DNA of 46,562 nucleotides, from the NCBI GenBank assembly GCA_018400535.1, contig JAGYMQ010000096.1, positions 1-46,562 on the forward strand. Reading direction: 5' to 3'. The notes beneath the pieces were generated by a model, which had not been told where the DNA came from, did not search any database, and saw only the letters and a list, made by a program, of their open reading frames with translations. This DNA comes from Candidatus Cloacimonadota bacterium (GTDB lineage Bacteria > Cloacimonadota > Cloacimonadia > Cloacimonadales > TCS61). The first letter of the stretch is position 1. The number at the start of each line of letters is the position of its first letter. A program made the translations under genes and the position numbers. Positions 1 through 46,562 of the stretch are shown here, one piece after another.

Positions 1-1
1 G

Positions 2-3000
2 TCCGCAGGTCTTCGGAATGTTGATAAAACAAAAGAAAACCAGAAAGAAACAGATAGAGCAACCTCCACCGAAACGAAAGTGGATTACATCACTGTAACC
101 GGGGCACAATTAGCGATTAACCCTTCCTCATTAGAATTTGGAAATGTAGTGGTCGATGATTTCAGCAACATTGATATCGAGCTCACCAACACCGGCAATG
201 AAGATATTCTAATCGATAGCACTTTTGCAGTTACCCCCTTCACGGTTAGCAGCAATTATAACACAACGCTTTCGCCATCACAGACTCTATCCTTCCCGGT
301 TACTTTCCAGCCAACAGCAACTTTATTCTATGATGAGCAGCTCATAATTGCAACCGATATCGATACCTTCTATGTTGATCTAACGGGAACGGGAGTTGCT
401 CCCACACCAGCCTGGAGCTTCAATTGGACATCGCATGATTTCGGGCAAACAGATATTGATAGTGGAACTTCTACCAACATTACTATTAGCAATACAGGCA
501 ATGTTGACCTAATTGTAAGTGATTGTAATGTGTCGGATAGCCATTTTGATGTTTCGGAAACATCCTTTTTATTGGAAGTAGGTGATAGCCAAAACATAAC
601 TGTCAGCTTCGATCCAGAAGAAATTCTTTCTTATAACGGAGTGATCAGCTACACATCCGAAGCCGGCACGCAAGAATTGAATGTCAGCGGAAATGGCTTT
701 TATCAATCGGCAGCACCGGTTCTTAGTTATGTAGTGGAAACAAGATTTGATGGAACAACTGGAGTAGAGCCGGAAATCGGAGCACCGGGAACTTATTTTG
801 AATATCGCATAACCTATACGGATGCCGATAATGATGCGCCAATGACAGGTTTTCCACAAGTGGGAATTGATAAAAATGGGGACCATGATTTCCTTGAACC
901 TGATGAATTCATGATGCCACTTACTGAAATTGATCCTACCGATACCAGCTATGATGATGGTAAAGAGTATTCATTCATCACGCAATTGCCAGAAGATGCT
1001 GATCTGGGTTACGCCTTTACAGCTTATGATGTATTGGGAAATCCAGCAATTGGAGAAGGCACAAATTATAAATCTGGACCAGATGTAACTGATGATTATC
1101 TTGATCTTTCTATTTATGCCAATGACATCACTTTTTCCGAGAGCAATCCGGATGTGGGTGATGAAGTAGTTATCAATGCTGTAATCCATAACAATTCGGA
1201 TTATCCGGCAGATTCTATCCTGATCCGAATTTATGAAGAAGATATTTTGCTGGAAGAAACTACTATCGGTTATCTCGGAGCACAAAGTCAGACGAGTATA
1301 TCAATTGAACATATTTTCACAGCTCCAGAATACTATCCAATCAAGGTGGTTATTGATGAAGACAATGTGATAGCGGAAGTCAATGAATTGAATAATTTTG
1401 CGATCCGTCCGATCGTTGTTGGAAATTATTCCGTTCCAGGAGCGATCGCAGCCACTTCCTATCTGAATTCATCTTCTGCTTATTCGGGTGGAACTTTGCG
1501 TTTTTATGGAAACGCAGAATATGTGGAAACTCGCTTGCGAAATTCTGTGGTTTCTGGTGCACAAGTCGAACTGACGATTTCAGGAAATGGACAAACATGG
1601 ACATATACAGGTTACACAAATGCCAGCGGAAATTACAGCATTTATTTTGCAGCACCACAAAATCTTGGTTCTTACACAGCATCAGCCGAAGTTACGGATT
1701 TTACCTTCACCACGCAAACGTCTGTTCATAATTTCTCGGTAGTTTCTCCCCCTCCTTCGGGTTATCCCCCACAACAAGATGATCTGGCAGATCTAAAGAT
1801 CAATAGCTGCAGTTTGTCAGGCAATCCCGTCATCAATAATATGATGGAAATATCAGGAAGTTTTTCAAATATCGGAGACCTGCCGGCAGAGAATGTGAAG
1901 CTCTATCTATATTTGGATAATGTTCTTTCCGATTCGATCTTTATAGATTTTCTATCAGTTGATGAAAGTGAGAGTTATTCCTTTTATCAGACCTGGACAA
2001 CTGTGGGAAATCATAATGTTTCAGTAATTGTTGATCCATTTGATACAGTCTCTGAATATATTGAATATAATAATTCAGCTTCGCTTTCGCGTTATATCTA
2101 TCCTGAATATGCTGATCTTACTCCAGTCGATATTCTCTTTGATGATAATTCACCGCTGACAGATCAGGAAATAACGATCACAGGAATTATCCAGAATCTG
2201 AATTATATCGCTTCTGATGCTACAACTGTGGAAATTTATGATGTATTTTCTGCAGAAGGCAGATCCGAATCTCTTTTGGGAATTGTAAATCTGGAACCAA
2301 TCAATAACAATGCAACGCAGAATATCTATTTCGATCATACTTTCACAGCTGCAGGTCTGCATCAGATCAAGCTCGTGGTCGATCCTGATGATCTTGTTGA
2401 TGAATCCGATGAAACGAATCAAATTATCTATGAAGCTATAGATGTAGAAGCGCCGACAGCTGAACTCACAATTTCAGCGATCAATGTTTCAAATACAAAT
2501 CCAGATGTGGGAGATGCGATCAATTTTTCGGCAACAATTTCTAATATTGGCAGTAATGACGCTGAAAATTTTGAGGTTGTCTTCCGCCTTGATGATGTGC
2601 AGATTGGAAGCAATATTCCAATATCTTCATTAGCAGCTGGCGACAATCAGATCATCAATTCTGATGCCTGGATTTTTGATGCTGATCCGCACACGATCGA
2701 AGCCGTGATTGACGAAGCAGACGTTATCCCTGAATTGAATGAATATAACAATGAAACTGAAAAAGAAATTGGTATTGATCTGCAAGCAAGGAAAAATGCA
2801 ATATATCCAGGCAATAGCAGTTCAAATCCTTTGAACATTCAGATGGGAACTGTTGTCGAATTGAAATCAAGAATTTACAATCATGGAACTTTTGCAGCAG
2901 AAAATGTGCCAATTTCCTACTGGATCGAAGATCAATTATTGGAAATGGATTTTGTTCCTCTGATAAATAACGGCGTGTTTATTCAATCCAATATTTTCAT

Positions 3001-5269
3001 GCAATTTGACTCACTCGGAAATTTCACCGTGAGGATCTTTGCCGATAAACAAGCTGATGGTTCTGAAATTTTCAATGAGATCGATGAGACAAATAATTAT
3101 GTTGACCTCTATATTCACGTTTACGAAGAAAGCCCCGATCTGGAAGTTCTTTCTCAATATATTGCTCCCGAAGAATTGAATCCTGATCCGAACGAAGAGA
3201 TTGCGATCTTTGCTTCAATTTTCAATCAGGGAAATATTGATACTGATCCTTTCTGGGTGAGAATTCTGGTCGATGATGTTGTGCTGGATGATTCGATCTA
3301 TATCGAATCACTGCCTGCTCTGGAAGATACAACGGTTGTAAGCAATCAGCTCTATTCTTCTGCTGAGATCGGAACACATACAATTTGCGTGGAAGCCGAT
3401 TACAATGATCTATTGCCAGAATTTGATGAAACCAATAATGAAGCTGTCAGAAATATCATCGTGGGCGAAGCTCCCGATCTTGCCTTTACTGATGCTGGCA
3501 TTATCCTGTCCGATGAAGAACCAGAACAAGGTGATCTGATCACGATTTCTGCTTTTGTCAAAAATACAGGCGGCGCAGAAGCAAACGGAAATGTGAACTG
3601 GAATTATGTGATCAATGCTGATACAACACTGATCAATTCATCGAATTTCTCTGTTGCTCCACAAGATTCTGCCTATGTCTCTTTGCAATGGTTCACCGCT
3701 GTTCCTTTCGGAACCATCTTTGCTGAGATAGTCAACGCCAGTCCGGAAGAATTCAATACTTTGAATAATTCTGCTGTGGTCGGCTTTGGCAGCACAATTC
3801 AGCAGATTGGCACGATTAACGCCGTGAACGTGGCTGAAGATGAAAGCAATTATGTGGCAGCTGAAATGGACAGCATTTTCCAGAATGTGGATGAAACTCC
3901 CTTGAGCTATTATTTTAACGCATCGAATGATAGCATTTTGATCTCGGTCGACAGCGAAAACCAATTAGTCTTGAATTTCATCACAAACTGGTTTGGAAGC
4001 GATGAGTCGTTCACGGTTACAGCAGAAAATATTTATGGCGATACCATATCGACAACAGTTTCGATAACGGTCAATCCGGTAAATGATGCCCCACAAATTC
4101 TTTTACCAGCTTCGATCACAACTTATGAAGATTCTGTGAAAATTGTGGATTTCAGCAATTTTGTTTCTGATCCCGAACAAGCGTTAACCGAATTAACTCT
4201 TACCTGCACGGAAAGTGATACGATCAATATTCAAATAGATGGACTTCAAGTTACCTTTTCTGCAGCAGAAAACTGGTATGGAATGGAAACGATCGAATTC
4301 AGCATCGACGATAATCAGGACAGAGGAATTTCTTATGATGACGTCATCGTTATTTTCAATCCAGTAAACGATCCGCCAACTATCGAATTGCCATCAGAAT
4401 TTTCTTTTGAAGAAGATCAATCGCAATTATTTGACCTAACAAATTATATCAATGATGTTGATAATGACCTTTCCGAACTTGCTCTCTCTTCGTCTGGAAG
4501 CGAACATATCAGCGTGGAAATTTCTGATTTGTTTATAACTATTTCTTCTAATACTCAGCATTGGAATGGAAACGAAATGATCTTTATTTCAGTTTCTGAT
4601 GATGCATCCCGCTCGGCTCGCGGAGATCGTGAAAGCATTTCTGATTCTGTTATGGTCCAATGCATACCCGTTGACGATCCACCAGAATTTGATCTGCCCC
4701 AATCACTCATCTTTGGACCAGGAGAAATGCGACAGCTTGACTTCGATCAATATTTGAACGAATATGACGGAGACGACCTTTTCATCCAATATATGGGAAA
4801 CTCGAACATAATTGTTTCTAATGATTCCCTGCTCTATTCTTTCTCGGCGCAGGATGATTATCTGGGCTGCGAGAATATTCTCTTCATCGTTTATGATGGA
4901 ACCACCTTTGCTCCAGATCAAATCGCAGTTTGTTCCTCAATCGTTCCTCAAGATGTCCGACTCGAGCTGGTGGGAAGTGATGTCGAAATTAGCTGGAGAG
5001 AGATCATGGCAGCTTCTTCCTACAAAGTTTATTGTTCCGATTCGCCTGAAGGAATTTTTACGGAAGTGACGACAGGTTCTTTTTCGCAGATAGAAGATCG
5101 TTTATATTGGCATGATACCTTCACCGAAGATAAACAATTCTATCGTGTAACAGCTTTTGTGGAAGAAACTACTCGTGGAAATTGTAACAAACAAGAAATT
5201 GACATTGATGAAGAACTGAAAGAAAAAATTCGCAAAGCTTACGAAGAAATGTATGGAATAAAAAGATAA
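2..5269 (+). CDS. Giant multi-domain surface/secreted protein, N-terminus cut off by window edge
   Basis: The frame is already open at base 2, so the GTG at 80 is probably internal and the true start lies upstream. Numbering from that GTG, residues about 12-105 and 110-205 are two HYDIN/choice-of-anchor-D-like Ig repeats (FGNVVVDDFSN..I.LTNTGN). Residues about 341-1235 hold a series of CARDB-like Ig repeats with recurrent starts such as PDLEVLSQY and ADLKINS, interrupted at about 450-565 by another Ig-like module and a proline-rich linker. Residues about 1240-1620 are cadherin-like tandem repeats marked by NPVNDAPQ, NPVNDPPT and PVDDPPEF. Residues about 1625-1700 look like fibronectin type III, followed by a short charged tail. 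No enzyme domain and no sorting domain is visible. The likely role is an extracellular adhesin or structural protein; the ligand is unknown. A strong terminator follows directly. Confidence 0.85.
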   Translation, partial: SAGLRNVDKTKENQKETDRATSTETKVDYITVTGAQLAINPSSLEFGNVVVDDFSNIDIELTNTGNEDILIDSTFAVTPFTVSSNYNTTLSPSQTLSFPVTFQPTATLFYDEQLIIATDIDTFYVDLTGTGVAPTPAWSFNWTSHDFGQTDIDSGTSTNITISNTGNVDLIVSDCNVSDSHFDVSETSFLLEVGDSQNITVSFDPEEILSYNGVISYTSEAGTQELNVSGNGFYQSAAPVLSYVVETRFDGTTGVEPEIGAPGTYFEYRITYTDADNDAPMTGFPQVGIDKNGDHDFLEPDEFMMPLTEIDPTDTSYDDGKEYSFITQLPEDADLGYAFTAYDVLGNPAIGEGTNYKSGPDVTDDYLDLSIYANDITFSESNPDVGDEVVINAVIHNNSDYPADSILIRIYEEDILLEETTIGYLGAQSQTSISIEHIFTAPEYYPIKVVIDEDNVIAEVNELNNFAIRPIVVGNYSVPGAIAATSYLNSSSAYSGGTLRFYGNAEYVETRLRNSVVSGAQVELTISGNGQTWTYTGYTNASGNYSIYFAAPQNLGSYTASAEVTDFTFTTQTSVHNFSVVSPPPSGYPPQQDDLADLKINSCSLSGNPVINNMMEISGSFSNIGDLPAENVKLYLYLDNVLSDSIFIDFLSVDESESYSFYQTWTTVGNHNVSVIVDPFDTVSEYIEYNNSASLSRYIYPEYADLTPVDILFDDNSPLTDQEITITGIIQNLNYIASDATTVEIYDVFSAEGRSESLLGIVNLEPINNNATQNIYFDHTFTAAGLHQIKLVVDPDDLVDESDETNQIIYEAIDVEAPTAELTISAINVSNTNPDVGDAINFSATISNIGSNDAENFEVVFRLDDVQIGSNIPISSLAAGDNQIINSDAWIFDADPHTIEAVIDEADVIPELNEYNNETEKEIGIDLQARKNAIYPGNSSSNPLNIQMGTVVELKSRIYNHGTFAAENVPISYWIEDQLLEMDFVPLINNGVFIQSNIFMQFDSLGNFTVRIFADKQADGSEIFNEIDETNNYVDLYIHVYEESPDLEVLSQYIAPEELNPDPNEEIAIFASIFNQGNIDTDPFWVRILVDDVVLDDSIYIESLPALEDTTVVSNQLYSSAEIGTHTICVEADYNDLLPEFDETNNEAVRNIIVGEAPDLAFTDAGIILSDEEPEQGDLITISAFVKNTGGAEANGNVNWNYVINADTTLINSSNFSVAPQDSAYVSLQWFTAVPFGTIFAEIVNASPEEFNTLNNSAVVGFGSTIQQIGTINAVNVAEDESNYVAAEMDSIFQNVDETPLSYYFNASNDSILISVDSENQLVLNFITNWFGSDESFTVTAENIYGDTISTTVSITVNPVNDAPQILLPASITTYEDSVKIVDFSNFVSDPEQALTELTLTCTESDTINIQIDGLQVTFSAAENWYGMETIEFSIDDNQDRGISYDDVIVIFNPVNDPPTIELPSEFSFEEDQSQLFDLTNYINDVDNDLSELALSSSGSEHISVEISDLFITISSNTQHWNGNEMIFISVSDDASRSARGDRESISDSVMVQCIPVDDPPEFDLPQSLIFGPGEMRQLDFDQYLNEYDGDDLFIQYMGNSNIIVSNDSLLYSFSAQDDYLGCENILFIVYDGTTFAPDQIAVCSSIVPQDVRLELVGSDVEISWREIMAASSYKVYCSDSPEGIFTEVTTGSFSQIEDRLYWHDTFTEDKQFYRVTAFVEETTRGNCNKQEIDIDEELKEKIRKAYEEMYGIKR

Positions 5270-5285
5270 TTTCTAACTCCTAAAC

Positions 5286-5323
5286 TGGGATCAGTTGCTT
5301 GTCTGGCTGATCCCATTTTTTTT
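5286..5323 (+). terminator. Rho-independent terminator after the giant surface protein
   Basis: A perfect 9-bp stem TGGGATCAG (5286-5294) pairs with CTGATCCCA (5307-5315) across a 12-nt loop and is followed by eight T residues. It begins 16 nt after the stop codon of the upstream gene and separates it from the beta-propeller gene. Confidence 0.9.
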
Positions 5324-5422
5324 ACATTCTATATAAAACTCTTGACTTCTAAAGCAGTTATCAATTTTCAAAAAGCATTCATGAGTTCTGCATTTCAAAA
5401 CTTATCAAGGAGAATGATCAAA

Positions 5423-7105
5423 ATGAGAAAGATAGGATCGCTGTTTATATTTTTTATTGTTATCAGTTTCATTTACTGTCAGGAAATCGATTATGTCTGG
5501 TCGCAGCAGATCGGAGGAGAATTTGACGACGAGGGAAGTTGTGTAGCAGTCGATAGTTTCAACAATTATTATGCAGCCGGCTGGTTCGAAGAATCAATGA
5601 CTATCGGATCAACAAACCTGATCGGTAATGGTGATGATGACATCTATCTCGCAAAATTCAATGAAAATGGCAGCCTGATTTGGGTAAAAGGAATTGGTGG
5701 TAGCAGCATCGATAAGGCTTCGGGAATTGCCATTGATAACGATAACAATATAATTCTATCCGGTGAATTTTCAGGAGAAGTTTATTTTGATGATAATATT
5801 GTGTTGACCAGTTCAGGTGTGCGCGATGCTTTCCTGGCAAAATTTGATGGGGCTGGAAACCTTGTCTGGGTAAAGCAGGCAGGCGGCAACGGTTTTGATG
5901 CTGGTTATGGTGTGGAAGTCGATTCGGAGCAGAATATCATTTTCACTGGCCGTTTTTTTGGGATTGCCACATTCGATGACATTTCGGTAATTGGTAACGG
6001 AAGCTGGGATGTCTTTATTGCGAAATATAATTCCTCGGGAGAAATATTGTGGGCAAAAGGTGCAGGTGGTTCCAGCTTTGATCGTGGAAGAAATCTTACT
6101 ATTGATAATCAGGATAATATTTATCTGACAGGTTCTTTTATTGGCACAGCTACATTTGATCCAATAATAATCAGTAGCAATGGAGAAACAGATATTTTTC
6201 TGGCAAAATATGATAATGATGGCGATCCAATTTGGGTGACAAGCGCTGGTGGAATGCAGTTTGATCAAGGCTGGAGTGTTTGTTGTGATGATTTTAACAA
6301 TGTCTATTTGACAGGCTATTTTGAAGCAACAGCAAATTTTGGAAATGAACAAATCATTAGCAACGGTTCTTCTGATATTTTTCTGGCAAAATACGATAGT
6401 GCAGGAAATCTGAACTGGGTTGATGGAATGGGTGATACTGGTAATGATCAGGGCAGAGATGTTAAATTTGATTCGAACGATCAACTTCTATTGACCGGAT
6501 ATTTTCAGGGAGAAGTTGCCTTTGGAGATATCACATTATTTCATAATGGTATGTTAGATATGTTCATTGCCAGTCATAATGGTGATGATCAATATAACTG
6601 GGCGATAAATATTGGAGCTGAAAATGACGAGATGATCAACAAATTAGCAATAGACAATGATAATAATTTTGTGTTTACTGGAAAATTCTGGAATCACACA
6701 ATCATCGGGACAACTATTCTAACAGCTCAAGGAATTGATAATTACGAATCATTTTTGTCTAAAATTCAGGTTAATACAACTTACTCTGATGAAAATAATA
6801 TTTTAAAAAATTCAATACATTTGTCGAACTATCCCAATCCTTTCAATCCTTCCACAAAGATCAATTTTTGTCTAACCACAAAAAGCAAGGACAAAGTCGA
6901 GATCGAGATATTTAATATCAAAGGACAAAATATCCGCACTTTGGAATGCATCGATTGTGTCGATGCTTTATCATCGCAGATGATGCACTCTATAATCTGG
7001 AACGGCAAAGATAAAAACGGCAAAACGGTTTCCAGCGGCGTCTATTACTATCGATTGAAGATTGGAGATCATCATAAGACAAAGAAAATGCTGATGTTGA
7101 AATAA
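5423..7105 (+). CDS. Secreted seven-repeat SBBP beta-propeller protein with C-terminal sorting domain
   Basis: A 560-residue exported protein. The start was chosen at ATG 5423 because AAGGAG at 5407-5412 is 10 nt upstream; ATG 5414 is in frame but only 1 nt from that site. A signal peptide (MRKIGSLFIFFIVISFIYC) is followed by seven repeats of about 51 residues with the pattern D.G..V.VD..NN...TG.F.G...F....I...G..D.FLAKYD..GN..WV...GG. This is the SBBP pattern, expected to fold as one seven-bladed propeller. The last 90 residues form a sorting/FlgD-like Ig domain (NYPNPFNPSTKI ... SSGVYYYRL ... KKMLMLK). Such domains direct type IX secretion in FCB bacteria. The domain carries an unusual CIDCVDA insert encoded by a palindrome. 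No catalytic motif is seen; the function is probably structural or binding at the cell surface. Confidence 0.88.
   Translation: MRKIGSLFIFFIVISFIYCQEIDYVWSQQIGGEFDDEGSCVAVDSFNNYYAAGWFEESMTIGSTNLIGNGDDDIYLAKFNENGSLIWVKGIGGSSIDKASGIAIDNDNNIILSGEFSGEVYFDDNIVLTSSGVRDAFLAKFDGAGNLVWVKQAGGNGFDAGYGVEVDSEQNIIFTGRFFGIATFDDISVIGNGSWDVFIAKYNSSGEILWAKGAGGSSFDRGRNLTIDNQDNIYLTGSFIGTATFDPIIISSNGETDIFLAKYDNDGDPIWVTSAGGMQFDQGWSVCCDDFNNVYLTGYFEATANFGNEQIISNGSSDIFLAKYDSAGNLNWVDGMGDTGNDQGRDVKFDSNDQLLLTGYFQGEVAFGDITLFHNGMLDMFIASHNGDDQYNWAINIGAENDEMINKLAIDNDNNFVFTGKFWNHTIIGTTILTAQGIDNYESFLSKIQVNTTYSDENNILKNSIHLSNYPNPFNPSTKINFCLTTKSKDKVEIEIFNIKGQNIRTLECIDCVDALSSQMMHSIIWNGKDKNGKTVSSGVYYYRLKIGDHHKTKKMLMLK
6948..6966. 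repeat. Palindrome inside the sorting-domain coding sequence (copy A)
   Basis: GCATCGA (6948-6954), a 5-nt loop and TCGATGC (6960-6966) form a perfect 7-bp stem. In frame it encodes CIDCVDA. The same palindrome with one loop substitution lies at 46432-46450 in another sorting domain. The two C25 proteins in this window lack it. Confidence 0.75.
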
Positions 7106-7407
7106 AACAAGAACAGAAAGAACATCATTATGGAAATTCATTCGTTGTAGTTCACTGACTTTTGTCATGAGAATTTTTTTCGCAAATATAAAATTTTCGG
7201 TATGAACTGAATAACCATTTTTCTATTGACAGCTACGCTTCAGTTCTTTATATCATTTTTACTATAGATATGCTTACCAAAAGAACCAAAATATCTTTAC
7301 TTTCTGCTATTTTTTAAAAAAATAATAGTAGCAATATTATTCAGAAAACAATGATTCATTTCTGGTTAAAATTGGCGAGAATAGTAAGAAGATAAATCGA
7401 GGTGATT
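7106..7407. other. Intergenic region of 302 nt, AT-rich, with one candidate promoter
   Basis: No reading frame with convincing coding character and no clear terminator hairpin is seen here. The only supported element is a TTGACA box with a plausible -10 at 7226-7254, which would leave a leader of about 150 nt before the REC-PAS-PocR gene. I see no recognisable riboswitch. Confidence 0.5.
7226..7254 (+). promoter_or_regulatory. Candidate sigma70-type promoter for the signalling cluster
   Basis: TTGACA at 7226-7231 is followed by a 17-nt spacer and TATATC at 7249-7254, a 4 of 6 match to the -10 consensus. It lies about 155 nt upstream of the start at 7408. Prediction from consensus only. Confidence 0.4.
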
Positions 7408-9855
7408 ATGAATAAATTAAAAATTCTTTTTGTAGATGATTCACCCAACGATGTAGAAATTGTAGCTCGCGAAATTTCCAAACACTATATCGGTTTCTGC
7501 CACCAGGTGGTCAATAACGCAGAAGATTTCACGAAAACTTTGACTGAATTTAGACCCGACATCATTATTTCCGACCATTCAATGTCAGATTTTGACGGCT
7601 TGAACGCTTTAAAAATAACCAGAACAAATTACAAAAACAAGCCATTCATAATACTCACTGGTGTTATGGACGAAGAATTGCTAATCTCCTACTTGGAAGC
7701 AGGAGCAGATGATTGTTTAATCAAAAAGAACTTCCGTCTTCTACCCTTTGCCATAAAAAAAGTATTAGCCAACAGAAAAACAAGAAAAAAACTGGAGAAA
7801 CAAGCAAAAACAATTGATGAGTTACAAAGGCAACATGATACAGATCGGAATGCAACAAAAGATCTGCAGAGCACAGATGATGTATCGATGAAAACTAAAG
7901 AAGCTTTGCTGGCATATGAGATAAAGTTCTCTGATCTTATCGAATCATCTAATGATGGTATTTGCTTGCATGACCTACAGGGCAAGATCCTTTTCGTGAA
8001 CCAAAGAAAGGTCGAAATGCTGGGTTATAAATCCACAACTCAACTGATCGGCACAAATGCTTACGATTTGCTAAGAAAAAGTGAACAGCAAAAATTTTCT
8101 GAACTTTTTAAAGAATTGCTAAAAAAAGGCTTTCTCGCTAATATCGAAACGAAGGTTATTAGAAATGACGGATCTCTATTGCCAGTTGAATGTAATTTCA
8201 AACTTATTATGAATGATAAAGGCAAACCCCACTTTATTATGGATACGATGCGAGACATCACCGAGCGCAAACTGGCAGAGGCAGAATTGAAATCCCATCT
8301 GTCTCTTCTGCAGATTGCCGGCGAGACTGCCCGTTTCGGCGGCTGGAGCGTCGATCTGCAAAACAATATCTACACCTGGTCGGATGCGGTGGCGGATATT
8401 CACGAAATGCCGCACGGATTTGCGCCAAAAGTGGAAGAAGGCATAAATTTCTATGCACCCGAGTGGCGGGAAAAGATCACGGATGTTTTCTCCGCTTGCG
8501 CCGAAAAAGGCATTCCCTATGATGAGGTGATGGAGATCATCACCAAAACTGGCAAGCGCCTCTGGGTGCGCGCCACCGGTAGAGCTGTAAAAAATGAAAA
8601 AGGTGAGATCAAACGCGTGGAAGGCTCCTTTCAGGATATTAACGAGAGCAAACAAGCAGATGATGCTCTGCGTGAAACTGAAGAGCGATTTCAGAAAATG
8701 TTGTCTTTAGTACCGGACATGATTTCCATTCATGATACTGATATGAATATTGTTTATAGCAATTGGAACGGTTTCGGAGCAGTTCAAGAAGATAAAAGGG
8801 TTTTGAATACCAAGTGTTACGAAACTTACAGGGGCTTTGATGATATATGTCCCGATTGTCAGGCAAGAACAGTTTTACAAACTAAACAAGCTTATCAAAA
8901 AGAACTGGAAATGCCTGATGGTTCATGGAAAGATCTGCGTGTCATACCAATTATAAATCAGGATGGTTCAGTAGAGCTTTTTGTGGAATGGGTCAGAGAT
9001 ATCACCGAACGCAAGAAATCCATGGCAGCCTTACAGCAGATCGAATGGATGTTATCAGAAAAAAAGACAAAGGACGACGATTTTACGCCGGAATATGGCG
9101 ACCTGAGTGAGCTTAACAAAAACGGGTTGATTCTCTCCTCAGTCGGGAAAGACCAGTTAACACAGATTGCTTCGGAGTATCTTGATCTGCTGGAGACCTC
9201 GTCTGCCATCTATGAAATAAACGGTGATTATGCTTTGGGTTTGTTTTCTTCCGGCTGGTGCAGGATGATGGATACGGCATCGCGTAAGCTATGTGAAACT
9301 GATGACAATCAGCAAGCCTTGAATTGCGGTAAATGGCTGTGTCACGAATCCTGCTGGCGGGATGCCTCGTTGCAGGCTATTGAGAGCGGCAAACCTGCCG
9401 ACGTGGAATGTAATGGCGGCATTCGTCTTTATGCTGTTCCTATCCGTGCCGGTGGGCAGGTGATCGGTGCTATCAATTTCGGTTACACCGATCCGCCTGA
9501 ATCTGATGTCGAACTTCAGAAATTGTCCGAGCTCTATCAGATTCCGATCGAAAAATTACGAAAAGAAGGGCAGGAATATCAGACGCGTCCTCAATACATT
9601 ATAGATTATGCAAAAAAACGAATTCAGTTTTCGGCTCAGTATATTGCAAATATAGTAGAACGTAAACAGGCAGAGACAGAATTGCGACGTATGAAAGATG
9701 ATCTGGAAATTCAGGTGGCCGAAAAAACCAGGGAACTTCAGGAAAGAATCGAAGAACTCGAACGCTATCATGATGCCACCGTAAATCGCGAATTCCGCAT
9801 CAAGGAACTGAAAGATGAAATTGCCAGGCTGAAAGAGGAAAAAGATGAGAGATGA
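7408..9855 (+). CDS. Response-regulator/PAS/PocR multi-sensor signalling protein without kinase or output domain
   Basis: An 815-residue cytoplasmic protein. ATG 7408 is preferred over GTG 7402 because the GAGGTG Shine-Dalgarno overlaps that GTG. Residues 3-123 are a receiver domain with the acidic VDDSPND patch, phospho-acceptor D56 (IIISDHS), T in ILTG and K in LIKK. Three PAS domains follow at about 168-288, 298-418 and 422-538, each closed by a DIT/DIN-E-(R/S)K motif; the third contains a CPDC pair. Residues about 573-755 match a PocR-type ligand-sensing domain with clustered Cys (NCGKWLCHESCW), which may bind a small molecule or metal. A coiled coil ends the protein. No HisKA, HATPase, GGDEF or DNA-binding domain is present, so it probably relays signals to a partner such as the downstream kinase. 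No transmembrane segment is seen. Confidence 0.85.
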   Translation: MNKLKILFVDDSPNDVEIVAREISKHYIGFCHQVVNNAEDFTKTLTEFRPDIIISDHSMSDFDGLNALKITRTNYKNKPFIILTGVMDEELLISYLEAGADDCLIKKNFRLLPFAIKKVLANRKTRKKLEKQAKTIDELQRQHDTDRNATKDLQSTDDVSMKTKEALLAYEIKFSDLIESSNDGICLHDLQGKILFVNQRKVEMLGYKSTTQLIGTNAYDLLRKSEQQKFSELFKELLKKGFLANIETKVIRNDGSLLPVECNFKLIMNDKGKPHFIMDTMRDITERKLAEAELKSHLSLLQIAGETARFGGWSVDLQNNIYTWSDAVADIHEMPHGFAPKVEEGINFYAPEWREKITDVFSACAEKGIPYDEVMEIITKTGKRLWVRATGRAVKNEKGEIKRVEGSFQDINESKQADDALRETEERFQKMLSLVPDMISIHDTDMNIVYSNWNGFGAVQEDKRVLNTKCYETYRGFDDICPDCQARTVLQTKQAYQKELEMPDGSWKDLRVIPIINQDGSVELFVEWVRDITERKKSMAALQQIEWMLSEKKTKDDDFTPEYGDLSELNKNGLILSSVGKDQLTQIASEYLDLLETSSAIYEINGDYALGLFSSGWCRMMDTASRKLCETDDNQQALNCGKWLCHESCWRDASLQAIESGKPADVECNGGIRLYAVPIRAGGQVIGAINFGYTDPPESDVELQKLSELYQIPIEKLRKEGQEYQTRPQYIIDYAKKRIQFSAQYIANIVERKQAETELRRMKDDLEIQVAEKTRELQERIEELERYHDATVNREFRIKELKDEIARLKEEKDER

Positions 9856-9871
9856 GAGATGAGAGACGAGA
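9844..9871 (+). repeat. Four tandem heptamers (GATGAGA-like) across a stop codon
   Basis: GATGAGA occurs three times in tandem followed by GACGAGA. The array begins inside the last codons of the PAS/PocR gene and contains its stop codon (9853-9855), so slippage here would change the protein tail. The purine-rich sequence continues to about 9930. Confidence 0.7.
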
Positions 9872-9960
9872 CTTGGAGAAGATGAGAAGTTGGAAGATTG
9901 GAAGATGTGAAGCAAAGAAGCAGAGTAGGTTGGAAGATATGATTGTAAATATAAAATGTC

Positions 9961-9995
9961 ATCCTGAGTTCGGCTTTTGCCGATTATCGAAGGAT
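9961..9995. repeat. Two-part hairpin element ATCCT..TCGGC-TTTT-GCCGA..AGGAT
   Basis: The inner stem TCGGC (9970-9974) / GCCGA (9979-9983) closes a TTTT loop. The outer arms ATCCT (9961-9965) and AGGAT (9991-9995) also pair. It has the look of a dispersed intergenic repeat; only one copy was noticed in this window. Confidence 0.55.
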
Positions 9996-10044
9996 AGAGA
10001 TGAGTGGTCAGAGGTCAGAGATCAGAATATTCTGAATAGAATAG

Positions 10045-10064
10045 CCACGAGTTTCAACTCGTGG
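10045..10064. repeat. REP-like palindrome CCACGAGTTTCAACTCGTGG
   Basis: A perfect 9-bp stem with a TC loop. It has the same length and outer arms (CCACGAG/CTCGTGG) as the palindrome at 12930-12949 at the 3' end of the RAYT gene, which suggests both belong to the REP family mobilised by that enzyme. Confidence 0.75.
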
Positions 10065-10085
10065 GTTGAAAGATTGAAAAAATTG

Positions 10086-10099
10086 GGGGTTTTAACCCC
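10086..10099. repeat. REP-like palindrome GGGGTTTTAACCCC
   Basis: GGGGTT and AACCCC pair around a TT centre. The same 14-mer is present at 12431-12444 and 13205-13218, within the direct repeats either side of the RAYT gene. Confidence 0.75.
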
Positions 10100-10196
10100 A
10101 AAATTGGTGAAAATGAGAGATGAGAAGCTTAGAAGATGGGAAAAAAATTAATCACAATATTCGCATTCATCTGCGGTTAAAAAGAAAGAAGGAAAT

Positions 10197-12371
10197 ATGA
10201 ATCTGAGTTGTTTTAAAATTTTAATTATCCTGTTCTTGATCTTATCTTTAACTGTATTATCTGCGAGTGAGATAGAATCCCAGAAAACCGAATTCACCCT
10301 ATCCGACACCATCCACATCGCTTCCGAACCAGATTATCCGCCCTATTGTTTTGTAAACGAAACCGGTGAAGCAGCCGGCTTTTCCATCGATTTGTTTAAA
10401 GCAGCAGCAGCGGCTGTAGATTTAGATGTTAAAATCAAGATCGGCATCTGGAGCAGGATCAAACAAGACCTGGCAAAAGGCAGGATCGATGCGCTGCCGC
10501 TGGTGGGCAGAACTCCCGAACGGGAAGAATTCTACCATTTCACCATGCCTTACATTTCTTTGCACGGCGCCGTATTCGTGCGCAAAGGCACCAAAGATAT
10601 CCATTCACTTGCCGATCTCAAACACAAAAGCATAGTCGTGATGGAAGGCGATAATGCCGAAGAATTTGTGCGCAGGGAGAAGATCTCCGATGAGATCGTC
10701 ACCACGAAAACGTTCGAAGAAGCCTTCATAGCGCTGGCAAACGGACATCACGATGCGATTATCACACAGCGCATCATGGGTTTGAATCTTCTGGAAGAAT
10801 TGAAGATCAAAAATGTAGAAGCTCTGGATTTTCATATTCCCCAATTCCGTCAGGATTTCTGCTTTGCAGTGCAAAAAGGCAACGCGCAATTGATTTCCCG
10901 CCTGAACGAAGGACTTTCTATAATTATTGCTGACGACACATTTGAACAAATCCGCAATAACTGGTTTGGTCACACTCTGAAGGAACATATTGCTTTCAAA
11001 GACGTGTTGCGTTATCTCCTGATTATTCTCATTCCTTTTATTATCATAATCGCTGTCGGTGCCATCATTTTGTTGCGCAAGGAAGTCAAACGTCAAACAG
11101 AAGGCTTGAACAAAGAAATTGACGAACATAAAAGAACTCTGAAAGCATTGCAGGCCAGCGAACAGAAATATCGCAGCATGGTCGTCAATCTGATGGAAGG
11201 TTTTTACAGCGTGACACTGGATGGCAGATTGCTGGATTATAATCTCGAATTCGTTAAAATCTTCGATCTTGATCCCGATAAAGATCATACCGGTTCAAAT
11301 CTACCCGATTTCTGGCAGGATCCGGCCGATCGAAAAATCTATGTGCAGGAACTTCTGGAACATGGAGTTATCAAAAATTATGAAGTCAATGCCCAAAAAA
11401 CGGATGGAACCAGGATCGTGGTGATGGTGAATTCCCGTCTTGTAAAAGCTAAAAGCGGCCAGCCAGTCAGGATCGAAGGCAGCTTTCTCGATATTACAAA
11501 ACGCAAACAGGCTGTGGAAGAGTTACAGAAATTGAAAGATGATCTGGAGGAACTCGTGGCAAGGCGCACCGCCGAACTTGAAGAGAAAGTGCAAAAGCTG
11601 GACAAAAGCGAAAAAGCCATGCTCTACATGGTGGAAGACCTGAATTCTCTTACTGGCGAATTGAAAGAAGAACGCCAGAAACTGCTGATCTCCAATCAGG
11701 AACTGGAAGCTTTCACCTATTCTGTATCACACGATCTGCGAGCACCGCTGCGTGCGGTGGACGGTTTCAGCAAGTTCTTGCTGGAAGATTATGCCACTAA
11801 ACTGGGTGAAGAAGGAAAAAGATACATCGATGTTATTCGCGCTAATGCATTAAAAATGGATAAACTGATAACCGATTTGCTCAGTCTGTCTCGCATTTCC
11901 CGCGCCAATATGAATCTGACGCAGGTTGATATGAAAGAAATTGCGAAGTCAATATATCACGAGATAGCCAGCGAAGAGGAGAAAAAAGCTTTTCAGATCA
12001 GTATCGCAGAGATGCCGCCGGCTATCTGCGATAACACACTTATCAAACAAGTTTGGCAAAATCTGATAAGTAATGCCCTCAAATACAGTTCCAAATCTGA
12101 AGTAAAACAAATCGTGATCTCCGCGCTGGAAGAAGATGATTTCGTCGTTTTCAGCATCAAAGATTACGGAGTTGGTTTCAATAATATATATATGGACAAA
12201 TTATTCGGCGTTTTTCAGCGATTACACAGTGAAAATGAATTTCCAGGAACCGGAGTAGGATTGGCTATTGTGAAACGCATTATTCAACGTCATGGGGGCA
12301 AAGTGTGGGCAAAGGGAAATATCGGTAAAGGAGCGAAATTCTATTTTTCACTGCTACGAATTGAGAAGTGA
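10197..12371 (+). CDS. Sensor histidine kinase with periplasmic SBP-type sensor and PAS domain
   Basis: A 724-residue membrane kinase. A signal/anchor segment (1-23) precedes an extracytoplasmic family-3 solute-binding domain (about 35-265; IASEPDYPPYCF, GFSIDLFKA, ALPLVGRTPERE). A transmembrane helix at about 273-293 and a PAS domain (about 320-437) follow, then a coiled coil, a HisKA domain with phospho-acceptor H512 (YSVSHDLRAPLRA) and a HATPase_c domain with N-box N626, G1 DYGVGFN and G2 GTGVGLAIVKR. The architecture resembles BvgS/EvgS sensors but lacks receiver and Hpt domains; separate receivers lie up- and downstream. The ligand is probably an amino acid or similar small solute, inferred from the domain family. 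Start ATG 10197 is preceded by AGAAGGA. Confidence 0.92.
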   Translation: MNLSCFKILIILFLILSLTVLSASEIESQKTEFTLSDTIHIASEPDYPPYCFVNETGEAAGFSIDLFKAAAAAVDLDVKIKIGIWSRIKQDLAKGRIDALPLVGRTPEREEFYHFTMPYISLHGAVFVRKGTKDIHSLADLKHKSIVVMEGDNAEEFVRREKISDEIVTTKTFEEAFIALANGHHDAIITQRIMGLNLLEELKIKNVEALDFHIPQFRQDFCFAVQKGNAQLISRLNEGLSIIIADDTFEQIRNNWFGHTLKEHIAFKDVLRYLLIILIPFIIIIAVGAIILLRKEVKRQTEGLNKEIDEHKRTLKALQASEQKYRSMVVNLMEGFYSVTLDGRLLDYNLEFVKIFDLDPDKDHTGSNLPDFWQDPADRKIYVQELLEHGVIKNYEVNAQKTDGTRIVVMVNSRLVKAKSGQPVRIEGSFLDITKRKQAVEELQKLKDDLEELVARRTAELEEKVQKLDKSEKAMLYMVEDLNSLTGELKEERQKLLISNQELEAFTYSVSHDLRAPLRAVDGFSKFLLEDYATKLGEEGKRYIDVIRANALKMDKLITDLLSLSRISRANMNLTQVDMKEIAKSIYHEIASEEEKKAFQISIAEMPPAICDNTLIKQVWQNLISNALKYSSKSEVKQIVISALEEDDFVVFSIKDYGVGFNNIYMDKLFGVFQRLHSENEFPGTGVGLAIVKRIIQRHGGKVWAKGNIGKGAKFYFSLLRIEK

Positions 12372-12395
12372 AAGATCAGAATTCTTTTGAATAGC

Positions 12396-12448
12396 GCTTC
12401 AGCTCGGGGATAAAAAGAGTATAAAAAAACGGGGTTTTAACCCCGGAA
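12396..12448 (+). repeat. Flanking direct repeat, left copy
   Basis: The segment runs from GCTTCAGCTCGGGGATAAAA through a run of A to GGGGTTTTAACCCCGGAA. It matches 13169-13222 with essentially a single-base indel in the A/T-C junction. The GGGGTT/AACCCC hairpin ends only 2-3 nt before the Shine-Dalgarno of the RAYT gene. Confidence 0.85.
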
Positions 12449-12458
12449 GGAGGACAAG

Positions 12459-12962
12459 TTGCCATTTATCAGAATCTGGATTCATCTGATCTGGTCGACA
12501 AAAAACCGGCAACCGTTGTTAACAGCGAAACTTCGCCCACAGATTTTTTCTCATATCCGGGAAAATGCAGAAGAAAAAGGCATTTATTTGGATTTCATTA
12601 ATGGTTATAAAGATCATGTTCATTTGTTGATTTCTTTGAATCAAACGCAATCGATAGCGAAAATAGTTCATGATCTCAAAGGAGAATCTTCACATTGGAT
12701 CAATCAGAATAAATTTTCCAAATTCAAGTTTAGCTGGCAGGAAGAATACTTGGCTGCTTCGGTCAGTCATTCAGCAGTAGATAAGGTTAGGAATTATATC
12801 AAAAATCAAGAAGCGCATCATAGAATAAAAACCTTTGCTGAAGAATATGATCTCTTTATAAAGAAATATGGATCCGGATTGATGAAAAATGAAGGGTTAA
12901 AACCCAACTTGGGTTCGGGTGATTTTGATCCACGAGATAAATCTCGTGGCAATTCGAGATAA
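12459..12962 (+). CDS. REP-associated tyrosine transposase (RAYT, IS200-like Y1 HUH family)
   Basis: A 167-residue protein of the Transposase_17/Y1 family. The HUH metal-binding motif is H53-V-H55 (KDHVHLLISL) and the catalytic Tyr is Y113 in VRNYIKNQ; the family cuts and joins single-stranded DNA at hairpins. The start is TTG 12459, supported by AAGGAGG five nucleotides upstream and by the conserved beginning PFIRIWIHLIWSTKNR. Residues after about 137 are not part of the usual fold: they are translated from the palindromes at 12894-12915 and 12930-12949, giving a REP-encoded tail ending DPRDKSRGNSR. RAYTs are usually single-copy, domesticated, and linked to REP elements. Confidence 0.88.
   Translation: MPFIRIWIHLIWSTKNRQPLLTAKLRPQIFSHIRENAEEKGIYLDFINGYKDHVHLLISLNQTQSIAKIVHDLKGESSHWINQNKFSKFKFSWQEEYLAASVSHSAVDKVRNYIKNQEAHHRIKTFAEEYDLFIKKYGSGLMKNEGLKPNLGSGDFDPRDKSRGNSR
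12894..12915. repeat. Overlapping palindromes GGGTTAAAACCC / AACCCAACTTGGGTT
   Basis: GGGTT (12894-12898) pairs with AACCC (12901-12905), and that same AACCC with the next two bases also pairs with TTGGGTT (12909-12915). The two stems are mutually exclusive. Both lie inside the 3' coding end of the RAYT gene. Confidence 0.65.
12930..12949. repeat. REP-like palindrome CCACGAGATAAATCTCGTGG
   Basis: A perfect 9-bp stem with an AA loop, within the RAYT reading frame where it encodes part of DPRDKSRGN. It is the sister of the palindrome at 10045-10064. Decayed half-copies (ATCTCG, GAGATAAATCTC) continue to about 13000. Confidence 0.75.
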
Positions 12963-13255
12963 ATCTCATTCAAAATCTCGGCAATTCAAAATCTCGCAAT
13001 TCAGAGGTTTGAAAAGAAACGCAGGAAATTTTAAGAAGATAAAATGAGAAATAGAAATGGGAAATGATAGTTCAGAATTCAGAATTCTTTGAATTGCCCG
13101 GTGATATCTGCACTCATCAAAATTTTAGCTGCACAGTTCAGGATTCAGAATTCTTTGAATTGCCCCGTGCTTCAGCTCGGGGATAAAAAGAGTATAAAAA
13201 AATCGGGGTTTTAACCCCGGAAAGAAAAAAATCTAATTAACATAAGGAATTTATT
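12963..13255. other. 293-nt repeat-rich gap downstream of the RAYT gene
   Basis: No gene is seen. It contains degenerate ATCTCG repeats (12963-13000), a 23-nt direct repeat ATTCAGAATTCTTTGAATTG followed by CCC at 13077-13099 and 13143-13165, an imperfect hairpin CCCCG-T-GC-TTCA-GC-T-CGGGG (13163-13182) and the right flanking repeat (13169-13222). AAGGA before 13256 is the Shine-Dalgarno of the response regulator. Confidence 0.7.
13169..13222 (+). repeat. Flanking direct repeat, right copy
   Basis: Near-identical to 12396-12448. Here the 5' part also completes an imperfect hairpin with CCCCG at 13163-13167, typical of REP sequences with mismatched stems. It ends about 30 nt before the downstream response regulator gene. 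Confidence 0.85.
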
Positions 13256-13699
13256 ATGAAACAAAGCAAAGGTGAAGTCGAAATTTTATTGGTAGAAGAT
13301 AATCCAAACGATGTTGAAATGGCATTACGAGCCTTCAAAAAGAACAATATTACCAATAACATACTAGTTGTAAACGATGGCGAAGATGCATTGGATTATC
13401 TCTATGCTCGAGGAAAATATGACAGCCCTGGGATCAATAATCGACCAAAAATAATTCTGCTGGACCTGAAATTACCCAAAGTGGGTGGGTTAGAAGTATT
13501 ACGCACTCTGAAAACAGACCTAGATAAAAAGATGATACCAGTCATCGTGCTCACCTCTTCTAAAGAGGAACGTGATATTATTGAATCCTATCAACTTGGT
13601 GTGAACAGCTATATTGTGAAACCGGTGAATTTTGATAAATTCGTGGAAGCAGTAAGAGAAATCGGTTTTTATTGGCTATTATTGAATCAGCAGTTGTGA
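13256..13699 (+). CDS. Single-domain response regulator of the Rcp1/CheY type
   Basis: A 147-residue protein made only of a receiver domain. It has the acidic pair in LLVEDNPND, the phospho-acceptor Asp in [13 protein letters not shown] (D72), T/S in VIVLTSS and K in YIVKPV. The insertion [11 protein letters not shown] and the style [10 protein letters not shown] are typical of Rcp1-like regulators that pair with phytochrome-type or hybrid-lacking histidine kinases. With no output domain, it probably acts as a phosphate shuttle or by protein contact. The natural partner is the SBP-PAS kinase 0.9 kb upstream, now separated from it by the RAYT element. Start ATG 13256 has AAGGA upstream. Confidence 0.9.
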
Positions 13700-13846
13700 A
13701 GATTTTTTTTGATCTGCTGCCCAACAAAAAGCTCTGTGTATCTATTCTTTTTTTTTAGATAAATTTGCTCTATATGATAATAGCTATAATTATGCAGAAT
13801 TTACACGTCAAATAACTGCCCACCTTATATTCTACAAAATTCTGAA

Positions 13847-13873
13847 TTGACACATAAAAGGCTTTTCTAAAAT
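13847..13873 (+). promoter_or_regulatory. Candidate promoter for mnmA-wecB
   Basis: TTGACA (13847-13852) and TAAAAT (13868-13873) are separated by only 15 nt. The spacer holds a small palindrome AAAAG-G-CTTTT (13856-13866). It lies about 30 nt before the mnmA start. A similar TTGACA plus ATAAA plus palindrome arrangement is found at 40160. Confidence 0.4.
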
Positions 13874-13904
13874 AGAGTAAATTTTCCCAAAAAAAGAATG
13901 AATT

Positions 13905-14954
13905 ATGAAAATAGCAATTGCGATGAGTGGCGGCGTTGACAGCTCTGTTACAGCTGCCATTTTAAAAGAAAAAGGACACGATGTTTTTGGCGTCACAATG
14001 CATCATTATGATGCAGAAAAAGCTGGATATAAGCCTCATGAAGGTATCGAAGCTGACATTGAAGACGCCAGATCAGTATGCCGTCATCTCGAAATTCCAC
14101 ATTACACGATCGATGTGAAAAAAGATTTCAAGAAGATCGTTGTGCAAAATTTTCTGGAAGAATATAAAAATGGACACACGCCCAATCCCTGCACGATTTG
14201 TAATCCGACTATTAAATTCGGTGTTTTTTTGAAACAAACAATTGCGATGGGAGCTGAAAAAATGGCAACTGGACATTACATCAAATTAGATAAAGAAAAT
14301 GATCATTTTGCAATTTTCTGCGGCAAAGACACACACAAAGATCAATCTTATATGCTTTGGAGATTGCAGCAAAAACAGCTGGCAAAAACGCTTTTCCCGC
14401 TAGCAGAATTTGAAAAAAAAGAGATCAGAGAACTGGCAAAAAAATTTCAACTTCCCATCCATGATAAAAAGGAAAGTCAGGAAATTTGTTTTATCAAAGG
14501 ACATTACAAAAAATATCTTTTGGAACACTTTGATTTCCAGCCAGGAAAAATTGTTTTTAAAGATGGAAAAGTGATCGGAAAGCATTACGGATTACCTCTT
14601 TACACGATCGGACAAAGAAAGGGGCTGCGCGCTTCATGGAAAAAACCGCTGTATGTTTTGCAAATCGATATCCAAAATAATCGACTTATCGTAACAGACG
14701 AACTGGCTGATCTTTTCCAAGAAAAATTCTTCATCAAAAACACAAATTGGATTTCCGGTAAAAAACCGAGCGATCTTTCTGAAATTTCTGTGAAAGTCCG
14801 CTATAATAGCCCGCCAGTGCCTCTCACCACTCTGGAGAAAAAAGAAAATGGCTTCTTCGTAAAATTGGCAGAAAAAACAAGAGCAATAACTCCCGGACAA
14901 TCAGCTGTCTTCTATCAAAGCAAAAAATTACTGGGCGGTGGCATCATCGCCTGA
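13905..14954 (+). CDS. mnmA: tRNA-specific 2-thiouridylase MnmA
   Basis: A 349-residue cytoplasmic enzyme that adenylates U34 of tRNA Lys/Glu/Gln and exchanges oxygen for sulfur. The PP-loop SGGVDSS is at residues 8-14. The two catalytic cysteines are C96 in NPCTICN and C195 in SQEICFI; the conserved GHY and GQRKGL motifs are present, and the C-terminal barrel domain is complete. Length is normal for the family. The start is ATG 13905, in front of the conserved KIAIAMSGG. The wecB gene follows with a very short gap, so both are probably co-transcribed from the promoter at 13847. Confidence 0.95.
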   Translation: MKIAIAMSGGVDSSVTAAILKEKGHDVFGVTMHHYDAEKAGYKPHEGIEADIEDARSVCRHLEIPHYTIDVKKDFKKIVVQNFLEEYKNGHTPNPCTICNPTIKFGVFLKQTIAMGAEKMATGHYIKLDKENDHFAIFCGKDTHKDQSYMLWRLQQKQLAKTLFPLAEFEKKEIRELAKKFQLPIHDKKESQEICFIKGHYKKYLLEHFDFQPGKIVFKDGKVIGKHYGLPLYTIGQRKGLRASWKKPLYVLQIDIQNNRLIVTDELADLFQEKFFIKNTNWISGKKPSDLSEISVKVRYNSPPVPLTTLEKKENGFFVKLAEKTRAITPGQSAVFYQSKKLLGGGIIA

Positions 14955-14977
14955 AAAAAAATATGAAAGGAAAAAAT

Positions 14978-16075
14978 ATGAGAAAGATCCATTTGATCGT
15001 TGGAGCGCGACCGAATTTTATGAAAATGGCGCCGCTATACAAAGAATTCGCAAAATATCCTGGTCAATTTGAAGTGAAATTGATCCACACTGGACAACAT
15101 TATGACGAACGTATGAGCAAATTTTTCTTTGATGATCTCAAAATGCCGCAACCTGATGAATATCTGGAAGTTGGCTCTGGCACGCATGGAAAACAAACAG
15201 CCAAGATCATGGAAAGATATGAAAAAGTGATCCTGGAAAATAAACCTGATCTCGTGATCGTGGCGGGAGACGTCAATAGCACGGCTGCTTGCGCTATCGA
15301 TGCGGTGAAACTACATATTCCAGTTGCGCATCTGGAAGCTGGCTTGCGTAGCAACAACCGTAACATGCCCGAAGAGATCAATCGCATTCTGACTGATGCC
15401 ATTTCTGATTATCTACTCACGCCATCGATCGATGGTGATGAAAATCTCATTAAAGAAGGAATTCCTGAAGAAAAGATCTTTTTCGTGGGAAATATTATGA
15501 TCGATTCGCTGATCAATCATCAGCAAGAAGCGAGAAATTCCAAAATTTTAGAAATATCCGGTATTGAAAAAAATTTTGCTTTGATAACTCTGCATCGTCC
15601 TTCCAACGTGGATAATGAAAAAGGATTACTCACGATCCTGAAAGCATTCCAGAAAATTTCCAAAAAGATCAAACTCGTTTTTCCGATCCATCCGCGCACA
15701 GCCAAACAGATCAAGAATTTCGAACTTCAAAAAATGGTTGATGATATGCAAAACCTATTTTTAATCGAGCCCGTCGGATACTTTGATTTTCTCAAATTAC
15801 AGATGGAAGCAAAATTCATTTTGACTGATTCGGGTGGAATTCAAGAAGAATCAACATATTTTGGCGTGCCCTGTTTGACACTGAGACCTCAGACCGAACG
15901 TCCGATCACGATCTGGGAAGGAACAAATCAGCTGGTAAAATTGCGAACAGCCGACATCATCCGAGCAGCAGATCAAATCTTACTCGGTAATATAAAAAAA
16001 GGTAAGATCCCAAAATTCTGGGATGGAAAAACCGCTCAGCGCATCGTGAACATATTCCTGACAAGAGATTTTTAA
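14978..16075 (+). CDS. wecB: UDP-N-acetylglucosamine 2-epimerase (non-hydrolysing)
   Basis: A 365-residue enzyme interconverting UDP-GlcNAc and UDP-ManNAc for surface polysaccharide synthesis. Diagnostic motifs are VGARPNFMKMAPL, HTGQHYDERMS, HLEAGLRS, PEEINRI, TLHRPSNVDN, DSGGIQEE and LRPQTERPIT. ATG 14978 is preferred over the in-frame ATG 14963 because AAAGGA (14966-14971) sits 6 nt before it and the conserved sequence begins MRKIHLIVGARPN. It lies 23 nt behind mnmA. No UDP-ManNAc dehydrogenase is adjacent, so the user of ManNAc must be encoded elsewhere. Confidence 0.93.
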   Translation: MRKIHLIVGARPNFMKMAPLYKEFAKYPGQFEVKLIHTGQHYDERMSKFFFDDLKMPQPDEYLEVGSGTHGKQTAKIMERYEKVILENKPDLVIVAGDVNSTAACAIDAVKLHIPVAHLEAGLRSNNRNMPEEINRILTDAISDYLLTPSIDGDENLIKEGIPEEKIFFVGNIMIDSLINHQQEARNSKILEISGIEKNFALITLHRPSNVDNEKGLLTILKAFQKISKKIKLVFPIHPRTAKQIKNFELQKMVDDMQNLFLIEPVGYFDFLKLQMEAKFILTDSGGIQEESTYFGVPCLTLRPQTERPITIWEGTNQLVKLRTADIIRAADQILLGNIKKGKIPKFWDGKTAQRIVNIFLTRDF

Positions 16076-16149
16076 AAAAAAGATTGATTAAATATGACAA
16101 ATTTAATTCCCGTGAACCAATAGAATTTCATACTTCGGAGGTCACATAG

Positions 16150-16953
16150 ATGAAAAAATCGGCAATTCAAAGAAAATTTGAAGATAAAATCCTGCAAAGA
16201 CTTTCTGGAAATGCATTGCAGATCACAGAATATATTTTTGCTGATGAAGAAATACAAATTTTACAGGATTATGCAAATATCATTTCTATCAAGCGACTCG
16301 GTTTCAACGATCATGGGCCGGTGCATATGCGCAAAGCCGCCTTGAATGCGCTTTTAATGTTTGAATTATTGCAAGAAGCAAATATTGAATTAAATCTGGT
16401 CAAAGAAAGAGTCGGAAATATCGAAGATAGCAAGATTGTCGTTCTGATCGCGGGACTTTTACACGACATCGGAATGACGATCACGCGTGATAATCATGAA
16501 TTTATGAGCGTAACCTTGGCAATTCCGATCATTGATCGCATCCTGAAAAAATTCTATCCCAAAAAAATGAAAAAACAGATCATGATGCGTTCACATATCA
16601 TCGAGTGCATTTTCGGACATATGGCGACGCAGACGATCAACTCTCTGGAAGCAGGACTCGTCCTCATCGGTGATGGCTGCGACATGGAACAAGGCAGAGC
16701 GCGTATCACAACTTTGCTTTCGGACAAACCACAGGTCGGCGACATTCATAAATATTCTTCCAGCTCGATTGAAAAAGTCACGATCACGAAAGGTGAGCGG
16801 CGTCCGATCAAGATCATTGTGGAAATGCGGGCTTCTGTTGGCTTTTTCCAGGTGGAAGAAGTGCTTTTCCCAAAAATTTCATCCAGCCCTGTGAAAAAAT
16901 ACATTGAACTGCAAGCTGGAGTAATCGGCAGAGAAATGAAAAAATATCTATAA
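16150..16953 (+). CDS. HD-domain phosphohydrolase
   Basis: A 267-residue cytoplasmic protein with the HD metal-binding signature: H59 in GPVHMRKA, H105-D106 in LLHDIGM, further His at 116, 149 and 157, and D175 in IGDGCD. HD proteins hydrolyse phosphate esters of nucleotides or cyclic dinucleotides; the substrate here is not evident. The HD-GYP extension is not seen. The start ATG 16150 has GGAGG 9 nt upstream. The gene is followed after 12 nt by a lipoprotein gene and then by a PilT-like ATPase, suggesting one operon and possibly a role in controlling surface motility or secretion. Confidence 0.82.
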   Translation: MKKSAIQRKFEDKILQRLSGNALQITEYIFADEEIQILQDYANIISIKRLGFNDHGPVHMRKAALNALLMFELLQEANIELNLVKERVGNIEDSKIVVLIAGLLHDIGMTITRDNHEFMSVTLAIPIIDRILKKFYPKKMKKQIMMRSHIIECIFGHMATQTINSLEAGLVLIGDGCDMEQGRARITTLLSDKPQVGDIHKYSSSSIEKVTITKGERRPIKIIVEMRASVGFFQVEEVLFPKISSSPVKKYIELQAGVIGREMKKYL

Positions 16954-16965
16954 AGGAGTTTATTT

Positions 16966-17796
16966 ATGAAAAAATTAATATTCTTTTCGGCAGTAGTCAT
17001 GATCTCAATTTCTGCTTGTCAACAATCTGAAATGCCAGGTGGAGATTTTGGTGAAAATCTTTGGAATGAAAATTATTTTGTGCAAAAAGTCGTTGATGCC
17101 TCCGAACTTGAACAGGAGGTGATCAGAGCAAAAGTGGATGGAAAGTGGCAAGAATTTCAATTAACGCAATTTCCTGAAAATTTTATGGAATGGAATATTG
17201 GCGCTCGCATTCAATCGATCGAAGATATTAAACAGGGCACGATGCCGAATCTGGAAGGACCGCATAATGGCATTATCGCAACTTATGGATATCAACGAAA
17301 AGATTCGCAATTCCGCGTCAATAATGCGATCAAAGGTTGCGGATTTCTTCCCAAAAGAGAACATATCAAAGACGTTATCCAGAATTTGGAAGAAACGATC
17401 GCTGATCCTTATCCAAAAAAATTGCAGATCCTGATCGATATGTATGAGAATGCTGATTCGCTTTTCGATCTGAACAAACAAGTTTCGCTGGAATTGTATT
17501 CCACACCAGAACGCGGCACACAGACTTTTCTCAATCAAATGACCGATCCTACTTCTGTTCTCGTTTTCATGGCAATTCCCACTTTCAAATTGAAAACCAT
17601 CGCCTATCTTTTGCATCCAGAAAATCCAGATTTGACAGATTATGAAAAAGATGTGATCAAATACATAAATTTGGTGCACAGTTATTTTCACGGTGAATTT
17701 TCCAAAGAATTTATTGCTGTGATCTATAATGTCATTGAAGTTTATAATAGCTCACCAGGTGTGAAAAAAGGCAGGGGAACGAGAATTCTTCCTTAA
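16966..17796 (+). CDS. Predicted lipoprotein of unknown function
   Basis: A 276-residue protein with a lipoprotein signal peptide: MKKLIFFSAVVMISISAC, with Cys at 18 in an ISAC lipobox. The mature part is mostly helical and charged, with no recognised domain. It contains two segments that may be conserved, GTMPNLEGPHNGIIATYGY and INLVHSYFHGEF. It sits between an HD-domain gene (12 nt) and a PilT-like ATPase gene (15 nt), both with good Shine-Dalgarno sites (AAAGGAG and AAGGAG). An accessory role for a type IV pilus-like system is possible but is inferred from location only. Confidence 0.75.
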   Translation: MKKLIFFSAVVMISISACQQSEMPGGDFGENLWNENYFVQKVVDASELEQEVIRAKVDGKWQEFQLTQFPENFMEWNIGARIQSIEDIKQGTMPNLEGPHNGIIATYGYQRKDSQFRVNNAIKGCGFLPKREHIKDVIQNLEETIADPYPKKLQILIDMYENADSLFDLNKQVSLELYSTPERGTQTFLNQMTDPTSVLVFMAIPTFKLKTIAYLLHPENPDLTDYEKDVIKYINLVHSYFHGEFSKEFIAVIYNVIEVYNSSPGVKKGRGTRILP

Positions 17797-17811
17797 TTCA
17801 AGGAGCGAAAG

Positions 17812-19032
17812 ATGAGTTTGACGTTCACTCAAAATTTGATAGATTCAATTCCAGATTACGTTTTGAAAGGGATGAATCGTATCGAGCAAATCAAAAAATT
17901 TGTGGATTCCGAACCCCATTGCAAAAAAGAAACCTATCTTCATTTGAAAAAACTTCTGGTGCGAATGATCAATTTGGAAGCTTCTGATATCGATCTGGGC
18001 GGCCCCCGTGCGAATCGTCAAGTCTGGTTTCGAGTTTTTGGTGAGAAAAAGCCAGATTCAGAAATGCCATCATACACGGAAGAAGAAGTGACTGCGATGG
18101 CCTTGTGCATTTTGACCGAGCATCAGAAAGAGCTACTCTTCCAAAATAAGTCGATCGACTTTGCCCTGTCAATGCCTCTTGACGCGTCAAAAAGAGAATT
18201 TCGTTTTCGCGGAAATATCTATTTTGAAAGAGATTTTCTGGCGATCAATTTACGCATTATTAAACAGGAACTTTTCAAGATCGCTGAATTGGAAATCCCC
18301 AAATTGATCGTTAAAAGATTGGACCTGGAATATGAAAAATCAGGACTTTTTTTGATCACTGGCATCACCGGTTCTGGAAAAAGCTCCACGTTGGATTCCA
18401 TTATTGATATGAATAATGCTAAGAATAATGCCGAGATCATCATTATCGGAAATCCGATCGAATATATTCATCAGTCAAAAAAATGTATCATCAGCCATCG
18501 TGAAGTCGGAAGCGACGTGCTCAGCTTTCGTCATGGAACGATTGAAGCTTTGCGTCAGGATCCTGATATCATTATTGTCGGCGAAATGCGTGATGCTCCC
18601 ACGATCAGCACAGTTCTGGAAGTTACGGACAGCGGACATAAAGTATTCACGACACTACACACAAGTTCAGCAGCAGATAGCATTCACCGGATTATTGCAG
18701 AATTTCCACCGGATGAACAAGAACGCGTCCGCTTTCGTCTGGCAGATGTTTTACGCGTTGTTGTTTCACAGAAACTTGTTCCTAATAAACGCGGAAAATT
18801 AACGCTGGCAAAAGAAATTCTTTCTGTAGATTCTTCAATACAAGCGGCGATCAGGAATGGAAATATCACCGAGATCTTTCAAATGCTCACAGAAGGAAAA
18901 AATAAAGGTATGTTCACAATGCAACAAGACCTTTATCGGCTCTATCGAAAAGGAGTAATTACAGCAGATACTGCTTTGAATTATTGTAATAATAAAAAGG
19001 TGATGTTGAATCTGCTGAGATATTCTTCGTGA
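17812..19032 (+). CDS. PilT/GspE-family ATPase (type IV pilus retraction-like)
   Basis: A 406-residue secretion ATPase. The N-terminal PAS-like region (about 40-150) contains the family's LEASDIDL motif. Walker A is GITGSGKS (184-191), Walker B IIIVGEMRD (253-261) and the His box TTLHTSSAADSIHRII (H283). The late motif VSQKLV is present. Overall it is closer to PilT/PilU retraction ATPases than to PilB/GspE, as it lacks the tetracysteine zinc motif and the long N-terminal domain. It probably forms a cytoplasmic hexamer at a type IV pilus base. No pilin or inner-membrane platform gene is adjacent. Confidence 0.88.
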   Translation: MSLTFTQNLIDSIPDYVLKGMNRIEQIKKFVDSEPHCKKETYLHLKKLLVRMINLEASDIDLGGPRANRQVWFRVFGEKKPDSEMPSYTEEEVTAMALCILTEHQKELLFQNKSIDFALSMPLDASKREFRFRGNIYFERDFLAINLRIIKQELFKIAELEIPKLIVKRLDLEYEKSGLFLITGITGSGKSSTLDSIIDMNNAKNNAEIIIIGNPIEYIHQSKKCIISHREVGSDVLSFRHGTIEALRQDPDIIIVGEMRDAPTISTVLEVTDSGHKVFTTLHTSSAADSIHRIIAEFPPDEQERVRFRLADVLRVVVSQKLVPNKRGKLTLAKEILSVDSSIQAAIRNGNITEIFQMLTEGKNKGMFTMQQDLYRLYRKGVITADTALNYCNNKKVMLNLLRYSS

Positions 19033-19181
19033 AATCAATTTCTGAATGCTTCCCGCCCTCAAAATGTGACGCTCTTTAATAGGACTTTCATTTTTCACAA
19101 AAACACCCTTATTTAACTTATTGCGTATAGGTCAGTTATCTCAATTGTATGTGTAATATAGAAATTAATGCGTTTAACTAT

Positions 19182-19208
19182 TTGACAAATAAACCTGTTA
19201 AATATTAT
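19182..19208 (+). promoter_or_regulatory. Candidate promoter of the transposase
   Basis: TTGACA (19182-19187) and TATTAT (19203-19208) with a 15-nt spacer, ending 9 nt before the ATG. No clear Shine-Dalgarno lies between them, so translation may be weak or leaderless. Confidence 0.35.
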
Positions 19209-19217
19209 GTGTAATTT

Positions 19218-20996
19218 ATGAAAGGAAAAATATATGAGCAAAAGTCAAAAAGTGGGAAAAAAGCATATTATCATTATAGATATTCATACAGAGTGAAAAT
19301 AGATCCGGCTTATAAAGGAAATAAAACGAAAGGAAAAAGTAAAGTTGTTACGATCAACAAATATCTTGGAACAGCCGAAAACATTCTCGATAAGTGCACA
19401 AATCCTGAAAAGCCCAACAATGTCATTGTAAAGGAATATGGATTAGTGTCTGCATTGCACAAAATAGCCGAAGATATCGATTTGATTAAGATCATTAATT
19501 CGGTTTGCGATGAGAAGATCAAGGGAATATCTATCGGTGAATATCTCTTTATTGCTGCTGCTAATAGAGTGGGAAATCATAATAGTAAAGCTACTATCGG
19601 CGATTGGTTCAGCAAAACGATCTTGCCTGAGAAGATGGAAATCGATGCCAAAAGCCTTACAAGTCAAAGCTTCTGGAGTGCTTTTGATTCGATCATTCCT
19701 CAAAAGACGGTTTACCAAAATATGGAAAAATATAACGCCCGTTACAAAAATAAAATGAGTTTTGACGAGGCGCAGGATTTTCTAACCGAACAAAAGATCA
19801 ACGAGATTGAAATGCTCTTATATCCCAAACTGATGGAACTTTACAACATCACGACCGATACTGTGATCTACGACACGACCAATTTTCATCATTATATTTC
19901 CGGAAATAATGAACATACGATCATTCCTCAAACCGGCAAAAGTAAGAACGGGAAAAACAGCAATCGTTTATCAGGTTTGTTGTTGGCGATCGACAAAGAG
20001 TTTGGAATTCCTTTGTTTCACGCACTTTATCAGGGCAATATGCACGACAGCAAATTGTTTCCTGAAGCCTTATCAAAAATAAGTTCTCGTTTATCGGAAA
20101 TCACGAAATCCGTTGAAGGATATACATTTATATTTGACAAAGGCAATAATACTCAAGAAAATATGAAAGTGATTTCCAATAACGAACTGATCAAATCTTT
20201 GATCGGAAGTTTGAGTTTTTCCAGCTTCAAACAATTGGCAAAAATCCCTTTGAAAAATTATGATCAAGCTTATGAGAAATGGAATTTTCTGGAATTGGAA
20301 AAATCTGTTTTCGAGCAGAAAGCAAAAGTTATAATTACTTATTCCGAAAAAGAAAGAGATCATGAATTAAGAGGTTTCAATAAGAGAATCGAAGCAGTCG
20401 AGAAGCAGGTTCTCGATATTGTGAACTCGCACACAAAACGAGCGAAAAAGACTTTGGCAGAAAAGATCGACAAAAAACTTTCGGAATTGAAGATCAAAAC
20501 ATCTCGAGCGAAACGATATTTATCTTATAAAATAGAAAAGGAGAACGACAAGATCAAGGTTCATTTTTCCAAGACAAAAGATGCGAAAGAAAAGCAATTA
20601 ACTTTCGGAAAGCGGATTTTATTCACTTATGATCTGGAAAAGAATTCGGCAGAAATAATTCAGCTTTATCACGATAAATACAAAGTAGAAGATGTTTACC
20701 GGAATTTCAAAGGTGGGAATATCGTGGAATATTCACCGATTTATCATTGGACAGATTCCAAGATCAGAGTGCAGACTTTCGTAAATGTTTTATCCTATTT
20801 GTTGTTGAAGTTGGTCGAGTTGAATGTCGTTAGATCGGGTGAGAGATTATCGCTTTCGAGTTTGGTTAGTTGTTTGAACGAGATCAAGGAAGTTGTCACG
20901 ATTTATTCAAAGGATGTGTTTCATAAAAATGTAACAACTGTTTCGAAATTACACATCAAGATTGCAAAAGCGATCGGATTTTGCGATTCGGGTTAG
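19218..20996 (+). CDS. IS1634-family DDE transposase
   Basis: A 592-residue transposase that appears intact. The DDE residues are suggested by VIYDTTNFHH (first D), TFIFDKGNNT (second D) and KYKVEDVYRNFKG (E), with spacing like IS4-superfamily enzymes with an insertion before the Glu. The stretch LLAIDKEFGIPLFHALYQGN with the MHDSK motif is typical of IS1634. A Lys-rich coiled segment (about 375-440) separates the catalytic Asp and Glu. It acts on the terminal repeats at 19081 and 21077. An uninterrupted frame suggests recent or active transposition. Confidence 0.9.
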   Translation: MKGKIYEQKSKSGKKAYYHYRYSYRVKIDPAYKGNKTKGKSKVVTINKYLGTAENILDKCTNPEKPNNVIVKEYGLVSALHKIAEDIDLIKIINSVCDEKIKGISIGEYLFIAAANRVGNHNSKATIGDWFSKTILPEKMEIDAKSLTSQSFWSAFDSIIPQKTVYQNMEKYNARYKNKMSFDEAQDFLTEQKINEIEMLLYPKLMELYNITTDTVIYDTTNFHHYISGNNEHTIIPQTGKSKNGKNSNRLSGLLLAIDKEFGIPLFHALYQGNMHDSKLFPEALSKISSRLSEITKSVEGYTFIFDKGNNTQENMKVISNNELIKSLIGSLSFSSFKQLAKIPLKNYDQAYEKWNFLELEKSVFEQKAKVIITYSEKERDHELRGFNKRIEAVEKQVLDIVNSHTKRAKKTLAEKIDKKLSELKIKTSRAKRYLSYKIEKENDKIKVHFSKTKDAKEKQLTFGKRILFTYDLEKNSAEIIQLYHDKYKVEDVYRNFKGGNIVEYSPIYHWTDSKIRVQTFVNVLSYLLLKLVELNVVRSGERLSLSSLVSCLNEIKEVVTIYSKDVFHKNVTTVSKLHIKIAKAIGFCDSG

Positions 20997-21132
20997 AGCG
21001 AAAATGTATTACAGATATTGACATCTGTAACATGATGATATGCACGATATTAGACTTAATTGGTGATGGGATATTTTGAAAGTCCTGTTCAAGTTGGTTT
21101 CACTTACTAAAAAACAATCTTCCTAAGATAAG

Positions 21133-21165
21133 ACTTCCGGAGTTTATGCTTCGGAAGTTTTTTTT
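21133..21165 (+). terminator. Plus-strand terminator downstream of the IS element
   Basis: ACTTCCG (21133-21139) pairs with CGGAAGT (21152-21158), with extra AG/CT pairing inside, followed by eight T residues. It lies outside the IS right end and the T run overlaps the stop codon of the minus-strand barrel gene. The sequence is almost the same as the minus-strand terminator at 46235-46270. Confidence 0.8.
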
Positions 21166-22195
21166 ATTTCCAATTATATTGTAATGATAAACTGAATTTA
21201 TTTGCCTGATAATTTTTATCTCTTTCTACAGAAGTTAAAAATGAGTCGGTATTCCTTTTCTCCCAGCGATAATCAAAACTCAATTTATAAGCGGTGAATA
21301 ATTTTCTTTCCAATCCAAAATTAAATTGAAAAGTTCGGTCATTGCGCTTGAAATGATAAGTATCATCTCGATTGTTTGTTTGGAAAAATTTTTCATCCAA
21401 AGAAAAACCGATCTTAGCACTAAGAGGGTTTTTCCCAATTTTCATGAACTTCTTCAGATCAAGTATAATTTGATAGAAATTCCCTTCGTAAGAAGCATCT
21501 TTGACCGTTTCAATCTGGGCTGGATCAAAATAGGCATTTTCGCCAGCAGAATTTGACTCAATAAAAATATAACCAAATTTGAGTTCTAACCATTTTGCCA
21601 ATTCAGCTGCAATTTCCAAACTATTTTCAAATTTCTCCGCATCATACTCGGTGAAATATTTGTTGTAATATTGTTGAGCAAAATCGAGGCGATAGCTGAT
21701 CTGCCAAATATCGAAAAAACGATAACGGACTTTAGAAAAATATTTGTTCTGAGAATAGGTAAAATCTCTGTAAGAATTAGATTGATCACTCATGCTATCA
21801 TATCGGTTAATGAAAATTTCAGGATAAAAATAATAATAAAAAGCAATATCCAATTTTGCTGAAAGATACTGTCTAATGATAAAAGCGAAGTAAAAATTAT
21901 CTTTAATATCATTTTGATAATATTTATTGAATTTCAGAATTGTGCGCAAAATTTGCGTATGAGAGAAAAATTCGTGATGCTTCAGTGAAAGATTTATTTT
22001 GGGAGAAATTATGAGATCATCGCTAGTTTCCAGCTTGAATTTATCTTCATCTCCAGCTTCGAATCTGTGCAGATCATTATCGGAAAGGTTGAGAATATTA
22101 TCGTCATAAGTTGTTTCTAATTCGACATTTCCATAAAAATTCCAGGCAAAAAGTAATGATCCTGTTAATAAAACCGAAAAAAATAATTTTTTCAT
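21164..22195 (-). CDS. Outer-membrane beta-barrel protein, last gene of the poly-gamma-glutamate run
   Basis: A 343-residue protein with a signal peptide (MKKLFFSVLLTGSLLFA) followed by many short amphipathic strands rich in aromatic residues. It ends in LSLQYNWK, near a typical barrel C-terminus. The early segment ETTYDDNILNLSDND resembles beta-barrel porin-2-like proteins found with exopolysaccharide genes (resemblance by eye, not a search). Its ATG overlaps the preceding stop codon as ATGA, so it is translationally coupled to the exported protein upstream. Best guess is an outer-membrane channel or anchor for poly-gamma-glutamate; the position is the main argument. Confidence 0.72.
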   Translation of the reverse strand: MKKLFFSVLLTGSLLFAWNFYGNVELETTYDDNILNLSDNDLHRFEAGDEDKFKLETSDDLIISPKINLSLKHHEFFSHTQILRTILKFNKYYQNDIKDNFYFAFIIRQYLSAKLDIAFYYYFYPEIFINRYDSMSDQSNSYRDFTYSQNKYFSKVRYRFFDIWQISYRLDFAQQYYNKYFTEYDAEKFENSLEIAAELAKWLELKFGYIFIESNSAGENAYFDPAQIETVKDASYEGNFYQIILDLKKFMKIGKNPLSAKIGFSLDEKFFQTNNRDDTYHFKRNDRTFQFNFGLERKLFTAYKLSFDYRWEKRNTDSFLTSVERDKNYQANKFSLSLQYNWK

Positions 22196-23085
22196 TGTTC
22201 TTCAATTCCTACCGAAGATTTATTGATATAAAAGCGAAAGATCAAATCACGATTTTTATCGTTGTCTTTCAATTCCAGATTGTGGATACCTTCATCTAAT
22301 TTGATGATATTCACATCTCCCGTAGAAGGAATTTTCTCCTGATCATATTTGAGCCAGGCTTTCTGAGATTTGTAAGCTATTTCGGTGTATTCACTTAAAA
22401 ATTCACGATTATCAAAAACTTGATAACGGTAATGTTTTTTATTCACCAAATTGCTATCAAAGATCATTCTACTGATGACCTTCAAAACGATCGGTCCTTG
22501 CAAAGTCAGTTTGATCTTTCCTGCTTTGGAAACGTAATATGTATATTCCTTATCATTGATAACGAGGATTTTTTCTTTATCATAGAAATTTGGAGTGAAA
22601 CGAATATAATCGATCTTTTTGACTGGATTGACAATGTTTTTTCCCTGTAATTTTATCAGGATCGAATAGCGTGAAATATTGGAAAGGCGCAGATTGTTCT
22701 TTCCTGGAGGCAACCCTGTTTTAAATTTATTATAAGCTGAAACTTTCTCACCATTAACTCCACGACTCACTTTGCTTGCTTTTGCTGTTTTTTGGATTTT
22801 TCGCTTTTCGTCATTTATCTGGAAGCTATATTGATAATCAGCGTTACCGTTTTCGAGTAGTAAGCGTGTGTAAACTTCCAAAGTATCGATTTCGACCAAT
22901 TCACAGTTCAGGATGCTGCCGGGTTTCAATTCCAGATATTGATAGATCTTGCTGTTATGACGATTGAAAATGAGAAATTCTTCGATTTGGGAAAGGTAAT
23001 TTATCTGAGCGGCAGCGATTTGTGAAATGATTGAATATCCAAACAATATTAGGAAAAGGATTTTTTTAAACATTGATCTCATCAT
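22192..23085 (-). CDS. Exported protein of unknown family in the poly-gamma-glutamate run
   Basis: A 297-residue protein with a signal peptide ending near QIAAA|QINY, so it is probably periplasmic. The mature part is beta-rich with no family I recognise; the segment RGVNGEKVSAYNKFKTGLPPGKNNLRL and repeated LxLKxxxK strands suggest Ig-like or jelly-roll folds. Three ATGs are near the start; the first (23085) is next to GAGG and overlaps the end of pgsW by 20 nt, while the third (23073) has 12-nt spacing. It overlaps the barrel gene by 4 nt. A periplasmic adaptor between PgsW and the barrel is a reasonable inference. Confidence 0.68.
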   Translation of the reverse strand: MMRSMFKKILFLILFGYSIISQIAAAQINYLSQIEEFLIFNRHNSKIYQYLELKPGSILNCELVEIDTLEVYTRLLLENGNADYQYSFQINDEKRKIQKTAKASKVSRGVNGEKVSAYNKFKTGLPPGKNNLRLSNISRYSILIKLQGKNIVNPVKKIDYIRFTPNFYDKEKILVINDKEYTYYVSKAGKIKLTLQGPIVLKVISRMIFDSNLVNKKHYRYQVFDNREFLSEYTEIAYKSQKAWLKYDQEKIPSTGDVNIIKLDEGIHNLELKDNDKNRDLIFRFYINKSSVGIEEQ

Positions 23086-24169
23086 CCTCTAATTTCAATT
23101 CCTTTTTATCAAAGAAGATCACGATCAAAATAAGAATGAGTAAAATTATGAAAGCGGTTATCGTAATTGTCAGATCGTATCTTTCTTTTTCGAACATACT
23201 TCCGATCCCCGGTTTTGGTAATGGCTCTGGAGCTAAAGGCAAATTATATTTTTCTGCCAGTTCGATCACATCGAGAAGATGAATGATCGGAACACCACGT
23301 TCAGCAAATAGTAGCAACGTTCCTTTGAGCGGGATATTGGTCAAAGAAAGATAACGATGAAATCCGGAATCGATCAATTCACCGCTCAAAGAAATTCCCA
23401 AACTGGAAAGCCCACCACCTATATTCACATATAAATTTATAGCCTCAGGATCATCTCCCATAAACAATTCCATTTTTTTTGCGATATTTTCTTCCAGCGT
23501 TTTTTCCTGCACCAGTATAACGTTATTTTTTTCGATATTTTCCAGGATAAGATCACGTCCCAATTTATTCAATCCGCGTCCGAGATCGCGACCGCCACCG
23601 ATCGAAGCTGCAATGCTGCGATAAGGGAAAATATCATTCTCGTTCAACAATCTTTCCATATCGAGCCAGGTAAAATCAGGATCGGTGGCACCAAACATTG
23701 AAGGACCAACCGAAGAGATCATCACAACTTCGAGTTCCAAGACTTTTGCAGCACTGAGCACAGCAATGTTCAATGCTGGATATGAGCCGGTAACATTTAT
23801 GGCAATTTTATCATTTGGTCTCAGATTTGCTTCTTTGAAAAGATCAACAATAAGAGCGGCGAAATTTGGGTTCAAACTGGTCAATTTTGCTGTGAGATCG
23901 CCGCGATCTGTTACAATTGCAGATTGCTTTTCTCCGATCAACGACGTGCGGTTCGGATCATTCACTTCATCGACATAAATGCCTTGTGCTGTTCGATATT
24001 CTTTGATCAATTCTTCGGCTTGCTGCATCAATTCAGCTGCTTCCAACTTATCCTGATAATAATCGTCACTCACAAAATTGCGTGAATTTTCTACCCAATA
24101 AAAAAGAGCTAATGCTACAATCAATAAAACGATTAAACTGATCTTCGATTTTGCACTGGGAACAAACAT
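23066..24169 (-). CDS. pgsW: Poly-gamma-glutamate system protein PgsW
   Basis: A 367-residue protein with an N-terminal membrane segment (about 10-25), a large extracytoplasmic domain and a C-terminal membrane helix (about 332-352) followed by a short acidic cytoplasmic tail. The domain matches the poly-gamma-glutamate system family known next to pgsB/pgsC (NVTGSYPALNIAVLSAAKVL, SSVGPSMFGATDP, SIGGGRDLGRGL, YVNIGGGLSSLG). Its biochemical role is not established; it is found where PgsA/CapA is absent, so it may replace it in export or chain handling. It begins 4 nt after pgsC and overlaps the next gene. Confidence 0.88.
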   Translation of the reverse strand: MFVPSAKSKISLIVLLIVALALFYWVENSRNFVSDDYYQDKLEAAELMQQAEELIKEYRTAQGIYVDEVNDPNRTSLIGEKQSAIVTDRGDLTAKLTSLNPNFAALIVDLFKEANLRPNDKIAINVTGSYPALNIAVLSAAKVLELEVVMISSVGPSMFGATDPDFTWLDMERLLNENDIFPYRSIAASIGGGRDLGRGLNKLGRDLILENIEKNNVILVQEKTLEENIAKKMELFMGDDPEAINLYVNIGGGLSSLGISLSGELIDSGFHRYLSLTNIPLKGTLLLFAERGVPIIHLLDVIELAEKYNLPLAPEPLPKPGIGSMFEKERYDLTITITAFIILLILILIVIFFDKKELKLEDDEINV

Positions 24170-24173
24170 ATTT

Positions 24174-24623
24174 TTATCCTATTATTTGACCTTTGAAAAT
24201 TAGAATCAACAAAAACCTGACGATCACAGCAGCAACGAACATCACAGATAGTGTCTTGATGATACCTTGTTTTTCCATCGCATTAGCGATCAAACCGGGA
24301 ATGATAAAGCCGATGACATTCACAGAATATTCTGAAGAAAGATTGGCAAAGACACCATAATATCTTGCCAGCCAACCCAGGATGAAACCCAAAAGAACCG
24401 TGATCACCATTCTTCTTCTGCCATAGATGAACATTACTTTACCCAATAATTTCACAATGACAAAGACGATGACGCTGATCGATAGTGTTGCCAAAATCGT
24501 GATCGGATGATGCAAATACATCGCCACATAACCGGCGACAACGATTCCACCAGCTGCAGCGCCAAAGGTTTCCAAAAAGAAAAGACTGATTAAAACACCC
24601 AAACCAATTGCCACTTCGAACAT
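24174..24623 (-). CDS. pgsC: Poly-gamma-glutamate biosynthesis protein PgsC/CapC
   Basis: A 149-residue integral membrane protein of normal length for the family with several helices covering most of the chain. Features are EVAIGLGVLISLFF, AGGIVVAGYVAMYL, RRRMVITVLLGF and VIGFIIPGLIANAMEKQG, matching CapC/PgsC. It partners PgsB in the membrane synthase that makes poly-gamma-glutamate from glutamate and ATP. It starts one nucleotide after pgsB, which argues for coupled translation. Confidence 0.93.
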   Translation of the reverse strand: MFEVAIGLGVLISLFFLETFGAAAGGIVVAGYVAMYLHHPITILATLSISVIVFVIVKLLGKVMFIYGRRRMVITVLLGFILGWLARYYGVFANLSSEYSVNVIGFIIPGLIANAMEKQGIIKTLSVMFVAAVIVRFLLILIFKGQIIG

Positions 24624-24624
24624 A

Positions 24625-25797
24625 CTATTTTTTCCTTTTTCTATCTCGTTCTCTGAAATAACTTACGATCTGACCACCATTCCCGCCGATATTACCGATC
24701 CCAAGTATCAGCGTCTCTTCCGAATCTAATTTAACGATTTTCTGGACAAGCTCATTTCCATTGATCCAACCACAATCGGTTATTTTTTCTTGATCTAATT
24801 TGTGTTTGCGAGCAAAAAGCTGAATGGAAGTTGTCTGCTCTCCGATCAGATAAAGATGAGTAAAATCAATATTTTTCATCATCTGGATCAGCTGTTTGGA
24901 GCGAAACATTCGATCTGCTCTCGTGCTCAGAACCAAAACCACAGATTCAATGTGCGGATAGAGTTTCTTTACTGAATCGATGACGAATTCAGTTGATTCG
25001 GGATCGTTGGCTGCAAAGGCATGCACAAAATAGAATTTTTTATTTTCCCGTTCGCAATCATAGATCTCCATCGCTCCTACATCGGGTTGCACCTGATACA
25101 TTCCTTGCAAAGCAATTTTTTTTGGAATATCAAAATGCTGACAGATACTCAAGGCAAGAGCAACATTTTCTTTGTGTTCAATATAGGGAAATTTTTTCAT
25201 TTCCTGATTAGAGATTTCGATATCTTGCGCCTGAAAAATTTCTGTGTGACGTCTCTTTGCTTGCTTCTTTAGAAGAGGAAGCATTTTTTTCTCGGAAGTA
25301 AACAATTTTCCGTGTGAAGGAATTGTGTTGCATAAAGAAAGTGTAACATTGCGCAATCCTGGTCCCATCACGTCCAGATGATCAAGACGCGAATTTGTGA
25401 TCACACCAATATTGGATTTCACCATTTCGTGTTCTGTCACCCATTGATATTCTGGTGTGACAGCCATACATTCTAAAACCAAGAATTCTGGTTTTCTATG
25501 AGCAGCAAATTTCATTATTTTGATCTGCTCTTTGATATTAGCTCCATGATGGCGAATGATCGGTTTTTCACTTCCAGATTCAAAGATCAACGCTGGTGCA
25601 GAACCTGTCGTCTTTGCCAGAGTTTTTTTTCCACCAGCGCGCAAGCCAGCTGCGATCAACCGCGTGACGCTTGATTTACCTCGGGTACCATTCACATGTA
25701 TCACATTCGGAATTTTCTTTCGACTATATTTATTCGTTTCAAATTCGTAGATCCCAAAAGCGATCAAAAAAAATAATCCAATAAAAAGTCCTATCAT
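24625..25797 (-). CDS. pgsB: Poly-gamma-glutamate synthase PgsB/CapB
   Basis: A 390-residue amide ligase of the Mur-ligase-like fold. An N-terminal membrane anchor (1-18) precedes the ATP-binding loop VNGTRGKSSVTRL (GTRGKS at 37-42). Further family motifs are TTGSAPALIF, LECMAVTPEYQW, ITNSRLDHLDVMGP, HAFAANDPEST and LVLSTRADR. It joins glutamates by gamma-amide bonds, in complex with PgsC. It lies 1 nt after the cohesin lipoprotein and 1 nt before pgsC, so it belongs to the long minus-strand run starting at 36078. Length is typical. Confidence 0.94.
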   Translation of the reverse strand: MIGLFIGLFFLIAFGIYEFETNKYSRKKIPNVIHVNGTRGKSSVTRLIAAGLRAGGKKTLAKTTGSAPALIFESGSEKPIIRHHGANIKEQIKIMKFAAHRKPEFLVLECMAVTPEYQWVTEHEMVKSNIGVITNSRLDHLDVMGPGLRNVTLSLCNTIPSHGKLFTSEKKMLPLLKKQAKRRHTEIFQAQDIEISNQEMKKFPYIEHKENVALALSICQHFDIPKKIALQGMYQVQPDVGAMEIYDCERENKKFYFVHAFAANDPESTEFVIDSVKKLYPHIESVVLVLSTRADRMFRSKQLIQMMKNIDFTHLYLIGEQTTSIQLFARKHKLDQEKITDCGWINGNELVQKIVKLDSEETLILGIGNIGGNGGQIVSYFRERDRKRKK

Positions 25798-25798
25798 A

Positions 25799-26299
25799 TC
25801 ATTCTATTTCAATCTTTCCTTCATCGATCACAATTTCATCAAAATCCTCAACGTTATTTCTATCTTCATCTAACAAGTGCAAATTTCTGATGAGAATATC
25901 CGCTTCTCCAATAGTCAACGCAGTCAGATCAAAGGCAAAAAGCGTGCCTGATCCATTCAATCCATCTATTTCCGAACTCTGTTGCAGACCGATCGTGATA
26001 TTCAAACGATCAGGATCATTGATAGCCAAGTCCACAGTATTATCACTCCAGAAATCGCCAATTGTAACTGGATTTTCTGGAAGCGACAGCAAATCTTCAT
26101 CAAAGGCGATCTCCATACTAATTGCAAACAGGTTGGATACATTTTCGATCTGAACTTCTAAATTGATCGTTTCATCGACAAGCATCGTGTTTTCTGATGG
26201 AGATATGGAAAGCGTTAGATTCTCATTTTTTGGTTCTGTGCTATTATCATCACAGCCAAAGATCAAAGCGATAGCGATAATTAACAATATTTTTTTCAT
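25799..26299 (-). CDS. Cohesin-domain lipoprotein
   Basis: A 166-residue protein with a lipoprotein signal (MKKILLIIAIALIFGC, Cys 16, followed by DDNST) and a single domain at about 28-166. That domain has cohesin features: an opening strand LSISPSENTMLVDETINLEVQIENVSNLFAISMEI in which N-V-x-x-L-F is typical, then FDEDLLSL, GSGTLFAFDLTAL and a closing VIDEGKIEI. Cohesins bind dockerin domains, and the gene immediately upstream (11 nt) encodes a protein with a two-loop dockerin. It likely displays that partner on a membrane. Acidic Asp at +2 leaves inner versus outer membrane placement open. Confidence 0.8.
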   Translation of the reverse strand: MKKILLIIAIALIFGCDDNSTEPKNENLTLSISPSENTMLVDETINLEVQIENVSNLFAISMEIAFDEDLLSLPENPVTIGDFWSDNTVDLAINDPDRLNITIGLQQSSEIDGLNGSGTLFAFDLTALTIGEADILIRNLHLLDEDRNNVEDFDEIVIDEGKIEIE

Positions 26300-26310
26300 C
26301 TGAACCTCAA

Positions 26311-29300
26311 TTATTTCAATAAGATCATTTTCTTTATATCGATCGTTTTACCCTTATTTTGCAAACGGTAAAAATATATTCCCGAGCTCACATCTTTTCC
26401 TTCTTCATCGTTTCCGTGCCAGATGATCTCTCCATTCTGATCAGCATTGATCTGATATTTCTTGATCTTCTGTCCTTTGACATTGTAAATCGTCAAACTG
26501 GCATTCTGTGGTTCTTCGGCAAAAGAGAAGCGGATTTTCGTGGTGGGATTGAAAGGATTAGGGAAATTATTGAAAAGTTGATCTTGAATTTCTGGCGAAA
26601 CGATGGGCAGATCAAATCTTTCAGCGATAGCATTTTTCAGTAAAAGCTGTGTTCCGCTATTTTCCAAAGAATGATAAATTGAGATGAAATTCTCTTCTTT
26701 TTCTTCGATCTGTTCAACAAATTGATGAGCAAAACTCAGTGAACTATCGGGCTGCGTTTTTCCCCAATTATAACATATCGCCAGAACATCCAGGATATCT
26801 ACCTCGCCATTGCCATCACAATCAGCATATGGAGCATAAATATCATTCCAGTTGGAAGGATAATCATAGGAATTCCAATCGAACCCGATGATTGAACGGG
26901 AATCACCAGTTTCTCGCCAATAAATTCCAATTGGGAAAATATCATCGGCATCTACAATTCCGTTATTATCAGCGTCACCAGGAAAAATTCGAGAATAAAC
27001 GTTAATGAAATCTGATTTTGAAATGGTTGCGGTCGTGTCTCCATTACTAACACTTAAAGTCACTTCATAAGAACCTACTTGATCATAAATATGAGTTGGA
27101 TCTGATTCGGTAGAAATTGGAGAATTATCACCAAAATCCCATTGATACGAAAAGTTGTTTTCCTGTGGTGTTGTTTGATTTTCAAAACTCACTTCCAAAG
27201 GTTTATAGCCAGAGGTGTTTTGAGCAGTAAAATTTGGATTGATGTTAACCACATCTGAATATTCTGGTTCTTCTGTCGTGAATTTGATAGCAAGCTCGTT
27301 ATAAAGAGGCGTTGCACTATTAGGATAAATATTGGCATAGGTATAAAGTAACCCATCAGATTGTTGGAAATTTTCGATTCCAACAGTGCAATAATTTCCG
27401 TTAACATCAGGATTATTCACAGTATGATAATTGAACTGTATTTCACCATTTCCAGTATTTGTAGGATAATGATCCGGGTCAAAAAGAATGATCTGGAATT
27501 TTTCTACAGATGTATCATCTTCACGATTGACACATTTGTTCCATTCCACGATAAAAATATTCTCTGCTGTATCATAATAATAACAGATTCGCATATCCTT
27601 GTGCTCTCCGTCCTCAAGTTCACCTATCAGATCATCCCAATAGGGCGCGATCATCCCATAAGGACCAAGAGCAGAAGGAATATTCCAATTACGAAAATAA
27701 GTTTCCCAAGTAGGCTGAAGCGAGATCCAGCCATTTGTGCAAATCGTCAAACTATCGATCGGCTGATCATAATAAACGAAATTCATCGGCATTTCGATCG
27801 ATTCGGAGCGATCGTCACCCAATTCAAAAACATCACCATTCCCACCTTCAGCAGGATCAATCTCGATCCAGTCGTAGGTTGGAGCTTTTGTGTAAAACAC
27901 ATCGTGACTGTCATAAGCATAATAGCCGAATTGATCGGGTCCAGTTGGTGCAGATTGATCTACTTCTCCGATTTCAAGATTGAAATGGATAATCGTCTGT
28001 AAATCATTTGCGTCAAAGATTTCGATCTGGAAAGGAATGTTCTTCCCGATATAGACATCTTCCGATACAGTTACGGCAGTCGTTGTTTCTGCAAAGGAAT
28101 TCATCGCGATATTGCCGAAATTCAAATCTGGATCAGGTATCATTATTTCGGTATCAGCAGAAGATAATGTTCCTATAACTTCTGAAACATTAAAAGTTCC
28201 CAAATTTTGAATTTGGATAGTAATATCGTCTGTCATTCCTGGTTCCAGAAAATCATTTGCTATACTTATCTCAGAAACTTCAAATACAAGACTATTGGCA
28301 ATTAGTTCAAACTTTAGAGTAGTTCCTTCAGAAACTGCTAGATCAAACTCCAGAATTTCATTATTGGGACAATTTTCATCTATCGAAATATCGTAGGAAT
28401 TACTGGAAATCTCGCCAGCATTAATATCGCCAAAATCAGCTTGTGAATTAATAATATTTACGAATGAACTTTCAGAAATGAGATTAGCGCTTATTCCATT
28501 TGCTGTTTGTGAACCAAAATTTTTCAAAGATATTTCGAGTGCTATATCAATTCCAGCATTGATCGCTTGATCTGTTTCCACGTTTTCCAAACCGATATCG
28601 ACGTTATCTGACACAACAGCAATATTTTGTTGAAAAGGATGGTAATTTTCTTTTGTTATTGTGATCTGGATATCTCCGCTAGTTTCCGAATCAAGATAAA
28701 TATCCGCAATGCCGTTTTCCACGATTTCTGTGCTCATGAATTCATTTTCTTTAATAGCAGTAACAACCGCACCATTGAGATCGGGAAGATCGAGGTTAAG
28801 GAAATTCGTGCCGATATTAACTTCTGAGGGAAGATCGCAATTGATAGGTTCTGGCACTTTCGTCCAAATTTTCAAAGAAGGATCACCCAGAATATTATAG
28901 ACATTAAAATAAGAATCTACCAGATCTGAAGGTGCTTGATTTAAGGGGAAATTATTGTATAATTCAATTTTACCACGTAAAATAGCCGAACCAAAATTAT
29001 AAATATCTTCATCATAGATGCCGGTTACAAAACCCGAAAAAATTGAGTTATTTAATTTTGTGCTTGTATGTAGATCGGAAGGGCCGACAAAAATCACGCC
29101 ACCTTTGGGGCTGGCTGGCGTTCCCATTTGCAGCCATTTTTCTCCGAAACAGGGATCGACGACGTTGGCAAAATCTCCTGTGTTGCAGACGAAAGAAGCA
29201 ATCACGGGCAGCATCGATCCGTTATTCAAATCTTCCAGATCATCGTTGTGATAGAGAGGATAGTGCCAGCCATTGGCATCTCCCCAACCGCGATAACTGA

Positions 29301-30399
29301 CTATTCCCACACCTTGATTGATGGAAGAAGTGATCTGTGAAGTGCCTGGATAAGTGGGCGGATAATAGATCTGGTCGATCTCATTATAGTCATTCTCATA
29401 TAATTTATCGCGAAACCATTTAGTTACTTTCACAGGAGTTGTAGGATTTGGTGGCGTCGGGCTATAATTTCCAGCAACTAATGTAGCATTTTGAAACCAA
29501 TGTGTTTGGTCCATAAAAGGAGTTTTTTCATAATTTAGAATTTTTGCCACGATAGTCTGTAATTGAAACACATTATCGACAGAAATTCTACCGATGATCA
29601 TTTCGGGAAAATAATCATCACCATCTAATAATGTGTATGGATGATCGGTCACATCCAATTCCCCGGAAAAATTATAAAAATAGGCAGGGATCTCAAAACT
29701 ATCGTCGATATCGCCTGTCAACAAAATATAATCTGGCGGATATTCTTCTGTATCATAAAGGTCTTGAATATATGATTTTATCTCGCTGTTTGTGATTCCA
29801 ATATCTGCTTTTGTTACTATATCGGTAGCAATTCCGCAGGCGTTCTTCCATTCTGCAAAAACCTGGATCGTTGGGACCAGATCATCATGAGTAATGATCA
29901 GCATTTTGGAGTGCGAGCTATCCAATCCATTTAGATAGGAAGTAGAGTAATTATCAACTATCTGACGATAAATCGGCAGAAAAGCAACAGAAACCTTGGT
30001 TGGAGTGGAGACAATATCTTGGGGAATGATCTCCATTTCCATTTCTTCCAAAACAAATTTTTCATTATTCTTTTCTCTTATGAGCTGCAAATTGAAATTA
30101 TGTCCAAATAATTCTCGCATCACGAAACTATTTTTATAAGAGAAATAATCTGAGCCGCGTACATTTTCTGTTTGCAAAAGTTCACCGCGTTCATCATAGT
30201 GGGAAACAACGCAATTTTGCACAGCTATTTCAATCTGGCGAGCGGGTACAGCTAAGATTTGGGTTAGCTCTTCTTTTCCCTCTTCTCCTTCGTTCATAAA
30301 ATGCAATTTCACTTTTCCAGCTTCGGTCGAATAATTGATTTCCGCCTGGAGTGCGGTTAAAACCAAAGCAAGAAAAATCAGCAAGGTAAGGCGTTTCAC
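26311..30399 (-). CDS. Gingipain-like (peptidase C25 family) protein with PKD, dockerin and sorting domains; catalytic His replaced
   Basis: A 1362-residue secreted protein starting at a GTG with GGAGG just upstream. After a signal peptide (1-19) and a propeptide-like region, residues about 160-515 are C25-like: YILLTGD, EMIIGRISV, SYRGWGDANGW, SFVCNTGDF and YNILGDPSLKIWT. The nucleophile position C405 is kept, but the usual YxGHG His is W372. Ig-like and CARDB-like modules follow, then a domain shared with the next protein (about 820-1040; YYAYDSHD, CTNGWISL), a PKD domain (about 1050-1133) and a dockerin with calcium loops at 1142-1153 (DADNNGIVDADD) and 1193-1204 (DCDGNGEVDILD). The last 90 residues are a sorting domain (NFPNPFNPTTKI). 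It is probably exported and docked; enzyme activity is doubtful. Confidence 0.88.
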   Translation of the reverse strand: MKRLTLLIFLALVLTALQAEINYSTEAGKVKLHFMNEGEEGKEELTQILAVPARQIEIAVQNCVVSHYDERGELLQTENVRGSDYFSYKNSFVMRELFGHNFNLQLIREKNNEKFVLEEMEMEIIPQDIVSTPTKVSVAFLPIYRQIVDNYSTSYLNGLDSSHSKMLIITHDDLVPTIQVFAEWKNACGIATDIVTKADIGITNSEIKSYIQDLYDTEEYPPDYILLTGDIDDSFEIPAYFYNFSGELDVTDHPYTLLDGDDYFPEMIIGRISVDNVFQLQTIVAKILNYEKTPFMDQTHWFQNATLVAGNYSPTPPNPTTPVKVTKWFRDKLYENDYNEIDQIYYPPTYPGTSQITSSINQGVGIVSYRGWGDANGWHYPLYHNDDLEDLNNGSMLPVIASFVCNTGDFANVVDPCFGEKWLQMGTPASPKGGVIFVGPSDLHTSTKLNNSIFSGFVTGIYDEDIYNFGSAILRGKIELYNNFPLNQAPSDLVDSYFNVYNILGDPSLKIWTKVPEPINCDLPSEVNIGTNFLNLDLPDLNGAVVTAIKENEFMSTEIVENGIADIYLDSETSGDIQITITKENYHPFQQNIAVVSDNVDIGLENVETDQAINAGIDIALEISLKNFGSQTANGISANLISESSFVNIINSQADFGDINAGEISSNSYDISIDENCPNNEILEFDLAVSEGTTLKFELIANSLVFEVSEISIANDFLEPGMTDDITIQIQNLGTFNVSEVIGTLSSADTEIMIPDPDLNFGNIAMNSFAETTTAVTVSEDVYIGKNIPFQIEIFDANDLQTIIHFNLEIGEVDQSAPTGPDQFGYYAYDSHDVFYTKAPTYDWIEIDPAEGGNGDVFELGDDRSESIEMPMNFVYYDQPIDSLTICTNGWISLQPTWETYFRNWNIPSALGPYGMIAPYWDDLIGELEDGEHKDMRICYYYDTAENIFIVEWNKCVNREDDTSVEKFQIILFDPDHYPTNTGNGEIQFNYHTVNNPDVNGNYCTVGIENFQQSDGLLYTYANIYPNSATPLYNELAIKFTTEEPEYSDVVNINPNFTAQNTSGYKPLEVSFENQTTPQENNFSYQWDFGDNSPISTESDPTHIYDQVGSYEVTLSVSNGDTTATISKSDFINVYSRIFPGDADNNGIVDADDIFPIGIYWRETGDSRSIIGFDWNSYDYPSNWNDIYAPYADCDGNGEVDILDVLAICYNWGKTQPDSSLSFAHQFVEQIEEKEENFISIYHSLENSGTQLLLKNAIAERFDLPIVSPEIQDQLFNNFPNPFNPTTKIRFSFAEEPQNASLTIYNVKGQKIKKYQINADQNGEIIWHGNDEEGKDVSSGIYFYRLQNKGKTIDIKKMILLK

Positions 30400-30423
30400 A
30401 AATCCTCCGTATATATTTTTTCT

Positions 30424-33400
30424 TTATTTCAACAATAACATTTTTTTTGTTTCGTGCTGCTGAGATGTCTTCATTCGATAAAAATAAATTCCAGAAGCTA
30501 TCTTGCGTTGATCATCATCTATTCCATTCCAGACAATCGAATGAAGACCAGCTTCTAATTCACTATTGACAAGCGTTCGCACCTTTTTTCCTTTAATATT
30601 GAAGATCTCGATGTTCACAAATTCTTTTGTTTTCAAAGCAAACCTGATCTTTGTTGTGGGATTGAAAGGATTGGGAATATTATCCAATAACTCAGTTTTT
30701 ATGGGAACGTTCGTGTTCGTTGCATCAGTGTGTTCGATCGTATAAGTATTTGAAGGATCAGATTCATAACCTGAATACATTGCAGTTACATAATAGTTAT
30801 AATTTCCGCTCGTTACATTTTCGTCCAGATAGGAAGTTTCGGTAGTTTCAGCGATAAATTCATCATTTTGGTAAACTTTGTATCCATCAAAACTGCGAAT
30901 TGTCCCAGCGGGTGCTGTCCAGCCCAAAAGGATATCAAAACCTTGTGAAATAGCGGCCAGATCGGTGGGTGGAGCAAGTTCGATCTGCACTTCGACTGTA
31001 TTGGAAGGTTCAGAAAGCAGCGAATTATCATAAACAGCGACGACGTAATATTCATAATCATTTGGAGCTAAGCCAAAATCATCGTAAGTCATTGTGTTCG
31101 GATCATTGATCTGAGCGATCTCAAATTCATCTCGGAAAACCTTGAAACCGGTCAAAGCTCGGTTCATAGAATTTTCTCTTTTTGAACGCAGCAAACGAGA
31201 CCGTTTGGGAGTAATTCTTGTTGTTCGGATCAAATCCAAGCCCATTTCCCAATTAAGCGTAACGTCATTCGTGGAAATCGTTGCCGCCAGGTTTTGTGGA
31301 TTGCTCAAAGGTTGCAAAACGAAATCGATGGTAACAGTTTCATTTTGCTGCACGGTCACATTTTCCACAGTTTGTGAACTATATCCAGTCAAGTTGGCAG
31401 ATACATTGTAATCACCGGGGAGAACGGGGATCAGATAATCACCATTGCTATTGGGATGAGTCTGATAATTTTCTGCTGAGATCAACACATCTTCGATATT
31501 TCCACTTCCACCATCTAACGAAACATTTCCTTCAATGTAGCCAACTCCCTGTGGACTACCGCTTTCGATCGTAACATCATCGACATACCAATAATTTATG
31601 TTGTAAGAATTTCCATCAAAAGTGAAGGCCAGCTGGAAGTTCTGTGAACCCACATCATCTGTTTCGACAGTAATATTTTCCAAAGTTGCAGGATAGTCGT
31701 TGTCGGGAAATTCAACCACCGTATTCCAATTATTTCCATCACTTGTTGTTTCTACACGTAGATTGTAATCTCCACTAAAATCATTGATCATATGACGGAA
31801 TTCCAGATCAAGTGTATTCGATCCCAGAGTATTGATGGGATCGGTGACCAACCGTTGAGTTGCAACCGTCGAGGGAGACCAGGAAAATTCAGCTTCTGGT
31901 GAATTTCCGCCAGCACTACTGCTCGAAGATTGTTCCCAGTTGATCTGTCCCGATGAGGAAGTCACACTCCAGCCATCAGGTGGCCAGGTTCCGCTGAAAT
32001 CCGTATTTATCATAACTGGTATCTGTGAAATGGCAAGAATGAATTGATCGGAAAAGCTATAGTTGTAATCTCCTGTCAATTCCCAATCGATGAAAGCATT
32101 ATGACCAACTGGAGCAGCATTATCGACTGTAATATTAAAAATTCCCGTGCCGATCGTGTTCCCGCCGAATAATCCAAAATCGTAGGTTGCATTATTCAAA
32201 GTGATATGTTGGTCATTTTCGGTTAATTCCACAATACTATTATAGAGATCTGCCCCACCGATATTTTCAAAAGAAACCAGAACATCAGCCGTTTCACCAG
32301 GATCCAAAATATTATTATCACCATCATCGACCAGAACTGAAAGCAATTCCATTATCGGAGCATTTAGTTCAACAGTAAAATTTAATTCCCAAGTATTTTC
32401 ATTGCTTGTAACGACAATGTCAATGCCAACGACATGTTCATCAGGACAATCTTCAGCGATCGTAACCTCATAATCACTCAGATTGATCCCAGCTCCTCCA
32501 CCACCAATATCACCATAATCTGCTGTATCATTCGTGATTGTCAAATATGGATCAGAAGTAGATATTGTAGCGCTGACGTCAGTTGCGGGATTATCACCCA
32601 AATTATTGAGCTGAACTTGTAAACCAGCATCTTCAGCATAATCGAGCTGTCCATTATTATTCCCATTCACATCATTGATGACAACACCACCCATCACGAT
32701 GAAAGGTTCGACAAAGGACACAGGCGGTCCCGTGATCAACAGAGCCATTTCATCTTCGAGGGTTTTTGCCGGAAGTGGATAAGTATTATTAAAAGTGTAT
32801 TCCAATCCAATTAAGCCAGAATGATCTTCAATTCCGACCGTAGCAAATTGTCCATGTTGGGAAGGATAGGAGCCCTGATCTATATTATTTATTACTTTGT
32901 ATTGGAATTTTATTTCGCTGTCAGCAGTTGCTGTAGGATAGTAATTTGCATCATACAGGATTAACTGGAAGGTCTCTTCACTATCGTTATATTCATTGTG
33001 CATATTATCCCATTGAATGATAAACGAATGTGAAGCATTGTCATAATAGGAATAGACATTACCCGTTTTCAGATCATCCCAAAAAGGTGCTATCATTGGC
33101 GAAGGTCCCATCGGAGCTGGTATTTTCCAGTTCATAAAAGAAGTATCTTCCGAATAGCCAGGAGCAACCCAACCATTTGAACAAACCGCGAGTGTATTAT
33201 ATTCTTCACCATAAAATTTGAAAACGATCGGGAGATCAATATTTATCACATCGCCTGTATTTCCAGGATCATTCAAATTGAGATTCGTGCCCAATGAACT
33301 GATCTCGATCCAATCATAAACAGGAACATTATAATAATCTGTATCGCCATCATCATAGATATAATAGCCATAGGCATCGGGACCGAGCGGATCGGTGATC

Positions 33401-36078
33401 GAAACTTCACCTACATAGACGGGAAAAGTAACTGTTTGATCATAGCCATCGTTATTATACAGATTCAATTCTAAGGTGAATTGACTGCCAGGAATGATCT
33501 GCGTTTCTGCTGTCAACGTGAAAGGATCTCCCGCATTACTGGATTGTCCACCAATTGGGATCGTGCCAAAATAACCTTCGTCATCAACAATTATCAGTTT
33601 ATTATCGAGAGAAGAAAGTGTGCCATAGATCAAATTTACATCGATATCCCCCAGATTTTCGATGGTTACTTCAATATCAACAGTTTCGCCTGGATCAATC
33701 ATATTATTGGGATCATCCACAACATAATCTGTTGCGAGAAGATTTGCACCTTTCACCGGTAAATAGAGCACATCGTTCCAGATATTCCCAGCTGCGTCAG
33801 AGATCTGCATATTCAATTGGATCGTCATTCCGCCCAAAACATCAGGATCGACCACGATATCAAAATCATCATCAGAAAATTGGGATGATCCAGCTGCAAT
33901 ATTTCCAAAATCTTCTGTATCATCATTGATCTGAATAAAATCGTTGGGAGTGGTGATCTGCGCAGTTACAGAATTAGCAGTTTGACTTCCAAAATTTTTC
34001 AATTGCACGGGTATTTCGATCGTCTCGCCAGAATTGATCAAACCATCATCGTTTCCGCTAGAAGTTCCTGAATTGTCATCATCGATCAGATAAGATTCCA
34101 CATTCACAAAACGTGGTTGTCCTGCAATCTCAAAACTTCCCAGATGAGGAATAAAATTATGTTTCGTAACAGTTAATTGAACAGTTCCTGAATTTTGTGC
34201 ATTCAAAGGAAGATAGAGCATTCCATTTTCGTCGGTAAAATCGGAAGAGAAGATTTCGTCATCACCTTGCAGAGCGGTGACCCACGCATCTTCGATCGGA
34301 TAGCCTTCGTCATCGATCACAGTGACTTCCAGATAGTTTGCTCCTGTAGAAACCTGGTTTTGATAGGTCACTTGCATCGGTTGTGGAACAGCAGTCCAGA
34401 GATCGATAGCGGGATCGCCCATCAAATTATTCCAATCTGAAAAATTATTAACAGCACCACCGGGATTTTGGGGATAATTCAGATAAAGATTGAGTTTACC
34501 TCGATTCAAGGCACCGCCCTGATGCTTTATCCCCTCAGCAAAAAGACCATAAAAAATTCCTGAATCAACAGAATTATTGAAGCAAGTGTGAGTAGAAGTT
34601 GTGGCTGTTCCGATTGCACCGATCGCTCCTTTTGGATTACTTGGATTTCCAGCTTTCAGAAATACTTCACTTCTCGCTTCGTCCCAAGTGGAAGCAAAAG
34701 TTCCCGTACCGCAGGTGAGAAAAACTGCAAAAGGAAGCATAAAACCATTGTTTAAAGCTAAAATGTTATTAATATCGAAACCGCTCATGCCCATATAACC
34801 ACGATAATTGAAATAGCTAACGCCGCTATTCAAACTATTTGTCATCGTTCCAGAATATCCACTAATGTAATTTTCTGTATAATTGAGATTCGGAGCTGTA
34901 TTCATCATCATATTTTTGATATGCTGTTTTGTATCGACAGTGGAAGTTCCAGATGAGCTGGGATCACCGATCAAGACAACTTCATCATACCAATCAGTAT
35001 TCTGCAAAAAAGGTTCTTTCTCGTAGCCCAAAATCTTTGCGATGATCGTTTGAAATTCGATGATCGTATCGAAAGACAATCTGCCGATGAAAACATCAGC
35101 GAGGATATCCGTTCCATCTAAACGCGTATAATTGTGGTCTCCATTATTATCTGCTGGAATTGTGTATGGGCCTTCTGCATCTCCAACGAGACAGACGAAT
35201 TCTGGAGGATTCAACCAATTATCGTAGGCATCTTGAATAAAATTTTTAATGCTTGAATGAGATGTGCCTGTTTCAAAAGTGCTTGCGGCGTAAACATCAA
35301 AACCCTTTTGGCGTTTCCAATCAATCAAATATTGAAGATTGTCTTCGACGGATGTATCATTCGGATAGATATAAAGATAGCTGGGATGTTGGTTTTCTTC
35401 TCGTGTTTCAATCGATTTATAATTCAAAACTGTGGATTGATATAAAGATTGGAAAGAGCGAGAAGGTGCGTGCTCAAGAGTTTTTCGATTAATCCCACCT
35501 TTTTCGTCAGTTTCAATATTGACCTCGATATTTTTGATAATGTGCAATTCGCGTTTGGCGGGATCATACTGGAAAGGATTGATAGTCAAGCGAACAATTC
35601 TCAAATCTCGCATTATAGCTGGTTCTCCCAACTGCACGATTTCTGCTGGGAAAATCTTTGAACCGTTATAAAATTCTTCATCGATAACAAAATTTCGATC
35701 GCTCGATTGACTTTCACTTTGCAATCTTTGAGCGGGATAAACGTCAATATTTTTAACAATTTTGCGATCGTAAGAAATGATTTCGAAATGGGGGTTTCCG
35801 CTGTTTGGAATAGCGATCAAGCGTGAAAATCTTGGCAATGCTGGCTTTCCTTCTTCGATAAACTCACCTTCATTCCAATAGGTAATATGTTTGTAATTTT
35901 TATTATCAACAGTAATACTTTTTTCTTCATATCCATTCAGAGTAAAAAACACTTTTGTATTTGCCTTGTCAGTTGAATTATGTTCAAATAATATTTCGTT
36001 GTTTGAAATGCTTATCCAATTAGCATTTAGAATACTGACGACTAAAATCGTTAAAAGCAAAAAAATAATTTTTTTCAT
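30424..36078 (-). CDS. Gingipain-like (peptidase C25 family) surface protein with carboxypeptidase-regulatory, Fn3 and sorting domains; catalytic His replaced
   Basis: An 1884-residue secreted protein and first gene of the run. Signal peptide 1-19, C25 propeptide-like region about 45-215 (EGKPALPRFSRLIAIP), C25 domain about 230-565 (FVCLVGD, DVFIGRLSF, FNYRGYMGMSG, FLTCGTGTF, NLMGDPAIDLWT). C456 is at the nucleophile position; Y428 replaces the expected His. Next come CARDB-like modules, the module shared with its neighbour (YGYYIYDDGD, CSNGWV), a jelly-roll (choice-of-anchor-J-like) domain at about 1354-1505, a carboxypeptidase regulatory-like domain, two Fn3 domains and a sorting domain (NIPNPFNPTTKI). 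The first Fn3 has an Arg/Lys-rich insert at about 1613-1640. Shared module order suggests tandem duplication with the next gene, 24 nt downstream. Confidence 0.88.
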   Translation of the reverse strand: MKKIIFLLLTILVVSILNANWISISNNEILFEHNSTDKANTKVFFTLNGYEEKSITVDNKNYKHITYWNEGEFIEEGKPALPRFSRLIAIPNSGNPHFEIISYDRKIVKNIDVYPAQRLQSESQSSDRNFVIDEEFYNGSKIFPAEIVQLGEPAIMRDLRIVRLTINPFQYDPAKRELHIIKNIEVNIETDEKGGINRKTLEHAPSRSFQSLYQSTVLNYKSIETREENQHPSYLYIYPNDTSVEDNLQYLIDWKRQKGFDVYAASTFETGTSHSSIKNFIQDAYDNWLNPPEFVCLVGDAEGPYTIPADNNGDHNYTRLDGTDILADVFIGRLSFDTIIEFQTIIAKILGYEKEPFLQNTDWYDEVVLIGDPSSSGTSTVDTKQHIKNMMMNTAPNLNYTENYISGYSGTMTNSLNSGVSYFNYRGYMGMSGFDINNILALNNGFMLPFAVFLTCGTGTFASTWDEARSEVFLKAGNPSNPKGAIGAIGTATTSTHTCFNNSVDSGIFYGLFAEGIKHQGGALNRGKLNLYLNYPQNPGGAVNNFSDWNNLMGDPAIDLWTAVPQPMQVTYQNQVSTGANYLEVTVIDDEGYPIEDAWVTALQGDDEIFSSDFTDENGMLYLPLNAQNSGTVQLTVTKHNFIPHLGSFEIAGQPRFVNVESYLIDDDNSGTSSGNDDGLINSGETIEIPVQLKNFGSQTANSVTAQITTPNDFIQINDDTEDFGNIAAGSSQFSDDDFDIVVDPDVLGGMTIQLNMQISDAAGNIWNDVLYLPVKGANLLATDYVVDDPNNMIDPGETVDIEVTIENLGDIDVNLIYGTLSSLDNKLIIVDDEGYFGTIPIGGQSSNAGDPFTLTAETQIIPGSQFTLELNLYNNDGYDQTVTFPVYVGEVSITDPLGPDAYGYYIYDDGDTDYYNVPVYDWIEISSLGTNLNLNDPGNTGDVINIDLPIVFKFYGEEYNTLAVCSNGWVAPGYSEDTSFMNWKIPAPMGPSPMIAPFWDDLKTGNVYSYYDNASHSFIIQWDNMHNEYNDSEETFQLILYDANYYPTATADSEIKFQYKVINNIDQGSYPSQHGQFATVGIEDHSGLIGLEYTFNNTYPLPAKTLEDEMALLITGPPVSFVEPFIVMGGVVINDVNGNNNGQLDYAEDAGLQVQLNNLGDNPATDVSATISTSDPYLTITNDTADYGDIGGGGAGINLSDYEVTIAEDCPDEHVVGIDIVVTSNENTWELNFTVELNAPIMELLSVLVDDGDNNILDPGETADVLVSFENIGGADLYNSIVELTENDQHITLNNATYDFGLFGGNTIGTGIFNITVDNAAPVGHNAFIDWELTGDYNYSFSDQFILAISQIPVMINTDFSGTWPPDGWSVTSSSGQINWEQSSSSSAGGNSPEAEFSWSPSTVATQRLVTDPINTLGSNTLDLEFRHMINDFSGDYNLRVETTSDGNNWNTVVEFPDNDYPATLENITVETDDVGSQNFQLAFTFDGNSYNINYWYVDDVTIESGSPQGVGYIEGNVSLDGGSGNIEDVLISAENYQTHPNSNGDYLIPVLPGDYNVSANLTGYSSQTVENVTVQQNETVTIDFVLQPLSNPQNLAATISTNDVTLNWEMGLDLIRTTRITPKRSRLLRSKRENSMNRALTGFKVFRDEFEIAQINDPNTMTYDDFGLAPNDYEYYVVAVYDNSLLSEPSNTVEVQIELAPPTDLAAISQGFDILLGWTAPAGTIRSFDGYKVYQNDEFIAETTETSYLDENVTSGNYNYYVTAMYSGYESDPSNTYTIEHTDATNTNVPIKTELLDNIPNPFNPTTKIRFALKTKEFVNIEIFNIKGKKVRTLVNSELEAGLHSIVWNGIDDDQRKIASGIYFYRMKTSQQHETKKMLLLK

Positions 36079-36133
36079 ATTTTATCTCCAACAAAATTTA
36101 GGATTAACAATGCAAAATTTATTCCAGCGTTAT

Positions 36134-36160
36134 ACTATAAACAAATTTATTTCATTTCAA
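36134..36160 (-). promoter_or_regulatory. Candidate promoter of the C25/poly-gamma-glutamate run
   Basis: On the minus strand TTGAAA (36160-36155) and TATAGT (36139-36134) are 15 nt apart, about 55 nt before the ATG at 36078. A GGAG Shine-Dalgarno precedes that ATG. This is the only sizeable gap upstream of the eight genes. Confidence 0.35.
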
Positions 36161-36214
36161 TACCCTTTGAAACTGAATCTACTAGGTGATATCTGATCAT
36201 AAAATAATTTTATG

Positions 36215-37036
36215 TTATCTTTTTAAATTTAGTAAAGCTATGCCAGCGATCATCAAAATAAGAGCGATCTTTTGCTTGAAGGAAAAACGCTTTTTCCAAA
36301 ACAACAATTCAGTCAGGATCGTGATGACAACGACGCTGGAGGAAGTGAAAGGAAAAGCGATCGCAGCTGGAACAGTTTCCAGGCCTTTGATCAGGAATTT
36401 GGTCGTGAGTTGATTTGGAATTCCGAGGATCAAGCCCAATCCGATTGAGCGCCAATGGATCTTTTGCCGTAATGATAATATCCAAAAAGAATTAAAGAGA
36501 AGAGCAGAAGCAAAGATCAGGAAAATGAAAAAACCTTTTTCGGGAAGACCAAAAACGTCATAAACTTTCAGCATCGATTCGGTAGCGCCTGTGATAAAAA
36601 AAAGTATCAAGAGCCAAAACATATTGCGGAAAGAAGCAATATTTGTGATGAAAATGAAAGCGATGAAAATTAAAACGATCCCGAAATAATTCATGATAAA
36701 GATTTTCTCTTTGAACAAGATGAGCCCGACAAAGATCGGAATGATCAGAGAAATGCGCATCGTGCCGACGCTCAAGGATAGTCCATTCAAACTAATATTT
36801 TTCTTGTATAATACAAAATTATAGAGAAATAAAAATCCTGTGATAATGCCCAAAATGAGATCAAAAAAGCGGATATTGTGAATGGGAGTATCGTTCATCC
36901 AAAAACTGAAAAGAGAAGCTAAAATGTAGTTTCCCAGAAATATCTGTTGAATCTTTATTTTTCCGATTTTCTGAAATATGAACAAAAGATTAGCGATGAG
37001 AGCTGAAGAGAGAATGCTGAGTAAAAGATAGCCCAC
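36215..37036 (-). CDS. EamA/DMT-superfamily membrane transporter
   Basis: A 273-residue protein with about ten predicted membrane helices in two five-helix halves, the layout of EamA drug/metabolite transporters. Conserved-looking parts are VGTMRISLIIPIFVGLILFKEK in the first half and FPFTSSSVVVITILTELLFWKKRFSFKQKIALILMIAGIALL in the second. The substrate is unknown. It starts with GTG one nucleotide after the TSUP gene and has no visible Shine-Dalgarno, so translation probably relies on coupling. Confidence 0.82.
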   Translation of the reverse strand: MGYLLLSILSSALIANLLFIFQKIGKIKIQQIFLGNYILASLFSFWMNDTPIHNIRFFDLILGIITGFLFLYNFVLYKKNISLNGLSLSVGTMRISLIIPIFVGLILFKEKIFIMNYFGIVLIFIAFIFITNIASFRNMFWLLILFFITGATESMLKVYDVFGLPEKGFFIFLIFASALLFNSFWILSLRQKIHWRSIGLGLILGIPNQLTTKFLIKGLETVPAAIAFPFTSSSVVVITILTELLFWKKRFSFKQKIALILMIAGIALLNLKR

Positions 37037-37037
37037 T

Positions 37038-37784
37038 TTATAGTCCGATCAGTTCAAAAAATCCGGATAATTTTAGCGAAGCAATGATGACAGCTGTTGC
37101 GATAATGATCTTCACAAATTTTTCACCTTTCTGGATGGCGGCTCTCACTCCCAAAAATGCTCCGATCATATTTCCCAAAGCCAGAATTAAACCATATTTC
37201 CAGATGATCTTGCCCGAAAAAGCAAAAATCAGAACAGAAAAAATCGTGTAACACATAACGATGAAAACCTTTGCCGCATTTGCTCTTATCAGATCAAAAT
37301 CTTCCACCAGATTCAGCGTCGCCAATAAAATGAAACCTATTCCAGCTTGAATAAAACCACCATAAAATCCAACTCCCAGAAAAATGATAAATTCAATTTG
37401 TCTTGGCAGGTTAAAATTTCTAGCTTTTCGATGGTGGGGAATCAGCATCAGAATTAAAATGATCAGAAAGACGAAACCAAGTATCGTATCGAAATGATCA
37501 GCTTTGATGTTGGCGGCGAAAAGTGCACCAAGAACTGATCCTATGATCGTCGCTAACGTAATCAAACGAATATTCTTTATTTCCAGCTTTTGATGTTTAT
37601 AAAAGCGCTGAACAGCAACTGAATTTTGGAAAAGGATAGCGATCCGATTTGTCGCATTTGCCATTGGTGACGGAATTCCAGCCAGGATCAAAACGGGCAA
37701 AGTCAAAGTGGAACCACCACCTGCAAGTGTATTGATGAAGCCCGCAATGATGCCGACGAAAAATAATATGAAAAAGATCAACAT
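37038..37784 (-). CDS. TSUP-family (TauE/SafE) membrane permease
   Basis: A 248-residue inner-membrane protein with about eight helices. The repeated TSUP signature is present: an N-terminal GFINTLAGGGSTLTLPVLILAGIP segment and a second-half GFYGGFIQAGIGFILLATL. The family moves sulfite, sulfonates or other organic anions. It is followed after 1 nt by an EamA transporter and lies 81 nt downstream of a solute-binding lipoprotein gene, so the three may act on related substrates. No good Shine-Dalgarno is seen. Confidence 0.88.
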   Translation of the reverse strand: MLIFFILFFVGIIAGFINTLAGGGSTLTLPVLILAGIPSPMANATNRIAILFQNSVAVQRFYKHQKLEIKNIRLITLATIIGSVLGALFAANIKADHFDTILGFVFLIILILMLIPHHRKARNFNLPRQIEFIIFLGVGFYGGFIQAGIGFILLATLNLVEDFDLIRANAAKVFIVMCYTIFSVLIFAFSGKIIWKYGLILALGNMIGAFLGVRAAIQKGEKFVKIIIATAVIIASLKLSGFFELIGL

Positions 37785-37865
37785 AATTAGTTATTTCAGC
37801 AGATCAAAAAATTGGAAGGCTTTTTCTCAAATCGACAATTCTGCAATCTCATAAAACACAACGTT

Positions 37866-38774
37866 TCAATCAGCGTGTTTTAGAATTGGATAATAAACAT
37901 CAGAAGGTGATATCTTCTTTGAAAAATGACCTTTCTCCAGCATTTTATTGATCACCGTTTCTTGAAAAGTTTTGCTATTTTTACCTGTCACCATAACAAA
38001 TTTTGTATTATAAATTACTTTTTTGCTGATCTCTTTGGAAAGATCATATGTTAGCGTTAGAGTTTCAAATGCTAAATTAGGATTTTGGTTCAATTCATCA
38101 CAGCCTTTATTCAAATCTTTCAAAAAATCGATAATCAGTTGCTTTTTATTTTTTATTGCCAGATTATTCGCGGCAATATCACAACAGGGATGTTCTTTGA
38201 AATCATTGTGAAACCAGTGAATGATGTGAAAATCTGCTGGGAATTGAAAAATATCTGGAACATAAGAGCAAACTGCATCGATCTCACCTGCCAACAAAGC
38301 ATTTTTCAATTTCTTTTTGGATTGGAAATGTGTTTTTTGAAATTCTAGTTCAGATTTATCCGCGCTCATTTCCAGCAAAATTTCTGTCAGAGGATCTGAT
38401 AAAAATCCAATTTTTTTAGAATTCAATTCTTCCAAAGAATCAATCTTTTTACTTCCAATAATCCCAACACCTTCTCTTGCCAGCGAAGAAATTATTTTCA
38501 GATCTGCACCAGTACTGATATTTCTCCAAAGCGAGGTAAAATTCATAAAGGCAATATCGATCTTATTTTTGTTCAAAGCGGTTTGCAATTTTTGTCTGGA
38601 AGTGAATTTTTTGATCGTGATAGTTTCCTGATCAATTATCTTGAAACGAAGTGAAAAATCCAGCGGAAAATGGGAAAAGGAAGATTCGATATATCCGATT
38701 CTCAAATTATCTTTTTTCGTGTTACAACCAAACAACAATAGAGCTAACAGCAATCCAAAAATTATTTTTTTCAT
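37866..38774 (-). CDS. Solute-binding lipoprotein (NMT1/SsuA-like)
   Basis: A 302-residue lipoprotein: signal MKKIIFGLLLALLLFGC with Cys 17. The mature protein has a periplasmic binding fold of the NMT1/nitrate-sulfonate type (LRIGYIESSFSHFPLDFSL, KNKIDIAFMNFTSLW, IGSKKIDSLEELNSKKIGFL, LLAGEIDAVCSYVPDIF). A CC pair (HPCCDIAANNLAI) is seen in a typical place for such proteins (often PCC near the hinge). No ABC permease or ATPase gene is near, so it is an orphan or works with the TSUP gene downstream. GAGG precedes the ATG. Confidence 0.8.
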   Translation of the reverse strand: MKKIIFGLLLALLLFGCNTKKDNLRIGYIESSFSHFPLDFSLRFKIIDQETITIKKFTSRQKLQTALNKNKIDIAFMNFTSLWRNISTGADLKIISSLAREGVGIIGSKKIDSLEELNSKKIGFLSDPLTEILLEMSADKSELEFQKTHFQSKKKLKNALLAGEIDAVCSYVPDIFQFPADFHIIHWFHNDFKEHPCCDIAANNLAIKNKKQLIIDFLKDLNKGCDELNQNPNLAFETLTLTYDLSKEISKKVIYNTKFVMVTGKNSKTFQETVINKMLEKGHFSKKISPSDVYYPILKHAD

Positions 38775-38787
38775 AATTTCCTCAAAT

Positions 38788-38820
38788 AAAAAAGGCTATC
38801 CAAAATTCAGGATAGCCTTT
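38788..38820 (-). terminator. Terminator of the ornithine aminotransferase gene
   Basis: A perfect 11-bp stem (AAAGGCTATCC 38791-38801 with GGATAGCCTTT 38810-38820) and an 8-nt loop, followed on the minus strand by a T run. It lies just downstream of the aminotransferase stop and upstream of the lipoprotein gene. Confidence 0.92.
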
Positions 38821-38827
38821 AGATTAT

Positions 38828-40072
38828 CTAATAAAGACTTTCGATCGTCTTTTTGATAATATTTATGCAGTCGAACAATTCATCTTCCGTAATTGTGAGT
38901 GGTGGTGCAAAACGAATAATGTGCTGATGTGTCGGTTTTGCCAATAACCCATTTTCTTTCAGTTTCAAACAAACATCCCAGGCTTCGATGCCATCTTGAG
39001 GTTTAATAACGACCGCGTTCAAAAGTCCTTTTCCGCGCACTTCCGCGATGAGTGGTGAATCGATCTTTTTCATTTCACTGCGGAAGATTTTACCCAGTTT
39101 TTCTGCATTTTCAGTTAACTTTTCATCACGAACGATTTCCAGAGCAGCCTGAGCAACTGCGCAAGCAAGCGGGAAACCACCGAAAGTAGAACCATGTTGC
39201 CCTGGTTTGATCGTGAGCATTGTTTCCACATCAGAAAGAACTGCAGAAACTGGCAACACACCACCAGACAAAGCTTTTCCCAAAATAATGATATCGGGTT
39301 TGATCTCTGCATAATCGCTGCATAGCAGGCGACCTGTTCTACCGATTCCTGTTTGCACCTCATCAGCCACAAAAAGCACGTTATGTTTTTTGCAAATATC
39401 ATAGCATTTTTTCAAAAAATCATCATCAGGGACAAAAACGCCGGCTTCTCCCTGGATCGGTTCGACAAAAAAAGCAGCTACTTTTTCGCCATAGATTTCC
39501 AGGACTTTTTTCAGGGCATCCGGATCATTGTAGGGAATTGTCATAATGCCTGGCGTGAAAGGACCAAAATCTTCTCGGCAATCAGGATCGGTGGAAGCCG
39601 AAATTACGGAGATCGTTCTGCCGTGGAAATTTCCTTCGGCGAAGATTATGATCGCTTCATCTTTGGGAATTCCTTTCTTTTTATATCCCCATTTTCGAGC
39701 AAGTTTCATGGCTGTTTCAACGCCTTCTGCCCCGGTATTCATCGGCAAGACCATCTCATAACCGAAATATTCAGTTATAAATTTTTCATATTCTCCCAAT
39801 TTATTATTGAAAAATGCACGAGAAGTCAGAGTCAAAATTTCTGCTTGATCTTGTAATGCTTTGACCAATTTAGGATGACAATGACCTTGATTCAAGGCAG
39901 AATAGGCAGAAAGAAAATCGTAGTATTCATTTCCTTCTGGGTCCCAGACACGTGTTCCCTTTCCTTTGGCAATGACGACAGGAAGTGGATGATAATTATG
40001 CGCACCATATTTATCTTCCAATTCCATCGCCTTCTTACTGCTAATGTCACCAAACGATAATTTTTTTGTCAT
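38828..40072 (-). CDS. rocD: Ornithine aminotransferase (ornithine-oxo-acid transaminase)
   Basis: A 414-residue class-III PLP enzyme converting ornithine and 2-oxoglutarate to glutamate semialdehyde and glutamate. Family signatures are [82 protein letters not shown] and the PLP lysine in [10 protein letters not shown]. Length is normal. It makes glutamate, which could feed the poly-gamma-glutamate synthase encoded 13 kb away, but there is no operon link. CAGGAG precedes the ATG; a strong terminator follows. Confidence 0.93.
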
Positions 40073-40130
40073 AATTTCTCCTGAAACTAATATTTATTTG
40101 GCGTTACCTAATCAGTTTTCACAGTTTAAA

Positions 40131-40136
40131 TGTCAA
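40131..40136 (-). promoter_or_regulatory. Candidate -35 box upstream of rocD
   Basis: TTGACA on the minus strand, about 60 nt before the ATG at 40072. The -10 region is weak (TGATTA at 16-nt spacing), so this is tentative. Confidence 0.25.
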
Positions 40137-40158
40137 TCCATTTCTTAAAAACGATTTT

Positions 40159-40186
40159 CTTGACATATAAAGTGCACTTTTTCAAG
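40159..40186 (+). promoter_or_regulatory. TTGACA box with nested palindrome in the rocD/GT2 divergent region
   Basis: TTGACA (40160-40165) is followed by a perfect 12-bp palindrome AAAGTGCACTTT (40169-40180), with outer CTTGA/TCAAG arms at 40159-40163 and 40182-40186. No good -10 is seen. The palindrome lies where a spacer would be and may be an operator for the GT2-surE run or for both divergent genes. Confidence 0.4.
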
Positions 40187-40223
40187 GTTCTCTCAATTTT
40201 TTAATGATTGAAAAAGGTTTGAA

Positions 40224-40910
40224 ATGAAAGCGAATTTTAGAAATACAGCTGTGATCATTCCGATGTTTAATGTAGAAAATTATTTGCGTAAATTGATATC
40301 GGAATTGAAAATATTTTTTCCAGTATCACAAATTTATGCTATTGATGATGCATCTGAAGATAACTCGTCAAAAGTTTGTCTCGATAATAAAATCCATCTT
40401 GTTACTTTAAAGGAAAATCAAGGCAAAGGAAATGCGCTGCAAGTTGGCTTCCAGAATGTGATCCAAGACAATTTTGATTTTGCTTTCACGATCGATGGCG
40501 ATCTGCAACACAATCCACTGCAAATACCCGATTTCATAAATTCCCAAAGTGAAAACAATTTTGATATCGTTATTGGGAAAAGAGATTTTAATCGCATTCA
40601 TATGCCTATCACCAGAATTTGTAGCAATTTTCTCACCAGCAAGATCGTCTCTTTTCTCACCAAAACAGATATTCCAGATTCGCAATGTGGATATCGTCTT
40701 TATAATTTACAGCTGATCAAAGCTATGAATTTCCGCACAAAACGCTATCAATTTGAGACAGAAATAATTATCAAGACTGTGAAAGCGCATGGTAAGATCG
40801 GTTCGATTCCAATAGAAACGATCTATAACGGACAAAAAAGTTACATTTCACATTGGCGCGATATCAAAAATTTCGTGGATGTGATCTATTTTGAAATATT
40901 GAAAAAATGA
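40224..40910 (+). CDS. Family 2 glycosyltransferase (polyprenyl-phosphate type)
   Basis: A 228-residue GT-A fold enzyme with motifs AVIIPMFNVENYL, YAIDDASEDNSS, NQGKGNALQVGF, FTIDGDLQHNP (DxD) and DIVIGKRDF. It resembles dolichyl/polyprenyl-phosphate sugar transferases by the late motif SQCGYRLY and FETEIIIK. No transmembrane helices follow the catalytic domain, so it is a soluble or peripheral short form. Its stop overlaps an ATG reading into surE, and it appears to be the first gene of a four-gene run. Confidence 0.88.
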   Translation: MKANFRNTAVIIPMFNVENYLRKLISELKIFFPVSQIYAIDDASEDNSSKVCLDNKIHLVTLKENQGKGNALQVGFQNVIQDNFDFAFTIDGDLQHNPLQIPDFINSQSENNFDIVIGKRDFNRIHMPITRICSNFLTSKIVSFLTKTDIPDSQCGYRLYNLQLIKAMNFRTKRYQFETEIIIKTVKAHGKIGSIPIETIYNGQKSYISHWRDIKNFVDVIYFEILKK

Positions 40911-40918
40911 GGGAAAAA

Positions 40919-41671
40919 ATGCAAATATTATTGACAAATGACGACGGGATCGATGCACGTGGTATCACCATTCTAGCAGAAGTTCTTGAAAATCATGGAC
41001 ACAAAATCTTTATCGTTGCCCCCGACAAAGAACAAAGCGCATCTTCACATTCGATCACTTTACACCAGCCTTTGCGAATTGTCAAAAGAGCTGACAATCG
41101 ATATGCCGTTACTGGAAGTCCCGCTGATTGCGTGATCTTAGCGGGGAGGATCTTAGTGGATGAACCGATTGATCTGGTGATCTCGGGAATTAATGCCGGA
41201 CAAAATATGGGAGAAGATATTCTTTATTCAGGAACTGTTGCAGCTGCTTTGGAAGCAATGTTCATGGGCTACAAAGCAATTTCTGCTTCCCTAGCTGCTT
41301 ATTCCGAACAAAAATTCGAAGTTGCTGCAGAATATTTGAATAGTTTTATTCAAGCAAAATTGCACAAACTGATCAAGCCAGCGGAAGTTTTCAATATAAA
41401 TTTTCCCAATCTGGAAAAAGAAGAGATCAAAGGTATCAAAGTGACAAGCACCGGTCATCGTAAATATCAAGATTTTGTAAAAGAGCAGAAAGATCCGCGT
41501 GGTAGAACGATTTATTGGATCGGAGGAGCAAAACCAGTCTGGTCTCAAGAAGGCAACACAGATTTCAAAGCAATATCAAATAAAGAAATTTCGATCACGC
41601 CAATTTCTCCTAATTTCAACAAGGTCTCTGCTCAAGAAAAAATTGAGCAATGGCTAAAAAATGTAAAATGA
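40919..41671 (+). CDS. surE: 5'/3'-nucleotidase SurE
   Basis: A 250-residue metal-dependent nucleotidase that dephosphorylates nucleoside monophosphates. Key motifs are MQILLTNDDGIDARG (two Asp metal ligands), APDKEQSASSHSIT, VTGSPADCV and ISGINAGQNMGEDILYSGTVAAA. ATG 40919 is preferred over the in-frame ATG 40907, because the GAGGGA Shine-Dalgarno is between them and the conserved start is MQILLTNDDG. It is followed after 11 nt by pcm, an arrangement also known in enterobacteria, where both genes relate to stationary-phase survival. Confidence 0.95.
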   Translation: MQILLTNDDGIDARGITILAEVLENHGHKIFIVAPDKEQSASSHSITLHQPLRIVKRADNRYAVTGSPADCVILAGRILVDEPIDLVISGINAGQNMGEDILYSGTVAAALEAMFMGYKAISASLAAYSEQKFEVAAEYLNSFIQAKLHKLIKPAEVFNINFPNLEKEEIKGIKVTSTGHRKYQDFVKEQKDPRGRTIYWIGGAKPVWSQEGNTDFKAISNKEISITPISPNFNKVSAQEKIEQWLKNVK

Positions 41672-41682
41672 AAGGATTTTAG

Positions 41683-42333
41683 ATGTTAAATTATCAAATC
41701 CAACGCCAGAAAATGATCCAAAATCAACTTATCAAAAGAGGTATTTCAGATAAAAAAGTGCTGGCAGCTTTCGAAAAAGTTCCCCGCGAGAAATTTGTTT
41801 CGTTAACTTCCCGACATATTGCATATTCGGATTCTCCGCTTTCGATCGGTCAAGGTCAAACGATCTCTCAACCTTATATAGTAGCTTTGATGATGCAAGC
41901 TCTGGAATTGGAAAAAGGAGATATCGTTTTGGAGATCGGAACAGGCTCTGGTTATCAAACTGCGCTTCTGGCAGAAATTGCTCACAAAGTTTTCACGATC
42001 GAAAGAATACCCGAACTGATGGAAAGTGCGCAAAAGGTCTTATCCGAGCTCGGTTATCAGAATATTATATACAAGATCGGAGATGGCACTTTGGGTTGGT
42101 CAGAATTTGAGACGCAGAAATTTGATAAGATAATCGTTGCTGCTGCTGCTCCAAAAGTGCCAGATAGTTATATCGAGCAATTAGCATTAGATGGAAAATT
42201 GATCATTCCCACAGGAAATAAAATGTTTCAACAACTTATCGTCGTGCGACGAACGAAGGATGGCTTTATTCACTCTGACGAAGGTGGTTGTGCTTTTGTG
42301 CCATTGATTGGTGAAAAAGGATGGAACGAATGA
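41683..42333 (+). CDS. pcm: Protein-L-isoaspartate O-methyltransferase
   Basis: A 216-residue SAM-dependent methyltransferase repairing isoaspartyl damage. Motifs include VPREKFV, YSDSPLSIGQGQTISQPYIVA, VLEIGTGSGYQTALLAEI (SAM site), VFTIERIPEL and DKIIVAAAAPKVPDS, with the typical C-terminal VPLIGEKGW. It follows surE by 11 nt with AAAGGA upstream of the ATG, and its stop overlaps the next start (ATGA). Confidence 0.95.
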   Translation: MLNYQIQRQKMIQNQLIKRGISDKKVLAAFEKVPREKFVSLTSRHIAYSDSPLSIGQGQTISQPYIVALMMQALELEKGDIVLEIGTGSGYQTALLAEIAHKVFTIERIPELMESAQKVLSELGYQNIIYKIGDGTLGWSEFETQKFDKIIVAAAAPKVPDSYIEQLALDGKLIIPTGNKMFQQLIVVRRTKDGFIHSDEGGCAFVPLIGEKGWNE

Positions 42334-42962
42334 AAAGAACGATAATAATCCTCTTGTATCTATTTTTGATGGTCAACCTGCTTTCTGCCAGCGGATTGAA
42401 AGAACAGATCAAGTCAAGAGTAGATCAGATCGAAGCTCCGAAAGATATCAAAGTTTTTTTGATATCAATGATCCCGATCTTTGAATTGCGAGGTTCGATA
42501 CCAATTGGCATACACTATTATAAATTACCTTATTGGCGTGTTATTCCTGTCGCGATCGTGGGAAATATGATCCCGATCTTTCTTTTACTGATCTTTTATG
42601 ATCTACTCACAAGATTTTTTTTTAGATTCTCTTTTACGAGAAAAATATTGGAAGCGATTTTTGCCCGTACCAGAAAAAAAGGTGAAGTGATCAAAAAATA
42701 TGAAGAAATTGGCTTGATGCTTTTTGTGGCGATTCCGCTTCCAATCACAGGGGCCTGGACGGGATCTCTGGCAGCATATCTTTTCGGATTGAAATTTTGG
42801 AAATCGATCTTTTTCATTTTCCTGGGTGTGTTGATCGCTGCCACAGTTGTCTCTTTTCTGACTTCATTGAAATGGATCGGAGCTGCAATCGCATTGATCG
42901 CATTAAGTTATATCTTGATCAAAAATGGAAGAAAGAAAAAAAAGGAAGAAAGAAAACATTGA
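42330..42962 (+). CDS. PF06695-type small multidrug export-like membrane protein
   Basis: A 210-residue inner-membrane protein with about four to five helices. It has the motif ISMIPIFELRGSIPIGI and, later, FVAIPLPITGAWTGSLAAYLFGL, both characteristic of the putative small multidrug exporter family (PF06695). Actual transport is unproven for the family. ATG 42330 is preferred over 42321 since AAGGA is 8 nt upstream and ATG 42330 overlaps the pcm stop. The Lys-rich tail is cytoplasmic by the positive-inside rule. Last gene of the GT2-surE-pcm run. Confidence 0.85.
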   Translation: MKRTIIILLYLFLMVNLLSASGLKEQIKSRVDQIEAPKDIKVFLISMIPIFELRGSIPIGIHYYKLPYWRVIPVAIVGNMIPIFLLLIFYDLLTRFFFRFSFTRKILEAIFARTRKKGEVIKKYEEIGLMLFVAIPLPITGAWTGSLAAYLFGLKFWKSIFFIFLGVLIAATVVSFLTSLKWIGAAIALIALSYILIKNGRKKKKEERKH

Positions 42963-43000
42963 TACAAAAATTTTCTGTTATCAGCTTTCTAATTAAAAGC

Positions 43001-43639
43001 TCATAATTTACTTGCCAATCCTGCAAAAGGATTTTCTATTTTCTCCTGACCGATAGTTGTGGTTTGACCGTGTCCTGGATAGACTATCATCGATTCAGGT
43101 AAAGTAAATATTTTTTTCTGGATAGAATTGATCAATTCTTGATAATTTCCACCGGGAAGATCAGTGCGTCCGATCCCAGCAGCAAAAAGAGAATCACCAC
43201 TAAATAATGAGTTTTCTGTGATCAGGCAAACGCTTCCTCTTGAATGGCCTGGCGTGTGAATAATATTTATCCTGATTTTTCCCAGCAATATTTCATCATC
43301 ATTGTGCAATATTCTGTCAGCCGGTGGTGAAATGACATTTCCTTCCCAATAGAGGCTCAAGTTTTTTTTGGGATCTGTTAGCATTTCGGCATCATTTTGA
43401 TGAATGCAGATCGTTGGCGAGAATTCCGATTTCAGCATTTGATTTCCACCAATATGATCACCGTGTCCATGCGTGCAGATCACAAATTTTAACAGTAGAG
43501 AGCTTTTTTTTAATTGATCTAAAAAATTTTCATCTGGAGCAGCACAATCTATAATTGCAGCTTCATTTGAAGATTCATCCCAGATCAGATAAGTATTCGT
43601 GCCGAATTCAGGTAACAAATTATAGGTTTTCAGTTTCAT
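43001..43639 (-). CDS. MBL-fold metallo-hydrolase (glyoxalase II-like)
   Basis: A 212-residue hydrolase with the two-metal MBL motif THGHGDHIGG (H57, H59, D61, H62), HTPGHSRGSVCL, FSGDSLFAAGIGRTDLPGG and VYPGHGQTTTIGQE. The short form resembles bacterial glyoxalase II-like proteins acting on thioesters or similar. It starts 8 nt after a PP-loop ATPase gene with GAGGAAAAT upstream, suggesting co-expression. The physiological substrate cannot be read from sequence. Confidence 0.9.
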   Translation of the reverse strand: MKLKTYNLLPEFGTNTYLIWDESSNEAAIIDCAAPDENFLDQLKKSSLLLKFVICTHGHGDHIGGNQMLKSEFSPTICIHQNDAEMLTDPKKNLSLYWEGNVISPPADRILHNDDEILLGKIRINIIHTPGHSRGSVCLITENSLFSGDSLFAAGIGRTDLPGGNYQELINSIQKKIFTLPESMIVYPGHGQTTTIGQEKIENPFAGLASKL

Positions 43640-43647
43640 TATTTTCC

Positions 43648-44631
43648 TCAGATCAGATATTTTTTCACTTCCTCAGAAAGCATTTTTTCACAAAAGATAT
43701 TTTCATTTAATTCATGATTTTTTCCAAAATAGATTAAAGCATTTTCATTCACTTTATTATTGTAACGCAGTAATAGAGAGCCAGCCAATTTTAGTATTTT
43801 ATTGTCGATCGTTTTTTTTGTATTAAAGACGCCCAAAGGACCAGGAATTGTTTTTGTGTGAAGAACGATTTCATCAGAAGCAAGTTCACTCATTTTTATA
43901 TTATCTTCTTTATTTCTTCCAACGATCAATTTCGCATATTTTGACAGCCTGAAGTGTCGTCCAATACTAAGGAATTCGATGAATTTTCTTTCCATCATAT
44001 CGTTATTGATCAGGTCTTTCAAACGTCTGGAATAGCCAAGATCGGTGAGCAGACAACCTCCACCGGGAGTTTGATAATCGGTGATGCCAAATTCTTTTGC
44101 CAATTCCAGCTGACGGTTTCTACCTCGTCCTTGTATATCCAGCATTTCAGATTTTTTTACCCAGCCGACGCGAAGCGGTTTTGTATCTGGTAGTAATTTT
44201 TGACAAAGAGGACGAACAAGCAAGTCTTTCACTTTGCTCAATTTTCCCACAGCGTTTATCGCATCCAGTCTTTGCGACATTGGTCTTTGTCCCAAAACTT
44301 CTCCGGAAATGAGAAAATCTATTTCATATTCTTCCATCAATTTCCCGGCGATTTCGAACATCAATCCATGACAATCGATGCAGGGATTAAAATTTTTTCC
44401 AAAACCATAGCGAGGATTTTTCAGCATTTTCAGATAATTTTCTGTGATATCAAAAATCTGCAGTGATAAATTATTTTTTTCTGCGATCATCTTTGCTTTT
44501 TGAGCTGGGAAAAAAGGTGTCTGGAAATAAACAGGAATAACTTCATAACCAAGTTTCTGCATAAATAAGACTGACAGGACACTATCCAAACCGCCAGAGA
44601 ATAGAGCGAAGCAGCGATATTTTTTATTCAT
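43648..44631 (-). CDS. PP-loop ATPase, probable tRNA/nucleotide thiolation enzyme (ThiI/MnmA-like)
   Basis: A 327-residue protein with PP-loop SGGLDSVLS (12-20), a NPCIDCHGLMF motif (C84, C87) and a third Cys in TPGGGCLLTD (C193), with SGEVLGQRPMSQ between. These resemble the thiolation enzymes MnmA and ThiI, which use Cys persulfide chemistry, but this is a different subfamily without a THUMP domain and with its own C-terminal region (about 230-327) that may bind RNA. Exact product unknown. It is distinct from mnmA at 13905. A weak Shine-Dalgarno precedes the ATG; an MBL hydrolase gene follows. Confidence 0.78.
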   Translation of the reverse strand: MNKKYRCFALFSGGLDSVLSVLFMQKLGYEVIPVYFQTPFFPAQKAKMIAEKNNLSLQIFDITENYLKMLKNPRYGFGKNFNPCIDCHGLMFEIAGKLMEEYEIDFLISGEVLGQRPMSQRLDAINAVGKLSKVKDLLVRPLCQKLLPDTKPLRVGWVKKSEMLDIQGRGRNRQLELAKEFGITDYQTPGGGCLLTDLGYSRRLKDLINNDMMERKFIEFLSIGRHFRLSKYAKLIVGRNKEDNIKMSELASDEIVLHTKTIPGPLGVFNTKKTIDNKILKLAGSLLLRYNNKVNENALIYFGKNHELNENIFCEKMLSEEVKKYLI

Positions 44632-44702
44632 ATTTTTTGAGAAGCTAATGATCTTCTATTCGAATTATCTTGTTCTGGATTTAATCATAAAATAATTAGA
44701 GT

Positions 44703-46049
44703 TTATTTTTCCAATGATTCCAGTTTTTTATCTACTTTTGTGATGATCGGACAAGAGATATTTTCGCGATCGGTGATCTTCAACATGATCAATTCATCAT
44801 TTTTATGTTCTTCATAAATCTTTTCCAGATCATCAAGATCATTGATTTCTACCACATGATTATCTACAACGATACCCAAAATGACAAAGCTGTTTCTGAA
44901 CCCGGTATAGCCAAAATCAGAATCAGCTTCAACGATTTCCAATTGCCCTTTTTTCACAGACTCGAAATAGGAATTATTGAAGATAATTTTTTCGGTCAAT
45001 TCTTTTACTATGAAGCCCCAATTATCACAATCAAAACCTTTGCGGATCATTCTTTTTGGTTCTTTGATGACAGGAAACTCGATTTTATGTGTTTTGCCAA
45101 AGCGCCAAATGGTCAAAGTTGCTTTTGATCCAATCTCACATTTATTCAAATATCTTCGATAATTGATCGCCGCATCGTCAATATGTCCACTCAATTCTTG
45201 TTCATTAACCGCAATGATGATATCTCCTGGAATAAGATCAGAATTTGCAGCTGGAGATTTGTACATAAGTTCTTCAAATAAAATTCCAGTCAAACTATCA
45301 TTTTGAAAAAATTTGCGGTGATCTTTTGTGATCGTGTCGAATTTAATGCCAAAATAGGGTTTGACAACATCACCTTTTTTCATCTTTTCAATACTTTCAA
45401 GAACAACATCCACGGGAATGGAAAAGGCAAAATCGTTTGCTTTATTGTTGATGCCAATCACTTCACCGTTCATATTGATCAGAGGACCACCACTGTTTCC
45501 GTGCGTGATATTTAGATCGCTTTGGATAAAAGGATTGATTTCATAAGTCAATAGATCTCGTTTAACTTTGCTGATCAAACCGAAACTAATCGTTTTTTCC
45601 AGGCCATAGGGATCGCCGATCGCCAGAACGAATTGTCCAGCTTGAACATCATGGATTTTTCCCCAGCGTATTTTTTTTACTTCATAAGGAATTGAATCGA
45701 CTTTCAGCAGCGCCAGATCGTTCATTTCATCAGATCCAACCAAAGTTGCTTCGACAGCTTTGACCGAATCACTAAATGTCACTTCGATCTTTTTTATATT
45801 TGTCTTATCTGAAATATGGTAATTCGTGATGATGTAATTTTGATCTCCTAAGATCAATCCACAGCCGCTAACTTTGTCACTTGATCTAAAATAGTTATGA
45901 ATTTCCTCTTTCAATTCCACTTCAATCTGGACAACATTTGGAGAAATCTCATCTGATATTTTTAAAATTCGTTGTTCCATTTCAAAAATAAAATCTGCAA
46001 ATAGGTCAATTCCTAACAATAAAAAGCCAAGGACCAATGTTTTTTTCAT
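44703..46049 (-). CDS. HtrA/Deg-like serine protease with PDZ domain
   Basis: A 448-residue protein with a signal peptide (about 1-18) and a trypsin-like domain whose catalytic triad is recognisable: H78 (IITNYHIS), D111 (MNDLALLKVD) and S186 (THGNSGGPLIN). A PDZ domain lies at about 232-325 (SPAANSDLIPGDIIIAVNE), followed by a C-terminal region of about 110 residues without a clear second PDZ match. HtrA proteases degrade or chaperone misfolded periplasmic proteins. AAAGGGAAA precedes the ATG at 46049. Confidence 0.9.
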   Translation of the reverse strand: MKKTLVLGFLLLGIDLFADFIFEMEQRILKISDEISPNVVQIEVELKEEIHNYFRSSDKVSGCGLILGDQNYIITNYHISDKTNIKKIEVTFSDSVKAVEATLVGSDEMNDLALLKVDSIPYEVKKIRWGKIHDVQAGQFVLAIGDPYGLEKTISFGLISKVKRDLLTYEINPFIQSDLNITHGNSGGPLINMNGEVIGINNKANDFAFSIPVDVVLESIEKMKKGDVVKPYFGIKFDTITKDHRKFFQNDSLTGILFEELMYKSPAANSDLIPGDIIIAVNEQELSGHIDDAAINYRRYLNKCEIGSKATLTIWRFGKTHKIEFPVIKEPKRMIRKGFDCDNWGFIVKELTEKIIFNNSYFESVKKGQLEIVEADSDFGYTGFRNSFVILGIVVDNHVVEINDLDDLEKIYEEHKNDELIMLKITDRENISCPIITKVDKKLESLEK

Positions 46050-46234
46050 AATAATTTCCCTTTATAAATTTTTTGATGTTTGTTGAAATTATCAGGCAAT
46101 AAGGTCAAGTTTTTTCCCTAAATTCTCGAAATCTTGTTTGAAACTGGTAATCGGTTAAATGCAAATTCTTTTAGCTCATCTTTTTTATGATATAATATTC
46201 GATATTTCTGACAATTATAAACTATACTTTCGTG

Positions 46235-46270
46235 AAAAAAAACTTCCGAAGTTTTGAAACTCCGGAAGTT
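46235..46270 (-). terminator. Terminator of the right-edge sorting-domain gene
   Basis: AACTTCCG-A-AGTTT (46241-46254) pairs with AAACT-C-CGGAAGTT (46257-46270); on the minus strand a T run (46242-46235) follows. It lies 20 nt past the stop of the partial gene. It is nearly the same as the hairpin at 21133-21165. Confidence 0.88.
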
Positions 46271-46289
46271 ATTATGCTTAAAAACAGTT

Positions 46290-46562
46290 TTATTTTAGAA
46301 GCAGACATTTCTGTCTGGCAGCTGCTTTCCCATCAATTTCCAATTGGTAGAAATAAACTCCCGAACTGACCGTTCGATGATTTTCATCTCGTCCATTCCA
46401 GGTTATGGAGTACATTACCTGCGATGATGCAGCATCGACACAGTCGATGCACTCCAAAGTTTTTACCTTTTGTCCTTTCGCATTATAAATAATTATTTCT
46501 GTGTTCTCAGTGCTTTCCGTGGGGAGAGAAAAAGATATAGTTGTTGATGGATTGAAAGGATT
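46290..46562 (-). CDS. C-terminal fragment of a secreted protein: sorting domain (cut by window edge)
   Basis: Only the last 90 residues and the stop codon are in the window; the frame is open to base 46562. It begins at NPFNPSTTISF and ends AARQKCLLLK, a complete enough type IX-type/FlgD-like sorting domain. It has the same CIDCVDA insert and the SSGVYFYQL motif as the propeller protein at 5423, and resembles it more than it does the two C25 proteins. The upstream part is outside this window, so its function is unknown. Confidence 0.87.
   Translation of the reverse strand, partial: NPFNPSTTISFSLPTESTENTEIIIYNAKGQKVKTLECIDCVDAASSQVMYSITWNGRDENHRTVSSGVYFYQLEIDGKAAARQKCLLLK
46432..46450. repeat. 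Palindrome inside a sorting-domain coding sequence (copy B)
   Basis: GCATCGA (46432-46438), 5-nt loop CACAG and TCGATGC (46444-46450), the reverse-strand equivalent of the palindrome at 6948-6966. It encodes CIDCVDA in the minus frame. Confidence 0.75.

Follow-up and report, generated by a model that had tools for sequence, protein, structure and literature searches.

This locus raises the question of what kind of element has placed a transposase gene, together with a set of repeated palindromes, between a sensor kinase and its likely response regulator. The window, by which we mean the whole stretch of DNA that was analyzed, is a contig of 46,562 nucleotides from a Candidatus Cloacimonadota bacterium. 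On its plus strand Pfam identifies a sensor histidine kinase with a solute-binding domain and PAS, HisKA and HATPase domains (10197-12371) and a single-domain response regulator (Response_reg, 13256-13699). Between these two neighbors, also on the plus strand, stands tnpA (12459-12962), which begins with a TTG start and, as defined by its open reading frame, Pfam, NCBIfam and motifs, encodes a Y1 HuH transposase of 167 aa. The reading that we consider probable is that of a REPtron-like element, in which a TnpA_Y1 gene of subclass 1.2 and its own type of REP hairpin have spread mainly locally.

The first-pass annotation had called the gene a Y1 transposase and, more narrowly, a RAYT. The former name is secure, the protein scoring 102.6 bits against Pfam Y1_Tnp (cut-off 23). 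Two other Pfam hits, on contigs C70 and C55, were rejected: they span just profile positions 32-83 and 36-82 and belong to proteins that are longer and of a different kind. The latter name had to be given up in its narrow sense, since the protein fails the NCBIfam RAYT model (NF047646; 27.1 bits, cut-off 80), passes the IS200/IS605 model (NF033573; 75.4 bits, cut-off 55) and carries the signature of subclass 1.2. For the members of set A1 the IS200 model is matched by 10/10 and the RAYT model by 9/10 at E <=0.001, the bit scores in that comparison being those of the window protein alone. The signature, Y---Q--HH, was given for subclass 1.2 by Quentin et al. 2018 (PMC6006769); the window protein has it as YIKNQEAHH (YIKNQ at residue 113), together with the HuH motif of the subclass as DHVH (residues 52-55), and has WQEEY at 93. 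The Y---Q--HH pattern is found in 79 of 80 named homologs, and the 80th (L106) reads YMKNQETHH and departs from it at its second position alone. We assign the window TnpA to TnpA_Y1 subclass 1.2 by these motifs rather than by the authors' clustering.

The closest solved structures are those of ISHp608 and other IS200/IS605-type transposases. Together with the IS200/IS605 model, passed by the window protein and matched by all ten A1 members, they favor an explanation in which the gene belongs to a mobile, selfish insertion sequence of the ordinary IS200-like sort and the terminal hairpins are plain IS ends. Several results disagree with this. A protein search of the genome to which the window belongs found no second full Y1 gene of subclass-1.2 type, leaving one copy, and members of subclass 1.2 have been described as not having the properties of IS (PMC6006769). 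In addition, tnpA is under strong purifying selection, with dN/dS (NG86) of about 0.06 between the window and G038 (dN 0.168/dS 2.78) and about 0.10 between the window and G031 (dN 0.169/dS 1.72), where the dS values are large and the ratios therefore rough, and of about 0.09 between G038 and G031 (dN 0.021/dS 0.227).

Two hairpins make up each end of the element. P1, on the outside, is 20 nt long and has an 8-bp stem, a TTYA centre and, at its foot, TWG in an A-rich setting. P2, on the inside, is shorter and palindromic, and its centre resembles that of P1. The repeat search and the hairpin scan place the left end of the tnpA element at 12390-12445 on the plus strand, with foot AATAG at 12390-12394, a P1 at 12395-12409 that has lost most of its left arm, an A-rich spacer and P2 CGGGGTTTTAACCCCG at 12430-12445. 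The right end, the inverse of the left, was located by the same two scans at 12892-12954 on the minus strand and consists of P2 GGGTTAAAACCC at 12894-12905, P1 CCACGAGATAAATCTCGTGG at 12930-12949 and foot CAATT at 12950-12954. This P1 is the palindrome to the right that the first-pass annotation had mentioned, and that observation stands. Flanking by inverted hairpin units is a feature of RAYT genes and REPtrons. The right end lies within the tnpA reading frame; compared with its closest relatives, tnpA has its stop codon displaced, and the C terminus reads through the element's own right-end hairpins (12880-12962), which makes the protein about 24 residues longer than those relatives (144 aa). 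Judging from the damaged left P1 and the shifted C terminus, the window copy is probably immobile now, though its active-site motifs are intact, and because its left P1 is broken it represents active elements poorly.

Two further left-end units were found on the plus strand. One precedes the kinase at 10040-10102 (palindrome and hairpin scans) and comprises foot AATAG at 10040-10044, an intact P1 at 10045-10064 (0 mismatches) and P2 at 10083-10102 with its core at 10086-10099; the other precedes the regulator at 13158-13219 (repeat and hairpin scans) and comprises foot AATTG at 13158-13162, P1 at 13163-13182 and P2 at 13204-13219. The window therefore contains three left-end units, all in the plus orientation, for one tnpA, and this excess of end units over genes also speaks against an ordinary insertion sequence.

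These units account for the 53/54-nt direct repeat that had drawn attention to the locus. The repeat search of the window (family D1) confirmed it as an in-register match of 12396-12444 with 13169-13217 that runs on to 12448 and 13222, the right copy having a 1-nt insertion. The direct repeat is two out of the three left-end units, each of them a double hairpin, and the unit 5' of the regulator is its right copy. Each copy of the direct repeat contains the 14-nt palindrome GGGGTTTTAACCCC (12431-12444; 13205-13218), which occurs once more, unmentioned in the first-pass annotation, at 10086-10099, 5' of the kinase start. At <=2 mismatches the window has 7 matches, where shuffles average 0.10 and 0/100 get to 7. 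Counted over the genome (2,620,974 bases in 146 contigs), the exact palindrome has 3 copies, all of them in the window and within 3.2 kb, so that its presumed role as a genome-wide REP was not borne out and a genome-dispersed family of the window's own palindrome was ruled out. The search for P1-type sites in a 240,360-bp sample of the same genome gave 1 site, with 0-6 in Markov controls, and an Rfam search of 9800-13400 gave no match.

The repeat could also be explained by plain duplication, tandem or segmental, or by an artefact of the assembly, with a dead transposase in between. The damaged left P1 and the frame shift at the C terminus agree with this, as do the degenerate iterations and the 35-nt duplication found in 12955-13169. 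The former are iterations of the right terminus (AAATCTC..CAATT) at 12955-13001; the latter was detected by the repeat search (13069-13169) as two foot-containing copies, at 13069-13103 and 13135-13169, flanking a 36-nt stretch at 13100-13135. However, the edges of the direct repeat are the edges of a recurrent type of end unit, the third unit has diverged (77% identical) and lies 2.3 kb away, and tnpA combines a low dN/dS with intact motifs. We regard a duplication or artefact of this kind as quite improbable. The right-terminus iterations look like ends that were copied or rejoined repeatedly. The 36 nt at 13100-13135 recur unchanged inside a gene of contig C129 (minus strand, 3426-3461), which we take, by its translation, to resemble a class II aldolase. 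Lying between foot-containing repeats, the stretch is taken for a gene fragment captured beside a hairpin end. No captured fragment was evident beside the third end unit, where a weak 33-nt match (85%) on contig C107 spans the P1 hairpin itself.

That the repeats are the transposase's own was confirmed in named homologs, in which the same type of hairpin is enriched beside tnpA. Our survey set consisted of 80 named homologs, the best 80 of 305, with about 5 shared with the first set of relatives; L033, one of the first 30 loci, was left out of the later analysis. A hairpin was counted if it had 20 nt, 9 pairs including the closing T-A, <=1 mismatch and a TTYA or TRAA centre. At least one such hairpin lies within 600 nt of tnpA in 74/80 homologs (best 80 of 305). 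The density was 269 hairpins in 93,250 bp near the gene vs 22 in 248,185 bp lying more than 1.2 kb away (2.9/kb vs 0.09/kb), an enrichment of about 30-fold in these best 80 of 305 that sets mostly intergenic DNA (near) against mixed DNA (far). The Markov expectation near tnpA is 1.8, and of hairpins that share the geometry but not the centre there are 35 near and 28 far. When sites were picked by T[TA]GC[CT] alone, a hairpin was formed at 179/1083 sites near vs 14/1893 far, and 139 of the 179 near hairpins have the TTYA centre. The TTYA hairpin was absent at 6/80 loci, at least two of which (L086 and L093) have TTAA-centred palindromes that were left out of the counts.

The foot was not used in selecting the 231 P1 sites, and at positions -3 to -1 these have T in 90%, A/T in 94% and G in 81%; it is thus T[AT]G following A-rich DNA and not the GTAG type of RAYT genes and REPtrons. 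The 231 sites represent 108 distinct P1 arms in 71 loci. In the covariation analysis, which used 52 of the 108 arms, both partners change in 7/9 pairs, with 27 additional pair types against 13-18 in slid controls; the outermost and innermost P1 pairs never vary and are uninformative on covariation, and the percentage paired in the pair counts is partly circular, the sites having been preselected at <=1 mismatch. P1 stems vary freely through compensatory changes, while the foot and centre are fixed. The orientation of the hairpins mirrors the two ends, with 81 forward and 49 reverse upstream of the gene and 53 forward and 86 reverse downstream. A P2 is present inside the outer P1 at 13/46 left ends and 24/53 right ends (expected 0.05 and 0.04), and P1 lies at a median of 73 nt from the gene on the left side and 54 nt on the right. 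Two tnpA copies in genome G088 (L169 and L170) show the same layout with hairpins of another geometry, an odd palindrome that has a 3-nt centre, and with inner GTCCG..GGAC hairpins.

Could these hairpins be host transcription terminators or mRNA stabilisers, to which the transposase is incidental? In the window, at each copy of the repeat, P2 (12430-12445 and 13204-13219) and the A-rich spacer together have the form of an intrinsic minus-strand terminator, and in two related genomes all 18 of 18 hairpins in the stretches scanned are intergenic (8/8 sites on a 10-kb contig of G031 and 10/10 in 20 kb of G038). Terminator-like matches are limited to the minus strand, however: the sense strand of 12300-13300 has none, and no stop is predicted between kinase and regulator. 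The effect on transcription that the first-pass annotation had thought possible gains no support from them. A terminator also has no need for a conserved foot and loop, and neither the roughly 30-fold enrichment beside tnpA with mirrored orientation on the two sides nor the co-occurrence of P1 with tnpA across genomes fits with an incidental transposase. We judge this explanation improbable, although the hairpins may have a secondary role as terminators.

The co-occurrence was obtained by running a covariance model of P1 (R1) on 40 genomes. All 22 genomes with a tnpA match had at least one P1 match, compared with 8/18 of those without (Fisher p 5e-5; the genomes are not independent). The P1 counts per genome are lower bounds, with <=150 candidates scored in each; they reach up to 25 (G010) in genomes without a detected tnpA. 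The genome to which the window belongs has 10 P1 matches, which is not the high-copy, genome-wide REP of RAYT genes and REPtrons. Three are in the window, five at the ends of contigs C23, C37 and C63, and two, both weak, on C47 and C135. The P1s at the contig ends (L162, L163 and L164) form a second P1/P2 family with other stems, arranged as P1-P2-P2-P1 and partly in tandem, for which no tnpA of subclass-1.2 type was found in the same assembly; their location suggests that this family is multi-copy and broke the assembly. Both this family and the P1 matches in genomes without a detected tnpA count against the REPtron-like reading. Stems like those of the second family (e.g. CCTACGCCTGAAGGCGTAGG) flank the tnpA of L015 and L121.

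Both in the window's own genome and in G038 the end units are clustered close to tnpA. A search of G038 with the 539 bp upstream of tnpA identified 9 places, all on one strand of one contig in a sensor-kinase cluster. The tnpA genes of G031 and G038 are 94% identical and occupy an orthologous place beside kinases, so together with the window these genomes represent two settings, not three. From its position, this orthologous gene looks like a case of vertical inheritance rather than mobility, a further point against the REPtron-like reading. The kinase just 3' of tnpA in G031 shares 51% identity with the window kinase across some 300 residues. Genome G030 has two tnpA copies that are 89% identical, which is in favor of a mobile insertion sequence. 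Their P1 stems differ while the foot and P2 are the same, and the start of their homology is no more than a few nt from the P1 foot; the pair fits recognition of the ends through foot and loop with free stems. The orthologous position in G031 and G038, and end units that vary in number and layout among loci, do not agree with an ordinary IS200-like element, which we hold to be unlikely, though deserving of serious thought.

The REPtron-like reading includes an insertion into a signalling cluster, as the first-pass annotation had proposed, and the synteny comparison supports this. Homologs of the regulator were matched in 22/96 genomes at E <=1e-35, and the surroundings were read for 9 non-self loci out of 33 non-self matches. 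In 6/9 loci a kinase homolog lies directly upstream of the regulator, with gaps of 181, 39, 33, 25, 9 and -4 nt (L175, L176, L179, L180, L181 and L183, respectively), compared with 884 nt in the window; the other three (L177, L178 and L182) have other sequence upstream. A tnpA match or TTYA hairpin was present in 0/9 loci within the flanks examined. Because the pair is contiguous without the element in six of the nine loci, contiguity appears to be its normal state and the element most likely a later arrival that inserted into the kinase-regulator pair. The closest locus without the element, in G037, has a kinase of 66% and a regulator of 73% identity and a gap of 181 nt; its intergenic DNA has no evident similarity by eye to the window flanks. 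The loci compared show no transposition event itself. The best kinase homolog (G009, contig C143) belongs to a genome without tnpA, and the stretch examined stops inside the kinase. A general association of this transposase with kinases did not emerge: a tblastn search with the window kinase domain matched 2/80 named loci, which makes for a weak test, as this query likewise gave nothing in 240 kb of the window's own genome.

We propose that TnpA would bind P1 in its single-stranded form by way of the T-T-x-A loop, that the TWG foot would guide the choice of cut site, and that the protein would cut and rejoin single strands. The outcome would be the placement of end units in neighboring intergenic gaps and the insertion of a tnpA copy between kinase and regulator, by a route that could be either transposition or repair after cleavage. 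Units with the same foot and loop do precede the kinase, tnpA and the regulator in the window, and in G031 and G038 they also occupy several of the intergenic gaps within the kinase clusters. One might go further and propose that TnpA and the hairpins now take part in controlling the signalling operon, TnpA binding the leaders as ssDNA or RNA and so coupling gene expression to its own level or to replication. We consider such control very improbable.

Subclass 1.2 has so far been a puzzle, near the IS200 transposases and apparently with neither IS ends nor REPs. If its members do possess hairpin ends of their own, invariant in the foot and in the TTYA loop, they would form a further, biochemically testable branch of the co-evolution of TnpA and hairpins, intermediate between insertion sequences and REPtrons that have been domesticated, in bacteria with little-studied REPs; what TnpA reads can be predicted directly from stems that vary freely while foot and loop stay the same. 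The literature searched, whose reach left out most subscription papers, contained no report of hairpins for this subclass. In PMC6006769 the subclass is reported as low-copy, generally without terminal hairpins and with REP listed as 'no', and mostly from Cyanobacteria and Bacteroidetes. The element described here resembles that account in its Y---Q--HH, DHVH and WQ motifs, its core of about 145 aa, its low copy number and its nearness to IS200 TnpA. It departs from the generality that subclass 1.2 has no terminal IS200-type structure, since hairpins flank 74 of the 80 named homologs (best 80 of 305), and the named homologs extend beyond Bacteroidetes to Cloacimonadota, KSB1, Ignavibacteria and Neomarinimicrobiota.

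Compared with IS200/IS605 elements such as IS608 and ISDra2, the TnpA family and the subterminal hairpins are shared, but the window element is single-copy, has more ends than genes and has no tnpB among its neighbors (kinase, regulator and MnmA). With the GTAG and CGTC REPs (PMC3733652) it shares short tagged palindromes that are often dimers; unlike them it has neither tag, and the CGTC REPs are without a known transposase. There is a likeness to REPtrons and to RAYT groups 2 and 3 (PMC8266576, PMC3116915) in the domesticated-looking tnpA, the inverted hairpins and the short foot, and a difference in that the foot is TWG and not GTAG, the RAYT model is failed, this genome has no high-copy family, and P1 and P2 are paired at each end. 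The likeness is closest in detail to REPtron Mb, whose TnpA (PMC8266576) requires the loop T-T-N-A, with the first T and last A suggested to pair within the stem, and whose REPs are concentrated near their tnpA. A TTNA loop with a T-A pair closing the stem, and REPs clustered near tnpA, are found here as well, and from this shared geometry we infer that the TnpA of subclass 1.2 may read P1 in the same manner.
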